Source: Anaerolineales bacterium
GTDB lineage: Bacteria > Chloroflexota > Anaerolineae > Anaerolineales > Villigracilaceae
Reading direction: 5' to 3'
Assembly: GCA_014379595.1 (NCBI GenBank)
Contig: JACMLM010000016.1
Location: 1 to 64,000 of the forward strand
DNA length: 64,000 nucleotides
The translations under genes and the position numbers were made by a program. Positions 1 through 64,000 of this stretch are shown in pieces. How positions within the stretch are numbered: position 1 is the stretch's first letter; every line of letters starts with the position of its first letter. Under the pieces are notes generated by a model. That model saw nothing but the letters and a program-made list of their open reading frames with translations, was not told where the DNA came from and searched no databases.

Positions 1-98
1 TGGAGCAATTCATATGGATCAAGAATGGTGGTGATGTTCTTGGCAGCATGTGCTGCGGCCTTCAATAATTTTGCATGGCGTTGAATATCGTTTGTCAT
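1..98 (-). CDS. Partial CDS, N-terminus only (possible sensor kinase)
   Basis: An open frame starts at ATG 96-98 on the minus strand and runs off the left edge. The 32 visible residues begin MTNDIQRHAKLLKAAAHAAK and look like a helical N-terminus. The start lies 10 bp downstream of the receiver gene at 108-494, so the two are probably co-transcribed. A GAF or histidine-kinase protein would fit the cluster, but too little is visible to assign a family. Confidence 0.55.
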   Translation of the reverse strand, partial: MTNDIQRHAKLLKAAAHAAKNITTILDPYELL

Positions 99-107
99 GG
101 TTACCTC

Positions 108-494
108 TTATTTCTCATTCAATATCTTTTGGATCAATTCGACCAGGCCTTGCTCGCGTCCTTTTACAAAGAATGCGCTCGCGCCGCGTGACACTGCATC
201 CTTTGCCCTGCTTACTTCATCATAAGCTGTCAGGATCACAACTGGCAGGTCGGCCTTTTGTTTTTTCAATTCATCTAATAAGTCAAGCCCAGCACCAGAT
301 TTCGGTATACCGTCAAATCCGGGCATGTTCAAATCCAGCACTGCAATATTGATCGTGCCAGTATTCTGCAAAAACAACTCATTGCCGCTTTTGCAATCTG
401 ACGCGGTGACCACATCAAAGCCTGCACGCAAGAGTGTTTTTTCAAGACTGCGTTGGATCAACTTTTCGTCGTCCACTAATAAAACTGTTGTCAT
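108..494 (-). CDS. Single-domain response regulator (receiver)
   Basis: This 128-residue protein is a stand-alone CheY-like receiver with no output domain. The acidic pair is D8-D9, the phospho-acceptor is D54 (AVLDLNMPG), the switch Thr is T89 (VVILTAYDE) and the conserved Lys is K111. K111 is followed by Gly instead of the usual Pro. It should accept phosphate from a histidine kinase, for instance the hybrid kinase encoded just upstream or the truncated protein downstream. Without an output domain it probably acts by protein contact or as a phosphorelay intermediate. The spacer to the kinase gene holds a REP-like repeat. Confidence 0.9.
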   Translation of the reverse strand: MTTVLLVDDEKLIQRSLEKTLLRAGFDVVTASDCKSGNELFLQNTGTINIAVLDLNMPGFDGIPKSGAGLDLLDELKKQKADLPVVILTAYDEVSRAKDAVSRGASAFFVKGREQGLVELIQKILNEK

Positions 495-514
495 TTATCC
501 TCCAAAATTTTTAT

Positions 515-610
515 GTCGTTGCGAGGAGGGCATTTGCTTTTTCCGACGAAGCAATCTCCTCTTAACAGGGGATTGCTTCGGGCATAGTACAAGAGCGCCC
601 TCGCAACGAC
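515..610. repeat. REP-like inverted repeat, copy 1
   Basis: The ends are GTCGTTGCGAGGAGGG and its near inverse CCCTCGCAACGAC. The inner arms GAAGCAATCTCC and GGGATTGCTTC are also inverted. A related element lies at 4428-4530. The two copies sit in spacers of the same minus-strand cluster and would fold into long hairpins. Confidence 0.85.
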
Positions 611-621
611 ATTACTCATAA

Positions 622-2517
622 CTATTCTTTCTCAACAGGCAACCGCACTGAAAAGAGCGCGCCTTTGCCAACTTCACTTTCAAGTGAAATACTTCCACCG
701 TGCTGATTCACAATTTGCATAACTGAAGAAAGTCCAAGCCCGGTGCCGCCGCTTCCACCTTTGGTGGTAAAGAATGAGACCCAAATTTTTTCCTGGATCT
801 CTTTCGGTATTCCAGGCCCGTTATCTTTTACTGTCACCAAAACAAATTTCGAGTCATCGGCGCGGCGGCCTTTTACATAAATTTTCGCGTCAGATGATTG
901 CGGCATGGCTTCCCATGCATTCTTGATCAAATTATTAAACACCTGCTCCACCTGCCGTGCATCCACAAGTGCCTTGGGCATATTAGCTGCCCATTCCATT
1001 TCAACCACTCCATCAGGCAAGCCCATGTTCAGCACAGTATTTGTGATCATTTCAGCTAAAGAAACAACTTCATCGTTACGCTGACGTGCAGGGCCGATCA
1101 AACCTTCTTTGATACTTAAAATTGTTTCTGCGCTTGTCTCGGCAATTTCTAGATCTTCCATGAGAGATTCGACGCTGACCAACGCCTGCAAACGATTCGG
1201 CTTCATCGCAGACATCTCAGCGAGCACCTGTTTCAGGTCAATACCTTTCGCTTCCGCTTCTTCCCTGACCGTTTGAACTGCTGCGCTTAAAGATTCATTT
1301 TTCAACTGTGAGGGATTTATCTGCCCAATCAATGCAAGTAAATAAACTATATCTTCACGTACACGTTTAACGCTACCGGGGATCGGCGCAGCCTTATTCC
1401 CCACCCAATGGATCGCTTCGCCTGTGGCTGTGGCGATAGCTTCAAATGTTTTTGTACGCAATAATTCCGCGCTGGCATCTTCCAGTTTATGCATGGACTG
1501 CGCATTGTTGATCGCAATTGCGATCTGATCTGCCATGGTTTGTAACGACGTAACATCTTCCTCGGTGAAAGCATTAAGCTGATCACTTTGTACACTCACT
1601 GCGCCCACTGCACGAGATTTAAACACAAGCGGCAAAGCCATCTCTGACCTTGTATTTGGTAAAAACGGATTCTTAAAACGAGACTCTTCTCCCGCTGCAT
1701 CCGAAGCGATCTGCGCCTGCTGGCTTAGAATAGAATTGCCAATCATGGATTTATCATCCACAGGCAGACGGTAGTTTTCTGCGAGCATTTTTCGTCCCGC
1801 TGCTGAGTAGCCCGCACGCAAGACAGCCCATTCGTCATTCTCTGAAACCAAAAATATTCCTGAATAATAAAAATTAAATTCACTGCAAATAATGTTAACC
1901 GTATGTTTTAGCAGTTCATCCAGATCTAAAATGGATGTGACCATTTGCCCAACACGCGCAGCAGTCTCAAGTAATTTATGTCTGCGTTCCAACATGGAAA
2001 ACATGCGTTGATTCTGTTGAAGTAGATGTTTATTCTTTTCAACTGTACTGCTCAACTGACGGATATTTCCTTCAAGCCTTTCTACTAGCTCCTGTTGGTA
2101 CGCTTGAAGATGTTTCTCGGCATGTTCAAGAATTTCCACTTTGCCGTTTAGATATTCATCCACTTGTTGTTCAAAGTCATCATCAATTGGCTTGGATATA
2201 AATCCGACTGCACCTGCGGCCAATGCCCGTTCCCGTGCGCCAGGCGATATATCTGCTGAGACAATGACAATTGGTGTATTCGGCAGCATCTTCCTTAATC
2301 GGGTGGCCGCCTCACTGCCAGACATGTTTGGTAGGTTATGATCCAGCAGAATCAAATTGGGATGAGTCTCTTCTGCAAGTTGTAATCCATCTAATGGGTC
2401 AGCAGCTTCAAGAATCACATATTTCCTGGAAAGCAAACGCCGCACCAGCGCACGAGATTCGTCGCTGTCTTCTATATATAGAACCTGTGGGAGCTTGCGT
2501 GGGTCAGGCGTAGACAA
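622..2517 (-). CDS. Receiver-GAF-histidine kinase (hybrid sensor kinase)
   Basis: Predicted cytoplasmic hybrid kinase with no membrane segment. From the proposed start, an N-terminal receiver has phospho-acceptor D59 (LILLDHNLP) and K109 in SKP. A coiled-coil linker follows, then a GAF domain at about 215-350. A dimerisation region with a possible H-box (GEAIHWVGNK) precedes a C-terminal HATPase with N box (NLIKNAWEAMP), G1 box (DNGPGIP) and G2 box (GTGLGLS). The frame is open to 2583, but that start would overlap the upstream ABC gene by 62 bp. I prefer TTG at 2515-2517, 4 bp after that gene's stop and preceded by GGGAG at 8-nt spacing. It probably forms a unit with the receiver at 108-494 and the two ABC ATPases. 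The GAF ligand is unknown. Confidence 0.9.
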   Translation of the reverse strand: MSTPDPRKLPQVLYIEDSDESRALVRRLLSRKYVILEAADPLDGLQLAEETHPNLILLDHNLPNMSGSEAATRLRKMLPNTPIVIVSADISPGARERALAAGAVGFISKPIDDDFEQQVDEYLNGKVEILEHAEKHLQAYQQELVERLEGNIRQLSSTVEKNKHLLQQNQRMFSMLERRHKLLETAARVGQMVTSILDLDELLKHTVNIICSEFNFYYSGIFLVSENDEWAVLRAGYSAAGRKMLAENYRLPVDDKSMIGNSILSQQAQIASDAAGEESRFKNPFLPNTRSEMALPLVFKSRAVGAVSVQSDQLNAFTEEDVTSLQTMADQIAIAINNAQSMHKLEDASAELLRTKTFEAIATATGEAIHWVGNKAAPIPGSVKRVREDIVYLLALIGQINPSQLKNESLSAAVQTVREEAEAKGIDLKQVLAEMSAMKPNRLQALVSVESLMEDLEIAETSAETILSIKEGLIGPARQRNDEVVSLAEMITNTVLNMGLPDGVVEMEWAANMPKALVDARQVEQVFNNLIKNAWEAMPQSSDAKIYVKGRRADDSKFVLVTVKDNGPGIPKEIQEKIWVSFFTTKGGSGGTGLGLSSVMQIVNQHGGSISLESEVGKGALFSVRLPVEKE

Positions 2518-2521
2518 TTGA

Positions 2522-3679
2522 TCAACTCCCAAAATTATCTGCAGTCTTCTGTGCTTGGAGGCGCTTCTCCACAGTTTTGCCAATGGCTTCTGCTGTGATC
2601 GGCGACTCTTTCATTACACGGACAAAGTCATCTCTAGGAATGACAACTGCTTCAACAGGTTTATTTCCTGCGCGCACATTTGCAATAGACCTTCCGCCGC
2701 GCAGTAATTCGATTTCACCGAAATATTCTCCTTTATTCAAATGCGAGAGAACATATTCTTGTTTCTTTTCATCCTGCATTACCACTTCCACTTCACCTTT
2801 GCGGATCATGAAAAAGTGATCTACGTCTTGATTACGTGAAATAATAGTCTCGTGCGGCTGATAGAGGCGGTCTTGAACTAATTTCGTAAATTCCAACATA
2901 TGACGATGGCGCAATTGAGGCAGAGATCTTGAAACAGCTTCATCGATCAACTCACCATCAGAAATAATAATATTGCGATGAGTTCGGGACGTGAGAGATG
3001 GGTCATGCGTAACCATGACAATCGTTTTACCCTGCGAGACGAATGTTTCAAATAATTGAATGATAGTATCTGCTGAACGGGTATCAAGATTTCCTGTTGG
3101 TTCATCTGCGACGAGCAGAGGCGGGTCACACGCCATGGCACGCGCGATGGCGGCAAGCTGTTGCTGCCCAGTTGAAACTAACGCAGGAAGTTTGTTTGCA
3201 AATTTTTCCAAACCAACAAGTTTCAATAATTCCATGGCACGCTGCGGGCGCTCATCGAAATCGTATAAGTCCACGTAATCCATTGGAAGCATCACGTTTT
3301 CTACAAGCGTAAGCATCGGCAATAGTTGGAAAAATTGAAAGACTATGCCTAAATTTTTGCCGCGCCATTTCGAGCGTTGACTTTCGGTCACGCCTGTGTA
3401 AATATCCGTGCCATTAACAACAACTTGACCTTCAGTAGGATGGTCAATGCCTGTGACCATATTCAACAATGTAGATTTACCGCTTCCAGATTTGCCTACA
3501 ATGGAAACGAATTCACCGCGGTTGATGGTCAAGTCTACGCCTTTGAGAATAGTGACTTCACCCGCTGCGTTGGTGAATCGTTTGACGAGGCCGCGTAGTT
3601 CGATCATGGAGTCAGGTGCAAAGTCTGCTACTTGGACGGGGCCAGTTTTCCGCTTAGGGCGAAGCGAGATTTTATTCAT
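2522..3679 (-). CDS. ABC transporter ATPase fused to a cyclic-nucleotide-binding domain
   Basis: This 385-residue protein has a LolD/MacB-type ABC ATPase (about 24-250) with Walker [10 protein letters not shown] at 62-70 and Walker B with DEPTGNLD near 192-199. About 130 C-terminal residues form a cNMP-binding/CAP_ED fold ([18 protein letters not shown]). The ABC signature is degenerate: [14 protein letters not shown] where the neighbouring paralogue has [14 protein letters not shown]. It overlaps the upstream ATPase gene by 4 bp (ATGA), so the pair is translationally coupled. The fusion suggests transport ATPase activity gated by a nucleotide second messenger, which is inference. No permease lies beside it in this window. 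Confidence 0.9.
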
Positions 3680-4416
3680 TTTCGCCTCTGGATCATCGTT
3701 CTGTCAAATTTCGATTCAGTTTCAGAATCCAATAACTCGCCATCGGCAAGCGTGAAGTTGCGTGAGAAGCGGCCGGCGAGTCCCATGTCATGCGTGACCA
3801 TGATAATGGTTTTGCCTTGATCGCTGACAAGGTGTTCAAAGACATCAAAGATGCGATCAGCTGTGACGGAATCAAGACTACCCGTTGGCTCATCTGCAAC
3901 GAGAATGGAAGGATCATTTGCAAGTGCACGTGCGATAGCAACGCGCTGCTGCTGTCCACCAGAAATAAAAGCTGGCAATTTATTTGCATGATCTTCAAGC
4001 TCAACGAGTTCAAGCAATTGCATGGCGCGTTCTTTTGATTCGCGTGGCTTATAGTTATCAGCGAGATCCATCGGGAGGGTAATATTTTCAACAAGTGTGA
4101 GCATGGGCAAGAGTTGGAACGATTGATAGATAACGCCCATGGATTGGCCGCGCCAGAGCGCGCGCTGATCTTCGCTCATTTCATGTATTGAAATATTTCC
4201 ACCATTATCGTTCACTCTTACTTCACCGCTGCTTAGTTGATCTACACCATTGATCATGTTCAACAAAGTGGATTTCCCCGCACCCGATTTCCCAACTACA
4301 CCAACAAACTCGCCTGCTTCCACTTTGAGATTGACATCTCTTAATGCAACAAAATCCCCTGCTGCAGTGGAGTAGGTCTTTGATACGTTAATTAATTCGA
4401 TAAGAGGTGTGGACAT
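3676..4416 (-). CDS. ABC transporter ATP-binding protein (MacB/LolD type)
   Basis: A 246-residue ATPase with Walker [11 protein letters not shown]-loop [15 protein letters not shown], intact signature [15 protein letters not shown] and Walker [11 protein letters not shown]. The frame is open to 4473, but I start at ATG 4414-4416 ([15 protein letters not shown]). That is where family homology begins, and the upstream extension would lie in the REP-like repeat at 4428-4530. The family usually works with FtsX/MacB-type permeases in lipoprotein release or efflux. The partner here is the cNMP-fused ATPase overlapping its 3' end, so the two may form a heterodimer. Confidence 0.9.
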
Positions 4417-4427
4417 AATTAACCAGT

Positions 4428-4530
4428 CGTCATTGCGAGGGTATTTTTGTTTTTCGCCCGAAGCAATCCCCAATACTAATGAGGAGATTGCTTCGTCGGA
4501 AAGAGCAATTGCCCTCCTCGCAACGACATT
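4428..4530. repeat. REP-like inverted repeat, copy 2
   Basis: This is a related copy of the element at 515-610. Outer ends are CGTCATTGCGAGG and CCTCGCAACGAC, and inner arms are GAAGCAATCCCC and GGAGATTGCTTC. It separates the solute-binding-like lipoprotein gene from the ABC/kinase genes and may act as an mRNA stabiliser or weak terminator. Confidence 0.85.
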
Positions 4531-4596
4531 TGTTCCTTAGATTGAATTTACCGCCATTGTGCAATTTGTTGCAAAAGGCGGGCTTGCAAACGGTTT

Positions 4597-5229
4597 TCAA
4601 TTGTTTTGCAAACAAGCCAGCAAGTCTACTATTACCCCTTGCGGCTCTTCATTTGCAATTGCAAGCACTGGCACCTTCCCCATACTATATACATCACGTA
4701 CATTCCCCACCTTCCAGTGTTTCGGCAGGATTCCAACAGCATTGGTTTCGGAATTTAAAATATCTGACATTTGCTGCGCACCGACAGCAACTTTCGCAAA
4801 AGAAGTAACGCTTCTTCCTTTCATCACAAGTTGGTCAAACACAATTTGCATATCAGTCCCTGACGAATACACCCAGATCTGCGCCGAAGGATTCCCTCGC
4901 GTGAATAAGTCCTGAGCCTCTTTAAGAGATAAGCTTTGTACCGGGCTTTCGCGATGTGTGACGATCAGAATTTCTTCTTCATCAATTTGATAGACGGGTG
5001 AAATAATATTTTTAGGTTCGCCAACTCGCAAATAAATATCAGGTTCATCCGCGTTGACATTTAATATGGCAGATAAATCTTCTGCACAGGCATAAAGCTC
5101 AGTCAACCACGGCTGTGCTGCGGAGGTGGCATAGACTGTGACAACTTCTGTTTGAGAAGCAATTTGTGTAGCAGGAGTACAGGAAAATAAAAAAAATGAA
5201 GAGATAAGGAAAATTAAGACTTGCTTCAT
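4597..5229 (-). CDS. Solute-binding-like lipoprotein (PBP fold)
   Basis: A 210-residue protein with a lipoprotein signal peptide ending in FFLFSC (lipidated Cys17). The body resembles small PstS/phosphate-type periplasmic binding domains. It has an early VVTVYATSAAQPWLTEL segment, the middle motif LSLKEAQDLFTRGNPS (PstS-like proteins often have a SL...LF.G motif here), and a YSSGTDMQIVFDQLVM stretch resembling the ligand-binding S-G-T loop. It may bind an anion or small solute for the ABC ATPases downstream. It is probably co-transcribed with uppP, whose stop is 5 bp upstream. The ligand is unknown. Confidence 0.7.
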   Translation of the reverse strand: MKQVLIFLISSFFLFSCTPATQIASQTEVVTVYATSAAQPWLTELYACAEDLSAILNVNADEPDIYLRVGEPKNIISPVYQIDEEEILIVTHRESPVQSLSLKEAQDLFTRGNPSAQIWVYSSGTDMQIVFDQLVMKGRSVTSFAKVAVGAQQMSDILNSETNAVGILPKHWKVGNVRDVYSMGKVPVLAIANEEPQGVIVDLLACLQNN

Positions 5230-5234
5230 AAGAA

Positions 5235-6047
5235 TTATTTAGCGATCAATACAACAAGGCCAACCACTGCACAATATATGGCAAAGATATATAACGAATG
5301 TTTGCTTATATAAGCCAACAGCCATTTTATGGAAAGCCACCCCACTATTGCTGCTGTCACAAAGCCAATAATAAGAAAAGGTAAAAATTCATGTGTTCCA
5401 GGCATGGCAATTACGTTTATGGATTCATAAGCGCCTGCCGCTAATAGTATTGGCGCGGACATAAGAAAAGCAAAACGCGCTGCAGATGGACGGTCAAAGC
5501 CGCGGATCATACCGCCTGCAATCGTCGAGCCTGAACGGGAGGCTCCTGGAAAAATCGCCAGCACTTGAAATAGGCCAACAGTTAAAGCATCCAGCCATGT
5601 GGCAGATTCTAGATTGCGTTTACGGTTATCAAAATATTCAACTAGCGTTAATAATGCCGCCGTAACCAGCAAACGAATCCCGCCTTGTGTAAAAGGGTCG
5701 CTGAATCTGTTTTGGACAATATCCTTTAAAAAGAAGCCTGCTATCAACGCAGGGATTGTTGCAACGATCACCAGCCAGCCGAGCCGCGCATGAAAATTGT
5801 CAAACGGCTTTTTATTTTTTATTCCTAGAAAGAATGCTTGTGTGATCTGCCAAAAATCCTTCCAAAAGAAAATAAACAACGCCAGAACAGTTCCCAATTG
5901 AATAATGACAGAAAATGAAAAAGTTCTATCATCTGAAGGAAGACCAAGCAGATTGCTGACGATTAACAAATGTGCAGTGGAAGAGACTGGGATGAATTCG
6001 GTCAATCCTTGTACGATGCCAAGCAGGAAAGCGTGAAGGAAAGTCAT
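5235..6047 (-). CDS. uppP: Undecaprenyl-diphosphatase UppP (BacA)
   Basis: Integral membrane phosphatase that recycles undecaprenyl diphosphate to the monophosphate carrier for peptidoglycan synthesis. It is 270 residues from the chosen start MTFLHAFLLGIVQGLTEFIP, close to the usual family length. Both family motifs are present: GLTEFIPVSSTAHL near the N-terminus and FPGASRSGSTIAGG in the middle, with about eight hydrophobic segments. The frame opens upstream to 6080, but those codons lie in a repeat, and AAAGG precedes ATG 6045-6047. The high identity to family motifs makes the call firm. It lies between tgt and the binding-protein-like lipoprotein gene. Confidence 0.95.
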   Translation of the reverse strand: MTFLHAFLLGIVQGLTEFIPVSSTAHLLIVSNLLGLPSDDRTFSFSVIIQLGTVLALFIFFWKDFWQITQAFFLGIKNKKPFDNFHARLGWLVIVATIPALIAGFFLKDIVQNRFSDPFTQGGIRLLVTAALLTLVEYFDNRKRNLESATWLDALTVGLFQVLAIFPGASRSGSTIAGGMIRGFDRPSAARFAFLMSAPILLAAGAYESINVIAMPGTHEFLPFLIIGFVTAAIVGWLSIKWLLAYISKHSLYIFAIYCAVVGLVVLIAK

Positions 6048-6058
6048 AAACCTTTTTA

Positions 6059-7309
<1,251 letters not shown>

Positions 7310-7439
7310 CTAATTCGTCGACAATTGGAGCTTTTATGATTCCATTCAACTTACTATAATAACCAAGCGATAAGAACATTGAAATGCTAAATATAAGAAA
7401 ACATAAACTTATGCAAAGGTACGTTAAGGAGATGATGTT

Positions 7440-8054
7440 ATGAAAAAGAGTGTTCTAATTTTTATATGCATGACCATATTAGGTTTTTCCGCCTGTATGT
7501 CTACTGTAACTTCGGAGGCACCACCTATTCTTCCAACGCCTACTCCAGTTAAGATGACCAAGCCGCCTACAAAGGACCCGAATTTTTTTCTAACATCTAC
7601 GATTGTCCCGTTCTACACTCAGGTTCCCTCACCAACAGTTGTTGGAGTTCCAGCAATCGTTAATGTAGCGCTGAATATGGGCAGTGGAGGTGCTGGCTTC
7701 TCAGCCAATCTCTATGCTCAGGAAGTCTATACGGGAAAGACGTTTACACTTTTCATGTCGGCTGGAATGCACACCGCTCCACTACTGCCTACTTCTCCGC
7801 CGCTTGATATCGCAATTCAGGCACCCGGCACTTATGTTTTTTATGCACGCTTGAGCAATGCACCTACTGAGTATTTTTATGGCTATACAGAATGCCAGAT
7901 TCCAACAGATTGTGTTGGCAGTCCCCTTATTGCATTGGATGTGCTGCCCGGTGAACGTTATACAATTTTGATCGCCGACCGCAAGGCTCTATTGCCTGCC
8001 AATGACAAACGAGGTTTGCCGGTCACTGTTCCATGGGTAAAGTTGAATCCCTAG
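7440..8054 (+). CDS. Secreted lipoprotein, unknown function
   Basis: A 204-residue protein with a strong TAAGGAG ribosome site (7425-7431). The signal peptide ends in LGFSAC (lipidated Cys19), followed by a Pro/Thr-rich spacer typical of cell-surface lipoproteins. The folded part from about residue 65 resembles small beta-sandwich domains that describe mean/offset values in secreted proteins (for example VPAIVNVALNMGSGGAG, GTYVFYARLSNAP, VLPGERYTILIADR). This resembles DUF4397-type domains, but I regard that as tentative. It stands alone, between tgt and the MocR-type regulator. Confidence 0.75.
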   Translation: MKKSVLIFICMTILGFSACMSTVTSEAPPILPTPTPVKMTKPPTKDPNFFLTSTIVPFYTQVPSPTVVGVPAIVNVALNMGSGGAGFSANLYAQEVYTGKTFTLFMSAGMHTAPLLPTSPPLDIAIQAPGTYVFYARLSNAPTEYFYGYTECQIPTDCVGSPLIALDVLPGERYTILIADRKALLPANDKRGLPVTVPWVKLNP

Positions 8055-8098
8055 AGAGTTTCTCTTAATTAAACATATTGTTCAAAATAAGAGCATTA

Positions 8099-8170
8099 AC
8101 CACGGAGAGCACAGAGTCCACAGAGATTCTTAATAGTTTTATCTCCGTGATCTTCGTGGTCTCTGTGGTG
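8099..8170. repeat. CCAC-type interspersed inverted repeat
   Basis: CCACGGAGAGCACAGAG at the left and CTTCGTGGTCTCTGTGG at the right are imperfectly inverted around TCTTAATAG. It is related in style to the repeat at 6059-6118. It lies between the lipoprotein and regulator genes. Confidence 0.75.
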
Positions 8171-8203
8171 AAGAGCCTTTAGAGCTACTGTCCTAACAAA
8201 TGA

Positions 8204-8209
8204 TAGAAT
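8204..8209 (+). promoter_or_regulatory. -10 box of the MocR-type gene (leaderless candidate)
   Basis: TAGAAT is followed by 7 nt and then the GTG start at 8217. No Shine-Dalgarno sequence is present. Confidence 0.45.
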
Positions 8210-8216
8210 CTTTGAT

Positions 8217-9656
8217 GTGAAAACTTTGCTCATCCCTTTGGATATTAATGCAACGAAACCGCTTTACCTGCAAGTTGCGGATTACATTACCGAAGCTGCA
8301 CGAAACGGGCAATTGAAACCCGATCAAAAACTGCCGCCTTCTCGTACCCTCGCAGACCAAAACAAAGTACATCGCTCCACGATCATCAACGCTTATCAGG
8401 AACTTAAGGCGCGCGGTGTACTTGCATCCCGGCCGGGAAGTGGAAGTTATATTGAAAAAGGTTTAAGCGAAAACACAGTGTCGATTCAAAAGATGCCAAA
8501 GGGCGATGTCATTCAAACCGATGAACTGATCGGCGAGATCCGCCGTATGCATTGGGCTGAAGGAGTGATCTCGCTCGGCTATGGACCTCCGTCAGATGAA
8601 CTCATGCCTGTCGAAGACTTCGACCGCTCCCGTCAACGGGTGTTAAGACGCGATGGAAAAAAAACTGCAAACTATGAGCATCCTCAGGGTTATTATCCGC
8701 TGCGGCAGGCGATCTGTGCCGATCTGATCAAACAAGGCATACAAGCTGACCCTGAAGATATATTGATCACGGCGGGCGCATTGGAAGGCGTATCTCTGGT
8801 GAGCCGTGCATTGGCTGCGCCGGGCGATAGTGTGCTGACTGAGCTACCTCAATACTTTGGCAATTGGACAAACTTTTTTTATCTCGGTTTAAAAGTACGC
8901 GGATTTGACTTGCTCGAAAGCGGACCCGATTGGCACTCATTAGAAACACAGTTACAAGATTCTGCAAACCGTCCGCGTTTTGCATTCGTCACAGCAGATC
9001 ATCAGAATCCGCTTGGCACATGTTGGACAATGCCAGCCCGCCATCAATTTTTAAAACTACTTAATAAATATGATCTGCCAGTTGTGGAAGATGCGACCTA
9101 TCGCGACCTGACTTATGACGGCCTGCCTCATACTCCCCTGCGCGCATTAGACACTGACGTTATTTATATTGGTACATTTTCACATTCGCTGATGCCCGGA
9201 TTGCGCATCGGATTCGTATTATGCAATGGACGTTTACGCGAACACATTGAGCGATTGAAAGCTATCTCCAGCGGACCTGGCGAAACGCTCAATCAACGCG
9301 CACTAGCAGACTTCCTTGCAACAGGCGAGTATGAACGTCATCTCGAACGGATTATCCCCGTTTATCGTGGCCGCCGTGATGCTTTGCTGAATGCCATGCA
9401 GGCTTACTTCCCCACTGACCTGCGTTGGACGCATCCTTCCGGTGGCTTTTTCGTGTGGATCTGGCTGCCTGAAAATATTTCCGCAATAGATTTGTTTTAT
9501 CGGTTATTGAAAAAAGGAATCACCATTGCCCCTGCAAATATTTTTTATCCCGGTCCATGCCCGCAAAATGCATTCCGCCTGGCCTTTTCTCCTTACCCTG
9601 AAGATGTGTTGACTCGAGCCGTGATGGAAATAGGTCATTTGTTGAAGAGTAGATGA
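8217..9656 (+). CDS. MocR/PdxR-type GntR regulator with aminotransferase domain lacking the PLP lysine
   Basis: A 479-residue protein with an N-terminal GntR winged helix (about 10-80: PLYLQVADYI, LPPSRTLADQNKVHRSTI, YQELKARGVLASRPGSGSYI). A fold-type I aminotransferase-like domain follows (about 110-479), with DHQNPLGT and VVEDATYRDL for cofactor contacts and FRLAFSPYPED with the carboxylate-binding Arg. The motif that normally reads GTFSKxLxPGLRxG is GTFSHSLMPGLRIG, so the Schiff-base lysine is replaced by His323. Family members sense PLP or amino compounds and regulate vitamin B6 or related genes. This one cannot form the internal aldimine by the usual route. GTG start, with no pdx genes beside it. 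Confidence 0.9.
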   Translation: MKTLLIPLDINATKPLYLQVADYITEAARNGQLKPDQKLPPSRTLADQNKVHRSTIINAYQELKARGVLASRPGSGSYIEKGLSENTVSIQKMPKGDVIQTDELIGEIRRMHWAEGVISLGYGPPSDELMPVEDFDRSRQRVLRRDGKKTANYEHPQGYYPLRQAICADLIKQGIQADPEDILITAGALEGVSLVSRALAAPGDSVLTELPQYFGNWTNFFYLGLKVRGFDLLESGPDWHSLETQLQDSANRPRFAFVTADHQNPLGTCWTMPARHQFLKLLNKYDLPVVEDATYRDLTYDGLPHTPLRALDTDVIYIGTFSHSLMPGLRIGFVLCNGRLREHIERLKAISSGPGETLNQRALADFLATGEYERHLERIIPVYRGRRDALLNAMQAYFPTDLRWTHPSGGFFVWIWLPENISAIDLFYRLLKKGITIAPANIFYPGPCPQNAFRLAFSPYPEDVLTRAVMEIGHLLKSR

Positions 9657-9664
9657 GATAACAA

Positions 9665-9699
9665 AAGACCTCCGAGATTTTGGAAATCTCGGAGGTCTT
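9665..9699. terminator. Hairpin terminator after the MocR-type gene
   Basis: AAGACCTCCGAGATTT and AAATCTCGGAGGTCTT form a perfect 16-bp stem with a 3-nt loop. It lies between convergent genes and has only a short T/A-rich tail. Confidence 0.8.
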
Positions 9700-9710
9700 C
9701 ATAAATAGAA

Positions 9711-10037
9711 TTATATTGGCAGAAACCAGCCAATTCCGAAACTGGACAGGTTAATGATCAAACTCAATAAAATAGATTCTTTCATACTCAACTGATTAAA
9801 ACGAAAACGATAAAATATCAGGCTTTCGATCAACCAGATCAAAATTTCAGCAATGAATAAAGTTAATAGATAGTATTGAAAGAAAATGTTCAATGCAATC
9901 CATAAAAGGGATTGTGTAATTAAATTTGCAAGAAGACTGGTTATAAATATAGAAAGGATTGGTTTCTTGTTCCCAATGGAATAACCAAGACAAACCAGCC
10001 CTTCAATTAGAATTGTTATAGGAAGGGAATAAATCAC
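9711..10037 (-). CDS. Small integral membrane protein, unknown
   Basis: About 108 residues, mostly hydrophobic, with three to four predicted membrane helices (ITILIEGLVCLGYSI, ILSIFITSLLANLI, LLTLFIAEILIWLIESLI, SILLSLIINLSSFGIGW). The frame opens at 10112, but I prefer GTG 10035-10037. It overlaps the upstream stop (GTGA), indicating translational coupling with the gene at 10034-10573. The two probably act together at the membrane. No family recognised. Confidence 0.7.
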   Translation of the reverse strand: MIYSLPITILIEGLVCLGYSIGNKKPILSIFITSLLANLITQSLLWIALNIFFQYYLLTLFIAEILIWLIESLIFYRFRFNQLSMKESILLSLIINLSSFGIGWFLPI

Positions 10038-10573
10038 TTCTTTCTGGAGCGGCGAACGAAAAAGATAATCGCGGAAGTTATTAAGCCGATCAGCAAGAGG
10101 ATACAAACACATCCCACTACAACATAGATAGTAGAGTTTGGCTCTGCAGGGAAATCTTCATAAGGTGGAGCTGGCGAGCCAGATACTTCTTCGACAGACA
10201 GATCATCAGCATTGATCGTGACAAGATATACTGAATCAAAGTCTATTGTCTCAAAGATATTACTACTGCGCGTTTTCCCATCTGAAAATTGGATTTCAAG
10301 CCTGTGATAAGGTGCAAAACCATAAGCCACCGCGCTGCAACTGATGGAATCGCAAGCCAATCTCTGCGGACCTAATTCTTCCATAGGCGCTGCATCACTA
10401 CAATCCGATTGATCGCACTCGTATAGAATCCCCGAGGTGATCGTTATCCCATCCAGTAATTCGAATTCAAACTCCATGCTCGGCTTGGGACCGATATCCG
10501 CAAATACAACATAAGTGGGCAGGGATAATGGAATTAGAATGGACAACAAAAGTAATATTCTATATTTAGTCAT
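10034..10573 (-). CDS. Secreted single-pass membrane protein, unknown
   Basis: A 179-residue protein with an N-terminal signal peptide (ILLLLSILIPLSLPTYVVFA), then an extracytoplasmic domain beginning DIGPKPSMEFEFELLDG with paired cysteines (CDQSDC, CDSISC), which suggests disulfides. A C-terminal membrane helix (IYVVVGCVCILLLIGLI) is followed by a basic stop-transfer tail VRRSRKK. It is coupled to the downstream membrane protein by a GTGA overlap. I know no function. ADIGPKP-type N-termini occur in hypothetical proteins of environmental bacteria. Confidence 0.75.
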   Translation of the reverse strand: MTKYRILLLLSILIPLSLPTYVVFADIGPKPSMEFEFELLDGITITSGILYECDQSDCSDAAPMEELGPQRLACDSISCSAVAYGFAPYHRLEIQFSDGKTRSSNIFETIDFDSVYLVTINADDLSVEEVSGSPAPPYEDFPAEPNSTIYVVVGCVCILLLIGLITSAIIFFVRRSRKK

Positions 10574-10674
10574 TTTGTTTCTCCTGCATATTTGTTTTTA
10601 AGTACTATTGTGATGAAATACGAAGTGAATTATAACGGGAGGAGCGAAAAGAATATGATTCAGGAGCACCTACC

Positions 10675-11487
10675 ATGACCAAAGATCCCAATTCTGAGAA
10701 ACCAAAAGATAACTGGGCAAGCGGTGATAAATACGAACCATACGTCGGCCGCTGGAGTCGACTCGTAGCCCGTGAATTTATAGAGTGGCTTGAAATTCCA
10801 AAAGGGAGTCAATGGCTGGATGTTGGTTGTGGAACAGGAGCGCTAAGCCAAACCATCCTTCAAGTGGCAGAGCCAGCCAAAGTAACAGGTGTGGATCGTT
10901 CAGAGAATTTTGTGGCTTATGCTCAGGCACATACAAAAGATGAACGTGCCGAATTTGAAGTCAGTGACGCGCAAGCTTTGAGATTCGAATCAGCAAGCTT
11001 TGACGCAGTTGTATCTGGTCTCGTGCTTAACTTCATTCCGAAGCCTGAGCTTGCCGTTGCAGAAATGACTCGCGTTGCAAAGCAAAGCGGCGTAGTTGCA
11101 ATATATGTTTGGGATTATGCAGATGGAATGCAGTTCATGCGCCATTTTTGGGATGCAGCGGAAGCGCTTGACCCGAAAGCCGTTGAGCTTGACGAAGGCC
11201 GTCGCTTCTCAATTTGTAACCCCGAAGCCCTTGAACAGCTTTTCAAAACATCAGGGCTTCATAATATAGAAGTGAGACCCATCGAAGTCCCAACTAACTT
11301 TCGAGACTTTGACGATTACTGGTCACCTTTTCTCGGCGGGCAGGGACCTGCTCCAAGTTATCTGATGTCGTTAAGTGAAGAACAGCGAACCGCACTTAGA
11401 GAACGGATACGAGCAGACTTGCCCTTTGCCTCGGATGGTTCAATTCCATTGGTGGCGAGAGCTTGGGCGGTGAAAGGAATGCACTAG
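10675..11487 (+). CDS. Class I SAM-dependent methyltransferase
   Basis: A 270-residue cytoplasmic methyltransferase. Motif I is WLDVGCGTGALSQ (about 47-59), motif II acidic residue VTGVDRS, motif III EVSDAQALRF and the post-motif FDAVVSGLVLNFI, an arrangement typical of the UbiE/Methyltransf_11 group. An AGGAG ribosome site precedes the ATG. The substrate cannot be told from sequence. It is a single gene with no biosynthetic neighbours. The WASGDKYEPYVGRWSR N-terminus recurs in many annotated class I methyltransferases of unknown substrate. Confidence 0.88.
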   Translation: MTKDPNSEKPKDNWASGDKYEPYVGRWSRLVAREFIEWLEIPKGSQWLDVGCGTGALSQTILQVAEPAKVTGVDRSENFVAYAQAHTKDERAEFEVSDAQALRFESASFDAVVSGLVLNFIPKPELAVAEMTRVAKQSGVVAIYVWDYADGMQFMRHFWDAAEALDPKAVELDEGRRFSICNPEALEQLFKTSGLHNIEVRPIEVPTNFRDFDDYWSPFLGGQGPAPSYLMSLSEEQRTALRERIRADLPFASDGSIPLVARAWAVKGMH

Positions 11488-11609
11488 CCAGAGCAAGCAC
11501 CAAAGCTGCGCCATCTATAGCTAGTGCTACAGTTACAAAATTTCTCGAAAAACGCGAAAATTCTGCATCTATCGTATACTAAAGGGTACTTTGTTACCTC
11601 TTATTTAAT

Positions 11610-12410
11610 TTAGAAGTTAAGACTTAGCACAATGTCTTTTTCTTGCACCTTTTGTTCTTCTCTCGAACCACCATCGTACACTTCTGCCAGTTGCATTAAG
11701 ATTTTTGAATTGCTCTCTACCCAGGCTGTTAGAATTTGGAGGTTCTCTTTTGGGATTTCGAATTCAGTTTCCGTTCCAGTCAAAAGCCCGTTTTCTAGTA
11801 AATGAGAAATACCTTTTTTGTTCCAACCATTTGGGACACGGTATTTACCTAAAACCTTCTTTAATTCAGTTTCGGATTTGGCACCGCTTTTGACGATCGC
11901 TCGAAGTAAGAGGTAGTGAGCGGGATATTTCATAAAGGTTTTTAGTGAATCAATAACAGTTATACCTTCCTTCACAATACCTGAAAATTCTCTTATATTA
12001 ATACGTATTGATTCGAGTCCTGTTTCTACGGATGTGGGATCTTTACTTCCAGCGCTGATAAGTTCTCGCACTTTTTTCTCTACAGAATTCGTTATGCTTT
12101 GCTCAGCGCTTTCTAGCCTTTTGTTTAACGCAACTTCAATCGTAGATATAGAAGTTTCGGCGTTAGGGCGACCAAAACGACCTTGTTCAATAATAGAATC
12201 TAACATTTTGTTTGAGAGATGATCCTGCTGAGAGAGCCCAATCTGCACTAAGGTTTTGATCTCTCGAGTAAGCTCTTTGACAGAATCCAGTGCTGAGTTT
12301 GATGAATCGTTGAAACGCAGACTAAGCCAGATAGCAAATATACTTAGAATGAGGGAGATAACACCAAGTCCTATATTTAATGCGAGGTTAACAATATCTG
12401 TTGTCGTCAT
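11610..12410 (-). CDS. Membrane-anchored coiled-coil protein, unknown
   Basis: A 266-residue protein with one N-terminal membrane helix (about 8-30). A long charged helical and coiled-coil region follows (about 35-165: VKELTREIKTLVQIGL, LNKRLESAEQSITNSVEKKV). A compact C-terminal region (about 168-235) resembles a winged helix: LLRAIVKSGAKSETELKK then KKGISHLLENGLLTG. This is a membrane-tethered DNA-binding-like architecture, but no family is recognised. AAGGA precedes the ATG at good spacing. The lower GC than its neighbours hints at transfer. Confidence 0.7.
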   Translation of the reverse strand: MTTTDIVNLALNIGLGVISLILSIFAIWLSLRFNDSSNSALDSVKELTREIKTLVQIGLSQQDHLSNKMLDSIIEQGRFGRPNAETSISTIEVALNKRLESAEQSITNSVEKKVRELISAGSKDPTSVETGLESIRINIREFSGIVKEGITVIDSLKTFMKYPAHYLLLRAIVKSGAKSETELKKVLGKYRVPNGWNKKGISHLLENGLLTGTETEFEIPKENLQILTAWVESNSKILMQLAEVYDGGSREEQKVQEKDIVLSLNF

Positions 12411-12477
12411 ATGAATTCCTTATATCTTAATAGAATAATATGTTGTATTTGACAAACGCACCTATCAACATTCTATC

Positions 12478-12861
12478 TTAAACCATCACCAACTCTGTCG
12501 TTGTATCCCTCGATTTCTTCTTTGACATATCCTTCACGTACTGAATATCCCCCGGCCTGTTGTACTTTTCCTTATACGCCGCGCTGACCAAATCTTTTAA
12601 GCGCTCACTTCTGGTTTGAACTGCACGAATGGGAAACTCTTTATTTGCAATAACAATGATCCCCTGCGGGTCTTCGAGAAACGTCCGCCACCAACTGCGC
12701 GGTTTCATACTATAAGAGCGCACGAACACGCGTCCTTCCACAACGACAGCCCAAATCCCAATGACTTTGTGAGTCGAGTCCGCTCCAGCGCGGATGCCGA
12801 GGATCTTTTCTTTTTGAATGGTTACGAGGATGTCACCTGTGAAGGATGTTTTGGATTTCAT
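12478..12861 (-). CDS. DUF2255 family protein
   Basis: A 127-residue cytoplasmic protein matching the DUF2255 pattern: an IRAGADS-type segment, then IWAVVVEGRVFVRSYSMKP, then SWWRTFLEDPQG. The family is widespread in bacteria and has no established function, and its fold resembles small beta-barrel flavin-binding proteins, though that is uncertain. TATAAT on the minus strand (12870-12875) ends 8 nt before the ATG and no Shine-Dalgarno is present, so it is probably translated from a leaderless mRNA. Confidence 0.75.
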   Translation of the reverse strand: MKSKTSFTGDILVTIQKEKILGIRAGADSTHKVIGIWAVVVEGRVFVRSYSMKPRSWWRTFLEDPQGIIVIANKEFPIRAVQTRSERLKDLVSAAYKEKYNRPGDIQYVKDMSKKKSRDTTTELVMV

Positions 12862-12869
12862 AATTGTGC

Positions 12870-12875
12870 ATTATA
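12870..12875 (-). promoter_or_regulatory. -10 box of the DUF2255 gene (leaderless candidate)
   Basis: TATAAT on the minus strand, 8 nt before the start codon. Confidence 0.5.
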
Positions 12876-12886
12876 TCTCTCAAAAC

Positions 12887-12921
12887 AAAAACCGCAGACT
12901 TATCGTCTGCGGTTTTTATTT
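12887..12921. terminator. Bidirectional terminator
   Basis: ACCGCAGAC and GTCTGCGGT form a stem with a 5-nt loop, flanked by A-run and T-run. It serves the minus-strand lipoprotein gene ending at 12942. Hairpins with nearly the same core (ACCGCAG) occur at 16711-16744 and 17250-17280. Confidence 0.88.
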
Positions 12922-12941
12922 TAGATATTTCTGTATGTTCC

Positions 12942-13994
12942 CTATTCCTGAGCCTTCTCCAACAGAATAGTAATAGTTGTTACACCGGTTTCAGTTGTAA
13001 TCATAATTGTCAGAATCTGGTCGCCCTGCGTAAATTTCATCAGCGCCGTCGTTTCAGTAATGGCGGCCTCCCCGATCAACGCCCAACCTAAGCCTAGAAT
13101 TTTTTCTTGATAGAATGCTGCCGCATCCGGCAGGCTGGATACAGTATTATACGACAGCAAGCCTGGAATATTTAAGATATTAGATGCATCCGGCAGAAGT
13201 GGCGCATTTACCATACCCGCCGGGCAGTCGCCCGGCAGATTGACCGTGACCGGCTGGTTGATGTCAGTTAGTTGATAATCTAATATCAGCGTGCCTTCAA
13301 TACCTTCGCCAAAGTAATCTGCATTGCCTTTTGTCGTGAGCAAATACTTAACAATGTAGCCTCCATCGGACGCAACCCACATCTCACCGGTTGATTGGGC
13401 CATATTGGATTGTCCAAAAGCCTGTTCATCGAAAGTGTAGTGAACCGTTTCTATATCGTTGACCGTTTCACTGCCCGACTCTTCCGCACCAATCACAAAG
13501 ATCAGGAATCCCGCCGGCTCCAGACGTTCGCGAAGTGAGTTCCCTTCTTCGATTGCAATTGCAGTACATTCATTCTCCCCGTGGCGCTCATAGCTTGCCC
13601 CATTCGCTTCAGTCATGAAGACGGGATCGAGATCCACCAGATCTCCTGTTTTCTCGATGGTCAATTGAAGAGCCGCGGGTTCTTTCGCGCTGGACATGAC
13701 GTAGGTCTTCGACCATTTGTATGCCTGCCCGTCTCGAATTCCATCGAAAGACATGATCAGTATAGCCTTATAGCTGGGCAGATCTGCAAGACCTTCTTTT
13801 GTGTCTGGAAAATTGAAGGAGCCGGGGCCGAACTCTACATCCACCTCAACAGAAACTGCTTCCTCTAGCGCCTGCGTACTGGCACGAGTAGGAGTAGGAG
13901 TACTACCGGTTAGTGACAGGCAAGCCAACGAAACCAGCAGCGGCATCAGGAACAACAATCCCATAGGCGAGTATCTCAATAAATATGTTTTCAT
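12942..13994 (-). CDS. Lipoprotein, unknown
   Basis: A 350-residue lipoprotein with lipobox LVSLAC (Cys25) and a Thr/Pro-rich linker. The body has beta-rich LolA/LppX-like features (about 75-240: YKAILIMSFDGIRDGQAYKWSKTYVM, WVASDGGYIVKYLLTTKG). A C-terminal repeat-like segment of 60-70 residues follows (DAAAFYQEKILGLGW and IGEAAITETTALMKFTQGDQ), similar to modules seen after such folds in environmental lipoproteins. It may bind a hydrophobic ligand, which is inference. It ends at a strong terminator and starts 4 bp after the secreted protein gene at 13999, so the two are probably co-transcribed. Confidence 0.75.
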   Translation of the reverse strand: MKTYLLRYSPMGLLFLMPLLVSLACLSLTGSTPTPTRASTQALEEAVSVEVDVEFGPGSFNFPDTKEGLADLPSYKAILIMSFDGIRDGQAYKWSKTYVMSSAKEPAALQLTIEKTGDLVDLDPVFMTEANGASYERHGENECTAIAIEEGNSLRERLEPAGFLIFVIGAEESGSETVNDIETVHYTFDEQAFGQSNMAQSTGEMWVASDGGYIVKYLLTTKGNADYFGEGIEGTLILDYQLTDINQPVTVNLPGDCPAGMVNAPLLPDASNILNIPGLLSYNTVSSLPDAAAFYQEKILGLGWALIGEAAITETTALMKFTQGDQILTIMITTETGVTTITILLEKAQE

Positions 13995-13998
13995 GAGT

Positions 13999-15009
13999 TT
14001 AGTTCTCCACCGGGGTTACGGTGACGATAACATGGCCTGGTATTGCACCTGACGGGCTATCCAGCACTTGTCTCCCCTGCCAAGTGCCCCCAGCCCCGGG
14101 CACGGTTAATATGAGCAGGTCGGGCGTCATTCCGTACTGGGTGTCAATCAACGCTGGACCGCATGAACCCTGCTCAGCCAGAGTCGCTGTGCCGAAGACC
14201 ATCTTCAGGGTAAGCGCCCCGCTTTCGTTTACACTGCCTGTGAGTTTGACCGGGCTTGGCGAAACCGTGTCGGTGTGTGTGCACTCGGAGGGAAGGGTAA
14301 TGTTGGGAATCCAGCGCGCTTCAGTCGAGCCTGTGTAGCCACCCTCAGAATCTGCTGTCAGAGTTGCCCCATTGATCAGCGCAACAAGGGCGATGCTGCC
14401 GCCTGTGCCTTGCACGACGAACCAATTAGAGATCACCCTGACAAGGTATTTGCAGTTTATGACCTTCACCGGCACCGGGAAAACGACGTATTGACCGTCG
14501 GCTATGCCCTCAAAAAAAAGAGTCGTTCTGCCAGCCTTCTTTGCTTTGAATGTAAAGGTAGCTGAATGCGGTGGCGGTTCTGCATTAGGATTAACCAAAT
14601 CAACAACCTCATCAGTACTTCCTGTATTACGGGTCACAGATCCGTTCCTTGTACCAATGAAGTCGCCCACGGTCTTATCTACCGAAAACGCCTGGACATT
14701 TATACCTGGAAGCGCAAATGGGTCAGGCAAGTTTTTATCTGTCCAGCCGGGAGGTGCAGAAGTAAATTGTCTGTTTACCTTTACGATATAACTTACTGAC
14801 TCTCCAACACAGAGCGTAGTCTTAGGATTGACTACATCGATGTAAAGCCTAACATTCGCGCGAGCCGGTGCCGCCTGTGCCGACGGTGTTTGGCCTGCGC
14901 CTCCGATGGCGAGAGCCAGCACCAACGCAATGAAGACAATCCGCCAGCGTGGATTCTGATATCCAGCATGCCTAGACGATCCCCTTAAGTTGTGAGAATT
15001 TCCATTCAT
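13999..15009 (-). CDS. Secreted protein, unknown
   Basis: About 336 residues from ATG 15007-15009, which has GGAGGT at 7-nt spacing; an in-frame TTG at 15024 overlaps that ribosome site. The signal peptide (WRIVFIALVLALAIGGAG...AQA) is preceded by a basic segment. The mature part is Ig-like beta sandwich in style (CVGESVSYIVKVN, HSATFTFKAKKAGRTTLFFEG) with four conserved-looking cysteines. No enzyme motif is seen. Its promoter, leader and N-terminal codons were duplicated: a decayed copy lies at 16437-16640. An imperfect palindrome at 15067-15096 may be its operator. Confidence 0.75.
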   Translation of the reverse strand: MNGNSHNLRGSSRHAGYQNPRWRIVFIALVLALAIGGAGQTPSAQAAPARANVRLYIDVVNPKTTLCVGESVSYIVKVNRQFTSAPPGWTDKNLPDPFALPGINVQAFSVDKTVGDFIGTRNGSVTRNTGSTDEVVDLVNPNAEPPPHSATFTFKAKKAGRTTLFFEGIADGQYVVFPVPVKVINCKYLVRVISNWFVVQGTGGSIALVALINGATLTADSEGGYTGSTEARWIPNITLPSECTHTDTVSPSPVKLTGSVNESGALTLKMVFGTATLAEQGSCGPALIDTQYGMTPDLLILTVPGAGGTWQGRQVLDSPSGAIPGHVIVTVTPVEN

Positions 15010-15066
15010 AGTACGTACCTCCAATCGTTCAGATATAAAAGGTTAATCACCCCCGTCATTACTACC

Positions 15067-15096
15067 TTGACCTCAATTTCATGAAAATTATGTCAA
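15067..15096. promoter_or_regulatory. Palindromic candidate operator, copy 1
   Basis: An imperfect 30-nt palindrome centred on TTTCATGAAA with outer arms TTGAC and GTCAA, upstream of the gene starting at 15009. The corresponding site is preserved in the duplicated region at 16599-16628. Confidence 0.45.
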
Positions 15097-15111
15097 GATC
15101 ATCTAAACAGT

Positions 15112-16341
15112 TCATGGGTAAATTCCCCACAAACGGATTGTGCCATCTCCATCTCCTGAGCCTGAAGCAATGAACCTGCCATTCGGCGAGAAGGCAATGC
15201 TGCTGATATCGATCCCGGTGTGCCCGCTCAATTTGCGTAGTTCGTTCCCGCTTGCCACATCGTACAAAATGATAGTGCCATCTGGGAATCCCGCGGCCAG
15301 TACCGCGCCATTTGGCGATAAAGCTGTTCTGAGGCTATAACTCTTGACGTCCCATTTTAGCTCGCGGAGCTTTTTGCCGCTTGCCAAGTCGAAGAATTCA
15401 ACACCATTCTCTTCAGCCTCACTGTAAAAATCATAGGAAGCAGTGTGCACCATCAAAATACTGCCATCGGATGAAAAATCTATTTTCCAGAAGTTTTTAT
15501 CACCAAAATCCAAAATACTCTTAACCGTGCCACTTGCCAATTCCCATAATCTAATTTTATGGTCTCCATCCGCTGAAGCCAGCATTTCTCCATCAGGTGA
15601 GAATTTGATTTGACCAATGGGAAAGTTTGTGTCATAGGGACCTAAGACAATATCTGGTTTTAAACTGGACAGTTGCGTACCGTTGGTGAAGTCCCAAAAT
15701 ATTATCAAGCCATCTCGCGTCGGAGTGGCTAGCGTTTGACCATCTGGGGAAAAGGCCGCTGAAGTCATAGAGCCAGCATACTCAAGCGTGCGTAATTGGC
15801 CTCCGCTGAGAACGTCATAAAGTGTTATGGTATCGGCAAAATTAAACCATGCCACCAGTGTGGCGCCATCTGGCGAAAAGTCGGTGCCAAATAGTGGGCC
15901 CGATTGCCCGATGTTGGCACGTTGGGTTCCGCTAGTTAGATCCCAAAGTCTTAATGTATTGTCACAGGATGTCGAGGCTAGTATTTGGCTGTTAGGTGAG
16001 AAAGTCAGATCGAAGATTGAACATCCATGTTCAGTCCAGACGGCGATCTCTACAATTCTTTCTACGTTATCCGAAGAGATGACTGTGCCAAGTTGTGGCA
16101 AAGCAGTACCAAGGGTCAACGGAAGAACAGGAGGTATTGTGGGTGAAGGGGAAGGCATTTCTGTTGGGGTAGAAGATGGGAGAGCCGTGGACGAGGGAGT
16201 AGCGGACTCTTCCGTATGCAGGGCTGGATCCGTGTCAGAATCGTCCGTCATCACCGGTGCAGGGCTGGCCAGGCTGCATCCTGAGATTAATAAGCTCAGG
16301 ATCAAAAAGAAGATCGCCGGGGATTGCAGTTTTGTTTTCAT
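15112..16341 (-). CDS. WD40-repeat lipoprotein
   Basis: A 409-residue protein with lipobox LLISGC (Cys22), a Ser/Thr/Pro-rich linker (about 25-80), then six to seven WD40-type blades. Each has the bacterial pattern S-P-[ND]-G-x-x-[LI]-A and ends in LRLWD or similar (ILASTSCDNTLRLWDL, LATPTRDGLIIFWDF, LASADGDHKIRLWEL, FIASGSGDGDGTIRLWGI). It is therefore a surface-exposed beta-propeller, probably a protein-binding scaffold. No catalytic domain is attached. Transcription is from a separate region that still carries duplicate sequence from the neighbouring gene's promoter. Confidence 0.9.
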   Translation of the reverse strand: MKTKLQSPAIFFLILSLLISGCSLASPAPVMTDDSDTDPALHTEESATPSSTALPSSTPTEMPSPSPTIPPVLPLTLGTALPQLGTVISSDNVERIVEIAVWTEHGCSIFDLTFSPNSQILASTSCDNTLRLWDLTSGTQRANIGQSGPLFGTDFSPDGATLVAWFNFADTITLYDVLSGGQLRTLEYAGSMTSAAFSPDGQTLATPTRDGLIIFWDFTNGTQLSSLKPDIVLGPYDTNFPIGQIKFSPDGEMLASADGDHKIRLWELASGTVKSILDFGDKNFWKIDFSSDGSILMVHTASYDFYSEAEENGVEFFDLASGKKLRELKWDVKSYSLRTALSPNGAVLAAGFPDGTIILYDVASGNELRKLSGHTGIDISSIAFSPNGRFIASGSGDGDGTIRLWGIYP

Positions 16342-16436
16342 GACTCTCCTGCGCTGTCACGGGCGCACCCGGCGACTGCTAAAAGGAATCGCTTAAGCAG
16401 AGATAGGAATGCGAGCCTGATCACCTTTGTATGCTG

Positions 16437-16640
16437 TGTTTAGGATGAACACGAATCATTGATGGAATGAAAACAATCCTCCAGCGAGGATTCTGATTCC
16501 CCACATGCGTTGATGAATTGTGAAAATTTCTATTCATGGCACGTACCTCCAAACTCTTACATATAGAAGGAAAATCGCCCCCGTGATGAATACTACAATT
16601 GACATCAACTTCGTGAAAATTATGTCTTGATCATTATAGC
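16437..16640 (-). pseudogene. Decayed duplicate of the promoter and N-terminus of the 13999-15009 gene
   Basis: The minus strand reads GGAGGTACGTGCC then ATG at 16535-16537 and codes MNRNFHNSSTHVGNQNPRWR followed by IVFI, matching the N-terminus of the gene at 13999-15009. Homology then ends and a stop follows after 38 codons. Homology extends upstream through the ribosome site, a CGGGGG(T/C)GATT block and the palindrome at 16599-16628. It lies just upstream of the WD40 gene and may serve as its promoter. Confidence 0.8.
16599..16628. promoter_or_regulatory. Palindromic candidate operator, copy 2
   Basis: TTGACATCAACTTCGTGAAA, then ATTATGTC, aligns with the palindrome at 15067-15096 and keeps the same spacing to the following GGAGGT and ATG. 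Conservation against the decayed coding part suggests selection or recent duplication. Confidence 0.4.
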
Positions 16641-16710
16641 ATCCTATAACAGCTATTCAACGGGTATATTACCTGCTTCAAGAATTTGACATGCTGAAAT
16701 CGTATTAAAC

Positions 16711-16744
16711 AAAAAACCGCAGGCTCATCGCCTGCGGTTTTTTT
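16711..16744. terminator. Hairpin terminator
   Basis: AACCGCAGGC and GCCTGCGGTT with a 5-nt loop, A-run before and T7 after. It serves the minus-strand gene ending at 16754. Confidence 0.88.
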
Positions 16745-16753
16745 GTAAATCTC

Positions 16754-17113
16754 TTAACGACGGCGTCTACTGCCTCCCGAAAATCCCAAAATGGCAAACA
16801 ACACTATCGCTCCAATCAGGAAACCAAGGTTATACAGCGGCCCACTGTTGTGGACTTCGTACATTTGTATTTCAGGATTAATAAACGACATGACCAAAGT
16901 CACAACCGAGATCAACCCGTGCCATAGTCCCGTGCCGAGACCAGCCACGCGTCCATTTTCTGCAGGCTGACCAACCAGTGGGTTCACGCCAGGCGTAGTG
17001 AACTGCATTTCTGAATCAGGCGCATCGAGGTTAACGTCCGTGCCGGGGGCACAGCCCGCCACCAATGCAATCATCAATATGGCAAACAAGGCAAATACAA
17101 GTATTTTTTTCAT
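16754..17113 (-). CDS. Small membrane lipoprotein, unknown
   Basis: A 119-residue protein with signal peptide and lipobox LVAGC (Cys21), a short hydrophilic segment, then two hydrophobic segments (LWHGLISVVTLVMSFI, LYNLGFLIGAIVLFAILGF) and a basic tail GGSRRRR. The middle GLWHGLIS and NSGPLYNLGFL match small membrane proteins found widely next to stress or envelope genes, but no function is known. It is monocistronic, followed by a strong terminator. Confidence 0.75.
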   Translation of the reverse strand: MKKILVFALFAILMIALVAGCAPGTDVNLDAPDSEMQFTTPGVNPLVGQPAENGRVAGLGTGLWHGLISVVTLVMSFINPEIQMYEVHNSGPLYNLGFLIGAIVLFAILGFSGGSRRRR

Positions 17114-17249
17114 CTTTTCTATCTCCTAAAATATTCAATTTGATTCAATAATGACAAACCCTTCAATAATATAACTAATATCACAAGATTATGTTACTCA
17201 CATCCATCAGTTGGGGAGATTTTATCTCCGTCACTAGGGGGATAAAAAC

Positions 17250-17280
17250 AAAAACCGCAGATGATTAGTCTGCGGTTTTT
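17250..17280. terminator. Hairpin terminator
   Basis: AACCGCAGA and TCTGCGGTT with a 7-nt loop, then T5. It serves the DUF2721 gene ending at 17301. Confidence 0.85.
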
Positions 17281-17300
17281 GTTTTCCAAATTCTGATACC

Positions 17301-17705
17301 CTACCCCATCTTTTCGTGTTGTTCCAGATCGGTCAGTAATAAATCCAACGCTCCCACTGAAACTTGTAACTCGCGCAAAGAAAGTCCAAGCGAAACGATC
17401 ATCAGGATCAATGCAATTGCAAAACTCCATTGTCCGCCCATCAACCATCCTGCGAAAAGTGCGAACATACTGACTACGCAAAAAAGTAAACTCAACACAC
17501 CAGCGATCTGCATATTGCGGATCAAATGTATACGGTAACGCAGGTTCGCGATCTGGCCAAGCAAAATCTCATCGTCATCATTTTCATAACGAGCATGTAA
17601 ATTACGAATGATCGAAGCAAGAGTCAAAAATCGATTTGTGTAAGCCAGCATCAATAAAGAAACAGTAGGGAATAATAATGCAGGAGTTGTGAGGGTAATA
17701 TCCAT
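17301..17705 (-). CDS. DUF2721 family membrane protein
   Basis: A 134-residue protein matching the DUF2721 pattern: TTPALLFPTVSLLMLAYTNRF followed by LASIIRNLH, an R-Y-R-I-H-L-I-R-N-M-Q linker and two closing membrane helices (VLSLLFCVVSMFALFAGWL, FAIALILMIVSLGLSL). Three membrane segments in all. The family is found in diverse bacteria without known function. It is followed by a terminator and preceded by a 48-bp spacer from the gene at 17754-18269, with which it may form an operon. Confidence 0.85.
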   Translation of the reverse strand: MDITLTTPALLFPTVSLLMLAYTNRFLTLASIIRNLHARYENDDDEILLGQIANLRYRIHLIRNMQIAGVLSLLFCVVSMFALFAGWLMGGQWSFAIALILMIVSLGLSLRELQVSVGALDLLLTDLEQHEKMG

Positions 17706-17753
17706 AAGAAATCCCCTCTCCTTGTAGGAGAGGGCTAGGGTGAGGTAAATTCG

Positions 17754-18269
17754 TTACACCAACCCAAAATTCACCTGACCCGGATTAACCAACAGCATGG
17801 GCACTTGAACACTGAATTGAGGCAAATATGGATTGCTGAGATCCCCATCATAAACAGACATCCAACCCGAATGTGATACATCCAAATGAGTGGCCAGATC
17901 CATCTGAGTGGCCATACGCACTTTTCCCTTTAGCAAAAATGAACCAACTACCATGTCCAATGGCTGCATGATACGGTTAGACTCGCTCGCATCATAATCC
18001 AATGGATCCTGCTCGGGCGGTGCGAGATGAAAAGCAATAATATGTGAAGTGGGAATATATATCTCCGAATAAGAAAGTGACTTCGGCGGCGTACCCCCAA
18101 ATAAAATAACCTGTGGTTTATAAAGATGAACATGATTCAAAACGCCCTGCGTCCGCAGCCAGATACTCACGCGCAAATTTTCCTGGATAACAATATCTCC
18201 GCGTATGAGCATGTTATTTGTGTACACCATGACCAGTGCTATTTTTTCATCGGGCGCAAGTGGGTTCAT
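17754..18269 (-). CDS. Conserved hypothetical protein
   Basis: A 171-residue soluble protein. The N-terminal half (ALVMVYTNNMLIRGDIVIQENLRVSIWLRTQGVLNHV) has the alternating beta pattern of small Sm/YdaU-like barrels that recur in Anaerolineae hypothetical proteins. The second half contains DMVVGSFLLKGKVRMATQ and a proline-rich end. It has no signal or membrane segment. It is divergent from recJ with an 80-bp spacer, and is likely expressed with the DUF2721 gene. I recognise no family with confidence. Confidence 0.7.
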   Translation of the reverse strand: MNPLAPDEKIALVMVYTNNMLIRGDIVIQENLRVSIWLRTQGVLNHVHLYKPQVILFGGTPPKSLSYSEIYIPTSHIIAFHLAPPEQDPLDYDASESNRIMQPLDMVVGSFLLKGKVRMATQMDLATHLDVSHSGWMSVYDGDLSNPYLPQFSVQVPMLLVNPGQVNFGLV

Positions 18270-18348
18270 AAGTCACTCCTCTAAGATGACTAAATTATAC
18301 AACACCCTTCCCCGCGAAACAATCAAAGCGTATACTCATATCACCTAT

Positions 18349-20076
18349 ATGGCACAAATCAAACGTTGGATCGTTCCGCCTCTCATCACACCCGAAGCTG
18401 ATTCTGCACTAAGCGCATTTCCTCCCATCCTAAAACAAATCCTCTTTAACCGCGGCTACGCAACCGATGCCGATGCACGCGCCTACCTCAACGCAAAACC
18501 AAATTTCAATACTGATCCATTTCAAATGACAGGCATGCACGCAGCAGTTGACCGTATCCGCTTTGCGATTCAAAACAACGAACCCATTGCCATCTATGGT
18601 GATTACGATGTTGATGGAGTTACATCCACTGCCTTGCTTGTGCAAGCCTTGCAAATATTAAATGCAAATGTAAGAGGCTATATCCCAAATCGTTTTGAAG
18701 AAGGCTACGGCCTCAACAACAATGCATTGGATGAATTAAAAGCAGATGGCGTCAAACTGGTCATCACCGTAGACTGCGGCATTCGTTCCCCAAATGAAGC
18801 GCTTCATGCGCGGACCATCGGCCTGGATCTAATTATCAGTGACCATCACCACCCTGCAGAAGGAGACCTACCTCCTGCATTCGCAGTGATCAATCCCAAA
18901 CAACAAGGTGATATTTATCCTGATAAAGACCTCGCAGGCGTTGGCATTGCCTACAAAATAGCAGAAGCTCTGTTGGACGATAGACCGCAGACCGCAGACA
19001 ATAGTCAACTGTCTACGGTCAATACCCAACATTTAAATAATCTTCTTGACCTAGTTGCCTTGGGCACCGTTGCAGACCTTGCGCCGCTTGTCGGTGAAAA
19101 TCGCTTTCTGGTTCGTAAAGGTCTAAGGCAAATGCGTCAGACTACAAGGCAGGGATTATTTTCCCTTGCAGGTGTGGCAGATATAAAATTGGCAAAAGTT
19201 AATGCGGGGAATATCGGCTTTTCATTAGGTCCGCGTTTAAATGCAGCTGGTAGATTAAAAGAAGCACTGGCTGCCTTTGAATTATTGATAACGAAGGATG
19301 TTGTCCGCGCAGGTGAGCTTGCACAACTGCTAAACATCCAAAACAGTGAACGTCAACGCATTACACGCGATATGCAAAAACGCGCTGAAGAAATAGCCAT
19401 GAGCGATGACCCAGATGCTTACTTGCTCTTTGCTGCACAGAATGATTTCAATTCAGGTGTGGTTGGGCTTGCAGCTTCCCGCCTCACAGATACTTATTAT
19501 CGGCCTGCCATCGTTGCATCCATGGGCGAAGAAGAAACACGCGGCTCATGCCGCTCCATTCCAGAGTTCCACATCACTGAGGCACTCGATCAATGTGCTG
19601 ACCTGCTTGTACGCCATGGAGGTCATGCAGCGGCGGCAGGCTTCACCGTTAAGAATGAGAATTTGTCAGAATTGGTAATGCGATTAAAAGCCATCGCCAA
19701 AGAAAAACTATCGAACGAAGACCTCAGGCCCACAGTTACGGCAGAAGCGGAGGTTCTTCTCACTCAGATTCGCCCCGACCTATTTGAGAAGTCATTGAAA
19801 TATCTTGAACCAACAGGCTATGGAAATCGAGATGCAGCTTTTGTGGCGCGCAATATTAAAGTAAAAAATGCGCGGACAGTCGGCGCAGATGCAAAGCATT
19901 TGAAATTATCGCTTGAAGACCCTGAGGGTTATACCCACGATGCAATTGGATTCAGACTAGGTGAATGGAAAAATAAAATGCCGCCGCGTGTAGATATATT
20001 ATTCACTTATGAAGTGAATGAATACAATGGGCGGATTGGATATCAGTTAAATTTAAAAGATTTGAGGCCTTCGTAG
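18349..20076 (+). CDS. recJ: Single-stranded-DNA-specific exonuclease RecJ
   Basis: A 575-residue 5'-3' exonuclease in recombination and base-excision repair. The DHH phosphoesterase core shows YGDYDVDGVTS (D85, D87 and D89 metal ligands), VTVDCGI and the DHH motif SDHHHP at D165-H168. The DHHA1 domain has GGHAAAAGFTV near residue 425, then an OB-like domain runs to the C-terminus. The open frame extends back to 18205, but I start at 18349 (MAQIKRWIVPP). The extra 48 codons overlap the divergent gene. TATACT lies 12 nt upstream of this start. Confidence 0.95.
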   Translation: MAQIKRWIVPPLITPEADSALSAFPPILKQILFNRGYATDADARAYLNAKPNFNTDPFQMTGMHAAVDRIRFAIQNNEPIAIYGDYDVDGVTSTALLVQALQILNANVRGYIPNRFEEGYGLNNNALDELKADGVKLVITVDCGIRSPNEALHARTIGLDLIISDHHHPAEGDLPPAFAVINPKQQGDIYPDKDLAGVGIAYKIAEALLDDRPQTADNSQLSTVNTQHLNNLLDLVALGTVADLAPLVGENRFLVRKGLRQMRQTTRQGLFSLAGVADIKLAKVNAGNIGFSLGPRLNAAGRLKEALAAFELLITKDVVRAGELAQLLNIQNSERQRITRDMQKRAEEIAMSDDPDAYLLFAAQNDFNSGVVGLAASRLTDTYYRPAIVASMGEEETRGSCRSIPEFHITEALDQCADLLVRHGGHAAAAGFTVKNENLSELVMRLKAIAKEKLSNEDLRPTVTAEAEVLLTQIRPDLFEKSLKYLEPTGYGNRDAAFVARNIKVKNARTVGADAKHLKLSLEDPEGYTHDAIGFRLGEWKNKMPPRVDILFTYEVNEYNGRIGYQLNLKDLRPS

Positions 20077-20130
20077 GTCATGCTTGTAGCGTGACGCCTT
20101 ACGTAAAGTCACGTTGAAAACGTGACCTAC
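20073..20130. repeat. GTAGGTCA-type inverted repeat, copy 1
   Basis: GTAGGTCATGCTTGTAGCGTGAC and the closing CGTGACCTAC form an imperfect hairpin. It sits between the convergent recJ and SDR genes and resembles the element at 27930-27997. Confidence 0.75.
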
Positions 20131-20951
20131 TTCGCATTCAACTCATCTTCACGCTCAGGGATGGTAAAGCGGTTGATCGTTGTGTAATCCACCAGGCCGG
20201 GTAAAAATTTATTCATAAAAACAGTAACATTCCATAACCATGGGATCACCAACATGCCGCGCGGGTGACGTACCAACTTAACAACCGCGCTGCCCACCTC
20301 ATCAGCCGTGAGCATCATAAAGTCCGGTGTCTTGGCATTGGTTTTGCGTTTAATACCCGCGTGCGCACTGAATTCAGTTTTGACACCACCGGGGTAAATG
20401 AGGGAAACATCAATGCCCCATGGTTTAACTTCACGCCGCAAAGCTTCAGAGAATCCATGCACTGCATGTTTGGATGCCGCATAAATAGTATATGTTGGCG
20501 TGCCAACCAAACCAGCCATTGAACACATATTGATAATACTGCCCGCGCGTTGCTTCATCATCACCGGCAAAACCTGCCGCGTGGTTTGGATCACCCCCAT
20601 TACATTTACATCAATTTGAGCTTGAATATCTTTAATTGGGTCAAGATTCTCAAGCCAGTCGAGTCGGCCAAAGCCTGCATTGTTAACCAATACATCAATG
20701 CGCCCGTATTTTTCAAGCGTTTGCATAACCAGGGATTGAATATCTTCAAGCTTGGAAAGGTCAGCTTGCACAACGAAAGCCTGGGCACCGTTGCCCATTG
20801 CATTGACCTCGTCCGCGAGCGTTTGCAATTTATCCACACGGCGCGCGGCGAGCACAACTTTTGCTGCTTCACGCGCGAACGCACGTGCAGCAGCCTCGCC
20901 AATTCCTGATGAAGCACCAGTAACGATCACGACTTTACCTTTAACATCCAT
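20127..20951 (-). CDS. Short-chain dehydrogenase/reductase (SDR)
   Basis: A 274-residue classical SDR oxidoreductase using NAD(P)H. Cofactor motif TGASSGIGEAAA at 12-23, basic residues AARRVD (suggesting NADPH preference), NNAGFG, catalytic Ser in IINMCSMAG and active-site YAASKHA. The FSEALRREVKPWGIDV stretch and the Lys-rich end fit the 3-oxoacyl-ACP-reductase-like or DltE-like group, but the substrate is unknown. AAAGGAGA precedes the ATG. It is transcribed alone. Confidence 0.92.
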   Translation of the reverse strand: MDVKGKVVIVTGASSGIGEAAARAFAREAAKVVLAARRVDKLQTLADEVNAMGNGAQAFVVQADLSKLEDIQSLVMQTLEKYGRIDVLVNNAGFGRLDWLENLDPIKDIQAQIDVNVMGVIQTTRQVLPVMMKQRAGSIINMCSMAGLVGTPTYTIYAASKHAVHGFSEALRREVKPWGIDVSLIYPGGVKTEFSAHAGIKRKTNAKTPDFMMLTADEVGSAVVKLVRHPRGMLVIPWLWNVTVFMNKFLPGLVDYTTINRFTIPEREDELNAK

Positions 20952-21075
20952 GTGGGTCTCCTTTGGTTATGCGAGCCATTTGAAACGATAAATAATGTCT
21001 TTAGACCAACTACTTTAAATTGATTATACGCCTTTCGGTAATATTCAAGCAGGAATTTATAAATGTTTATTTATT

Positions 21076-21387
21076 TTATTCTTCGATTGATTCCAGGTAA
21101 AACTCTTCCCCTGCCAAAATCTTAGCGCCCACACTTCCGCAATGCGGGCAGGTTGTTTCCTTACTTTGAGGATGATATTTTTCAAAACATACCATGCACT
21201 GCTGTTCAGCAGGGATAATACGGATATTTAATTTTGTTTCTTGTAAGGCGGTTTGATGAATAAGTTGCTTCCACTGTTGATGAAATTCTTTTTCATCATA
21301 AATCAATTCACCAATAACAAATCGTATTGATTCTTGTGGAGACTTTTTCAGTTTTTGAAAAATAGAATTTAGTTTTTGATTTAGCAT
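21076..21387 (-). CDS. HypA-like zinc/nickel protein lacking the N-terminal metal site
   Basis: A 103-residue protein with HypA features: IRFVIGELIYDEKEFHQQWKQ (as HypA's V.IGEL..V..E.L), a zinc site C64-xx-C67 ... C80-xx-C83, and ending ILAGEEFYLESIE. HypA proteins deliver nickel to hydrogenase or urease via an N-terminal Met-His-Glu. Here the N-terminus is MLNQKLNSIF and an in-frame stop lies a few codons upstream, so the nickel ligand is absent. No hydrogenase or urease gene is in the window. It may instead be a zinc-ribbon relative with another role. Confidence 0.65.
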   Translation of the reverse strand: MLNQKLNSIFQKLKKSPQESIRFVIGELIYDEKEFHQQWKQLIHQTALQETKLNIRIIPAEQQCMVCFEKYHPQSKETTCPHCGSVGAKILAGEEFYLESIEE

Positions 21388-21424
21388 TAGTGGGTTCGCT
21401 TAAAAATGAAGGAAAAGCAACCAA

Positions 21425-22099
21425 CTAACAAACCATGTAAAGGCGAAGGTCAAAATTATTATCATTCCCATTACGCCTTGCTATCTCATCTTGATGGTCA
21501 TAAAATTCTTTAAGAAAAAGAGAATACTTCTCCCATAATTCTGGACGTTGCAAATCTAAAAGATTAAATAATCTATCGCCATAATGATTCCAAATTAATA
21601 ACGTTTGTTTTGCCACATATTCACCAAAATAGTTTTCTCCCTTATTTAAGAATTTTTTTGAATCTTGGAAAATAAGAGGAGCATCATAATCACTAAGCGA
21701 TGTTTGAGGAGGAGGTAAGTCGTCTAAAAACCTTAAAAGATGAAAGGCAGAATGCCAGCAATGACACTGTTGTCCATTCCATTTCATCAAATTACTATCT
21801 AATGGAGCATGTAGCCTAGCATAAGTAGTAGATATAAATGGTTCAGTGTAAGGTCTTTCTTGATTCCAACGAAAATCGACAATGCATTTCGTTGATTGGA
21901 AAATAGCCCTAGGCATAAATTTAGGATATAAACGCAAATCGATCATTTTGAACCCCCAATAATTAAGATTTATATCTTTTTCAATCTTTTTAATAGATTC
22001 AGAAAATGTTTCATTAATAAAGTCATTAACAGATTTTGAAGTATAGTTTTTTACAATAAAGTCTGTTATAAATTTTGAATCAGGGTTTTTTATGTCCAT
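21425..22099 (-). CDS. Hypothetical protein, AT-rich
   Basis: A 224-residue soluble protein, unlike its neighbours in base composition (notably AT-rich, codons for Asn and Lys frequent). It carries several tryptophans, an HxxFHLLRFLDDLPPP-like segment in the middle and CHCWHSAFH at about 111-119, but no motif I can assign. It stands between the HypA-like gene and rnpB, with a weak AGAGAAA ribosome site. The composition is consistent with recent acquisition. Confidence 0.65.
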   Translation of the reverse strand: MDIKNPDSKFITDFIVKNYTSKSVNDFINETFSESIKKIEKDINLNYWGFKMIDLRLYPKFMPRAIFQSTKCIVDFRWNQERPYTEPFISTTYARLHAPLDSNLMKWNGQQCHCWHSAFHLLRFLDDLPPPQTSLSDYDAPLIFQDSKKFLNKGENYFGEYVAKQTLLIWNHYGDRLFNLLDLQRPELWEKYSLFLKEFYDHQDEIARRNGNDNNFDLRLYMVC

Positions 22100-22117
22100 T
22101 TTTTTCTCTGAAACTAA

Positions 22118-22142
22118 ATAATAAAAAACACCTCAGGCTGGT
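22118..22142 (-). terminator. rnpB 3' end with T-run
   Basis: The minus strand reads ACCAGCCTGAGGTGTTTTTTATT, so the 3' strand of P1 is followed at once by a U-tract. Confidence 0.55.
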
Positions 22143-22582
22143 CTATAAGCCGCATTCTGTCCGGTGGATCGCTCCACCTGTGCAGTCATCTCTCTGGGCG
22201 ATGTGTCACCACATCGCTCGGTGCAGCCTACCCGAGGCTGGCCTTTCCCACAAGAGGGAAAGGCACATGCGGAGACGAGCAGTCTCCCATCGTCCACAGA
22301 CGATTTCGCCTCTGCTTGGCCTTGCTCCCGGCGGGGGTTACCTGGCCATCTGCATTACGGCAGACGCCGGTGGTCTCTTACACCACCTTTTCACCATCAC
22401 TGCTTCATCCCGAAGGATGGAAACAGCTGTTTGTTTCTGTGGCCCTTTTCCGGCAGGTTCGCGCCTCGCAATAAATGCGGGCGGTTCCCCGCCCCGGTTG
22501 CTATCCGACGCCGTGCTTTATGGAGTGCGGACTTTCCTCGATCCCGACAACGCAGGACCGCGACTGCCCAACCAGCCTGAAG
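22131..22582 (-). ncRNA. rnpB: RNase P RNA (bacterial class A)
   Basis: On the minus strand the hallmark GAGGAAAGTCCGCACTCC lies near the 5' end (about 22524-22541), and AGACAGAATGCGGCTTATAGACC near the 3' end. P1 pairs CAGGCTGGT (5' end, about 22571-22579) with ACCAGCCTG (22134-22142). The open frames across this region are an artefact of GC-rich structure. A T-run follows the 3' end at about 22123-22130. Length about 450 nt. The RNA processes pre-tRNA 5' ends. Confidence 0.96.
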
Positions 22583-22752
22583 TAATTGCATCATACACGT
22601 TGGGAGGATGAGAGTCAACCTTAATTCTGAAAAAATCATATTTATGTTGGAATAAATGGCTTATTTGCATAAGTGATGGCATTAAAGGTGGACATTTCAA
22701 GAAAAGACATTAAAATAGAGGTCTACTTAATTTTTATTCAAAGGGAAATCAT

Positions 22753-23901
22753 GTGAGCAACTGGCCCGGTAAATTTGTGATCGGTTTAACTGGCAATATC
22801 GCCACCGGCAAGAGTGTGGTGCGCCGTATGCTTGAACATCTTGGTGCATATACGATCGATGCAGATGCGTTGACGCATCGTACCTATGCCAAAGGTGCAC
22901 CGGGCTATCAACAAGTCATTGATAAATTTGGTAAATGGCTGGTCAACAAAGATGGTGAAATTGACCGCAGTAAATTAGGCAACCTCGTCTTCAATGATGC
23001 AGAAGGCATGCAGCAACTGGAAGCCATTGTCCACCCGTTGGTACGTCAGGCGGCTGAGATGCTTCTTAAACGAGCTGCCCAACCTGTCGTTGTGATCGAA
23101 GCGATCAAATTACTCGAAGGCGATCTGCGTAAGGTGTGTGATTCCATTTGGGTGACGAATGCCCCGGAAGAAGTTCAAGTAGAAAGATTGATTCGCAAAC
23201 GCGGCTATAATCGTGAGCGTGCTTTGGAAAGAATCCATGCCCAATCTGCACAGAGTGCGAAAGTAGCCGTTGCAAATATTGTCATCACCAACACCGGCTC
23301 CTATGATGATCTTTGGAAACAGATAAACGCAGCCTGGAAAGAGATCGTGCCCGGCGCAAGCACAGTAGACACTGAACCAGTTGTTGTAAAACAACCAGTC
23401 GCATCAAGCGGTGAATTTTCAGTACAACGCGGCAAGCCGAAGAATTCATCAGCCATTGCAGAATTGATCACACGCTTAAGCAAAGGCAAGCGCAATATGA
23501 CTTCTGATGATGTGATGGAAGGTTTCGGCGATAAGGCTTATATGCTTCTGCAATTAGATGGGAAACTTATTGGTCTGGCAGGCTGGCAAGTTGAAAACCT
23601 TGTCACACGCACCACTGATATATTCCTTGAAGAACATGTCAACCCGCACAAGGCGCTTGAAACTTTAATTAAAGAAGTGGAACAGGCCTCAAGCGAACTG
23701 CAAAGCGAAGCTTCACTCGTTTTCCCGATGAATGACCTTGCTGTGCAGGAAGAAATTTGGAAACAGCTTGGCTACGAAAGGCGCACACCTGAAACACTGG
23801 GCGTGCAAGCCTGGCAGGATTCTGCAAAAGAATCATTATCCACTGAAAGCACCCTTTTGTTTAAACAATTGCGTCAGGACCGTGTCCTGCGCCCCATTTA
23901 A
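22753..23901 (+). CDS. coaE: Dephospho-CoA kinase fused to a C-terminal domain
   Basis: Last step of coenzyme A synthesis. The N-terminal half (1-200) is CoaE: P-loop GNIATGKS at 14-21, DADAL in the substrate region, VIEAIKLLEG and the lid segment. Usual CoaE is about 200 residues; here a further ~160 residues follow a Pro/Val linker. The extra part (about 222-382: SSAIAELITRLSKGKRNMTS, AYMLLQLDGKLIGLAGWQVENLVTR, WKQLGYERRTPETLG) has a GNAT acetyltransferase-like pattern. GTG start with AAGGGA upstream. CoA is the product and the donor for GNAT enzymes, so the fusion is biochemically suggestive, but function of the tail is unknown. Confidence 0.92.
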   Translation: MSNWPGKFVIGLTGNIATGKSVVRRMLEHLGAYTIDADALTHRTYAKGAPGYQQVIDKFGKWLVNKDGEIDRSKLGNLVFNDAEGMQQLEAIVHPLVRQAAEMLLKRAAQPVVVIEAIKLLEGDLRKVCDSIWVTNAPEEVQVERLIRKRGYNRERALERIHAQSAQSAKVAVANIVITNTGSYDDLWKQINAAWKEIVPGASTVDTEPVVVKQPVASSGEFSVQRGKPKNSSAIAELITRLSKGKRNMTSDDVMEGFGDKAYMLLQLDGKLIGLAGWQVENLVTRTTDIFLEEHVNPHKALETLIKEVEQASSELQSEASLVFPMNDLAVQEEIWKQLGYERRTPETLGVQAWQDSAKESLSTESTLLFKQLRQDRVLRPI

Positions 23902-24016
23902 AGTTTAGGTATCAGGTAGTTTTCACTTATTGCATAAATCAAAAAATAATTTATGCAGAACATCATAGAATTCTTCCTTCTCTGATTACTGATATCTATC
24001 CCAACAATTTATTCCT

Positions 24017-24889
24017 GTGACTGAATTCCTCAACAATCTCTTTTTCATATTTCAACGTATCAGTTGGTTAAGCGTATTTGATATTATGCTTGTTACGCTG
24101 ATCTTCTTCAGCTTGTTGTATTCCATTCGCGATACGCAGGCGATGGCATTGTTAAGAGGAATGATTCTTCTTGTTGTTGTGCTCGTTCTGCTTACCAGCC
24201 TTGTGGACCTACCTGCATTTTCATGGATTGCACAAAATTCACTACCGGCATTATTGCTTGCTCTGCCAGTGATCTTTGCCCCAGAGATTCGACGGACATT
24301 AGAACGTATCGGTCGAGCCGGGAACGTTTGGCCTGGTACCATCAAATCAACAGATCTGGCCCTCGAGCAGACTATCCGCGCAGTGGTCAGTGCAGCCGCG
24401 AGATTATCAGCCCGTAAGCATGGTGCATTGATCATTATGCAAAGATTGGATAATTTGGATGAATTAACTCAGAGCGGCGTCCAAATGAATGCGCGCGTCA
24501 CACCGGAATTATTGCTGCAGATTTTTTATCCAAATACACCTTTACATGATGGCGGAGTGGTCATCGCCGGGCCGCAAGTGGTTGCAGCGGCATGTGTGCT
24601 TCCACTTTCTGCCAGCGGAATTCTAAACCGCTCCCCCGACCGTCAAATGGGATTACGACATCGCGCCGCATTAGGCACCTCTGAAACTAGTGATGCAATT
24701 GCTCTCGTTGTTTCCGAAGAAACTGGTTCCATTTCAATTGCACATGCGGGTAGAATGTTACGCCGCCTTGACCCGGACCGTTTGGAAAATATACTAACTG
24801 CATTCTTTCGACCAAGCGGCAAAACACATAAACCAAATCTATTTGAAAGAATTTTACCGGGCTTATTCTCCCGAAAAGAAGAAAAATAA
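24017..24889 (+). CDS. cdaA: Diadenylate cyclase CdaA
   Basis: Makes cyclic di-AMP from two ATP at the membrane. Three N-terminal membrane helices (about 20-85), then a DAC domain. The two family motifs are LHDGG at 177-180 (canonical DGA, here DGG) and RHR at 214-216 in GLRHRAALG. GTG start. It overlaps the next gene, a YbbR-domain protein, by one base (TAATG), the same pairing as cdaA-cdaR in Firmicutes, where CdaR controls the cyclase. Cyclic di-AMP usually regulates potassium and osmolyte transport. Confidence 0.93.
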   Translation: MTEFLNNLFFIFQRISWLSVFDIMLVTLIFFSLLYSIRDTQAMALLRGMILLVVVLVLLTSLVDLPAFSWIAQNSLPALLLALPVIFAPEIRRTLERIGRAGNVWPGTIKSTDLALEQTIRAVVSAAARLSARKHGALIIMQRLDNLDELTQSGVQMNARVTPELLLQIFYPNTPLHDGGVVIAGPQVVAAACVLPLSASGILNRSPDRQMGLRHRAALGTSETSDAIALVVSEETGSISIAHAGRMLRRLDPDRLENILTAFFRPSGKTHKPNLFERILPGLFSRKEEK

Positions 24890-26139
24890 TGTTTCGTTGG
24901 ATATCAAAAAATTATCGCACTTTCTTATGGGCATTCGCGCTGTCAATGGCCGTTTGGATCTCTGCAGTCACTTCTGCGGACCCAACAGAGACAGGCATTC
25001 TCTCCTCTCCTGTACCCGTTCAGATATTGGGAGGAGATACAGAACTTGTAATTGTTAACAGCAAAGTTCCTGAAGCAGCAGAAGTAACAATTCGTGCACC
25101 GCGTTCAGTTTGGGATATGATCGAAGCCGATCCCCAGATCGTACATGCAATTTTAGATCTTTCAGGCTTAAGCTCAGGCGAACACGAGCTTGAACTACAA
25201 ATACAGATCAGTGTGCAGCCAGTACAGGTCGTATCTGTTGTGCCAGGTACAATAACACTTACTTTAGAACCCATTGACACGAAAACATTAAATATCAATG
25301 TAAATGTTTCCGGAGAAGCCGCAATTGGATATCAAGTGGGAGAAGCAAACATCGAGCCGCTGGAAGTGAAAGTTTCCGGCGCCGAGTCTCAGGTCCAGAA
25401 AGTGGCGCGGGCCCAGGTTTTGTTAAATCTGGATGGCATCCGCGAAAATTTTGAGCAAACACTTCCCATTGAAATCGTTGATGAAAATGGTCAGATCGTG
25501 GATGGTGTGAGCGCCTCCCCTGACTCAATTTCTGTCACGATGCCGGTTAGCCAGCAAGGCGGATATCGTGACGTAGCTGTAAAACTGGTGGTCACAGGGC
25601 AGGTTGCAAGCGGTTATCGGCTTACTGATCTTTCGGTTTTTCCACCGGTAGTCACAGTCTTCGCAGGTGACCCGGAACTTGTAAATAATCTGCCAGGCTT
25701 TTTGGAAACACTAGTCGTAGATTTACAAAATGCGCAGGAAAATATCAGCTCGCGAGTAGGGTTGAATTTGCCTGAAGGCGTTTCCGTTGTGGGTGAGCAA
25801 ACTGTATTAATACAAGCCGGCGTTTCTCCAATTGAAAGCAGTGTTACACTAGCAGGTGAAAAAGTAGAGGTAATCGGCCTGGGGAATAGATTAGATGCTC
25901 AGGTTTCTCCCTCGACAGTGGATGTAATTCTTTCTGGTCCTCTACCGCTGCTGGATACACTCATCCTGCAGGATGTGCGTGTGACCGTTGACTTGACCGG
26001 CTTGGGGGTCGGTACGCATCAAATAATTCCGAAGGTAGAAATATTGATCGCCGATGTTATTGTGGAATCAATACTACCAAATACAATAGAAGTCGTGATT
26101 GCTCCGATGGGCACACTGACCGTGACACCGACGCCTTAG
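24889..26139 (+). CDS. cdaR: YbbR-domain protein (CdaR-like)
   Basis: A 416-residue protein with one N-terminal membrane helix (FLWAFALSMAVWISAVTS) and an extracytoplasmic chain of about four YbbR-type beta repeats (for example KTLNINVNVSGEAAIGYQV, YRDVAVKLVVTGQVASGYRL, VEVIGLGNRLDAQVSPSTV). Family members bind and modulate CdaA. Its start is coupled to the cyclase stop. The downstream gene is der, with a 41-bp spacer. The sequence ends with a Thr/Pro tail. Confidence 0.88.
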   Translation: MFRWISKNYRTFLWAFALSMAVWISAVTSADPTETGILSSPVPVQILGGDTELVIVNSKVPEAAEVTIRAPRSVWDMIEADPQIVHAILDLSGLSSGEHELELQIQISVQPVQVVSVVPGTITLTLEPIDTKTLNINVNVSGEAAIGYQVGEANIEPLEVKVSGAESQVQKVARAQVLLNLDGIRENFEQTLPIEIVDENGQIVDGVSASPDSISVTMPVSQQGGYRDVAVKLVVTGQVASGYRLTDLSVFPPVVTVFAGDPELVNNLPGFLETLVVDLQNAQENISSRVGLNLPEGVSVVGEQTVLIQAGVSPIESSVTLAGEKVEVIGLGNRLDAQVSPSTVDVILSGPLPLLDTLILQDVRVTVDLTGLGVGTHQIIPKVEILIADVIVESILPNTIEVVIAPMGTLTVTPTP

Positions 26140-26180
26140 TTATTAATCATATATCGTAATTTGGAAATTAAATTAATAAA

Positions 26181-27545
26181 ATGAAACCTATCGTAGCACT
26201 AGTAGGCCGGCCAAACGTCGGCAAATCAACATTGTTCAATCGTTTCGCGGGTGAACGCCTCGCCATTGTAGATGATGTGGCCGGCACCACACGTGACCGT
26301 TTATTTGGTCAAGCTGAATGGAATGGCCGTTCCTTCAATATTGTTGACACAGGCGGCATTGACCCCGCTCACGGCGGCAAGACTCCGCTTTCAATTGGTT
26401 CCGCTGATTTCATTGACGAAATTCGCAAGCAGGCCCAAGTTGCCATTCAGGAAGCAGATGCAATCCTCTTTGTAAATGACGGAGAAACAGGTGTCACTGC
26501 ACCAGATCGTGAAGTTGCAGAGATCCTGCGTCGTTCTCAAAAGAAATTACCAGACGGCACATTTTTTCCACCAATATTTGTAGTGGTAAATAAATGTGAA
26601 TCAAGAGAACGCCGTGATCAGGCTGCTGAATTTTATGAGCTGGGACTTGGCGAACCGTTCGCCATTTCCGCCATACATGGCACAAGCACAGGCGATATTC
26701 TCGATGCGCTCGTTGCATCTTTTCCTCCTGAAGAAGCTGAGGAGGAAGATGACAGTATCAAGATCGCTATTGTAGGCAAACCAAATGCAGGCAAGTCAAG
26801 TTTATTAAACAAGTTGACTGGTGAAGAGCGTGTGATCGTCAGCCCGATTGCAGGCACTACACGTGACTCGATTGATACGCACATGGAATTCGGCGGCTTA
26901 TCAATAACATTGATCGATACAGCAGGGATTCGTCGCCGCGGCAAGATCGATCACGGTGTGGAACAATATAGTGTTTTGCGCGCATTCAAATCCATTGAAC
27001 GCTCGGATGTGGCACTGCTGATGATCGATGCAACCACAGGAATCACCGCGCAGGATACCCACATCGCAGGTTTTGTTTTGGACGAATGGAAATCATGCGT
27101 GGTATTGGTCAATAAATGGGATGCGATCGAAAAAAATAACGAGACCATGGAAGAATATACGACTAAAATTCAACGTGAATTGAATTTTATGGACTACGTA
27201 CCCATTCTGTTCATCTCTGCCAAGACCGGACAACGTATGGATCAGGTACTGCCCATGGCTTTGCGTGTTCAGGAAGAACGGCTGGCGCGTCTCACTACAT
27301 CAACGATCAATGAGATCATTCACAAAGCGCAGGATGCTCATCCACACCCGAGTCATGCGGGACGTGCGTTAAAGATGTTTTATGGAACTCAGGTCCGCTC
27401 TGACCCGCCGACATTCCTGATCTACGTCAACGACCCGAAGTTAATGCACTTCTCGTATATCCGTTATCTTGAGAATCAAATCCGTAAGGAATATGGATTT
27501 TTAGGCACGCCTATTAGAATTGTTACAAAGGGCAGAAGAGAATAA
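26181..27545 (+). CDS. der: Ribosome biogenesis GTPase Der (EngA)
   Basis: A 454-residue double GTPase needed for 50S subunit maturation. First G domain: GRPNVGKS at 8-15, DVAGTTRD, DTGG and NKC. Second: GKPNAGKSS at about 199-207, IAGTTRDS, DTAGIRRRG and NKWD. The C-terminal KH-like domain closes with YGTQVRSDPPTFLIYVNDP. The length is normal. No clear Shine-Dalgarno. The stop overlaps, or nearly so, the frame of the DUF3054 gene. Confidence 0.97.
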   Translation: MKPIVALVGRPNVGKSTLFNRFAGERLAIVDDVAGTTRDRLFGQAEWNGRSFNIVDTGGIDPAHGGKTPLSIGSADFIDEIRKQAQVAIQEADAILFVNDGETGVTAPDREVAEILRRSQKKLPDGTFFPPIFVVVNKCESRERRDQAAEFYELGLGEPFAISAIHGTSTGDILDALVASFPPEEAEEEDDSIKIAIVGKPNAGKSSLLNKLTGEERVIVSPIAGTTRDSIDTHMEFGGLSITLIDTAGIRRRGKIDHGVEQYSVLRAFKSIERSDVALLMIDATTGITAQDTHIAGFVLDEWKSCVVLVNKWDAIEKNNETMEEYTTKIQRELNFMDYVPILFISAKTGQRMDQVLPMALRVQEERLARLTTSTINEIIHKAQDAHPHPSHAGRALKMFYGTQVRSDPPTFLIYVNDPKLMHFSYIRYLENQIRKEYGFLGTPIRIVTKGRRE

Positions 27546-27598
27546 AACAGCCAACGCTCATCATCGGCGATATTCTGATCATTGCCATTCTTACATTC

Positions 27599-27916
27599 AT
27601 GGGCTTCGCTTCTCATGGCGAAGCTAATGTTTCGTTTATTCCTCGAATGATAACTACCTTCTTCCCGCTTTTGGTTGGATGGTTCCTGATTACACCCTGG
27701 TTTGGATTGTTCGATGAGCAAGTTACATCAAATCCTAAATTGCTTTGGCGCGTTTTACTTGCTATGTTGTTTGCTGCTCCGCTGGCATCTATCTTACGCT
27801 CTACTTTGCTGCATAGTGCCGCTTTGCCAATTTTCACTCTCATCCTCGGGGTCACGAACGGACTTGGACTATTGATATGGAGAGCAATATACACTTTTAT
27901 CGCAAAACGAAAATAG
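27599..27916 (+). CDS. DUF3054 family membrane protein, start uncertain
   Basis: The 105 residues from the first ATG cover most of a DUF3054 protein (ITTFFPLLVGWFLITPWFGLF, PLASILRSTLLHS, TNGLGLLIWRAI). Family homology begins earlier: the in-frame codons from 27542 read IKQPTLIIGDILIIAILTF, which supplies the conserved Gly-Asp and first helix. Between the in-frame stop at 27515 and the ATG at 27599 there is no ATG, GTG or TTG. Translation may begin at AUA 27542, overlapping the der stop (AATAAA), or at CTG 27575. Coupling with der would be expected. The family has no known function. Confidence 0.7.
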   Translation: MGFASHGEANVSFIPRMITTFFPLLVGWFLITPWFGLFDEQVTSNPKLLWRVLLAMLFAAPLASILRSTLLHSAALPIFTLILGVTNGLGLLIWRAIYTFIAKRK

Positions 27917-27929
27917 GCATCATGAGAAA

Positions 27930-27997
27930 GTAGGTCAGGCTTGTAGCCTGACAATTTTAGAAAACATTAACTTTGGCAGGTTACAAACCTGCCCTAC
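27930..27997. repeat. GTAGGTCA-type inverted repeat, copy 2
   Basis: GTAGGTCAGGCTTGTAGCCTGAC is followed by GGCAGGTTACAAACCTGCCC-TAC. The outer ends are inverted, and each half holds its own short hairpin (GTCAGGCTTGTAGCCTGAC; GGCAGGTTACAAACCTGCC). It resembles the copy at 20073-20130. Confidence 0.75.
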
Positions 27998-28022
27998 AAT
28001 AACATCATCCATATTAAGCGGG

Positions 28023-28028
28023 TAAAAT
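28023..28028 (+). promoter_or_regulatory. -10 box of the ECF sigma gene (leaderless candidate)
   Basis: TAAAAT is followed by 8 nt and then ATG 28037. There is no Shine-Dalgarno sequence. Confidence 0.5.
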
Positions 28029-28036
28029 AGTTATCT

Positions 28037-28645
28037 ATGGACGAAACAGCACTCATTCAAACTGCACAAAAAGGCGACCTGGATTCATTCAATACACTCA
28101 TCCTGCATTATCAGGATGCAGTCTTTCACACGGCGCTTCGTATTCTTGGAGATGAAGACGCCGCTGAAGATGCATCACAGGAAGCTTTCATCTCTGCCTT
28201 TCGAAGTATTTCTTCTTTTCGAGGCGGTTCATTCAAGGCCTGGCTCATGCGCACTGTGACCAATGCCTGCTATGATGAATTGCGCCGCCAAAAGCGCAGG
28301 CCCACAACTCCACTTGAACCAGAGACCAGCGATGGCGAAGAAATGGATTCGCCAAAATGGCTCGCAGACCCCAACATGACACCCGCACAAAAATCCGAAG
28401 CCGACGAACTCGAACATGCAATTCAACATTGTCTTGATGCGCTCCCTACAGATTTTCGCATGGTGGTTGTGCTTGCCGATATTCAAGGCATGGATTACAG
28501 CGAAGTAGCAACTGCAGCCAGCGTTCCACTTGGTACGATCAAGAGTCGTCTTGCACGTGCGCGTTTGCGCCTGCGCGAGTGTTTACGCGGCTTCGAGGAA
28601 CTTTTACCCTCATCTTTTCGTCTGGAAGGGGAAAGTAACTCATGA
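28037..28645 (+). CDS. ECF RNA polymerase sigma factor
   Basis: A 202-residue sigma-70 family member with region 2 (LILHYQDAVFHTALRILGDEDAAEDASQEAF and AWLMRTVTNACYDELRR) and region 4 (MVVVLADIQGMDYSEVA, then LGTIKSRLARARLRL). Region 3 is missing, as in ECF factors. The 4-bp overlap with the next gene (ATGA), which encodes a membrane protein with a RsiW-like N-terminus, marks a sigma/anti-sigma pair. The linker of about 35 residues is acidic. Confidence 0.92.
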   Translation: MDETALIQTAQKGDLDSFNTLILHYQDAVFHTALRILGDEDAAEDASQEAFISAFRSISSFRGGSFKAWLMRTVTNACYDELRRQKRRPTTPLEPETSDGEEMDSPKWLADPNMTPAQKSEADELEHAIQHCLDALPTDFRMVVVLADIQGMDYSEVATAASVPLGTIKSRLARARLRLRECLRGFEELLPSSFRLEGESNS

Positions 28646-29319
28646 AAAAATTTAACGATATTGAACAACTCTCCCAATATATAGATGGACAACTCAACTC
28701 ATCCGATTCCAAGCAACTTGAATCTCGCATCGCTTCGGACCCTGAGCTTGCTTCTGATTTAAATGAAATTCGCGCCGCTCGAGGCATTCTCCGCAAACTG
28801 CCTGCCCGCAAAGCACCGCGCAATTTCACGTTGACTCGTCAAATGGTTGGTCTCAAACCACCGTTGCCACAGTCATATTCCTTCTTCCGTTTTTCAAGCG
28901 CATTTGCCACAGTATTGCTGGTACTTACATTTGCAGCTAATTCATTAATTCCACGTATAAGCTCTGCAGCACAATCTTTTTCGTTTGGCATGGGCGGTGG
29001 TGGTGCACCGGATGCCGCAGAAGCTCCTGCTATGGAAGTTCCAGCCGCAACAGAGGCACCTGCTACAGAGCTTTTTGCAGCCACTGAAGAACCATCCGTT
29101 GCACAAGATACTGCCCCGGCTCCCGAGTCACTTGCCACTGAAGAATCAACTCTCAAAGAGGTGCCTGGTGAATCAGCAGACCAGGATCAGGCTCGAGTGC
29201 AGAATGAAAATCAAGCGGTTATACCGCCCCTATGGCAGATCGTTTTATTGGTCATTGGTGTGGGTAGTGCAGCAATCGCCTTTATGATGAGCCAAATTGC
29301 AAAGAAGAAGTGGAGTTAA
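28642..29319 (+). CDS. Anti-sigma factor-like membrane protein
   Basis: A 225-residue protein overlapping the ECF sigma gene by 4 bp. The N-terminal ~60 residues (IEQLSQYIDGQLNSSDSKQLESRIASDPEL) fit the short anti-sigma domain but without the HxxxCxxC zinc motif. A membrane helix (FATVLLVLTFAANSLI) is followed by a Pro/Ala/Glu-rich extracytoplasmic region, and a second helix lies near the end (IVLLVIGVGSAAIAFM). It presumably holds the sigma factor at the membrane. Its stop overlaps the NUDIX start (TAATG). Confidence 0.85.
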   Translation: MKKFNDIEQLSQYIDGQLNSSDSKQLESRIASDPELASDLNEIRAARGILRKLPARKAPRNFTLTRQMVGLKPPLPQSYSFFRFSSAFATVLLVLTFAANSLIPRISSAAQSFSFGMGGGGAPDAAEAPAMEVPAATEAPATELFAATEEPSVAQDTAPAPESLATEESTLKEVPGESADQDQARVQNENQAVIPPLWQIVLLVIGVGSAAIAFMMSQIAKKKWS

Positions 29320-29807
29320 TGGCAAGAGATAGTCATATCAAATTTTGTCCGCGCTGTGGAGCGGAAGTTACGCGCCAGGATAAATTTGGAATGATACGCC
29401 CAGTTTGTTTGCAATGCGGGTGGATACATTTTATTGATCCAAAAGTAGCTGCGGCTGTCCTGATCGAACAGGATGGCCGCATTCTGCTTGTGCGGCGCGC
29501 AAATGATCCTTATAAAGGCTTATGGACTTTACCCGCAGGCTTTGTAGATGGCGGAGAAGATCCTGCCCAAGCTGCGGCACGAGAATGTTTGGAAGAGACA
29601 GGTTTAGCTGTACACATCTCCCGTGTTTTGGATGTAATCGCTGGCCGTGAACATGACCGCGGCGCAGACTTTATTATTGTCTATCAAGCTGAAATTATCA
29701 GCGGTGAATTAATTCCTGCAGATGATGCTGATGCTGCAGAATGGTTCACGCGTGATCAGTTACCACCGTTGGCATTCAAAGCAACACAAAAAGTTTTATC
29801 GGGTTAA
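29319..29807 (+). CDS. NUDIX hydrolase with N-terminal zinc ribbon
   Basis: A 162-residue protein. An N-terminal zinc ribbon (CPRCGAEVT ... PVCLQCGWIHF) precedes the Nudix box GFVDGGEDPAQAA-xRECLEETGL, which matches Gx5Ex7REUxEExGU. Zinc-ribbon NUDIX proteins of this type act on NADH, ADP-ribose or related dinucleotides. ATG 29319 overlaps the upstream TAA and has GTGGAG ahead of it; a GTG at 29310 is possible. It is transcribed with the sigma/anti-sigma genes. Confidence 0.9.
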   Translation: MARDSHIKFCPRCGAEVTRQDKFGMIRPVCLQCGWIHFIDPKVAAAVLIEQDGRILLVRRANDPYKGLWTLPAGFVDGGEDPAQAAARECLEETGLAVHISRVLDVIAGREHDRGADFIIVYQAEIISGELIPADDADAAEWFTRDQLPPLAFKATQKVLSG

Positions 29808-29821
29808 AACTATAAGTTATA

Positions 29822-29867
29822 GGCAGTTGTACTGCCGACGTCCAGCACGCTTCGCGCAACTGCTGGA
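29822..29867. repeat. GGCAGTTGTACTGCCG-type repeat, copy 1
   Basis: GGCAGTTGTACTGCCG is a short palindromic unit followed by CAGCACGCTTCGCGCAACTGCTGG. The same unit occurs inside the MITE-like element at 48337-48448. Confidence 0.6.
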
Positions 29868-29886
29868 ATAACCCCAAATAGTTGTT

Positions 29887-29927
29887 AAAAAAAGAGTTCG
29901 GATTTTTCACTCCGAACTCTTTTTTTC
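29887..29927. terminator. Bidirectional terminator
   Basis: AAAGAGTTCGGA and TCCGAACTCTTT form a 12-bp stem between A7 and T9. It lies between the convergent NUDIX and peptidase genes. Confidence 0.9.
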
Positions 29928-29931
29928 TTTA

Positions 29932-32079
29932 TTATTCTCTTTGATAGGTGATGAATTCGTAACTTTCCTGAACATTGTTATCAAAGTCAACAGCATAGAA
30001 GCCGATCGCATATTCTCCATCTACAGGGAAACGGGACTCAAACCAGAAACCTTGTTCACCATACGTGAAGACATCATCGCTCAATGAATAATCATAGGTA
30101 GTTTCATCGGTTCCGTTAAAGAAATAAGATTGTACGTAATCGGTAAACTTATCGCCAATTTGGGGAGAGATCGCTACAGCCGTATTAATTCCATCACCAT
30201 CAGAATCAGGCAAAGCATAGATATTTAACAAGTTTCCATCCGCGTCAAAAACAAGTTTAGCATCTACAGGCGCGGCATCATTAATAGGTGTGTATTGCCC
30301 ATAAACCGAATAAGTGGTGATGCCATCTGCATTTAAATATTCATCTGGCTCGAACAATGCAAAGGCTTCATGTTCTCCATCTTTTAAGACGTAAAGACTT
30401 GGCACCCAATCATAAGTAACTTGAACAGGGCTTTCGCCGTAATCAGGCGCACTGACACCATCCACCGTGGTCGTATTGGGAGCGATCACAAAGGATGTAT
30501 CACCTATCCAGTAGGCATCGACTTCTGCGTTATAAAAATAGAGGATAAAGTAGATGTAAGAAACATTACCGTTCACTGTCGTAGAAAGTGTAAGTGTTTC
30601 ATCTCCTACGATCAAATTATCTGAAAGCTGAATCGGTGCGAGGGTTAATTCAGATGCGCCCGGAGCAACGATAGTACTGGTACGAGGCGGAAGATAGGCC
30701 TGACCCTCCTCAGGGGTAAATGCCTGCCCGGCATAGTGAAATGCCAGAAATTCATCCCATGAAGATTGCTCAAGAAATTTAGAAGCAGAATCTGCATAGT
30801 ATGGAGGAAAATCAGAATTGAATTCGGTGTAAATATAAATATCAGAAACAGGAAAATGAAAAGCCATGCCATTTGAACCGCTCATTCTTTGCCCATGTTT
30901 TTCAGCAACTACCGAAGAGGCGATGGCAATTTTTAATTGCTGGGCCGCTTGAGCCACTGCGGGGTCACCGGTTTCGCTGGCAAGAATGTCTGCAAAATTT
31001 CCGAGATCAATAAATGGAGATGGGGAATCTTCACCAAAGATACTGTAGTAACTACGGGTATATTCTCGTGCCTGCGCAACATAACGCTGGTCCACATTTG
31101 CCATGACAGAGATGAACTGATTCATCGCACCGATCACATCTGGAACCCGGGCGCTTTCAATCGCGCTTAATGTTGTATCTGCTTCCACTTCTGCAACGTC
31201 TGCAGCTGACACACGTGAAAAAGCAGTATCCTGAATGATATAGGTTGATACGATGGCTTGCGTCGCTTCACGCCCAGTCATGACGGGGTTTTGTGCCAGT
31301 TGCCCGAGCCAGGCTGCATAAGACCAGCCTGTCGAAGGGATGACCTCTTCTGAGGCAACCATATAATTGGAATAGGGATAAAGCGAGCCATAGATTTCGA
31401 TCATGCCCATAAGACAGGCATCAAAACCAATGACCTCAAATTTTTGTCCGTTCATTTTTTGCTGTGCTTGATCGATTGCCCAAATAATCTGGGGCATGGA
31501 AAGTTCACTCCCAGCCTGCAAGTCAGAAAAGCCGCCTGTCCAGCCGCCGCCGTGGTCAGAGAGGATGAGCGCATATTTTTTAGCAGGATATTTTTGTATA
31601 GTCCATGTAATAAAATCCAGCAGGGTCTGCGGGTTGCCCATATCTGCCTCGCCAAGACTCTCCACTATCGGGGAAGAGATGTGATTGAGATCAGTATCCT
31701 GTGTAATTAAGAGTCGACGCGTATCTGTCCAATCGCCATCTCCATTAAATGCACCTTGGGCACGGTCGATCTGGACAACGATATTCAATTGCGGGTTTGA
31801 GCCAACTACTTCCATTTCATTGATGTCGTACCACATATCCTCTTCAAGGATATCGTCATCAGCATCGGAATAATAAATGATCGTCCATTCGGGTAGGCCA
31901 GAAGTATCGGCTGGAACAAGAGGCTGAGAGGGATCAATTGGATTTGGAATCCCTGTTCCACTGAGCAGCACGTCACCGTAGGAATAAAGTAAAACAACTG
32001 TACAACACACACATGCCAGACATATGACAATCGCTGCAATGATCGCCGGTATGCCTAATTTTGAATTTGTCCTGCTCAT
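29932..32079 (-). CDS. Clostripain-like (C11) cysteine peptidase, membrane-anchored
   Basis: A 715-residue protein from ATG 32077-32079, which has GGAGG at 8-nt spacing. One N-terminal membrane helix (IPAIIAAIVICLACVCCTVVLLYSY) anchors it. The peptidase domain (about 65-400) has the catalytic His in YALILSDHGGGWTGGF and the catalytic Cys in EVIGFDACLMG, as in clostripain and related C11 enzymes, which cleave after Arg or Lys. A C-terminal beta-rich region of about 250 residues follows. Anaerolineae often carry several such proteases. No maturation or substrate gene is seen. Confidence 0.9.
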   Translation of the reverse strand: MSRTNSKLGIPAIIAAIVICLACVCCTVVLLYSYGDVLLSGTGIPNPIDPSQPLVPADTSGLPEWTIIYYSDADDDILEEDMWYDINEMEVVGSNPQLNIVVQIDRAQGAFNGDGDWTDTRRLLITQDTDLNHISSPIVESLGEADMGNPQTLLDFITWTIQKYPAKKYALILSDHGGGWTGGFSDLQAGSELSMPQIIWAIDQAQQKMNGQKFEVIGFDACLMGMIEIYGSLYPYSNYMVASEEVIPSTGWSYAAWLGQLAQNPVMTGREATQAIVSTYIIQDTAFSRVSAADVAEVEADTTLSAIESARVPDVIGAMNQFISVMANVDQRYVAQAREYTRSYYSIFGEDSPSPFIDLGNFADILASETGDPAVAQAAQQLKIAIASSVVAEKHGQRMSGSNGMAFHFPVSDIYIYTEFNSDFPPYYADSASKFLEQSSWDEFLAFHYAGQAFTPEEGQAYLPPRTSTIVAPGASELTLAPIQLSDNLIVGDETLTLSTTVNGNVSYIYFILYFYNAEVDAYWIGDTSFVIAPNTTTVDGVSAPDYGESPVQVTYDWVPSLYVLKDGEHEAFALFEPDEYLNADGITTYSVYGQYTPINDAAPVDAKLVFDADGNLLNIYALPDSDGDGINTAVAISPQIGDKFTDYVQSYFFNGTDETTYDYSLSDDVFTYGEQGFWFESRFPVDGEYAIGFYAVDFDNNVQESYEFITYQRE

Positions 32080-32283
32080 TATTACTGCCTCCAAAGATGA
32101 AGAATTCGATATTCACAGCATAATAGCCGATAGAGGAAGGCAATGCAAGAGGAAAACATTTTTAACATCCGCCTTCAATATTGCATGCTTCTATCAATAT
32201 GGCTAAAGTACTTCCCCATTGTTTAATTTTAGAGTATCCTTGCGTGGAAAATTTCAAACAAGAGAGATAAGGAGAATGATAAG

Positions 32284-33069
32284 ATGAAATCGCAATATCG
32301 AATGTTATCCGCTTTTATTGTTTTATTAGTGGCTATCGGCTGTGTATGCAGCGGCAGCGGTGCTACACCAACCACACCTGCAACCAGCGTTCCCGCTGCA
32401 ACCAATGAGCCGGCGCCAACCAGCAGTCTACCTGACGTACAACCAACTCAGGAGCAACCGCAGGAACCACAACAACCTCAAACTCAGCAGTTCTTTACTG
32501 AGGAATTTGATGCCCCTCTTTCCAGTGACTGGTCCATTCTGACCGTCACCGGTTCAGACGATGCAGATCCCGATAAGGTAACTGTTGAGCCTGAAGATGG
32601 AAAACTCGTTTGGAATTTCGACAGTGAGCAGGTTTATTATTATTTGTTCTATGAAGGTCACTCCTACGAGAACGTAACAGTGGAAGTTCAAGCCGACAAC
32701 CGTGGAAAGAATAACAACTCCATTAGCTTGATCTGCCGCTATGACCCCGAGGTTGGCTGGTACGAGTTCAATATCGCCAATAATGGCTTATACGATATTT
32801 TGTATGCCGATGCAACTAGTGACAGTATTGGATATAGCCGAATTACCAATGGCGGATCCAACGATATCAAACAGGGCAAGGATGTCAACGAATATTCCAT
32901 CACCTGTGACGGGGAAGATCTCACATTGACCATCAACGGCGAAGAAGTCAATAGTGTTCCTGAGAGGAAATATGGACTGAGCGAAGGTGGAGTCGGCGTC
33001 TCTGTTTCGTCCTTCAACGTGTTACCAATTCTGGTTGATATGGAATGGTTTAAGATTATCGAGCCATAA
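32284..33069 (+). CDS. Lipoprotein with LamG-like domain, MKSQYRM leader
   Basis: A 261-residue protein with AGGAG upstream. The signal peptide ends in VAIGC (Cys20), then a long Thr/Pro/Gln-rich linker and a concanavalin-like domain (about 75-258): FFTEEFDAPLSSDWSIL, WNFDSEQVYYYLFYEG, YEFNIANNGLYDILYADA and LTINGEEVNSV, the pattern of DUF1080/LamG folds that bind glycans. The leader MKSQYRML and the upstream region match the next gene at 33203. Confidence 0.8.
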   Translation: MKSQYRMLSAFIVLLVAIGCVCSGSGATPTTPATSVPAATNEPAPTSSLPDVQPTQEQPQEPQQPQTQQFFTEEFDAPLSSDWSILTVTGSDDADPDKVTVEPEDGKLVWNFDSEQVYYYLFYEGHSYENVTVEVQADNRGKNNNSISLICRYDPEVGWYEFNIANNGLYDILYADATSDSIGYSRITNGGSNDIKQGKDVNEYSITCDGEDLTLTINGEEVNSVPERKYGLSEGGVGVSVSSFNVLPILVDMEWFKIIEP

Positions 33070-33094
33070 AATACAGAAAATAAGTTTCTAATAA

Positions 33095-33136
33095 ATAAAA
33101 CTTCCATAACTATCATGTGTTTTGGAAGTTTTATTT
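33095..33136 (+). terminator. Hairpin terminator
   Basis: ATAAAACTTCC and GGAAGTTTTAT flank an 18-nt loop, with a T-rich end. Confidence 0.7.
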
Positions 33137-33202
33137 TGAGTAAGTGTTTTACTTTGTTTGGTTTTAGCGTATCCCTGCAAAAAATAGTAATGGAGAAAAA
33201 TT

Positions 33203-33868
33203 ATGAAATCGCAGTACCGAATGTTGTTTACTTTTATCGTTTTGATGGTGTTTGTAAGCTTAGCCTGTAATGGTGGCAGCACCCCTGCTGCGCCAACAGC
33301 TATTCCTACAAATCCACCCGCTCCTACCAATGAAGCTGCACCAACTAGCAATGTGCCGCAACCTTCATCTAATAATAACGAGCAGCCATCCTCAAATGGT
33401 ACCAGTTCAGATCTTGTCACATTTGTAGACCAGAACAACCTGCTGGCCTTTGACCTGCCCGGTGACTGGTTCTATGAAAACATTCCAAGTGATGACAACG
33501 TTTTCTACACAGATGTATTTACTTCACCAGATGAAACAGCCAAAATAGAAAGTCTGGTATACAACGATGGTGAAGCATTTGTCAAGAATCAGAATGGCAA
33601 ATTTGCTCTTTATCTGCTGAACACTTATTACAGCAGTACCGGCAATGTAGGCGATATCCGTGTGGCAAGCGATCAAATCATGGATGATGGCTCAGAACGT
33701 CTCGAGTGGTCTTCAAAAGGCGGTGGTTATTCTGGCGTATCCTTCTTTGAGGTTCGAGGTAGTGATAACAAAACCTTCCTCATGCTCACAGCCTGGTGGG
33801 TAGATGGAACAGATGATGCTGTACTTGATGCAGTTAACAATGCAATTTCATCCTATTACATTCCATAA
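33203..33868 (+). CDS. Lipoprotein with MKSQYRM leader, unknown domain
   Basis: A 221-residue lipoprotein with lipobox VSLAC (Cys22) and a Thr/Pro/Asn-rich linker. The mature domain (about 70-220: FVDQNNLLAFDLPGDWFYEN, AKIESLVYNDGEAFV, ERLEWSSKGGGYSGVSFFEVRG) is PsbP-like in pattern. Its leader and promoter resemble those of the preceding gene, but the mature domain is unrelated, so a promoter-plus-signal module has been duplicated. GGAG precedes the ATG. Confidence 0.78.
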   Translation: MKSQYRMLFTFIVLMVFVSLACNGGSTPAAPTAIPTNPPAPTNEAAPTSNVPQPSSNNNEQPSSNGTSSDLVTFVDQNNLLAFDLPGDWFYENIPSDDNVFYTDVFTSPDETAKIESLVYNDGEAFVKNQNGKFALYLLNTYYSSTGNVGDIRVASDQIMDDGSERLEWSSKGGGYSGVSFFEVRGSDNKTFLMLTAWWVDGTDDAVLDAVNNAISSYYIP

Positions 33869-33875
33869 GTAACAG

Positions 33876-33941
33876 AAAAAATATTGTAGCATAAAAAAGA
33901 GACTGGGTTTTCCAGTCTCTTTTTTATGCTACAATATTTTT
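33876..33941. terminator. Long perfect inverted repeat overlapping the amrB promoter
   Basis: Arms of about 30 bp (AAAAATATTGTAGCATAAAA ... and its inverse) flank a 5-nt loop. The inner part, GAGACTGG/CCAGTCTC with a T6, is a classic terminator for the lipoprotein gene. The outer part of the right arm holds TACAAT (33930-33935), 6 nt before the amrB ATG. Confidence 0.9.
33930..33935 (+). promoter_or_regulatory. -10 box of amrB (leaderless candidate)
   Basis: TACAAT inside the right arm of the inverted repeat, 6 nt before ATG 33942. Confidence 0.5.
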
Positions 33942-34769
33942 ATGCTTGATCTTCGTCCATCCCCTATTGCTGGCACATGGTACGAAGCAGACCCCAGAAC
34001 CCTTGCAGCGAATATCGATTCATATATTAACGATGCACAGCTTCCACAACTTGAGGGAAATATCATCGGAGTTATTGCTCCTCATGCAGGGCATCGCTAC
34101 TCGGGCCATGTGGCAGGTTATGCTTTCGCATCACTTCGTGATCTTAGCTTTGATCTGATTGCCATTATTTCACCTTATCATAATCACACATCTCATCCCT
34201 TACTCACAACATCACATCGAGCCTATTCCACGCCACTGGGAAATGTTGAAGTAGATCAACTTGCGCTTGCAGAGCTTAATGCCGCGCTTGATATTCCTAT
34301 TACACCGATTGCCAATGATAAGGAACATTCGCTTGAAATTGAACTTCCATTTTTACAACGCGTGATAAAAAATAATTTTAAACTTTTGCCTATCATGATC
34401 CATTCACAGAATGTAGAAGTCGCACAAAAATTTGGAGCCGCACTTGCGATTATTCTCAAGAATAAAAACGCCCTCATCGTTGCATCTACAGACCTTTCCC
34501 ATTTTTACGATCAAAAAACAGCGAATATTCTTGATAAAGAAATACTCAAACGTTTTGAATCCTTCAATCCCAAATCTATTTTTGAAGCAGAACAATCTGG
34601 CAAAGGCTTCGCATGTGGTCACGCCGCCGTTGCATCCATGCTATTGGCCGCACAACAGCTCGGTGCAGATAAAGTTGAAATTTTAAAATACGCCACATCA
34701 GGCGATATCACAGGTGATTACTCATCCGTTGTTGGGTATGGCGCGGCGGTTGTCTTGAAGAAGATATAA
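33942..34769 (+). CDS. amrB: AmmeMemoRadiSam system protein B (MEMO1 family)
   Basis: A 275-residue Memo-family protein with the metal-ligand set of its dioxygenase-like fold: IAPHAGHRYSG (His pair), NDKEHSLEIELPFL, STDLSHF and the Cys-Gly-His CGHAA segment. The family belongs to the AmmeMemoRadiSam system with a radical SAM enzyme and an AMMECR1 protein. Neither partner is seen next to it. It has no Shine-Dalgarno sequence and a -10 box just upstream. It precedes priA by 7 bp. Confidence 0.9.
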   Translation: MLDLRPSPIAGTWYEADPRTLAANIDSYINDAQLPQLEGNIIGVIAPHAGHRYSGHVAGYAFASLRDLSFDLIAIISPYHNHTSHPLLTTSHRAYSTPLGNVEVDQLALAELNAALDIPITPIANDKEHSLEIELPFLQRVIKNNFKLLPIMIHSQNVEVAQKFGAALAIILKNKNALIVASTDLSHFYDQKTANILDKEILKRFESFNPKSIFEAEQSGKGFACGHAAVASMLLAAQQLGADKVEILKYATSGDITGDYSSVVGYGAAVVLKKI

Positions 34770-34770
34770 T
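34765..34770 (+). promoter_or_regulatory. -10 box of priA (leaderless candidate)
   Basis: TATAAT overlaps the amrB stop (TATAATC) and ends 6 nt before the priA ATG at 34777. Confidence 0.55.
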
Positions 34771-34776
34771 CAATTT

Positions 34777-37212
34777 ATGTTTGCCCGCCTCGCTGTCAAC
34801 ATCTCCACTGTCTCAGGTCTCTTCGATTATTCAGTTCCTCCTGAACTCACATCTCAAATTCAACCAGGCTCCCTGGTCACTGCCCCATTTGGGAATCAGA
34901 TCGTGCAGGGCGTGGTTTTAGAAATACTTGACTCCCCCTCTGTAAAGAATACAAAATCGATCATTGACATGCTTGACCCTGCACCCGTTCTGACTCAACC
35001 TCAGCTTGCTCTTGGGATCCTATTGGCAGACTCTACGCTCAATCCAGTCGCATCTATTGTGAGCATGATGCTTCCAGTTGGCCTTTCTCAACAAGCAGAT
35101 ATAAATTACGAATTACGAGTTGCAAGTTATGAAGACAAATCATCAACAGTTGTGACTCGTTTAGTCAATTTATTAAAAGACCGTGGCACATTACGTGGCC
35201 GCCAAATAGATTCACACTTTGCAAAAGTGGACTGGCGCAGGACGGCACAGATCCTTGTTAAAAAAGGGATCCTTTCCACAAAGCATGTTCTTCCGCCGCC
35301 TCGGGTAAGGCCAAAATATATTCGCGTTGCGCAGCTATCAGTTCCGCCAGAAGAAGCGTTGGAACAAATGTCAGTTTTGGGGACAAAGCAAACATTGGCA
35401 CGTCGTCAGGCCGCATTGAAATTTCTCATCCAACAACCTGAAGCAATTAATCTTTCATGGGTCTATGCTGAGACGGGATGCAATCTTGCAGATTTGCAGG
35501 AGCTTGAAGAACGCGGGCTGATCCGATTATTTGAAAATGAAATTTTTAGAGATCCGCTGGGAAAGATAGAGAATAGAAAAGAAGAACAGAAGGCAGATAA
35601 CAGAAAACTTGTACTTACACCTGAACAAGATTCTGCACTTGCCCAAATTATTAATGCAATTACTAATCAGACAGTCTCTAAGCTCCAGTATCTTTTATAT
35701 GGTGTCACAGGTTCAGGTAAAACTGAAATCTATTTACGCGCTGCAGAAGAGACGATAAAACGAGGCAAACAAGTCATTGTTCTCGTGCCTGAAATCGCGT
35801 TGACGCCGCAAACTGTTCATAGGTTTTTAGCGCGCTTTCCCGGGCAGGTTGGACTAATTCATTCAAAGTTATCAGAAGGCGAAAGATACGATACATGGCG
35901 CCGCGCACGAAGCGGAAAACTAAAAGTTATCATTGGTGCACGTTCTGCATTATTTTCTCCCCTTCCCAATATTGGCTTGATCGTTGCAGATGAATGCCAT
36001 GATGGTTCCTATTATCAATCTGAGCCGCCGTTTTATCATGCAGTGACCGCCATACAGGAATATGCGCGTTTATGCGGCGCAGTATGTATTCTCGGTTCCG
36101 CCACGCCAAGCATTGAACAAAGATATAAAGCAGAAAATAACGAAATCACAAAACTTGATCTGCCTTATCGTATTGTTGAAGCAGGTCTTCCCCCAGTTGA
36201 AACCGTAGATATGCGCGAAGAACTTAAAACAGGTAATCGCGGAATCTTTTCCCGTGCATTGGCTGAGTCTCTAGCTGAAACAATCTCACGCGGCGAGCAA
36301 GCCATCTTATTTCTCAACCGCCGTGGTACAGCTACTTATATCTTTTGCAGAGATTGCGGGTATGTTGTGAAATGTCCACGTTGTGAAACGCCCCTTACTT
36401 TGCATATAGATGAAAAAGAAAAATTACTTTGTCATCGCTGTGGATATGAACGCCAAATGCCGAAGACCTGCCCTGAATGTAACGGAAAGAATATCCGCGC
36501 GTATGGGTTGGGAAGCGAAAAAGTGGAAGCCGAAGTACAAGCTATGTTCCCTCAAGCACAGACATTACGCTGGGATTGGGAAACTACCCGCAAAAAAGAT
36601 GCACATGAAATGATCCTGACCCACTTCGCCAATCATCAAGCGGATATATTAGTGGGTACACAAATGCTCGCCAAAGGACTCGACCTGCCTTTGGTGACTC
36701 TAGTTGGGATCGTGCTTGCAGATGTTGGGTTAAATTTGCCTGACCCATTTGCCAGTGAAAAAGTATTTCAAACTCTTACTCAAGTGGCAGGACGCGCGGG
36801 ACGTTCTGCACGTGGAGGCAAAGTAATCTTACAAACCTTCATGCCTGAACATTACGCTATTCAGTCCGCTTCACAGCATGATGTAAACGGATTCTATGAG
36901 CAAGAATTAAACTATCGCAAACAATTAGGCTATCCACCTTTTACACGACTCGCACGGCTAGAATATCGTCATGCGGACTCTGCCAAAGCGGAGGATGAGT
37001 CACAGAAAACTGCGAGCAGGCTCAAAGTTAAGATCGAAGCGGAAGCCCGTCATCAAACAGAATTGATCGGGCCTGTTCCATCATTCTTTTCAAAAATGGA
37101 TGGAGTTTATCGTTGGCAAATTATTGTTCGCGGCCCTGATCCAGTTTCGTTATTACGCGATATAAAATTAAACGATTGGCGGGTTGAAATTGACCCTGTT
37201 AGCTTACTATAA
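34777..37212 (+). CDS. priA: Primosomal protein N' (PriA helicase)
   Basis: An 811-residue replication-restart helicase. N-terminal 3'-DNA-binding domain, Walker A GVTGSGKTE at about 309-317, DECHD as the DEAH-box variant at about 403, and the zinc domain with eight cysteines in CRDCGYVVKCPRC ... CHRCGYERQMPKTCPECNG (about 525-570). The helicase motif QVAGRAGRS and the C-terminal domain RLARLEYRH follow. The length is normal. It overlaps the end of a hairpin terminator. Confidence 0.95.
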   Translation: MFARLAVNISTVSGLFDYSVPPELTSQIQPGSLVTAPFGNQIVQGVVLEILDSPSVKNTKSIIDMLDPAPVLTQPQLALGILLADSTLNPVASIVSMMLPVGLSQQADINYELRVASYEDKSSTVVTRLVNLLKDRGTLRGRQIDSHFAKVDWRRTAQILVKKGILSTKHVLPPPRVRPKYIRVAQLSVPPEEALEQMSVLGTKQTLARRQAALKFLIQQPEAINLSWVYAETGCNLADLQELEERGLIRLFENEIFRDPLGKIENRKEEQKADNRKLVLTPEQDSALAQIINAITNQTVSKLQYLLYGVTGSGKTEIYLRAAEETIKRGKQVIVLVPEIALTPQTVHRFLARFPGQVGLIHSKLSEGERYDTWRRARSGKLKVIIGARSALFSPLPNIGLIVADECHDGSYYQSEPPFYHAVTAIQEYARLCGAVCILGSATPSIEQRYKAENNEITKLDLPYRIVEAGLPPVETVDMREELKTGNRGIFSRALAESLAETISRGEQAILFLNRRGTATYIFCRDCGYVVKCPRCETPLTLHIDEKEKLLCHRCGYERQMPKTCPECNGKNIRAYGLGSEKVEAEVQAMFPQAQTLRWDWETTRKKDAHEMILTHFANHQADILVGTQMLAKGLDLPLVTLVGIVLADVGLNLPDPFASEKVFQTLTQVAGRAGRSARGGKVILQTFMPEHYAIQSASQHDVNGFYEQELNYRKQLGYPPFTRLARLEYRHADSAKAEDESQKTASRLKVKIEAEARHQTELIGPVPSFFSKMDGVYRWQIIVRGPDPVSLLRDIKLNDWRVEIDPVSLL

Positions 37213-37252
37213 AAATAATTCCTCAGGACTAAATACTGAGGAATTATTTTTT
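37211..37252. terminator. Bidirectional terminator
   Basis: AAAATAATTCCTCAG and CTGAGGAATTATTTT form a 15-bp stem with a 9-nt loop, between the convergent priA and beta-helix lipoprotein genes. Confidence 0.9.
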
Positions 37253-38666
37253 AATCATTCTCGACTTGTTGGTCTGATAAAGTAGGGTCACAAAAACTTG
37301 GTGCTTCCGTTAGGAACGGCGCGAAGGTGAGGCGCTTGCCTACACTATCTCCAGTGCCAGGGCCCATACCTGCAGGGCCGCTTGAGTCACCCCAATAATT
37401 TCCATCTCCAACAGATGCTCGGCCAAATAATCCACTCGTCCAATTTGGGTCCTTAGGGTCAGTCGTTATATTATTGGCAAAACAGTTGTTATGGATTTGT
37501 GCATCTTCCTGAAAATCTACAAATACGCCGCTGGGATGCGCTTCGAGCGTGGCTTGAAAACCTGGAATGCTGGTCAACATGCTGGATGTGTATGGGCTTT
37601 CCTGGATCTGTTCAATTGGGTCGCCATCTTCAGGGTCAATGCCCGCAAGGACAGGGTTGTTGACTCCGATTGCACCACCAAAAGAAGGAGCCTCGTTTTG
37701 ATAAAACTGACTATCAGTAACTGTAAGATTGACATGGCTGGTATACATGCCGCCACCACGAATGCCATTTCCGTCACCCGTGACGCGATTCTTGATAAAG
37801 AATCCATCTATAATGACCAATGTGACAGTTTCTGTAAATAAGCCACCACCGTTCCCATCAGATTCATTTCCCTCGAAACGAGTGGATTTAATAATGGACT
37901 TGGACGAATCAATAAAGAGTGCGCCGCCATTACCAGTAGTTGTATTGCCAATGAATTCGCTATCTGTAATTTCAATTCTGCCGAGCGTGAAATAAATCGC
38001 TCCGCCGTTGTCGGAATGATTATTGATAAAGCGTGTGTTATCCAAAGTGATCGAGGCGCTCATCGAATAAATGGCGCCGCCCCAATCGTCTTCCACGTCT
38101 CCATTTTGGATGGTGATGTTATCCATTGTCAGCTTGGAATTGACCATTAATTCAAAAAAGCGGAATGGTTCTGCGCTTTCATCACGCGTGAGAGTTGAGC
38201 CATTGCCGTGAATGGTCAATGGAAAAGCAAGTGCAGGAAGTGCAGTTCCTACATCTACAAGGCTGATCAACCATTCATATTGAGGCGGGGTTTGATCTCG
38301 TTGGGTGAAAACATATTCTCCGGGCATTAACTCAATTACTGTTTCGCCTACCACCCCTGCAGCGCAGGAATCTTGTGGCTTACCTGCATTGGCTGCAAAA
38401 ATGGCTTCTGCTAATGAGCATTTTCCATTTTCAACAAATGGATAAACCTCCTGTTCAAGTGTATCTACTTGAATCACACCTTTTACAGGAGCTGCAGGGG
38501 TATCAGTGAATATTTCAGCCGCTGAGGGTGTGGATGTAGATTCAGTACTGGTCACAGCTTCTTGAGTAGAGGCAGGTATGGTCGCAGCAGGAACGTTCGT
38601 TCCAGTGGACTGACAAGCTATCATCGTCAAAATCAGGATGGAAATTAGAATACCAATATGGCGCAT
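37251..38666 (-). CDS. Beta-helix lipoprotein (Pmp-like repeats)
   Basis: A 471-residue lipoprotein with lipobox LTMIAC (Cys18). It contains the typical start of right-handed beta-helix proteins in these bacteria, CSLAEAIFAANAGKPQDSC, then repeated rungs such as GGAIYSMSASITLDNTRFINNHS, GGAIYFTLGRIEITDSEFIGN and GGALFIDSSKSIIKSTRFEGN. The tail has NNCFANNITTDP, GDGNYWGDSSGP and the cysteine-rich end FCDPTLS. The same motif set is in polymorphic outer-membrane proteins and in polysaccharide-binding or lyase scaffolds. No lyase catalytic residues are obvious. It is preceded by GGAGA, with a 440-bp upstream spacer. Confidence 0.85.
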   Translation of the reverse strand: MRHIGILISILILTMIACQSTGTNVPAATIPASTQEAVTSTESTSTPSAAEIFTDTPAAPVKGVIQVDTLEQEVYPFVENGKCSLAEAIFAANAGKPQDSCAAGVVGETVIELMPGEYVFTQRDQTPPQYEWLISLVDVGTALPALAFPLTIHGNGSTLTRDESAEPFRFFELMVNSKLTMDNITIQNGDVEDDWGGAIYSMSASITLDNTRFINNHSDNGGAIYFTLGRIEITDSEFIGNTTTGNGGALFIDSSKSIIKSTRFEGNESDGNGGGLFTETVTLVIIDGFFIKNRVTGDGNGIRGGGMYTSHVNLTVTDSQFYQNEAPSFGGAIGVNNPVLAGIDPEDGDPIEQIQESPYTSSMLTSIPGFQATLEAHPSGVFVDFQEDAQIHNNCFANNITTDPKDPNWTSGLFGRASVGDGNYWGDSSGPAGMGPGTGDSVGKRLTFAPFLTEAPSFCDPTLSDQQVEND

Positions 38667-39106
38667 ATTTAAGAGTCTCCTTCAAAGTGAGTGATATTTT
38701 CCTTGAGAGATCAAATTTTTGCAAGGGATAGTAAATATGCAATATTCATTTTGTTCTCATTTCTTCTCTGTAGGACTCTTAAGCTATTTTCATAAACGAT
38801 AGGAAATATGCACCAGTGCATAACATTGTAGGGTAATCATCGGTTAAGTTATATATGGAGTTAGGTAGAATACCAGCCCGGTATCCACACGCCGAATATT
38901 ATAGAGACGAAAGGAGTGTGTTTTATGGACACGTCTCACTATGAAGGTTCATTGTCCTATCTTCCCCTGGCGTAAAAATAAAAACGAATAAAAGAACCAG
39001 CTTCAGGTCGATGAATAAGCGGTTCTAACTCTGCGTGAAATATGTTTGTTATTAGTCAAACAACGAAGCAGAAAATTTTCGCTTTTAAAGTTAATAAGGA
39101 GTCTAC
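38667..39106. other. Gene-poor spacer with one short ORF
   Basis: No convincing gene is longer than 16 codons here. The spacer holds the promoter region for the beta-helix lipoprotein on the minus strand. On the plus strand it holds a 16-codon ORF at 38925-38975 and a region upstream of the gene at 39107. Confidence 0.5.
38925..38975 (+). CDS. Possible 16-residue small protein
   Basis: AAAGGAG at 38910-38916 is followed after 8 nt by ATG and the codons MDTSHYEGSLSYLPLA then TAA. It is a small ORF with a better ribosome site than many real genes here. It could be a leader peptide, as the next gene lies 131 bp downstream, or chance. Confidence 0.3.
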   Translation: MDTSHYEGSLSYLPLA

Positions 39107-39442
39107 ATGTTACCCAGACGAGAACTCAATGCGGGGAAAAGTTATGTGAATGAGAACGAGTGGATCGCACGTGAAGTAGTCGAATTGGAACGCAAGATCG
39201 TGAAATATAAAACCTACGATCTAACTACGGGCAAGTTATGCGGCGCAACACAGGAATGCAGTAAGCCGAATTTTATCTATTGGGCTGACCGGGAAGCAAC
39301 AAATGAAGAGGTAAAGAATTTACAGCACGATGAGGCAGATGCGCTGTATAAAACCGATGAACCAATTCAGGAAACAGAAAGTGATCTGGCTCTCGAACAA
39401 ATTCAAATGGTGGCCCATAACGAAATGATCAACCGTTATTAA
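39107..39442 (+). CDS. Hypothetical protein
   Basis: A 111-residue soluble acidic protein with AAGGAG upstream. The first half carries VVELERKIVKYKTYDLTTGKL and two cysteines; the second is Glu-rich. I recognise no motif. It is followed after 86 bp by the NBR1-like lipoprotein gene, on the same strand. Confidence 0.6.
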   Translation: MLPRRELNAGKSYVNENEWIAREVVELERKIVKYKTYDLTTGKLCGATQECSKPNFIYWADREATNEEVKNLQHDEADALYKTDEPIQETESDLALEQIQMVAHNEMINRY

Positions 39443-39528
39443 CACCCTGTTTCTGAAGCGCAGGTCTACGCCGAAAAATAACACATGGCCTACACTTCTT
39501 AACATTTCAAACTATAAAAGGAGATCAA

Positions 39529-40260
39529 ATGAAACTACAAAAAAATATTTTATTAATGTCAGCGCTTATCCTTAGCATAATACTCAGCGCCTGCGGACCC
39601 AGTGAGGCTGAACTAACTCCCACGTTAAGTGTGGAAGATGTTCAAACGATGGTCGTCTCGACTCTTGCAAGCGGGATGACACAAACGGCAATTGCCGCCC
39701 CAACAAAGACAATTACTCCAACCATCACGCTCGTACCAACGCTTGCATCACCAACTCTTGGAGCGCTCGTAACTCCCTTTGGGACAACTGTTGGTACAGG
39801 TGGCGGTGGGACAGTCACCTCTTGTTATGCAATGTCCTTTGTAAGTGATGTGACCATTCCAGATAATACAGCAATGACGCAGGGTCAAGCCTTTACCAAG
39901 ACATGGAAAGTGAGAAATAGCGGCACCTGTGCATGGGATGCAGGCTTCAAATTCGCCTTTACCAGTGGAGATGCAATGAGCGGCGCGACCTTTACACTGA
40001 CTCAAGCCGTGGCAGCCAACGCTGAGACGAGTCTTTCCATTAACATGACCGCGCCGAGTAAAGCTGGTTCTATCAAGAGCAGCTGGCGCATGTCTACAGC
40101 GGCAGGACAATTCTTCGGTGACGAGGTTTACGTTTTGGTAGTTGTAGGCGGTGGAGCAGCTGCCAGCACAGCTACAACGGGCGCGCCTACAGCCACAGCT
40201 ACCACTGGAGTTGTGGTACCAACTGCAACTACAGCACCTACGGCAACAGCTACCCCTTAA
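39529..40260 (+). CDS. Lipoprotein with NBR1-like Ig domain
   Basis: A 243-residue lipoprotein (AAGGAG; lipobox LSAC, Cys22) with a Thr-rich linker, a domain at about 100-205 and a Thr/Ala-rich tail. The domain has the NBR1 central Ig-like pattern: VSDVTIPDNTAMTQGQAFTKTWKVRNSGTCAWDAGFKFAF, then SGDAMSGATFTL and SIKSSWRMSTAAGQFFGDEVYVLVVV. It presumably binds surface polymers or proteins. A 44-bp perfect palindrome terminator follows it. Confidence 0.85.
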   Translation: MKLQKNILLMSALILSIILSACGPSEAELTPTLSVEDVQTMVVSTLASGMTQTAIAAPTKTITPTITLVPTLASPTLGALVTPFGTTVGTGGGGTVTSCYAMSFVSDVTIPDNTAMTQGQAFTKTWKVRNSGTCAWDAGFKFAFTSGDAMSGATFTLTQAVAANAETSLSINMTAPSKAGSIKSSWRMSTAAGQFFGDEVYVLVVVGGGAAASTATTGAPTATATTGVVVPTATTAPTATATP

Positions 40261-40279
40261 TCTTTTGACTATAATTTAA

Positions 40280-40323
40280 TAGAATCAAAAACGGACGAGG
40301 TACCTCGTCCGTTTTTGATTCTA
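40280..40323. terminator. 44-bp perfect palindrome (terminator)
   Basis: The left half starts TAGAATCAAAAACGGACGAG and ends GT, and the right half is its exact complement, so the arms are 22 bp with no loop. T5 is within the arm. It is capable of cruciform or hairpin formation. Confidence 0.9.
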
Positions 40324-40372
40324 AATTTGCTGATGGTTTTGCTTTAGGCGAAGAGAAATTTTTATGAGACTT

Positions 40373-42004
40373 TTACGATCCAATGATCCCGGTCTCGGTA
40401 AGTGCACGAAGAGTAATTGCCAACCCAACCAGCGATATGAATAGTGCACTGAGCACCGGCAAAATATGGATCAACTTTCCCTGCGATGGAAAACGTTCAA
40501 ATACCCGTCCTGCGTAAATGAACATCAAGCCGATGGTAGTTAGCGCGCCCGCCAAACCCAGGCTGAAGGCAAACACCAAAATCAATCCAAAACCGATGCG
40601 GTTCAGCGCGATTGCACCGAGCAGGACGACCAATGCCGAAGGACAGGGTATTAATCCGCCAGAGATGCCTAGTGCCAGCAAACTACGCCAGGTGACAGGT
40701 GTATCATCTGCACCTGGAGGCATGTGGGAGTGATCACCAACTCCATGGTCATGAGAATCGGCATGGTCGTGGTGAGGGTGGTGGCTATCATCATGAGAAT
40801 GCACATGCCCGTGACTATGAGATTGATAATATGAATGCTCAGCATTAAGCACATATCGGTGCTGATGAGTGATGCCCTTTATATGCGTCTGTTGTAAAAC
40901 GGGTGAATGCAAACGCGATGGTGTAATAAGAGTTGGTTTGAGTTTATGAAACCAGGCTCCCAAATCAGCTGTTTTATATCGGGTCGTAAGCAGCTTCACT
41001 CCAATGCCCATAACGAACAGGCCGGAGAGGAAATTCATCCATGGATACAGTTTCTCAGGCACAATAAATTGAGATGCGAAAAGGGTGATCATCCCTAAGG
41101 CAAACACGCCGGCAGTATGTGTGATCGTCGTCGTCAAACCTAGGTAAAGCGCATGCCTGGGTGTGCCGCGTGAACCAACCAAATAAGCACCCACGATCGT
41201 TTTGCCATGACCGGGTGTCATGGCGTGCATAGCGCCCCATACAAAGGAAATTGCCAATGCGAACAAAAGGGTGGATGTGTTAATTTCCTCCAACAGGATC
41301 AAACGAGTGAAGGCGTCGTTGCGATCTGCCAACGGAGATTCGGTTTGTTCCGCAACTGTCAGAGATTGATTTTGTATCGATATTCCGGCTGATGTAATCT
41401 CAAACCCAACCTCCCGCTGGTCGAGTGGGCTGGTGAGCAGGTCCTGAGGATAATCAGTGAGGCGATTACTAAGGCTTGTCGTTGCAAAATCACCTTGCAG
41501 TGATATGTGATCGGCAATGACAACAATCTCATTCCAACCAAGGCGGTCAGTAAATGCGTTGTTATTAAAGGAGATGCTGGCGATTTCATTTTTTGAAATT
41601 ATGGAAGCCTCGAAATTACAGTTCAATCGCAAAGTTGACAGGCCGCCAACTCCAATTGGAAATTCAACGGAGGAAGAGGCCAGTGTTAAAACCGCAGGCT
41701 GATTGTTCAGAAACAGGTTCAGGTCAGATTGAAGCGATATACATTTATCTACATGATAGCCGGAGGCTTCGGAAGAATCCGCGAGACCGTTTTTATTCGC
41801 ATCGAATATGGCAATCTCTTGAAATGCGGAGATTTCAGCCATATCCACAACATAATCAACAAGGACTTTGTCACGGCTGACATTTAATCCAACATATTGA
41901 TTGATCGTGAAATTGCCTAGCGGGTGCGCAAGAGCCGCTGGAACAAAAATAAAAGAAATGAGCAGGGTTAATATTACAACACTGGTGCGGCGAATTTTTT
42001 TCAT
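40373..42004 (-). CDS. NicO/RcnA-type nickel-cobalt transporter with periplasmic domain
   Basis: A 543-residue protein with a signal peptide ending in VPAALA, then a ~210-residue extracytoplasmic domain (HPLGNFTINQYVGLNVSRDKV...). A seven-to-eight-helix transporter domain follows, with NicO-family motifs HAMTPGHGKTIVGAYLVG and the second repeat ALGISGGLIPCPSALVVLLGAIALNR. A His-rich loop of roughly 40 residues (HSHGHVHSHDDSHHPHHDHA) binds metal. The N-terminal extension resembles those of HoxN/UreH-type export proteins in this group. It ends the DUF4331-TPR-transporter operon. Ni or Co export or uptake is inferred. Confidence 0.88.
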   Translation of the reverse strand: MKKIRRTSVVILTLLISFIFVPAALAHPLGNFTINQYVGLNVSRDKVLVDYVVDMAEISAFQEIAIFDANKNGLADSSEASGYHVDKCISLQSDLNLFLNNQPAVLTLASSSVEFPIGVGGLSTLRLNCNFEASIISKNEIASISFNNNAFTDRLGWNEIVVIADHISLQGDFATTSLSNRLTDYPQDLLTSPLDQREVGFEITSAGISIQNQSLTVAEQTESPLADRNDAFTRLILLEEINTSTLLFALAISFVWGAMHAMTPGHGKTIVGAYLVGSRGTPRHALYLGLTTTITHTAGVFALGMITLFASQFIVPEKLYPWMNFLSGLFVMGIGVKLLTTRYKTADLGAWFHKLKPTLITPSRLHSPVLQQTHIKGITHQHRYVLNAEHSYYQSHSHGHVHSHDDSHHPHHDHADSHDHGVGDHSHMPPGADDTPVTWRSLLALGISGGLIPCPSALVVLLGAIALNRIGFGLILVFAFSLGLAGALTTIGLMFIYAGRVFERFPSQGKLIHILPVLSALFISLVGLAITLRALTETGIIGS

Positions 42005-42023
42005 ATCAGCCTCTTATCTGAAT

Positions 42024-43373
42024 TTATTTTGTTTCTGTGTTTTCCAATGCCTGCAGGGTCTCTCGCACTTCATCGGCATAGAGAATGGAAAAATGCGGAT
42101 TAATCAGCAAGGCCTGCTCAAGATACTCTCGTGCCTGTTGCTGATCACCAAGCTGCAAGGCAATCATCCCCGCATGAAATAATTTCAACGCATCTTGTGT
42201 ATCAAGCCGCAACGACTCTTTAGAATATTCCTGCGCTTCTTCGTAGTTGCCGGTCTTATAAAGTGCCCACGCCAATACATCAGCCGCATGGATGCTCGGT
42301 CGATTCTCGTAAGCCTTGCGAGCCAATGCAAGGGTTTCATTTAAATTTTGATCGTGATCTGCATTGAATAATGCGATTTCCATGTCCATGTCCACACCAT
42401 TGGCGCGATGGAGTTTCTCGATAGCTGACACAAGTTTATATTGTTGATCAGCCGACTCCTGCTGACCCGTTGCCTGATACAAATCCCCAAGCGTGATCGC
42501 AAACTCAGGGAGTGGCATGGTTTCAATGGCTTGATTCAAAAGTTTTACTGCTTCCTTTGTATCCCCCTGAGCGGCGCGGACGCGTCCAAGCCCTGCGATT
42601 GCATAAACATAACCAGGCCGGTCTTGAAGTGTGTGCTGATATTCGTCTTCGGCTTGATCCAGATCACCAGTGTTGAAATATAGCGTGGCCAACTGCGTGC
42701 GGACCCAGGCAGTATTTTCCGCATTCGGTATGCCGCTATCCACTGCGAGTTGCATCATTTCGAGCGCGCCTTCAGTATCGCCGTGCAATTCTCGAATATA
42801 GGAAATGCGTGAATAAGAACTCATATCGGGCCGCAAATCAACCATCGCTTGCAGAGTCTCAGCAGCTTCTGAATAAAGACCTAATTCAATCTGCGAATCA
42901 GCAATCACACCATAGGCATACGGACGATCAGGATTGATCTCTCTAGCACGCTCTCCCCATTCGAGGCCCACGAGAAAGTCGTGACGGGCCAAAGCGAGAG
43001 CACCCCGCGCACTCATAGAAGCATAATCATCTGGCTGAAGAGTTAGCGCCTTATCAAGCGCCTCCTCAGTCATTTGATAATAAGTTGGGTCACCCGTCTC
43101 ACGAGCTTTTTGTAGATAAGCCAAGCCAAGCTGGCTGTATGCCTGCCAATCTTCTGGATTTGTTTGAAGCTTATCCTGTAATGTTTGAATCTGAGAATCA
43201 GTTGAAGCACTGGTGCGCACTGCAGAGTCAATCGTATAACCTTCCACGTTATTGAAAATAGAAGAAAGTCTATTAGCAGGCGACAGCTTCCACGATACAA
43301 CAATAATTAGTGTGACAATAAGAGCAAGAGTAATAACACGATTGAAGTTTCGATTTTGGGTAAGAGTTTGCAT
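42024..43373 (-). CDS. TPR-repeat protein
   Basis: About 449 residues from ATG 43371-43373, which has GAGGAG ahead of it; a 4-codon longer frame exists. One N-terminal membrane helix (VITLALIVTLIIVVSW) precedes about ten TPR units (DWQAYSQLGLAYLQKAR, YVYAIAGLGRVRAAQGDTKEAVKLLNQAI, DALKLFHAGMIALQLGDQQQAREYLEQAL). It is a membrane-tethered scaffold, probably holding the DUF4331 protein or the transporter. It lies between those two genes in the operon, with a 19-bp gap before the transporter gene. Confidence 0.88.
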   Translation of the reverse strand: MQTLTQNRNFNRVITLALIVTLIIVVSWKLSPANRLSSIFNNVEGYTIDSAVRTSASTDSQIQTLQDKLQTNPEDWQAYSQLGLAYLQKARETGDPTYYQMTEEALDKALTLQPDDYASMSARGALALARHDFLVGLEWGERAREINPDRPYAYGVIADSQIELGLYSEAAETLQAMVDLRPDMSSYSRISYIRELHGDTEGALEMMQLAVDSGIPNAENTAWVRTQLATLYFNTGDLDQAEDEYQHTLQDRPGYVYAIAGLGRVRAAQGDTKEAVKLLNQAIETMPLPEFAITLGDLYQATGQQESADQQYKLVSAIEKLHRANGVDMDMEIALFNADHDQNLNETLALARKAYENRPSIHAADVLAWALYKTGNYEEAQEYSKESLRLDTQDALKLFHAGMIALQLGDQQQAREYLEQALLINPHFSILYADEVRETLQALENTETK

Positions 43374-43460
43374 CGATCTCCTCATTTACTACACGCTTGT
43401 GAAGTTAGCCTTTTGAGAGTGAGCCGGTACCAGCCCGGCCCACTCTCTTTTAAATTTTAT

Positions 43461-44915
43461 TTATGGGACTGGATTTTGGTGCACGCGGTTGAAACCATCG
43501 AAAGGTGTTGCTAGGAATGGGAATGCACCGGTCAACAGAGCATCGTCGGTATTGATTCCATCACCAGCGAGGGCGCCAACATAGTTGGGGCCGCCAATCA
43601 CACGTACAGCCACATCTGTCACGTCATCAATCGGACGGCGGCCATTTGGCCAGGCTGCTGCATCTGGAGTGGAGACTCCTGCTGCATCGTGAGCCAACGG
43701 ACCAAGGCGCATCTGACTGCCAAATGGTGTTGGGGCAACGCTGATATTCAGGCGCAGCAACTCAGACAGACGTTCATCACTTGGTTGATATTTCAAGAGC
43801 AGGTCTACCAAATCAGTGCGGTTTGTCTGCGCGGCTGGCACACCGTAGACAAGTTCAAGAGCCAGGGCGAGACGAGGATTCAAGTAGTAATCCAGGAATT
43901 GATTCTCTCGTTTAGGATCCAGGCGATTCCAACGATCTTTGTCTTTGGTACCGATAATAGCTTCATTGATCAGCGGGTTGGCTAATCTCTGAATCTGTAC
44001 CCAGTGGCCTTCATGCTTCACACGATCTTCGTGAAATAGTACTGTCACTGCGCGGCGGCTTGTGCTAGCGTAGGCACCCAGAGTTGGGAAAGCGGTACCA
44101 TCCGCACCCTCACGATCCTTGGTGAGCCAGTCGGAGGGTATTTCAAGCGCAATCGTATGCACATTGAAACCCGAGAGCATGTCTACGCCAAAGGGATTTG
44201 CTGTATCGTTTGCATCTTCTTCAACGGTGAGAAGAGGCAGGGGATAACGGCGCAGGTTAAGGGTATCAAAGACTGCGCCGAGATCAATATAGAACGGGTC
44301 CTGGCGTTGGCCCGCAAATACGCGGGCGCCGTTGCCCAAATCGTAAAGACCCTGTGCGGCAAGCGCCTCATAATCGGGCATAGTGCGGGGGCCCACATTG
44401 GAAGGAACGGCAAACAAACCGCTAGCCAATACTTTGCGGTGTCCTCTTCGTACCATCGTCACCGTATAAGATTGACGCATGCCCAAACCTTCAGAGCCGG
44501 CACCGTCCAGTGCGGTAATGGGAGGTAATGCGACGTAGGAGAGGAACAAACCGGCATCCTTGTTGATACCGCGGAACTCGTTCTTAAATTTGATTTCAAA
44601 TCGGACATCGTCCGCTTTGCCGTCGGTATTGTTATCCACATCGAAGGCATAGAGCACATTCGGGTCAAATTGATAATAGTTGGGTCCTGAGCTGGGCTCT
44701 TCACCGGGGATTACATTCATAATGAAAACGATGTTGTCTTCGCGGCCCGCCTCATAACTGCGGAACATGAAGAAATCGCTAATGTCTGCGGTGGGATCCA
44801 TGGAGATCAATGGCGCTTCGCGGTGGCTGGCAGCGTTCGATGAAACCGGAGCAAGGCCGAAAGTCAGGGCCATGATCATGAGGCTTAGAATCACAACATT
44901 AAAAAACTTACGCAT
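43461..44915 (-). CDS. DUF4331 secreted protein
   Basis: A 484-residue protein with a signal peptide (MRKFFNVVILSLMIMALTFGLAPVSSNA) and the DUF4331 hallmark N-terminus SHREAPLISMDPTADISDFFMF. The body has several Asp/Asn-rich loops (DVDNNTDGKADDVRFEIKF) and ends in TDVAVRVIGGP, typical of the family. DUF4331 proteins are secreted, often encoded with ECF sigma factors, TPR proteins and HupE/NicO-type transporters. It is the first gene of the operon after a 246-bp spacer from the anti-sigma gene. Function unknown; metal or metalloid handling is a guess from context. Confidence 0.9.
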   Translation of the reverse strand: MRKFFNVVILSLMIMALTFGLAPVSSNAASHREAPLISMDPTADISDFFMFRSYEAGREDNIVFIMNVIPGEEPSSGPNYYQFDPNVLYAFDVDNNTDGKADDVRFEIKFKNEFRGINKDAGLFLSYVALPPITALDGAGSEGLGMRQSYTVTMVRRGHRKVLASGLFAVPSNVGPRTMPDYEALAAQGLYDLGNGARVFAGQRQDPFYIDLGAVFDTLNLRRYPLPLLTVEEDANDTANPFGVDMLSGFNVHTIALEIPSDWLTKDREGADGTAFPTLGAYASTSRRAVTVLFHEDRVKHEGHWVQIQRLANPLINEAIIGTKDKDRWNRLDPKRENQFLDYYLNPRLALALELVYGVPAAQTNRTDLVDLLLKYQPSDERLSELLRLNISVAPTPFGSQMRLGPLAHDAAGVSTPDAAAWPNGRRPIDDVTDVAVRVIGGPNYVGALAGDGINTDDALLTGAFPFLATPFDGFNRVHQNPVP

Positions 44916-45100
44916 GGTGAACTCCTTTTGTAATGCATGAGAAGGAAAATTTGAAATTTCACATTTGTAATAGAACCATACTGTTTTATCAATCGCATGA
45001 CCTCCTTCCTGTTGGGTGATGATCAGATTCGAGGGGTATATACCTATCTATAACTACGCAAGTCAATTCACTTTGCATTTCTGTTAATAAAAGCATAACA

Positions 45101-45140
45101 AAAAGAGTGTTGAGAATCTTTAGGATTCTCAACACTCTTT
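45101..45140. terminator. Hairpin terminator of the anti-sigma gene
   Basis: AAAGAGTGTTGAGAATC and GATTCTCAACACTCTTT form a 17-bp stem with a 5-nt loop, downstream of the gene that ends at 45162. Confidence 0.9.
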
Positions 45141-45161
45141 AAAAACAAAAGTAAGGTTTTT

Positions 45162-45950
45162 TTACAGGTCGCTATACACTACGATCTCACCTGTAGGCTG
45201 TTGATTGCCTCCCTCGGGTTCAATTGAAATCCCAATTGAATTGAACGAACCAATCGCCGACTCAGCTGTCAGGATCAACACAGCCTGTCCATTTTCATCC
45301 ACTGTTAGAAGGCCTGCGCTGACAGGCCCACCTGCTTCGATAAACCAAACCTGATATGTTTTACCAGGCTCAAGAGTAGCCAGCCCTGCGATCACTAAAA
45401 TAGCGGAATGGCTATTCGGATCAGCGATCAACTGTCCGTGCGCATCAGGGCGTGAGGTCGTTCCACTTAAAGATATCGTCACCACTCCAGAAGGAGTCAC
45501 CTGTGGAAGTTTTGCATTGATCTGTTCAAGTGAATTTTCCTGCGCGATGAGCGCGTCGCCAAGAGATGAAACTTGATTCTGTAACCGGGATAGTTGGATG
45601 TTTAATATAACGGCCCAAATAATTGCTACGGCCGCTACTCCCAGACTAAAGGCCTGGAAGATATTATTTAGCCGCGTAAGGGGTGGACGAGAAGGTTGCC
45701 CCTGCGTCGAAGGGTGAGCGCGTTGGTCCACAGCGACACGCGCCATCAATGCCTGCTTTGTACGAGTTGACGGCTCAACAGGCGGCAAACTATATGGAAG
45801 CGAAGAGACCGCGCCTCCCATCTCCTCGATCTGCTGGCGTGCTTCAGGATGCTCAAGCAAATACGATTCGACAAGATCGCGTTCCTCGTCGGTCAGTGCA
45901 TTGAGTGCATAAAATGGAAGCAATTCCTCGATCTGTTTATTCATCTTCAT
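45162..45950 (-). CDS. RskA-type anti-sigma factor
   Basis: A 262-residue membrane protein. The cytoplasmic N-terminus has the RskA pattern (EELLPFYALNALTDEERDLVESYLLEHPE), a membrane helix lies at about 100-115 (FSLGVAAVAIIWAVILNIQL) and the extracytoplasmic RskA domain has KTYQVWFIEAGGPVSAGLLTVDENGQAVL. It overlaps the upstream sigma gene by 4 bp (ATGA). It should sequester its sigma partner at the membrane until released by proteolysis or redox signal. A terminator separates it from the DUF4331 operon. Confidence 0.92.
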   Translation of the reverse strand: MKMNKQIEELLPFYALNALTDEERDLVESYLLEHPEARQQIEEMGGAVSSLPYSLPPVEPSTRTKQALMARVAVDQRAHPSTQGQPSRPPLTRLNNIFQAFSLGVAAVAIIWAVILNIQLSRLQNQVSSLGDALIAQENSLEQINAKLPQVTPSGVVTISLSGTTSRPDAHGQLIADPNSHSAILVIAGLATLEPGKTYQVWFIEAGGPVSAGLLTVDENGQAVLILTAESAIGSFNSIGISIEPEGGNQQPTGEIVVYSDL

Positions 45951-46621
45951 CCTTCGAACTCTTCTGTATTCAATTCTTCACGTAATTTTTGCAATCCTAA
46001 ACGGGCGCGGGTGTGAATCGTTCCCAAGGCTTCCCCAGTCGCTTCGGCTATCTCCTGCCGGGTCATACCATAAAAATAAGCCATCTCTATAACCTGCCTC
46101 TGCATGCGAGGCAGAGTTTCCAATGCACTACGCACCTGCCGTTCTTTGAGAACTGATTGAGCCTGTTCCGCAACATCCGCATTGGGATCGGGAGTCTGAT
46201 TAGTAAGGAGGTCAGCATCATTTGCATCAAAAAATATTTGCGGGCGAACGTTACGCCGACGGTAGGCATCAATCGCAAGGTTACGCGCGATCCTGAACAG
46301 CCAGCTTGTAAAAGATCCGCGTTGGGGTTGGTAGGTAGTGGCGCTTCGCCATACCCGCCAAAACGTCTCTTGCAAGATATCTTCAGCAGCAGGCTCATCA
46401 CCAATGACTTTGAGTGAGAGACTTAAAACCATAGCCGCATGACGATCATAGAGGGTTTCAAGCGCGTTGCTATCACCTCGGGCAACCTGGGAAGCCAAAG
46501 TCTCGTCGCTCGGCTCGTTAAGAAGCATGCTATTGCCCAAACGTGATAATTCTTTCTCACTCTTTATACGTACAGAAGGGTCAATTGCATTTATTTGCGC
46601 GGATTTTACTTGATCGGTCAT
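45947..46621 (-). CDS. SigK-type ECF RNA polymerase sigma factor
   Basis: A 224-residue ECF sigma factor. Region 2: LYDRHAAMVLSLSLKVIGDEPAAEDILQETFWRVWR and SWLFRIARNLAIDAYRRRN. Region 4: RSALETLPRMQRQVIEMAYFYGMTRQEIAEATGEALGTIHTRARLGLQKLREEL. The N-terminal ~30 residues are atypical, and a later ATG (MLLNEPSDETL) could be the real start, though AAAGGA precedes 46621. Coupled to RskA-like anti-sigma; the target is likely its own promoter and the neighbouring DUF4331 operon. Confidence 0.92.
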   Translation of the reverse strand: MTDQVKSAQINAIDPSVRIKSEKELSRLGNSMLLNEPSDETLASQVARGDSNALETLYDRHAAMVLSLSLKVIGDEPAAEDILQETFWRVWRSATTYQPQRGSFTSWLFRIARNLAIDAYRRRNVRPQIFFDANDADLLTNQTPDPNADVAEQAQSVLKERQVRSALETLPRMQRQVIEMAYFYGMTRQEIAEATGEALGTIHTRARLGLQKLREELNTEEFEG

Positions 46622-46973
46622 CCCGTTTTCCTTTCGTATGCTGCGATGAAAATTTTAAAAGGGATCACGTTCCAGCCTGATTATACTTTTGTTCGAGTGA
46701 TTGTTGGTATTTATTTTAAAATCATCAAAACTCTCCGCTTTACTTACATCCATAGCGGCCGCACCATCTACAACTACTGTACCAACAGCAACCTCTTAAT
46801 TCTTTATCACTCTATAAATGAATCAAAAAGAGACGGTCAGCTTTCTAAAGCTGACCGTCTCTTTTATAAATTTGCTCAGAAATTTTGCCACTAATTTCTG
46901 CGCAGCCCATAACATTTTTTTCATTTAAATATGAAATCGCATTTTTCTCAGCGCTTTGATTGGTAATACCTAC
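46622..46973. other. Spacer with a lipoprotein-tail remnant and a terminator
   Basis: The plus strand ends a short open stretch at 46796-46798 after codons AAAPSTTTVPTATS, like the Thr-rich tail of the NBR1-type lipoprotein at 39529-40260, followed by a hairpin. No complete gene is visible. Confidence 0.45.
46826..46865. terminator. Hairpin terminator
   Basis: AAAAGAGACGGTCAGCTTT and its inverse AAAGCTGACCGTCTCTTTT are joined by a 2-nt loop. It lies downstream of the lipoprotein-tail remnant on the plus strand, and of the gene at 46974-47348 on the minus strand. Confidence 0.88.
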
Positions 46974-47348
46974 TTATGCATTTCTTGAGATAAAACGCCC
47001 AACCAAAAATCCCAGGCTCGTGATGATCGTCCAGAGCATTGCGCTCATGAACAATACGCCGATCGGACCTGCCAGGCCACCTACGATCATCCCGGTCAGC
47101 GCGATGGGTGTAGCCAGGATAAAAGCAATGAGCACGAGCCAGCGCGCGGCTTTTGTTTTGCTGCGCTGCAATAAGGCGATCAGGATCAAGCCGCCAATTG
47201 TCCCCGCTACAAAAAACAGAACATAATCCAGGAGGGAACTATCTGGGTTGGTATTTCCAAATCTAATATAGAAAATGACGAATTGCAAAATTGGCATTAA
47301 TAAGCCGATCAACGCCGCCCACCAATAGGGAATCTTTTTCTCTACCAT
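46974..47348 (-). CDS. Small membrane protein, unknown
   Basis: A 124-residue protein with about four membrane helices (ALIGLLMPILQFVIFYI, YVLFFVAGTIGGLILIALL, WLVLIAFILATPIALTGMIVGGL, LFMSAMLWTIITSLGFLV). The IVGGLAGPIG segment resembles EcsC/DUF-type spanning proteins. AGGAG precedes ATG. I recognise no function. It has its own terminator on the far side and stands alone. Confidence 0.7.
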   Translation of the reverse strand: MVEKKIPYWWAALIGLLMPILQFVIFYIRFGNTNPDSSLLDYVLFFVAGTIGGLILIALLQRSKTKAARWLVLIAFILATPIALTGMIVGGLAGPIGVLFMSAMLWTIITSLGFLVGRFISRNA

Positions 47349-47413
47349 GTTAAGTTACTCCTATGTAATTTCAAGACATTATATCCAAAACATAGGCTAT
47401 GTGTAGAGAAACA

Positions 47414-47448
47414 AGAACATGCGGACTGGAATCCAGTCCGCATGTTCT
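47414..47448. terminator. Hairpin terminator
   Basis: AGAACATGCGGACTGGA and TCCAGTCCGCATGTTCT form a perfect 17-bp stem with a 1-nt centre. It is downstream of the C39-like gene that ends at 47483. Confidence 0.85.
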
Positions 47449-47482
47449 GAGATATCGTTATTAAACTTTATAGTTGAGAAGT

Positions 47483-48176
47483 CTACTCGGGAGGAATAAC
47501 CAGCCACCAACCGGAGCCACCGGGATCCGGGTTATTATCCCAAGCATGCCAAATTCCGGTCTCTCCACCCCACGCGGCATATTCACTCAAGCCAGTGAGA
47601 GGGTTATTGAAGTAGATCGTGATATTGCTTGCATCGTTCGGGTCAACTTCAATACCGGTGACGAGTACAAAATGGGCATTGGAGGTTGGATCATCGAGAT
47701 GAGTCAACACATCAATGATGACCGGTTCACCATTCTTCAACTTGCGGATCAATAGCGCCAAGCCTTGGTCAGCATTGTATACTGTACCGCTTGAATAGTC
47801 AGTTATGTAATGGCGTGTGATCTTCACCATATTGGCTGGGCTAGCAAACGGTGCAGTACCTTCTGTGTAATATCCGGCATCGGCAGCATAAGCAATAACA
47901 TCTGCCTCATCTAGGATATCTTCAGGATAAGCATAGTTGTAAGCCATGACGATCACAGCTTCACCGCAGGAAGTACCCTGTAATTGTGTAAGTGTGGGCA
48001 CTAAGTGTGGGCACATCCAGCTTAATAGGCTCATTTTGTATGGTTTGTGCCAGATATTTTCCAGTTACATTATTTGTTCGTATCAAAACAGCAGAGAGCA
48101 ACGCAACACTAACCAAACTCACAAGAACAAGAGTGAGAAGTGCTATTTTTTTCTTCCCAATTTTTATAATGGTCAT
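47483..48176 (-). pseudogene. C39-like peptidase gene, frameshifted by a 13-bp tandem duplication
   Basis: Read from ATG 48174-48176 (with AAGGAG upstream), the protein has an N-terminal membrane helix (KIALLTLVLVSLVSVALLSAVLI) and ends in the wrong frame after LDVPTLSAH. The second half, in the next frame, begins VPTLTQLQGTSCGEAVIVMAYNYAYP and has the C39-peptidase Cys (SCGEA), His (AHFVLVTGIEV) and a final DNNPDP-rich segment. The sequence TAAGTGTGGGCAC occurs twice in tandem at 47989-48014. Removing one copy rejoins the halves as LDVPTLTQLQGTSCGEA. The gene may be inactive, phase-variable or a sequencing error. Confidence 0.88.
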
Positions 48177-48336
48177 AAAATTCTCCTTCTTCTCACATCT
48201 ATAATCACTCAATATGTATAACGATGTAGAAGGCTTTATGTTCTATTCAAGTTTAATCCTATCAATACAAGTTTAAGATATTCTAATTTATAGTAAAAAC
48301 ATGACTTTGTTAATTTTCTCAATGAACTTTTTAAAT

Positions 48337-48448
48337 GGACTTCTTGCATAAGTACGTTTATTAAGAAGTTTTTTCGGCAGTTGTACTGCCGAACCGTCAG
48401 CAGTACAACTACTGACGGAACAAAACAAAGACTTTTGCAAGAGGTCTA
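48337..48448. mobile_element. MITE-like element
   Basis: Terminal inverted repeats GGACTTCTTGCATAAGT and ACTTTTGCAAGAGGTCT flank a ~75-bp centre with GGCAGTTGTACTGCCG and CAGCAGTACAACTACTG. No ORF is present. The internal unit recurs at 29822-29867. Confidence 0.7.
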
Positions 48449-48514
48449 ATAGATTAGCTTATGCTATACTAAAATTTGCTAATATTTCTTGCTTATTGAC
48501 GAATCGAGGATTCC

Positions 48515-48991
48515 GTGAATACTATAAAATCCACATCCCGCTTTACACGTTTCGCAAAGACTACTGCACGTATGACGGGCCGCCCAATTACTTTTGTTGC
48601 GGCCTTTATGGTCATCGTGATATGGGCTGTTACCGGACCGCTCTTTAATTACAGCAACACCTGGCAGCTTGTGATCAATACCCTTACTACCACTATCACC
48701 TTTTTGATGGTTTTCCTGATCCAGAATACACAGAATCGCGATTCAGAAGCGATGCAGATCAAACTGGATGAATTGATCCGCTCAATAGATGGGGCACATA
48801 ACGCATTGCTCGATCTGGAAGAACTGGAAGAGGATGATCTTGACCGCATCCGTAATGACTATGAAAATTTGGCTGAACAGGCACGCCAGGCATTGCAAGG
48901 TAAAAGGTTGAAGAATGGTACTCCTGAATTACATGAAGCGAAATCCATTAAGAAGGCAGGGAAGCGCAGAGTCAGTAAGCGAGCGTTATAA
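48515..48991 (+). CDS. Low-affinity iron permease family protein
   Basis: A 158-residue protein, GTG start with GAGGA upstream. It matches PF04120: FTRFAKTTARMTGRPITFVAAFMVIVIWAVTGPLF, LVINTLTTTITFLMVFLIQNTQNRDSEAMQIKLDEL and a C-terminal helical tail LDLEELEEDDLDRIR. Two membrane helices. The family is named after fungal iron uptake, but bacterial members are small and their substrate is uncertain. It is followed by the gene at 49031 with a 39-bp spacer. Confidence 0.88.
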   Translation: MNTIKSTSRFTRFAKTTARMTGRPITFVAAFMVIVIWAVTGPLFNYSNTWQLVINTLTTTITFLMVFLIQNTQNRDSEAMQIKLDELIRSIDGAHNALLDLEELEEDDLDRIRNDYENLAEQARQALQGKRLKNGTPELHEAKSIKKAGKRRVSKRAL

Positions 48992-49030
48992 TACATTCAA
49001 CTTTCAACTATATTTAAAAAGGATAATCAA

Positions 49031-49534
49031 ATGGGACTCTTTGGCTTTGGCAAGAAACCGAATAAAAATGTACCTGTACTTTCAGCGGATGAAGTCCGCC
49101 AGCGTTTGCTTGATTTGAATCGAGAGAGCGCTCCGTTCCAAATCATTGACGGGGCAGCTCAAAACGTGGACCTGATCGCCGAGTGGAAGATCGTGGATGC
49201 GAAATGGTATGAGATCTTTGCAAAAGCAAATCTCACTAAGGTCTTCCGCATTTACATGAAGTTTGATGCGGCAAAGAATCAAGTGCGCGGCAAGGACGAG
49301 GAATTTACCGTGGAATGGCGTGCGGGAGTACCATCGCTTTCGTTCTCAGCTTCCAAATTCCAGGGGCAAATGACCTCGGTAGAGTTTGGCGCGGCGTATG
49401 CCTTTACAGAAGAATTCAAGCCCGGCGTGGTCTACAATTATCGCTTCAATACCAATGAACTTAAGAAGCCAATTCAGGAGGCAGTTGCCTCCTGCGGATG
49501 GGGTTATAAAGGCGTGGCTTTTGGAAAGCTGTAG
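49031..49534 (+). CDS. Hypothetical protein
   Basis: A 167-residue soluble protein with AAAAAGGA upstream. The N-terminal GLFGFGKKPN is a basic leader, followed by a region (VLSADEVRQRLLDLN ... FQIIDGAAQNVDLIAEWKIVDAKWYEIFAKANLTKVFRIYMKFDAAKNQVR) repeated in several hypothetical proteins of this phylum, and a CGWGYKGVAFGKL ending. It may form an operon with the iron-permease-like gene. No domain recognised. Confidence 0.65.
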   Translation: MGLFGFGKKPNKNVPVLSADEVRQRLLDLNRESAPFQIIDGAAQNVDLIAEWKIVDAKWYEIFAKANLTKVFRIYMKFDAAKNQVRGKDEEFTVEWRAGVPSLSFSASKFQGQMTSVEFGAAYAFTEEFKPGVVYNYRFNTNELKKPIQEAVASCGWGYKGVAFGKL

Positions 49535-49550
49535 TAAATTTTCTGTGAAC

Positions 49551-49586
49551 AAAAGAGACTATCATCTCAATGATAGTCTCTTTTTG
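49551..49586. terminator. Hairpin terminator
   Basis: AAAAGAGACTATCAT and ATGATAGTCTCTTTTT, loop 4 nt, downstream of the gene at 49031-49534. Confidence 0.9.
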
Positions 49587-49596
49587 ATTAAAACCC

Positions 49597-49625
49597 TTGA
49601 CAAAGAATATTGAATACTATACAAT
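49597..49625 (+). promoter_or_regulatory. Sigma-A-type promoter of the lacI-like gene
   Basis: TTGACA at 49597-49602 and TACAAT at 49620-49625 are separated by exactly 17 bp. The operator overlaps the -10 box and the expected transcription start. Confidence 0.85.
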
Positions 49626-49639
49626 GCAATCGGTTGCAT
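49624..49639. promoter_or_regulatory. LacI-type operator, autoregulatory
   Basis: ATGCAATCGGTTGCAT, a near-perfect palindrome with a central CG. LacI-family operators share this form. It overlaps the -10 box, so binding should block transcription of the regulator. Confidence 0.85.
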
Positions 49640-49653
49640 GAACCAAGGAGCAA

Positions 49654-50664
49654 ATGAGTAGTAAATCGGTCCGCACCCTCTCTGATATTGCCAAGCTGGC
49701 TGGAGTTTCTAAATCTACAGTCTCTCGGGCATTAAATGACAGTCCCCTTATCGGTGAGGAAACGAAAGCCCGCATCCGCTCTCTGGCACGCCAGCACAAT
49801 TTTCAGATCAATGTGCCAGCCCGCCAATTGAGCATGCAGAAAAGCCGCACGATCGCCTTCGTGACCCACGCGTATCACGAAGATTTCTCGGTGGCAGATC
49901 TGTTTGGGCTTGAGATCATGGGAGGCATATCCATCGGCTTGGCCAAGCTTGACTATGCCCTACTTGTTATCCATGTGGACCCGCAGGATACAAAATGGAT
50001 CCATCAGTATTTTGACACAGGGCGTGTAGATGGGTTCATCCTAATGACCTCGACCCGCAAACAATATCATGTAAAAGCTCTCATGGAAGCAGGCGCGCCC
50101 TTCATTATTTGGGGTCTGCCCCACCCAAACCAGAAATACTGTTCGGTTACAGGTGATAACTTCAATGGTGGCAAGTTGGCAACGGAACGCTTGATTAGCT
50201 TGGACAGGCAGAGAATAGGCTTTATAGGCGGGCCGGCTTACGAGTTGGAGGTGCAGCAACGTCTTGCAGGTTACCAGGATGCGTTGCAAAGAGCAGATAT
50301 AGATGTGGACGCTGCTCTCATAGACTATGGAGACTTCTCCGATACATCCGGTGCTGAAGCTATGAAACGTCTGTTGAAAAAGGCACCCAAGATGGATGCG
50401 GTCTTCGTCAACAGTGACCTGATGGCAATTGCCGCAATGGATGCGATCCGTGAAAGCGGAGGCCGTGTGCCTGAAGATGTGGCAGTCGTCGGCTATGATG
50501 ATCTATCGATAGCAGCACACAGCAACCCGCCGCTGACAACGATCCGCCAGAACATTCCGTTGGCAGGAAAATTGCTCGCACAGAATCTGATCCAATATCT
50601 GCAGAGCGGCATGGTGACAAATGTATCAACTCCCGTTGAGTTGGTTATCAGAAAATCTGCTTAA
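49654..50664 (+). CDS. LacI-family transcriptional regulator
   Basis: A 336-residue repressor. The helix-turn-helix is LSDIAKLAGVSKSTVSRALND near residues 9-29, followed by the hinge (ARQLSMQKS) and a periplasmic-binding-protein core. The core has RVDGFILMTS, GGKLATERLISLDRQRIGFIGGP, FVNSDLMAIAAMDAIRESG and the closing VVGYDDLSIAAHSNPPLTTIRQ, as in sugar-responsive members. AAGGAG precedes ATG. Matching operators before its own gene and before the ParB-like gene identify both as targets. Confidence 0.94.
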   Translation: MSSKSVRTLSDIAKLAGVSKSTVSRALNDSPLIGEETKARIRSLARQHNFQINVPARQLSMQKSRTIAFVTHAYHEDFSVADLFGLEIMGGISIGLAKLDYALLVIHVDPQDTKWIHQYFDTGRVDGFILMTSTRKQYHVKALMEAGAPFIIWGLPHPNQKYCSVTGDNFNGGKLATERLISLDRQRIGFIGGPAYELEVQQRLAGYQDALQRADIDVDAALIDYGDFSDTSGAEAMKRLLKKAPKMDAVFVNSDLMAIAAMDAIRESGGRVPEDVAVVGYDDLSIAAHSNPPLTTIRQNIPLAGKLLAQNLIQYLQSGMVTNVSTPVELVIRKSA

Positions 50665-50689
50665 TTTCGTCTCTTTTTTTAGGCGCTCG

Positions 50690-50703
50690 TGCAACCGATT
50701 GCA
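50690..50703. promoter_or_regulatory. LacI-type operator, upstream of the ParB-like gene
   Basis: TGCAACCGATTGCA is a perfect match in form to the operator at 49624-49639 (central CG and TTGCA ends). It lies 51 bp before the ATG at 50755. Confidence 0.8.
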
Positions 50704-50754
50704 TAAATATATTGTTCAATCAACGTAGAAACAACAAAGGAAAGGAAAATCAAA

Positions 50755-51276
50755 ATGAACATGTACCCATCTTTTACTAATAAGCGCAGCCTTGCATCGT
50801 CCAATTTTTACACATTGCGCATGCAAGCTTTGCGAGATTTATTGTGGTCAAAACTGACTGGGAGAAATTCAAAGCTGGCAACTTTTCCCAGGCACACGGA
50901 GCGAGGCCATGCAAATCGGAAACTGATTGGTGTAAAGGATATTCACATTGATCACATCATAGGGACACTAAACCGCGATAGCGATTTTGATGACAATTTC
51001 CGCCCGCTCGGAAAACACCTGTTTGAGCGTTGGGTTAACATCTTCGCCAATCTTGACCCTGACAGTTGGGAACCCATCCTGGTTCACAAGATCGGCGAAC
51101 AATATTATGTAGAAGACGGCCACCATCGCGTATCTGTAGCACGTTCGCTTGGAATGCTATTTATTCAAGCCAAGGTTTGGGAATATTCAGTTGAGCAAAA
51201 AAAGATAAGGGGATGTAAGCCAATAAGATGCGCTGAAAACAGTTCTGCCAAGGTACCACAGCGCGCAGCGGGGTAA
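50755..51276 (+). CDS. ParB-like nuclease-fold protein
   Basis: A 173-residue protein, AAAGGAAA upstream. The middle (about 60-140) has a ParB/Srx-type fold: VKDIHIDHIIGTLNRDSDFDDNFRPLG, WEPILVHKIGEQYYVEDGHHRVSVARSLG. The family ranges from DNA-binding ParB to ATP-dependent sulfiredoxin-like or kinase-like proteins. Gene size and a single domain suggest something other than partitioning. It is the apparent LacI target, so it is likely regulated by a small metabolite. The last 40 residues are basic. Confidence 0.75.
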   Translation: MNMYPSFTNKRSLASSNFYTLRMQALRDLLWSKLTGRNSKLATFPRHTERGHANRKLIGVKDIHIDHIIGTLNRDSDFDDNFRPLGKHLFERWVNIFANLDPDSWEPILVHKIGEQYYVEDGHHRVSVARSLGMLFIQAKVWEYSVEQKKIRGCKPIRCAENSSAKVPQRAAG

Positions 51277-51313
51277 TTATTATTTCAAGAGTGTGAGTTT
51301 TCTCCTCGACTCT

Positions 51314-51355
51314 GCCTCCCCAGGTTTGGTGCTAAATCTGGGGAGGCCTTTATTT
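51314..51355 (+). terminator. Hairpin terminator
   Basis: GCCTCCCCAG and CTGGGGAGGC with a 15-nt loop, then TTTATTT. It follows the ParB-like gene. Confidence 0.85.
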
Positions 51356-51373
51356 AAAAATTATCCTCATCTA

Positions 51374-51865
51374 TCAGACAGCGGCTTGCATATTTCGTTG
51401 ACTTCGCCAGCGAAACCAGATGTATACATTTATGCCAATTGCAGCGATAAGAGCAAACATACCCAGAATGAGCGGTTCACCCCACAGGTCCAGCCAGGAA
51501 TTGATCTCTGCATTTTCAGGGTCAGCGGGGTCGTAACGTATTTCCACTTCCTTTCCAATCGGAAAGCGTGTGTACTTATTCCACCAGCGATAGTTGTTTT
51601 GGCTTCGCACGGAATACTTCTCGCCGTTTACTTTAAAGTCCACTACGGGATAAATATCGGTGAAGGATGAAGAGAGATCATCTTCCACGAAATTGGTTAC
51701 AGTGCCTGTAACTACCTCCCCGTTCGTGCTCAGTGAATAAGCATGCCAGCCTAACCAACCAGCGAACACAGCCAATAAAAACCACACTAAATTCAAGCCG
51801 AGAATCCATGCTACCTGGTTAAGGCAGCCGCCTTGAGTCTTAGTAGTATTATTCGTCTCTGTCAT
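51374..51865 (-). CDS. DUF3592 family membrane protein
   Basis: A 163-residue protein with two membrane helices (VAWILGLNLVWFLLAVFAGWLGW, PLILGMFALIAAIGINVYIWF) flanking a beta-rich domain GEVVTGTVTNFVEDD ... YPVVDFKVNGEKYSVRSQN ... IGKEVEIRYDPADPENAEI, the DUF3592 pattern. The VEIRYDPADPENAEI motif is diagnostic. Function unknown. It is convergent with the ParB-like gene and lies 69 bp from the TIR-protein gene, on the same strand. Confidence 0.88.
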   Translation of the reverse strand: MTETNNTTKTQGGCLNQVAWILGLNLVWFLLAVFAGWLGWHAYSLSTNGEVVTGTVTNFVEDDLSSSFTDIYPVVDFKVNGEKYSVRSQNNYRWWNKYTRFPIGKEVEIRYDPADPENAEINSWLDLWGEPLILGMFALIAAIGINVYIWFRWRSQRNMQAAV

Positions 51866-51934
51866 GAAATCTATCCTTAACTGCAGTCAATTTTTTATTT
51901 ACATCTCCAAATTATCGCATATATTCTGCGTGTG

Positions 51935-53770
51935 CTATTGGGACATTCGTACTGCCAGCCAACGAAAGAATAAGATAACCAGAAGCATGAGAACAATTTC
52001 GAATGTGCGAGATATATCTAAAACCTGGAAAGTAATGAGGAGAATGAAATAATAGAGCAAACTTGCCAGATGAAAGATGCTCTGAAAAATTAGTGAACGA
52101 AAATTCAAAGGAGAATAGAGTAAAAATAATCGCTCCAGACCATTCGTCGGTTTGCTTTGACGGCGCGGAAACCAGCGAGTTAACTCACGCCAGCGGATCA
52201 ACAATATCGGAAGAACGATCACAAGTGCAACTGGAAAGACAATAAATGTCATAATCGACCCGATGGCTGCCGATGTTAATAAATTAACCAGATTTTGATC
52301 TGAGCCATCGGAATAAGCAATCGTGCTGACATTTGTAAAATAGATCATCGCTTGAAATATTGTCAGAACAATCAAAGGATATAGTGCGGCTGTACCGCCA
52401 CGGCGTGAACGCAGACCTCGCAAGGAATAGAAAAGTGCAACAGCCAGGAAGATGCCATTCACACCTGCAAGAATTAACCTGAACCATTGATCCTGACCAA
52501 GGTCACCCTGCAAGACTAAGGTTACTAAGGAAATTGAAGATATCAATAATCCGCCTACACCGATAATGCCAGTGAATAAGAAAAAATATTGCAGGGCAGT
52601 AACGGCAAACGGGAAAATCTCCTGCGTGCCCGTGGGAGGAACTGCCAATGCCCTCAAGAGGCGTTCTGGTTCGGGGAGAAGTTTTGCCAGCTTATCCATA
52701 TGACGGACGCCTTGACGAAAATCAATCCATTGGATGCGTTGCAGTGCTGGCTCAATCTCATCAGCAGCTTGCAAAATGATGGGATATACGGCCTGATGAT
52801 CAGGGTCGTATTTGGTTTGTGTTTTATATGCAGAGATCAAAACAAATGATGCTTCAACCTCCTCCCCATCGAGAGCGAGGCGATGACCGTATTTTTCCAA
52901 TCCACGAGTTAAGTCTTCCGCATAAATCTCATCTTCAGCAGCATGGTCAATCGCAAACGAGATAGAACGCGGCGTTTGTATCGTTACAGCCAGTGGATGT
53001 GCAAATTGGATACGTGCGGCTTGCGGCATGGCACGGCGCTGGATGGCTGGCATAAGCAATACGATCAAAAGCAGCCAGCTTGTAAAAAATGTCGGATAAA
53101 GCAAATAACTATAAAAATTCTCAAACTCATTAAAGATGCCGCCTTGTGCAAAAAAGGTAGCAGAAAATAAAGTGAAGAAAGGTAGAAGTAAGAGCGCAGG
53201 AATGACCCGCGAGAATATGTAATTTCGTTTATAGATCTGAAACGGTAACGGCACCAAAATATAAGGAACTAGTATTGTCCACCAGGCAGGGACTGAGCCG
53301 ATCAACACCAACACACTAAGAATCAATGCCAACCAAAATGCGATACTGGCTTTAAATCCACTTTGAGGTGCAACAGACTCTACTGGGGCCTGCGGGGCAT
53401 TGAGTAAATTTTTCAGCAGCTGAAGGCTCTTCTTGTAATGGATTCGGAAGTCGATCCATTCACATGCTTGCAATTCAAGAGGCAATGGACATGCTTCAAA
53501 GATGACAAGGATGATGCGTTTCTTTAATTTCAACGCAAGCCGCCATTCAGGCTCTACATTCGTGGAAGCAATCGAGTCTTTGGATACCACCAAAAGGACA
53601 ACATCCATTTCAGCAATACCGTTTGTGATCTGCTCCATCCACGGCCTGGCCGGGACAAGACGTTGATAATCAAGCCAGAGTGGATAATCGTTATGTTCGA
53701 GATAATCAGCGAAACGATCTACAAATGGAGTTTGACGGCGTGAATAGCTGACAAAAAGTTTTTGCTTCAT
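51935..53770 (-). CDS. Membrane protein with two TIR-type domains
   Basis: A 611-residue protein from ATG 53768-53770 (AGAGG at 7-nt spacing; the longer frame would use TTG 53774-53776). Residues 1-122 are a TIR domain: FVSYSRRQTPFVDRFADYLE, YPLWLDYQRL and AEMDVVLLVVSKDSIASTNVEPEWRLAL, with E75 in the NADase glutamate position and the closing CEWIDFR. Four membrane helices (about 142-240) precede a second, shorter TIR-like module (about 270-365, ending IQWIDFR), in which the catalytic Glu region is not recognisable. Several more helices run to the C-terminus. It is divergent from an alpha/beta hydrolase gene. Confidence 0.85.
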   Translation of the reverse strand: MKQKLFVSYSRRQTPFVDRFADYLEHNDYPLWLDYQRLVPARPWMEQITNGIAEMDVVLLVVSKDSIASTNVEPEWRLALKLKKRIILVIFEACPLPLELQACEWIDFRIHYKKSLQLLKNLLNAPQAPVESVAPQSGFKASIAFWLALILSVLVLIGSVPAWWTILVPYILVPLPFQIYKRNYIFSRVIPALLLLPFFTLFSATFFAQGGIFNEFENFYSYLLYPTFFTSWLLLIVLLMPAIQRRAMPQAARIQFAHPLAVTIQTPRSISFAIDHAAEDEIYAEDLTRGLEKYGHRLALDGEEVEASFVLISAYKTQTKYDPDHQAVYPIILQAADEIEPALQRIQWIDFRQGVRHMDKLAKLLPEPERLLRALAVPPTGTQEIFPFAVTALQYFFLFTGIIGVGGLLISSISLVTLVLQGDLGQDQWFRLILAGVNGIFLAVALFYSLRGLRSRRGGTAALYPLIVLTIFQAMIYFTNVSTIAYSDGSDQNLVNLLTSAAIGSIMTFIVFPVALVIVLPILLIRWRELTRWFPRRQSKPTNGLERLFLLYSPLNFRSLIFQSIFHLASLLYYFILLITFQVLDISRTFEIVLMLLVILFFRWLAVRMSQ

Positions 53771-53893
53771 GCCCAAGCCTCTTATTTCTTTGAAGGTGAA
53801 AAGTATGAATCTGATTTTAACCCAAACCTACTTACAAGAAGCCTTAGAGTAAAATCAGATAATAGTATTGTGCATAAATTTGGAGAGAAACAA

Positions 53894-54532
53894 ATGAGTA
53901 ACGAAAAGAAAATAGATGCAATTCTTATTCACGGTATGGGACGTACACCAGTTGCCATGTCCATTTTAGCGGCGCGGCTGCAGGCATCGAATATTCGACC
54001 TCATCTTTTTGGCTATTCTGTAACATTTGAAAAATGGGATGAATGTATTCGCAGGTATGAAAACTTTATCACGAAGCGCACACAAAACAGAGATTACATT
54101 GTCGTTGGTCATTCGCTTGGAACAGTGCTAACGCGTGCGGTACTTGCGCAATTGATGCACAAGCCACTAGCCTGTTTTTTTCTTGCTCCTCCAACACAAG
54201 TAACTAAAGCGGCGCGCAATTTTGCTCATCGACATATGATCCAACTCTTCATGGGTGATATAGGCAAAGTGCTAGCGGATCAACAATTTATGGAGACCCT
54301 GCCTATGCCCAGTGTGCCGACGAAGATCTATGCTGGAGTTGCAGGTCCGCGTGGACGATACTCACCGTTTGGCGAAGAACCCAATGACGGTTTGTTAACG
54401 GTGAAAGAGACCCAACTGCCGAGTATCCCCTTGCAAACTGTGCCTTCATTACATACTTTCATTATGAATTCAAAAGTTGTGACTAAAGATATTGTGCAGA
54501 TAACAAGGTCATATTCGGCTCTACGTATTTAA
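53894..54532 (+). CDS. Alpha/beta hydrolase
   Basis: A 212-residue protein from ATG 53894 (GGAGAG upstream). The frame is open to 53762 but the added 44 codons overlap the TIR gene's promoter. The fold shows ILIHGMGRTPVAM (oxyanion loop), the nucleophile elbow VVGHSLGTVL, LACFFLAPPTQV and the C-terminal His near SLHTFIM, typical of esterases and lipases of the triacylglycerol-lipase/PGAP1-like group. Divergent with the TIR gene across a short promoter region. Substrate unknown. Confidence 0.85.
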   Translation: MSNEKKIDAILIHGMGRTPVAMSILAARLQASNIRPHLFGYSVTFEKWDECIRRYENFITKRTQNRDYIVVGHSLGTVLTRAVLAQLMHKPLACFFLAPPTQVTKAARNFAHRHMIQLFMGDIGKVLADQQFMETLPMPSVPTKIYAGVAGPRGRYSPFGEEPNDGLLTVKETQLPSIPLQTVPSLHTFIMNSKVVTKDIVQITRSYSALRI

Positions 54533-54539
54533 TATTTTA

Positions 54540-55217
54540 TTGTTCGAAGAAAGGATAGTTTGCGCGGCATATTTAGAAGTTCATGATACACGCACCGTGA
54601 TCTTTGGCGGGCAGGCAGTTCTACGCGGGCGTTGGGAAACGGCCCGTTACCTTATGCCCATGCTGACGTACTCCTCCACAATGTTGACCATCGTCACATT
54701 GGTGCACATTGACAAGTTCATCCCGGGCCTCAAACTCAATTCGTGGCTGGCATCTTACATTCTCGCGCCTATTGCGCTGAACTGGTTTTATTGGTGGCAT
54801 CAAAAAAATGGCGGCACTTGGATAATTACGGGACATGCTGTATTACCTGCCACACGCCTCCTCGCGTTGACTCTCGGTGGGCTGATGCTGACCTTTAGCC
54901 TGGTTGCGCTTCTTTTTCCTACTCTGTTTATTGCCTCTGCGCCCTGGCCGATGTCGCCACTGATCATACGTGCCTTCGCATCGATATGGGGCGCATTCAG
55001 CATGGGACCGTTATGGTTCGCCCGCGAAAAAGATTGGAATCGCCTCTACCCCGTCGCGGACATGTTGACGCTCATGCCTATTTTCTGGTTATTGATCATT
55101 GCCTTCTATCCACATGACCCAGCGATCACCATCGCAGATGTATTGCCTTTGCTAATCCTTCTGGGAATTGTGCTCATCGGCGGGATTGCTTTGCGCGGTT
55201 TACAAATGAAAAAGTAA
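54540..55217 (+). CDS. Membrane protein, unknown; TTG start
   Basis: A 225-residue protein with about six membrane helices (ASYILAPIALNWFYWW, LALTLGGLMLTFSLVALLFPTLF, FASIWGAFSMGPLWFA, TLMPIFWLLIIAFY, VLPLLILLGIVLIGGIAL). It begins with TTG 54540-54542, 7 bp after the hydrolase stop, with no clear ribosome site. The first ~40 residues are soluble and do not look like a leader, so the true start may be later or the gene truncated. The WPMSPLIIRAF-like motif recurs in Chloroflexota membrane proteins. Co-transcription with the hydrolase is likely. Confidence 0.65.
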   Translation: MFEERIVCAAYLEVHDTRTVIFGGQAVLRGRWETARYLMPMLTYSSTMLTIVTLVHIDKFIPGLKLNSWLASYILAPIALNWFYWWHQKNGGTWIITGHAVLPATRLLALTLGGLMLTFSLVALLFPTLFIASAPWPMSPLIIRAFASIWGAFSMGPLWFAREKDWNRLYPVADMLTLMPIFWLLIIAFYPHDPAITIADVLPLLILLGIVLIGGIALRGLQMKK

Positions 55218-55564
55218 ATTTGTGATCACACAACCAAAACGGACTACGATAGTTTGTACATTAACAATGGTAAAGGTTGACGATTATCGACCTTTACTTT
55301 TTGTTTACGGGGAAATGATAAATATAAATCGGCTGCTCCGCATCCCGTTATAAAAACCAAATATACATGTCGTATGCTTTGCGAGCAAAGGGCGGGCTGG
55401 GGTTATTTAAGAGATTATTTAGTTAGGCTTTGGGTTTTTTTTACAGTGTTTATGTTATGGTCAAAATGCAAGCATAGGACGAAGAGTTTCTAATAAGCAC
55501 TTTATAGTGAGCAACTCGCCGTTTAAAAATGATTTAACTGTTATTTTCTGCCCGGAGGATTATT
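55218..55564 (+). other. Spacer with a terminator and promoter region
   Basis: No gene is seen. A terminator at 55270-55302 lies early in the spacer. The rest carries the promoter of the following lipoprotein gene, and GGAGG at its 3' end. Confidence 0.5.
55270..55302 (+). terminator. Hairpin terminator
   Basis: GTAAAGGT and ACCTTTAC flank a 12-nt loop that holds the small stem CGATTATCG, followed by T5. Confidence 0.75.
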
Positions 55565-56893
55565 ATGAATAAAAGTTCGATTATCAACCTCACAGTGAGG
55601 TTGGGATTACTTTTGGTGCTCGTCGTAGGCTTGAGCGGATGTGGAAGCACGGCGCAAGACCCATCTGTCGGCTATGGTAAAGATCCAGCGCTTCCAACTC
55701 CAGATAAAGCATTGATTCCATTGGTAAATGTCGCTGAAGCTACAGGTTGGGAAGATGGCGAGAAACCAGTACCAGCTGAGGGCATGGAAGTGACCGAGTT
55801 CGCCAGCGGATTAGATCACCCGCGCTGGGTGTATGTGCTTCCGAATGGAGATGTACTCGTCGCAGAAACCAATGCTCCAGAACGTCCTGATGATGCCAAG
55901 GGAATCAAGGGATGGTTCTTCAAGATCTTTCAGAAGAAGGCTGGAGGCGGTGTACCCAGTGCGAATCGCATTACGCTCTTGCGAGATGAAGATGGAGATG
56001 GCGTCGCAGAGTTCCGTTCGACATTCATTAAGGGATTGAACTCACCCTTTGGAATGGCGTTGGTAGGAAACACATTCTATGTAGCAAATACCGATGCGGT
56101 TGTATCGTTTCCTTATGAAGAGGGTCAAACTGAAATTACTGATGCCCCTACCAAAATAACAGACATTCCTGCAGGCACAATCAACCACCATTGGACCAAG
56201 GGACTGATCGCTAACGATGATGGGTCCAAGCTTTATGTTTCAGTTGGCTCCAACAGTAATGTGGCAGAGAACGGAATGGAGGCGGAGGAAGAGCGTGCAG
56301 CGATTTTGGAGGTAGATACTCAAACGGGTACCTATCGTGTCTTTGCTTCTGGCTTGCGTAACCCAGTGGGAATGGCCTGGGAGCCTGAGTTGGATGCATT
56401 ATGGGCAGTGGTAAATGAACGCGATGAGTTGGGCAATGACCTGGTACCAGATTACATGACCGCAGTGAAGGATGGTGGATTCTATGGCTGGCCTTACAGC
56501 TATTATGGAGATCATGTGGATACCCGCGTGGAACCACAGAATCCTGAACTGGTGGCAACGGCCCTCGTACCTGATTATGCATTGGGCTCGCACACCGCTC
56601 CACTAGGACTTGCCTCTTCCCTCGGAACCACATTACCTGGCTTTGAGAACGGAATGTTTGTCGGGCAGCACGGTTCGTGGAATCGTGAGCCGCGTAATGG
56701 CTATCAAGTGATATTCATACCGTTTACAGATGGCATGCCGTCAGGCGACCCAATCGTTGTTCTTGCAGGATTCTTGGAGGATAATGGTGATGCGAATGGA
56801 CGGCCTGTAGGTGTTGCGATTGATGGACTCGGCGCGCTTCTGGTGGCAGATGATGTCGGTAACGTTATCTGGAGAGTAAATGCAGCGCCATAA
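55565..56893 (+). CDS. Sorbosone dehydrogenase-like lipoprotein (PQQ-dependent type)
   Basis: A 442-residue lipoprotein with GGAGG upstream and lipobox GLSGC (Cys26). The body is a six-bladed beta-propeller of the soluble glucose/sorbosone-dehydrogenase type: VTEFASGLDHPRWVYVLPNGDVLVAETN, LLRDEDGDGVAEFRSTFIKGLNSPFGMAL, DGSKLYVSVGSNSNVAENG, YRVFASGLRNPVGMAWEPELDALWAVVNERDELG, YGWPYSYYGDH, GQHGSWNREPRNGY. The ERDELG and HGSWNR motifs contribute to PQQ and calcium binding in the family. It probably oxidises sugars or sugar-like compounds at the cell surface. No PQQ synthesis gene is visible. Confidence 0.9.
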   Translation: MNKSSIINLTVRLGLLLVLVVGLSGCGSTAQDPSVGYGKDPALPTPDKALIPLVNVAEATGWEDGEKPVPAEGMEVTEFASGLDHPRWVYVLPNGDVLVAETNAPERPDDAKGIKGWFFKIFQKKAGGGVPSANRITLLRDEDGDGVAEFRSTFIKGLNSPFGMALVGNTFYVANTDAVVSFPYEEGQTEITDAPTKITDIPAGTINHHWTKGLIANDDGSKLYVSVGSNSNVAENGMEAEEERAAILEVDTQTGTYRVFASGLRNPVGMAWEPELDALWAVVNERDELGNDLVPDYMTAVKDGGFYGWPYSYYGDHVDTRVEPQNPELVATALVPDYALGSHTAPLGLASSLGTTLPGFENGMFVGQHGSWNREPRNGYQVIFIPFTDGMPSGDPIVVLAGFLEDNGDANGRPVGVAIDGLGALLVADDVGNVIWRVNAAP

Positions 56894-56920
56894 AAAAGTT
56901 TTGTAGAATAATTATCAATT

Positions 56921-56953
56921 AAAAAAGTAGAGGTGAAAAGCCTCTACTTTTTT
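56921..56953. terminator. Hairpin terminator
   Basis: AAAAAAGTAGAGG and CCTCTACTTTTTT, loop 7 nt. It lies between convergent genes. Confidence 0.9.
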
Positions 56954-56976
56954 GATGCATACAATATCACCTATTA

Positions 56977-57552
56977 TTATTTCTGCGCGGCTTGAATATT
57001 GACCGTGTAAATTTTTTGTTCAGGCGTGAGCGGGCATGAGTCAATCGGCTGATCGGCTGGGCAACTTACTTCTGCAGATGGCTGCCAACTGACACCGATG
57101 AGCAGCACGCCAGAGTCACGTGTCAGGCCAGTGGCCGAACCTGTAGGGCCGTCTGCTCCATACTTTGTAGAGTCCTCTGTCCAGCCAACGAAACCGTTGA
57201 CCAGTTTTGTCAGAGCATCTTGCGGACTTGAGATAGCAGCTCCGTTTGTTGTTGCCGTCAAACTGCATCCCAGACCTGTTTCGCCGCTTGAATAATCGGT
57301 GAAAGGCACACTGGCTTCAAGTGTAAACGTAAGCCCAAGAGATTGACTTGCAGCCTCTTGTAAGATCTGACATACTTCTGCAGAAACTGGCTGATACCCA
57401 GAGACGTTTGCATCCGTTGGCACAACGGGATTAGAGGTTGCATCTGTTTCTACTGGAATGGGTGTTGGCGTTAAAGCAGGTGCACATCCAGTTATTAGCA
57501 AGAGAGTGAAAATTATGATGATCCTTTGTATTGAATAGTTTCCTATCTTCAT
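56977..57552 (-). CDS. Lipoprotein, unknown
   Basis: A 191-residue protein from ATG 57550-57552 (AAAGGA upstream). Lipobox LLITGC, then a Thr/Pro linker, then a domain with CQILQEAASQSLGLTFTLEASVPFTDYSSGETGLGCSLTATTNG and a Cys pair near the C-terminus (VSCPADQPIDSCPLTPEQ). The four Cys suggest disulfides. I know no function for it. It lies convergent with the sorbosone dehydrogenase gene. Confidence 0.72.
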   Translation of the reverse strand: MKIGNYSIQRIIIIFTLLLITGCAPALTPTPIPVETDATSNPVVPTDANVSGYQPVSAEVCQILQEAASQSLGLTFTLEASVPFTDYSSGETGLGCSLTATTNGAAISSPQDALTKLVNGFVGWTEDSTKYGADGPTGSATGLTRDSGVLLIGVSWQPSAEVSCPADQPIDSCPLTPEQKIYTVNIQAAQK

Positions 57553-57729
57553 GTTTATGATTCCTTTGGGTTGATTTTTTGTGGCTACGTGCAAAAGTAT
57601 AACTTAAGAAATATCATCAGCCCCCTCCGCCCTAGCGGGCACCTCCCCCCGCAAAGCGTACGACATCCAAATTTTACATATCAATAAAATATTTTGTTGT
57701 CGTATTTGCGGGAGGAAGGGTGGGGGTAT

Positions 57730-58209
57730 TTATGGTTTGATATTTAACCCACGTTCAGGTTTCAAATCAAGAGGAAATGCAAAGACAAAAAACCTGCCCT
57801 TGGCATTGTCAAAGCATGTCTGGATCGCCAGGTGATAACCGCCGCCGCAATATATCTCATCACCAAGCTCAAGCGATGTAATGGTGTCGCCTGTATCCAC
57901 ATTTTCGAAGAGAGCATCTTCCCGCACTACCAAAGGTTCATAGGCAATATAGCGCCGGGTCTCTGTCACCTGGAATTGCTCCACGTGATCTGAAAATGTG
58001 ACCGTGATGATGTCATCTTTCTTGAGTTGGCGGACTGCGACACCAGCCTCATATTCATCGGCCAGCAAGGCAATGCTGCCGCAAACGACACGACTGTATT
58101 GTGTGACCTCGTTTGGTTTCAGAGAGACAAACAACGAATTGCTTGCGGGCTGCTGCGCGATCACAAATACGAAACTGAGAAAACTAACAAGTATGGGGTA
58201 CATACGCAT
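57730..58209 (-). CDS. Secreted protein, possibly degenerate sortase-like
   Basis: A 159-residue protein with an N-terminal hydrophobic segment (YPILVSFLSFVFVIA). The rest has the order of sortase elements: a beta strand SRVVCGSIALLADEYEAGVAV, then QLKKDDIITVTFSDHVEQFQVTETRRY, and near the end LAIQTCF, similar to the TLxTC motif. The His expected before the ...G..F..L segment is not seen, so the catalytic pair is probably incomplete. The identification is tentative. AAACGAAA-type upstream sequence and a 135-bp spacer separate it from the lipoprotein gene. Confidence 0.45.
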   Translation of the reverse strand: MRMYPILVSFLSFVFVIAQQPASNSLFVSLKPNEVTQYSRVVCGSIALLADEYEAGVAVRQLKKDDIITVTFSDHVEQFQVTETRRYIAYEPLVVREDALFENVDTGDTITSLELGDEIYCGGGYHLAIQTCFDNAKGRFFVFAFPLDLKPERGLNIKP

Positions 58210-58448
58210 AAAACGAAAAGTCCACCCATGGTGTTACTTCAATAAAATTAGTCTATATTAATAAACTCTAACTTTTTAACTGAAAATTTTTGTCTGGATT
58301 TTCCCTTACAGGATGCTCACTGTACTGAACGGAACACACATCGTCCCGATGGTCTTTCGAGAGTGCGGTGTAGACAAGAGATGACCCAACAAAGCACCAG
58401 TGGAATCTTCGTTGAGGCTTCTGGCTGGTTCTTCAATAAATAAACAAA
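58210..58448. other. Spacer, no gene seen
   Basis: No ORF with a ribosome site is present. A YtxH-gene terminator lies at its right end. Confidence 0.4.
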
Positions 58449-58485
58449 CCAGCCCACTCCTATTTGGAGTGGGCTGGAAGAACTT
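58449..58485 (-). terminator. Hairpin terminator
   Basis: CCAGCCCACTCC and GGAGTGGGCTGG, loop 5 nt; on the minus strand it is followed by TTTGTTTATTT. It is downstream of the YtxH gene. Confidence 0.8.
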
Positions 58486-58505
58486 CTTGCAATAGCTAAC
58501 CGAAG

Positions 58506-58883
58506 TTAAACTACGGTATGGTTTGTGGAACCCTGGATCGCTTTCTTGCCGGCTTCCGCAGCGTGAGAGACATTCTCCAACTGTCTGACGAGCAGGTCCT
58601 GTCCCTGATGCCCCAAGTCCTGGGCTTTTATCTGCATTTCAACTTTGATCTGATCGGCTTTGGATTTGACCTGCGTCATTGTATCTTTCACCGTTGTGAC
58701 AGTGCGATCACGCAGCTTAAGCGCTCCGTCCTGAAGTTCGGCGCGGGTCTTCGCTCCGGGTTGGGGAGCAAATAACAGCATCGTTACTGCGCCTACCAGG
58801 CCGCCAATTACCATCCCGATGAGGACGGACATTGCATTACCCGACTGTTCTTTATGTTCAAATTCCTGATTATTGGTATTCAT
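58506..58883 (-). CDS. YtxH-domain general stress protein
   Basis: A 125-residue protein from ATG 58881-58883 (AAGGA upstream). One membrane helix (AMSVLIGMVIGGLVGAVTMLLFAPQPGAKTRAEL) with the YtxH family motif LLFAPQPGAKTR, followed by a long amphipathic helix (LKLRDRTVTTVKDTMTQVKSKADQIKVEMQIKAQDLG). YtxH proteins accumulate under stress in Firmicutes; role unclear. The frame upstream to 58985 has no ribosome site. Confidence 0.85.
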   Translation of the reverse strand: MNTNNQEFEHKEQSGNAMSVLIGMVIGGLVGAVTMLLFAPQPGAKTRAELQDGALKLRDRTVTTVKDTMTQVKSKADQIKVEMQIKAQDLGHQGQDLLVRQLENVSHAAEAGKKAIQGSTNHTVV

Positions 58884-59203
58884 CTTTTCCTTCTTTCTAG
58901 GCAGTTCCGAGGGAACGGCCCAAACAAGTGCTTGATTTGTTGCTTGGGCGCAAACATACGAGCCTTGAGCTTTCCATAAAGGCAAGCCAATTAATACGCC
59001 TACTATAGTGATAACATGCGAAGCGTATAGATTCCATTAACATGAGGTTAGAAATTGCTTATTTCATACGTATTGGGATTAATCCCCCGCGAAGTGTACG
59101 ACAGGTAAACTCTGCTTTTATTACTAAAAACTTTCCAACCATAGGCCGTGACAACTTCAATCCAACAAGATGCTGTTCCGTCACAACTCCACCTTGAATA
59201 TCC

Positions 59204-59256
59204 AAAGTGACACTCACCTTTGCGAAGCACCCTGTGGGTAAAGGTGACTGTCTCTT
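59204..59256. repeat. REP-like element upstream of the RAYT gene
   Basis: AAAGTGACACTCACCTTTG and AAAGGTGACTGTCTCTT form an imperfect stem with a ~17-nt loop. Its stem matches that of the palindrome at 59905-59937. Confidence 0.75.
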
Positions 59257-59260
59257 GAGT

Positions 59261-59266
59261 TAAAAT
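59261..59266 (+). promoter_or_regulatory. -10 box of the RAYT gene (leaderless candidate)
   Basis: TAAAAT, 6 nt before ATG 59273, with no Shine-Dalgarno sequence. Confidence 0.5.
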
Positions 59267-59272
59267 AAACCT

Positions 59273-59869
59273 ATGCCCTACGCGCGGAAAGATATTCTTA
59301 CATGGCAAAAAGGAATGTATTACCACATCTATAATCGCGGCGTGAATAAATCTACCCTTTTCCGCGAACCGAAGAATTATCTTTTCGCCATTTCAAAGAT
59401 CAAGGAATATAGCCTTGCCAATCACTTAACCATAATCGCATATTGCCTTGAGCCGAATCATTATCATTTCCTTACACGGCAGGATGGGGACGAACCAGCG
59501 GGAAACCTGCCGCAATTCGTATTCAACAGTTACACCAAAGCCTACAACAAAATGTATCAACACAGCGGCACATTGTTTGAAGGACGTTTTCGCGCAAAGG
59601 CTATTCAAACCAAAAGTCATTTATTGCATTTATGTCGATATATTCATGGAAATCCTGTTAAAGATGGTTTAGTTGATGACCCTACTGCATGGCCTTACTC
59701 CAATTACCTCGAATGGATCGGTGAACGGAATGGCACACTTGTTGACCGCGATTTTATCGAGAATCAATTTGGAAATGCAGAGGAATATAAAAAGTTTCTC
59801 TTTGAATATTTAAAGTCCCGACAGTTGCCTGATGATGTGAAGAAGTTTTTGGATGATTTGGAGAAGTAA
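59273..59869 (+). CDS. REP-associated tyrosine transposase (RAYT, Y1 family)
   Basis: A 198-residue protein of the TnpA-REP group. HUH motif CLEPNHYHFLTR (H63, H65), NKMYQHSGTLFEGRF, and the conserved CRYIHGNPVKDGLVDDP with the candidate catalytic Tyr123. Such proteins mobilise or maintain REP sequences. A palindrome at 59905-59937 and a related hairpin at 59204-59256 lie on either side, so this is a canonical RAYT/REP unit. TAAAAT lies 6 nt before the ATG. Confidence 0.92.
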   Translation: MPYARKDILTWQKGMYYHIYNRGVNKSTLFREPKNYLFAISKIKEYSLANHLTIIAYCLEPNHYHFLTRQDGDEPAGNLPQFVFNSYTKAYNKMYQHSGTLFEGRFRAKAIQTKSHLLHLCRYIHGNPVKDGLVDDPTAWPYSNYLEWIGERNGTLVDRDFIENQFGNAEEYKKFLFEYLKSRQLPDDVKKFLDDLEK

Positions 59870-59904
59870 GTTTATCCGCCACCCCGCGGACGCGCGTAAC
59901 CAAA

Positions 59905-59937
59905 AAGTGACAGTCACCTTAAAGGTGACTGTCACTT
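59905..59937. repeat. REP-like palindrome downstream of the RAYT gene
   Basis: AAGTGACAGTCACCTT and AAGGTGACTGTCACTT with a single-base centre. It is a near-perfect 33-bp palindrome, the likely RAYT target. Confidence 0.85.
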
Positions 59938-60048
59938 GGCTTGGCTGAGAGCCACCCGGCCATATTCGAAACCATCCTCGGGTCCCCAGCGGCTTGCATG
60001 ACTCCATCTAATGTAATGAAGGATCCAGTTCAAGCTAGGCAGCAATGG

Positions 60049-60489
60049 CTATTTTTTTACAGTTTGCCATAATATTTGGTTGATATGCCCATCTTGAGAC
60101 TTTATATTCTCATATGACTTTTGCATGATTTGCTCAAGGATCGGCAGCTCTACAGCGCTCAGCCGCTTGATATAAATACAGTACCCAGTAGTGGTATGTT
60201 TACCTAACTTAGACAGCAATTCAGGGTAGCGTGCTGTGCCGTCCATCAAGTAAATGGTAGTCTTACCTTTTTTTGGATGAAAGCCAAGAATATGACCGTC
60301 GCCTTCGCGCCCGCTGTCGTATTTGTAATGGTAGCTATCAAACCCGAGAGTGCCCGCATTCCATAGCTTTGGCTTATGCCCGCTTATTCGCTGCATCATT
60401 TCAATAAGCACCTGGCTATCTTTTGCGGTTTGCTCATCAAGTGAAGCAATATAGTCTTTGACTGAATTGTCGTTTTTAGGATCTGTCAT
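60049..60489 (-). CDS. DUF1801 family protein
   Basis: A 146-residue protein matching DUF1801/YdhG-type: VKDYIASLDEQTAKDSQVLIEMMQRISGHKPKLWNAGTLGFDSYHYKYDSG, GHILGFHPKKGKTTIYLMDG, HTTTGYCIYIKRLSAVELPILEQIMQKSY. AGAGGATAG precedes the ATG. The fold is that of small iron- or heavy-metal-responsive SRPBCC-adjacent proteins but no function is known. It is 13 bp from the DHFR-like gene, so the two are co-transcribed. Confidence 0.85.
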   Translation of the reverse strand: MTDPKNDNSVKDYIASLDEQTAKDSQVLIEMMQRISGHKPKLWNAGTLGFDSYHYKYDSGREGDGHILGFHPKKGKTTIYLMDGTARYPELLSKLGKHTTTGYCIYIKRLSAVELPILEQIMQKSYENIKSQDGHINQILWQTVKK

Positions 60490-60502
60490 TTTAACTATCC
60501 TC

Positions 60503-61057
60503 TCATCTTTTTATCGGTTCATAGTAGAGCATTATTGCGCCACAACCAAATGTTTTTGTTTTTAAGAGCTTCAAATCAATTCTGTCCTTGATGTTTTTAA
60601 ACAAGGGCAAGCCGTTTCCTAAAACAGTTGGCAGAACATTAAGCTGGTATTCATCAATCAAGTCAAGTTGTGTTAACGCTACGATTAAACTTGGGCTGCC
60701 CACTAGAATGTTTTTGCCTGTTTGTTGTTTGAGATCTGAAATTTCTTCTTTAATGATTTCCTTTTTCAACGTTGAGTTTTTCCAGGTGACATTATTCAGC
60801 GTGCGGGAATAGACAATCTTTGAAATATTATCTATCGATAATGCAAAATCATCCATGGGTTTGTTACCCGTAGGGTCTTTTACGACAGATGGCCAATAAC
60901 TTTCCATCAATTGATAGGTAATCCTTCCGTAGATAAGGGTGCCTGCATTCCTTAATACCTCACTATAATGTTCATGGATTTCCTCATCTGCAATCCCGGC
61001 CTCGTGGTTGCAAAACCCGTCCAGTGTCATATTCATTCCTGCAATTAGTTTTCTCAT
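60503..61057 (-). CDS. DHFR/RibD C-terminal family reductase
   Basis: A 184-residue protein similar to YyaP-type proteins: MRKLIAGMNMTLDGFCNHEAG, NAGTLIYGRITYQLMESYWPSV, SKIVYSRTLNN, GKNILVGSPSLIVALTQLDLIDEYQLNVLPTVLGNGLPLFKN. It has the NADPH-binding fold of dihydrofolate reductase and the RibD C-terminal domain. It is not likely to be the housekeeping DHFR. Gene 60049 follows it, 13 bp away. Confidence 0.9.
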   Translation of the reverse strand: MRKLIAGMNMTLDGFCNHEAGIADEEIHEHYSEVLRNAGTLIYGRITYQLMESYWPSVVKDPTGNKPMDDFALSIDNISKIVYSRTLNNVTWKNSTLKKEIIKEEISDLKQQTGKNILVGSPSLIVALTQLDLIDEYQLNVLPTVLGNGLPLFKNIKDRIDLKLLKTKTFGCGAIMLYYEPIKR

Positions 61058-61240
61058 CGCTATAGCCTCCGAAGGTTACTGTCTAAAAAAATATCATGAT
61101 TGGAAAAAAATTATGGTTTAAATAGTAACAGACAGAATTATAAAGAACAAATGTTCTGTGGTCAAGTGAGATCAAATGGTTCAGTCTGAACCAGGATGGA
61201 CCATTCCTTGATATCAGGGATCCTCTCTTACATACAATCC

Positions 61241-61334
61241 GTAGGGGCGACCCGTCAGGCGCAAACAAAATTGAATCCAAGCATGGACTCATTGCAAGAA
61301 ATGACCACCAATGTCATTGGAGGGTCGCCCCTAC
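61241..61334. mobile_element. MITE-like element
   Basis: GTAGGGGCGACCC at 61241-61253 and its inverse GGGTCGCCCCTAC at 61322-61334 bound a 94-bp element with no ORF. It lies 41 bp before the P-loop kinase start. Confidence 0.8.
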
Positions 61335-61375
61335 TTATTAAAAAGGAGGCGATTATCCCCTATAATATAAGAATC

Positions 61376-61912
61376 ATGGGTAAAAGAAATTATCTTATCG
61401 AAGGAGTCTCTGGCACGGGCAAAACCTCGGTGGCTGAAGAATTGCAGCGGCGTGGTTATCACGTCCTCCACGGTGACCGGGAGTTGAAATATTGGGGCGA
61501 TCCAAAGACAAGGGAACCGGTAAATGAACCTGTCCATGAGAGCGAGAGGGACAAGGCCGTATGGCAACAGGAACATCAACTTTGGGATATAGACAAAGTT
61601 AAATCCGTGATCGCTGATCATAGCAAGGCAATCTCTTTCTTCTGCGGTGGTTCGAGAAATTTTTCAAAATTCATAGATTTATTGGACGGCGTTTTCGTTC
61701 TTAATGTTGAAGACATTGAAACAATATATCGGCGGCTTGATGAGCGTGTGGCACGGGATCCAACTGACTTCGGCGGAAAACCAGAGGAGAAGGAACTCGT
61801 TGCGCGAATGCATCGAACGAAAGAAGACACACCCAGCAGTGGCATCGTAATCGATGCCACACAGCCGCTCCTCAGCGTGGTGGACGAAATCCTTAGCCAC
61901 GTCCGACCGTAG
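61376..61912 (+). CDS. P-loop kinase-like NTPase
   Basis: A 178-residue protein starting MGKRNYLIEGVSGTGKTSVAEEL. Walker A GVSGTGKTS at 10-18, then HVLHGDRELKYWGDP (substrate region), FFCGGSRNFSKFIDLLDGVFVLNVE and ETIYRRLDERVA, similar to AAA_17/shikimate-kinase-like nucleoside kinases. The open frame extends 60 codons upstream across the MITE-like element. I start at ATG 61376, where homology begins. Its TATAAT at 61361-61366 lies 9 nt ahead. No Shine-Dalgarno. Confidence 0.85.
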   Translation: MGKRNYLIEGVSGTGKTSVAEELQRRGYHVLHGDRELKYWGDPKTREPVNEPVHESERDKAVWQQEHQLWDIDKVKSVIADHSKAISFFCGGSRNFSKFIDLLDGVFVLNVEDIETIYRRLDERVARDPTDFGGKPEEKELVARMHRTKEDTPSSGIVIDATQPLLSVVDEILSHVRP

Positions 61913-61951
61913 GTAGAACGCAGACGTTTATTTTTGTTTAATTTCCAATCT

Positions 61952-62056
61952 AATAAACCCTAAAGGTCTGCTTTGCTTAAATACGATAATTTAAAGCAAT
62001 AGATCTGAGCAGTTAGGAAATTTATTTGCGAAAGAGACCTTTAGGGTCTTTCTTTT
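61952..62056. repeat. Structured intergenic element
   Basis: CCCTAAAGGTCT at 61958-61969 pairs with AGACCTTTAGGG at 62035-62046. Inside, TTGCTTAAAT and ATTTAAAGCAA form a second stem around a 6-nt loop. The outer stem is followed by TCTTTCTTTT, a possible terminator for the kinase gene. Confidence 0.55.
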
Positions 62057-62117
62057 CAAAAAATATTTAGAAGTTTCTTAATTGAAATTACCCCAAATAT
62101 CTTAGTTCTCTAGTAAG

Positions 62118-63494
62118 TTAGATAACCTCAAGAGGAGAATTATTTATCTTTAATTCTAATTTTCTTTTTGCTTCAATATGCCGACTATCAGATTCTGACA
62201 GTAAATTTCTCGAGGTAATACCGTTAAGCAGAGCATACAATACTTTTCCATGCATTGCAGTAAATTTAGGTGGAACTGCCTCTCCTATCATTTCGCGAAT
62301 ATTTGAGTGCCCCCATTTCTTAAGTGCATCTCCCCATTTAAATTCTTTTGGAAATGTTTGTAAATAAGCACATTCCAAAGGACTCAACACACGATTCTGA
62401 TTTGGGTGGATAGTAAAATGACTCCCGACATGGCCACTGGCCGTTGTAATTGTTGCAGCGGGAAGATTTAGATTCATTCTTCTATAACTAGATGTCTTGA
62501 AACCCTTAATTAACCTATATCTACCATTCCTTGACTTAATCACGGGGCGAGGTAATGGTCGATTACAGGATGGGCAATTTGCTCGACTCAGTACTATATC
62601 GGTTTCTCCACAATTTAAACAAGTCAAGTTTTGCCAAGCACTTGAACCATTATTTTTTGGTATTTCTGCGACCATCTCATATCTTTTAGAATCCCAAACT
62701 GGTACAAAATGAAGTCCATTTGCATAATCGCTTTTTGCTGTCTCTAAAGATTTTGCATCAAGAACTGGTAAATTAAAAGACTTAAATGCCTCACCAATGG
62801 TAATAGGGCGTTTCTTACTACCTATTGAGTGCGTAGGTTTTGGAAATGGAATAAGTTTTTTTTCATCTAAAATGTTTAAGAATTTGATGTCTTTCCTAAT
62901 AAAAGTGAAAAAAACTCTTTTCCGTGTTTGAGGAACTCCATATTCACATAAATCTATTAAGAGATAATAAGGCTTGTAGGATGACGCTAAACTAGTAGTT
63001 AACAATTCAGCCATAGTAATCGGAGTTTTAGTCTTTGGATCACGTACTAAGCGTCCGAGAAAAGCTGGAACATTCTCCACAACTATCAATTTAGGTCGTA
63101 ATTCTTTAGCAACTTCAGCAATAATTAGAGATAATAAATTCCTTGTATCTCTCATACCATGGTCAGGGTTATTTGACTTTCCTCTATCGCCTCGGGCGCT
63201 ACTAAATCCTTGGCATGGCGGACAGGCGCAGAGCAAATCAAGTTCATCACCAAAATTATCTTTATAAGTTTTGACAACATCTCTCCATGTGGTATTTAAG
63301 TCGCCCTTAACTAAATGAGCATCTGGATGATTAAGCCCGCAAACCTCTAGTCTGCGTTCATCTAGCTCTGCCATAACCTTAAAATCAAAACCCGCTAATT
63401 TATAGCCCACATCTCCCGCACCACAGTTCGAAAACAAGCTTACGGCATTTCTAACAATGCTTTTCTTAATTTTCTTTGGCTGCTTCTGCGTCAT
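62118..63494 (-). CDS. DNA (cytosine-5-)-methyltransferase with zinc-ribbon-like insert
   Basis: A 458-residue C5 methyltransferase. SAM motif LFSNCGAGDVGYKLAGF (the usual LFSGxGG), the catalytic CPPCQGFSSARG (C94), ENVPAF (140-145), QTRKRVFF (189-196) and the C-terminal LSPLECAYLQTFP. In the target-recognition region (about 285-320) is a zinc-ribbon-like C292-xx-C295 ... C307-xx-C310. The insert may affect target choice. The gene is AT-rich compared with the rest. No restriction endonuclease gene is identifiable in the window; a partial gene lies 200 bp upstream on the same strand. Confidence 0.93.
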   Translation of the reverse strand: MTQKQPKKIKKSIVRNAVSLFSNCGAGDVGYKLAGFDFKVMAELDERRLEVCGLNHPDAHLVKGDLNTTWRDVVKTYKDNFGDELDLLCACPPCQGFSSARGDRGKSNNPDHGMRDTRNLLSLIIAEVAKELRPKLIVVENVPAFLGRLVRDPKTKTPITMAELLTTSLASSYKPYYLLIDLCEYGVPQTRKRVFFTFIRKDIKFLNILDEKKLIPFPKPTHSIGSKKRPITIGEAFKSFNLPVLDAKSLETAKSDYANGLHFVPVWDSKRYEMVAEIPKNNGSSAWQNLTCLNCGETDIVLSRANCPSCNRPLPRPVIKSRNGRYRLIKGFKTSSYRRMNLNLPAATITTASGHVGSHFTIHPNQNRVLSPLECAYLQTFPKEFKWGDALKKWGHSNIREMIGEAVPPKFTAMHGKVLYALLNGITSRNLLSESDSRHIEAKRKLELKINNSPLEVI

Positions 63495-63694
63495 TAACTA
63501 TGAATCCTGCAAATTGTATTGGCATTCTTGGAAAAAGAAAAATGATTAGTTTCTTATATATCAGTGGGTTTACTGTAACAGAACATTTGAACTAATTATA
63601 AACCAATTTCTAATTAATACCTTAATTAGGTAATAACATATAAATTAGGTTTCTAGCTTTAAGGCTCAAAAATAAATCTACTTACCTTTTGATA

Positions 63695-64000
63695 CTATTT
63701 CGTCCTTTTATTAACTGTATCTATATCCTTATTCCTTGCTTCCATTGCTTCTATCAATTTTTTGACGCGAGGATCATTTGGATTCTTCTTTCGGACTCTA
63801 CCTAACATTTCCTTGTATATTTTTTCATTTCTTTCTAATAACTCTAACCAAGTATATATTTCATACTCTTGATTAGATTTTATGGCATCCATTAAGCCCT
63901 TTGCATCCTCAGTTACTTTACCATTGTAAATTAACAAAGACTTAACAGTTGCTAAAATATTTCTCTCCAATTCACTTTCTTTTATTCGAACATGATAGGC
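63695..64000 (-). CDS. Partial CDS, C-terminus, unknown
   Basis: An open minus-strand frame ends at 63695 and continues off the right edge through TTG 63968-63970 to codons for AYHVRIKESELERN, so the true start is not in the window. The visible 102 residues are highly charged and helical (NEKIYKEMLGRVRKKNPNDPRVKKLIEAMEARN). It lies 200 bp from the methyltransferase on the same strand and could be a partner, but nothing identifies it. Low GC. Confidence 0.6.
   Translation of the reverse strand, partial: AYHVRIKESELERNILATVKSLLIYNGKVTEDAKGLMDAIKSNQEYEIYTWLELLERNEKIYKEMLGRVRKKNPNDPRVKKLIEAMEARNKDIDTVNKRTK

What the first reader, a model, noticed from the sequence alone, without database searches (positions are those of the whole stretch)
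51935..55217. Membrane protein with tandem TIR-type domains, divergent from an alpha/beta hydrolase
Seen: one protein carries an intact TIR domain (E75 in the NADase-glutamate position), four membrane helices, then a second TIR-like module, then more helices. Both modules close with a WIDFR motif followed by an L..LL helix, which supports a common origin. The second module lacks a recognisable catalytic Glu. Family knowledge: bacterial TIR domains are often NADases or signal producers in defence. Inference: a membrane-bound TIR sensor/effector with one active and one regulatory module. The alpha/beta hydrolase and a membrane protein are divergently transcribed from the adjoining spacer. This layout does not match Thoeris or other TIR systems I know.
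Basis: partly seen in the sequence, partly recalled or inferred. Interest (0 to 1): 0.62.

Follow-up and report, generated by a model that had tools for sequence, protein, structure and literature searches.

The report
Membrane protein with two TIR domains
A bacterium carries a membrane protein with one complete and one stripped-down immune-type (TIR) domain; the pair is kept across its relatives, but the gene next door looks like a chance neighbour.

Summary
The gene (51935-53770, minus strand, 611 aa from its ATG) encodes TIR - 4 membrane helices - second TIR-like module - 4 helices (+2 C-terminal). Module 1 is a clear TIR_2 domain; its presumed catalytic Glu (E75 from the ATG) is invariant in 37 of 37 family sequences. 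Module 2 has a TIR fold (profile-profile E 1.4e-7; model matches a TIR structure at Z 10.2). It lacks helix alpha-B and helix alpha-C, where the Glu would sit, yet it has its own invariant residues and, in six pairs of relatives, evolves under purifying selection. Loop charges place both modules in the cytoplasm.
The family was found in one Chloroflexota genus and six other genomes of its order (18 of 301 order genomes in all, own included); searches of phage, plasmid and viral collections found none.
The suggested link to the hydrolase fails: no hydrolase beside any of 36 other family copies within the flanks held, and no TIR gene beside 11 other hydrolase loci. Many copies sit among housekeeping genes (acnA or lepA near 14 of 36), and 109 neighbours scanned show no recurrent defence partner.
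Most likely it is a membrane-embedded TIR NAD+-cleaving enzyme regulated by a pseudo-TIR. Activity and trigger are untested. A new variant of a known kind.

The parts
51935..53770 (-). TIR-4TM-TIR*-4TM(+2) membrane protein gene, 611 aa from ATG (ORF opens at TTG 53776)
53396..53770 (-). TIR1, residues 3-127 (TTG numbering): complete TIR_2 domain
   Evidence: PF13676 E 4.8e-30; structure Z 18.8, rmsd 1.9, 122 residues against a TIR domain
53546..53548 (-). codon of the presumed catalytic Glu E77 (E75 from the ATG), 37 of 37 conserved
   Evidence: aligned to the Glu of TLR6's WCHYE
53051..53344 (-). first membrane block, residues 145-242, TM1-TM4 (TM2 is a broken helix)
52637..52969 (-). TIR2, residues 270-380: TIR fold without helices alpha-B and alpha-C
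52196..52609 (-). second membrane block, residues 390-527, TM5-TM8
51941..52102 (-). C-terminal helices 559-612 (two further TMs); low confidence part of the model
   Evidence: by length only L042 (624 aa) and L063 (610 aa) are as long, the other 34 are 522-577 aa
53894..54532 (+). alpha/beta hydrolase, 212 aa; neighbour, not judged part of the system
   Evidence: Abhydrolase_6 E 3.4e-6; no conserved linkage
54540..55217 (+). 225-aa membrane protein without Pfam match; neighbour, not judged part of the system
   Evidence: not found in the 11 other hydrolase loci held
51374..51865 (-). DUF3592 protein, 69 bp downstream and co-directional; linkage not conserved
   Evidence: PF12158 E 1.5e-11; one weak hit among homologous loci

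Best explanation
A polytopic inner-membrane TIR protein. The N-terminal cytoplasmic TIR1 is an NAD+-cleaving enzyme. The second cytoplasmic module, TIR2, is a pseudo-TIR: it keeps the TIR core sheet but has lost the BB-loop/alpha-B stretch and the alpha-C helix, so it cannot catalyse. It serves as a built-in partner that docks on TIR1 and holds or releases it. The two four-helix membrane blocks anchor the pair and probably sense a membrane or envelope event; a change there lets TIR1 domains assemble and cleave NAD+. Shown by computation: the domain order, the TIR fold of both modules, the invariant Glu, the absence of alpha-B and alpha-C in the model of TIR2, purifying selection on all four parts in relatives. 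Inferred: NADase activity, regulation by TIR2, membrane sensing, the trigger.
For: TIR1 matches TIR_2 with Glu 37 of 37. TIR2 is homologous to TIR1 and folds as a TIR, with invariant D282, A286, H298, S315, P332, Q349, W350, D352, R354 of its own. dN/dS in six pairs of relatives (the window protein not among them; dS up to 2.0) is 0.04-0.08 for TIR1 (0 in the closest pair, dS 0.01) and 0.06-0.12 for TIR2, so TIR2 is constrained, not decaying. Loops assigned inside carry 1.8-4.4 K+R per sequence, those outside 0.03-0.8, lengths not normalised, placing both TIRs in the cytoplasm where NAD+ is. Full model pLDDT 85, pTM 0.82. In one search, nine of the 50 rows, all SPARTA TIR proteins, align from TIR1 on to residue 261 or 374-377, which hints that TIR2 packs beside TIR1.
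Against: No activity was measured. The Trp of the WxxxE motif is present in only 2 of 37 members. By the passages read in PMC11374754, that Trp (W204) is essential for AbTir activity and is more strongly conserved in cyclic-ADPR-producing TIRs than in noncatalytic TIRs or those with other products, so TIR1 may make plain ADPR or be inactive; the same passage says the Trp was not required in TcpC. Of 23 other TIR_2 domains of this genome 19 keep the Glu and only 3 the Trp, so its absence does not discriminate. Docking of TIR2 on TIR1 was not inspected in coordinates. Housekeeping neighbours are not what a typical defence toxin shows. TIR2's profile found no TIR by sequence among solved structures.
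Confidence: 0.42

Rival explanations
1. A purely structural TIR scaffold: TIR1 and TIR2 assemble with other TIR proteins of this TIR-rich cell at the membrane and recruit them; no catalysis.
For: 26 TIR_2 matches over cut-off lie in the own genome, three of them family copies, so partners abound; the WxxxE Trp is missing in 35 of 37; many TIRs elsewhere are scaffolds (established knowledge).
Against: The Glu is invariant in 37 of 37 members, unexpected for a pure scaffold.
Confidence: 0.25
2. A resident physiological NAD+/membrane regulator rather than an anti-phage protein: inherited with core genes and tied to metabolism or envelope state.
For: 14 of 36 other copies lie within three genes of acnA or lepA; the closest relative is directly downstream of an nrdR-ribonucleotide reductase pair, and the window copy is 14 kb from the same pair; purifying selection; 109 neighbours show no recurrent defence family; no match in the phage and plasmid collections.
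Against: Presence is patchy: strong long matches in 17 of 37 genus genomes incl. own; tandem copies (three in G013, the third split) and broken copies (G015) suggest gain and loss as in conflict genes; acnA visible near lepA without the gene in 3 of 30 loci; another TIR protein near 3 of 36 copies.
Confidence: 0.22
3. A self-contained relay: TIR1 makes an NAD+-derived signal that TIR2 or the membrane blocks bind, opening a pore or changing membrane state.
For: Both modules appear cytoplasmic and are tethered to multi-helix blocks; TIR2 has invariant residues (D282, H298, S315) of unknown role.
Against: No ligand-binding or channel family was matched in the protein; the membrane blocks were not compared alone by fold; the Trp linked to cyclic products is mostly absent.
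Confidence: 0.08

Closest known systems
Bacterial TIR_2 (PF13676) proteins with NADase activity such as AbTir; SPARTA TIR-APAZ
   Same: TIR1 fold (Z up to 18.2 to SPARTA TIR, 15.4 to AbTir) and alpha-C Glu; SPARTA TIR is also the best structural match of TIR2
   Different: no APAZ match; eight membrane helices; second degenerate TIR in the same chain; WxxxE Trp mostly absent
Thoeris ThsB
   Same: TIR domain; weak ThsB and ThcB4 model matches over the TIR part only
   Different: 25 of 220 bits needed for the Thoeris type III model; no ThsA match in the three neighbours tested; polytopic membrane protein
TIR-STING / TIR-SAVED (CBASS effectors)
   Same: N-terminal TIR followed by another module
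   Different: no STING or SAVED domain matched; SAVED_TIR model matches the TIR part only
Animal Toll-like receptors
   Same: membrane-bound TIR; TLR6 and TLR1 are the top sequence matches of the TIR1 profile among solved structures
   Different: eight to ten membrane helices, no LRR match, two cytoplasmic TIRs (TLR anatomy: PMC7075850 passage)
Dictyostelium TirE, two diverged tandem TIR domains (PMC13142454, passages read)
   Same: two diverged TIR domains in one protein
   Different: RCC1 repeats; no multi-helix membrane blocks mentioned in the passages read; a eukaryotic protein

Membership tests
Pfam TIR_2 (PF13676) | score over the curated cut-off, TIR1 | tested here: met
   105 bits whole protein, 89.6 for TIR1 alone, cut-off 28
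Pfam TIR_2 (PF13676) | score over the curated cut-off, TIR2 alone | tested here: inconclusive
   27.9 bits against 28, 27.1 with longer ends; 36 of 37 members match at E up to 10
TIR fold | TIR topology of module 2 | tested here: met
   VIA Z 10.2, 101 residues, rmsd 2.6; 48 of 50 listed rows are TIR-containing chains; alpha-B and alpha-C absent; Foldseek lists NAD kinases from rank 8
TIR NADases | Glu in helix alpha-C | tested here: met
   E77 37 of 37, aligned with the Glu of the WxxxE position in TLR6
TIR NADases | Trp of WxxxE | tested here: not met
   Trp in 2 of 37 members, not in the window protein; role from passages of PMC11374754, where TcpC does not require it
TIR NADases | NAD+ cleavage | not testable with these tools
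   needs an enzyme assay
Thoeris | Thoeris TIR model over cut-off and adjacent ThsA | tested here: not met
   NF058526 25.4 bits of 220; the three adjacent genes give no ThsA match
SPARTA | APAZ domain and Argonaute partner | tested here: not met
   PADLOC match covers residues 4-136 only; no Argonaute match in the three adjacent genes; no other domain in Pfam
CBASS TIR-STING / TIR-SAVED | STING or SAVED domain | tested here: not met
   no such Pfam match; SAVED_TIR model matches residues 5-85 only

The most novel reading that the evidence does not exclude
A one-protein membrane TIR relay: TIR1 cleaves NAD+, and the stripped TIR2 core, which has lost catalysis but keeps invariant residues of its own, is the receptor for the product or for TIR1's state and gates the two four-helix membrane blocks. 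Enzyme, receptor and membrane effector would then lie in a single chain embedded in the core genome.
Probability: 0.08. Interest if true: 0.75.

Novelty: new variant of a known kind. Interest (0 to 1): 0.42.

Why it matters
Many studied bacterial TIR proteins are soluble enzymes switched on by partner proteins or nucleotide messengers (recalled). This family puts a complete TIR and a catalytically stripped TIR in one polytopic membrane protein, with both under selection. If the pseudo-TIR restrains or triggers the active one, it is a compact system for studying how TIR enzymes are controlled, and it would add membrane or envelope events to the stimuli that bacterial TIRs can read. Its frequent position beside acnA or lepA also asks whether TIR enzymes have roles outside phage defence.

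Tried and rejected
Hydrolase as a partner: rejected. Duplication of the whole TIR-4TM unit: not supported; the TM halves show no profile similarity (E 0.09, 15 columns), and adding them to the TIR parts does not improve the score (1.1e-7 to 1.3e-7). Wider family: class and phylum searches with the TM+TIR2 profile rang in 8 of 396 and 6 of 400 genomes, own included (overlapping sets; the six are all of the genus); the two weak class hits were read by eye as a transporter-like protein and an ordinary TIR protein with a WIDxR motif, so they are not members. The viral-contig scan (13 pattern matches, none confirmed) and phage and plasmid tblastn with residues 176-613 gave nothing. The genome-contig scan found only two relatives. 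Sequence search of TIR2 against solved structures gave no TIR hit; the fold comparison did. The viral structure library gave no match at E 0.001. Promoter scan 51300-55300: 7 sites against 7.5 in shuffles, none in the spacer. Missing Trp as a family peculiarity: rejected (of 23 non-family rows 19 have Glu, 3 have Ala at that column with a Glu four places earlier, one is cut off; 3 have the Trp). Rows dropped before counting: family fragments and split copies (for example in G015, G020, the third G013 copy) and identical sequences fetched twice; the window plus 36 distinct sequences, each covering more than 380 query residues, were kept. PADLOC and Pfam tallies of 65 window ORFs list only the first 25 families, so a weak defence gene elsewhere in the window could be hidden. 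PADLOC tally of neighbours: 109 of 110 proteins (100 aa or more, within two genes of the 36 copies, identical ones once; one family fragment left out) gave 12 families at E 1e-10; the commonest (CARF_ADA, 5 members) probably rings on the adenosine deaminase next to acnA, the others have one or two members, one of them a TIR protein. Which member gave each hit is not listed; SspH (5e-63) I suspect is an FtsK-like protein in L030 (by eye).

Literature: seven searches; none of the listed titles and abstract openings describes a prokaryotic TIR-4TM-TIR protein or this family (one search listed 20 of 84). Only that library was searched. Read: passages by term in PMC13142454, PMC7075850, PMC8195603, PMC11374754 and PMC10907252; the other papers were seen in listings only.
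Full report
What is there. On the minus strand, 51935-53776 is an open frame; the better start is the ATG at 53770 with AAGAGG seven bases upstream, giving 611 aa. Pfam finds TIR_2 at E 4.8e-30, plus three families below their cut-offs. The AlphaFold model (37-sequence alignment) has mean pLDDT 85.4 and pTM 0.82 and shows TIR1 (7-126), helices 145-167, 169-174, 177-183, 188-211 and 216-240, a second alpha/beta module (273-377), helices 390-422, 428-457, 465-488 and 502-527, and two C-terminal helices 559-582 and 588-612 in its least certain part.

Is the middle module a TIR? Four tests agree. Alone it scores TIR_2 at E 3.5e-6, just below the curated cut-off. The same module of 36 of 37 family members matches TIR_2 at E up to 10, best 1.1e-6. 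Profile-profile comparison of TIR1 and module 2 gives E 1.4e-7, probability 94. Its separate structure model (pLDDT 78, pTM 0.72) matches SPARTA's TIR at Z 10.2, rmsd 2.6 over 101 residues, and 48 of the 50 listed rows are TIR-containing chains, the other two deoxyribosyltransferases. Foldseek ranks TIR domains 1 to 7 (best E 5.9e-4, TM about 0.45-0.5), then NAD kinases. Sequence search against solved structures found no TIR.

What module 2 has lost. TIR1 has helices 46-56 and 74-83, which I name alpha-B and alpha-C. Module 2 goes from helix 37-52 (module numbering) to strand 66-71 and on to strand 87-91 with no helix between. The two hhalign gaps fall in these regions. So the Glu is not just mutated: the helix that carries it is gone. 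Module 2 keeps its own invariant residues, D282, A286, H298, S315, P332, Q349, W350, D352, R354, and dN/dS of 0.06-0.12 in six pairs of relatives, some with saturated dS. It is a constrained pseudo-TIR, not a decaying copy.

TIR1's active site. E77 is present in 37 of 37 members, as are S10, Y11, S12, R13, W34, D36, W46, S65 and S71. In the alignment to TLR6 it faces the Glu of WCHYE. The Trp four places earlier is there in only 2 of 37. [quoted passage not shown] The cautious prediction is plain NAD+ hydrolysis, if any. As a control, of 23 other TIR_2 domains of the same genome 19 keep the Glu and 3 the Trp, so the Trp's absence is not special to this family.

Topology. Across 37 sequences, mean K+R in the loops assigned inside is 1.81, 2.35, 4.19, 2.43, 3.03 and 4.41; in those assigned outside 0.03, 0.16, 0.30 and 0.78 (loop lengths differ). 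This supports four crossings between the modules and four after the second, with both TIRs in the cytoplasm. The second crossing is a broken helix, missed by a hydropathy scan, and is the least certain.

Family and distribution. In 61 related genomes, strong long matches (E below 1e-80) were found in 17 of 37 genus genomes including the own one; three more had pieces. With residues 176-613 as query, 18 of 301 genomes of the order matched, own included; six of them are outside the genus. With a TM+TIR2 profile, 8 of 396 class genomes and 6 of 400 phylum genomes matched, own included; the sets overlap, and two of the eight were read and are not members. Phage and plasmid collections and the viral-contig scan gave nothing. 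Two relatives have public names, a Chloroflexi bacterium and an Anaerolineaceae bacterium; their contig lengths equal those of G023:C14 and G036:C194, so the genus is Chloroflexota. The own genome has three family copies and 26 TIR_2 matches over the cut-off, these three included.

Neighbourhood. Of twelve window genes compared, only two had counterparts beside the other copies: the 183-aa protein (L042, 54%) and DUF3592 (L038, 30%). Flanks held for the 36 copies run to about 6 kb, but nine have about 1.5 kb or less on both sides and others end at contig ends. Homologues of the hydrolase exist in 15 of 61 genomes including the own one; 11 of those other loci were held with flanks up to 1.5 kb, and none contains the TIR gene or the 225-aa gene. 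The adjacency is best read as chance. Instead, 14 of 36 other copies have acnA or lepA within three genes (one of each confirmed by Pfam). At 3 of 30 lepA loci examined, acnA is visible within 1.5 kb and the TIR gene is not. The closest relative lies directly downstream of nrdR and a ribonucleotide reductase gene (nrdJ is my name for it); in this genome the same pair lies 14 kb away on the same strand in the same order, with an R-M pair between. A PADLOC scan of 109 neighbours gave 12 families at E 1e-10 and no recurrent defence partner (the commonest, 5 members, is probably the adenosine deaminase by acnA). On the other side, another TIR protein lies in the flanks of 3 of 36 copies (L031, L034, L038), and TPR-S and SLATT genes were found near L046 by Pfam, with relatives near L049 and L057. 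Overall the family behaves like a resident gene in core surroundings with some gain, loss and tandem duplication; a conflict role is not excluded.

Mechanism. I judge most likely a membrane-embedded TIR enzyme controlled by its own pseudo-TIR, at 0.42. Fold, order, conservation and topology are supported by computation; catalysis, control and the trigger are inferred. Rivals are a scaffold without catalysis, a physiological rather than immune role, and a self-contained relay.

Novelty. None of the papers listed in seven searches describes this architecture in prokaryotes by title or abstract opening. It is a new variant of a known kind: a TIR protein with an unusual domain order, not a new kind of system.

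Noticed in passing
62118-63494, and contig C16 63695-65764 beyond the window (L153:3696-5765): C5 cytosine methylase next to a GHKL-ATPase type II restriction enzyme (PADLOC REase_II): a restriction-modification pair between the ribonucleotide reductase gene and the TIR gene.
   Followed up: partly
G000 (own genome): 26 TIR_2 matches over the cut-off in one 4.5 Mb genome; of eight read, several are long proteins with one hydrophobic helix and at least two run into WD40-like repeats as read by eye.
   Followed up: partly
L033 3850-8898 (G013): Three family copies in tandem between acnA and lepA, the third split into two frames.
   Followed up: no
L046 6935-7405, L049 5431-5901, L057 4716-5186: A co-directional gene of about 156 aa follows the TIR gene in one sub-clade (no Pfam match in L046), with TPR-S and SLATT genes close by on the other strand.
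   Followed up: partly
L053 7117-9120 and relatives: A Band 7/SPFH protein lies by the TIR gene in five loci and within 1.5 kb upstream of lepA in 8 of 30 lepA loci.
   Followed up: no
L036 3760-5136, L041 6566-7942: The gene just before the TIR gene in these two loci looks, by eye, like an NAD(P) transhydrogenase beta subunit; an NAD-related neighbour, not tested.
   Followed up: no
window 51314-51347: A 15-pair GC-rich hairpin with a T-rich tail between two convergent genes, terminator-like.
   Followed up: no
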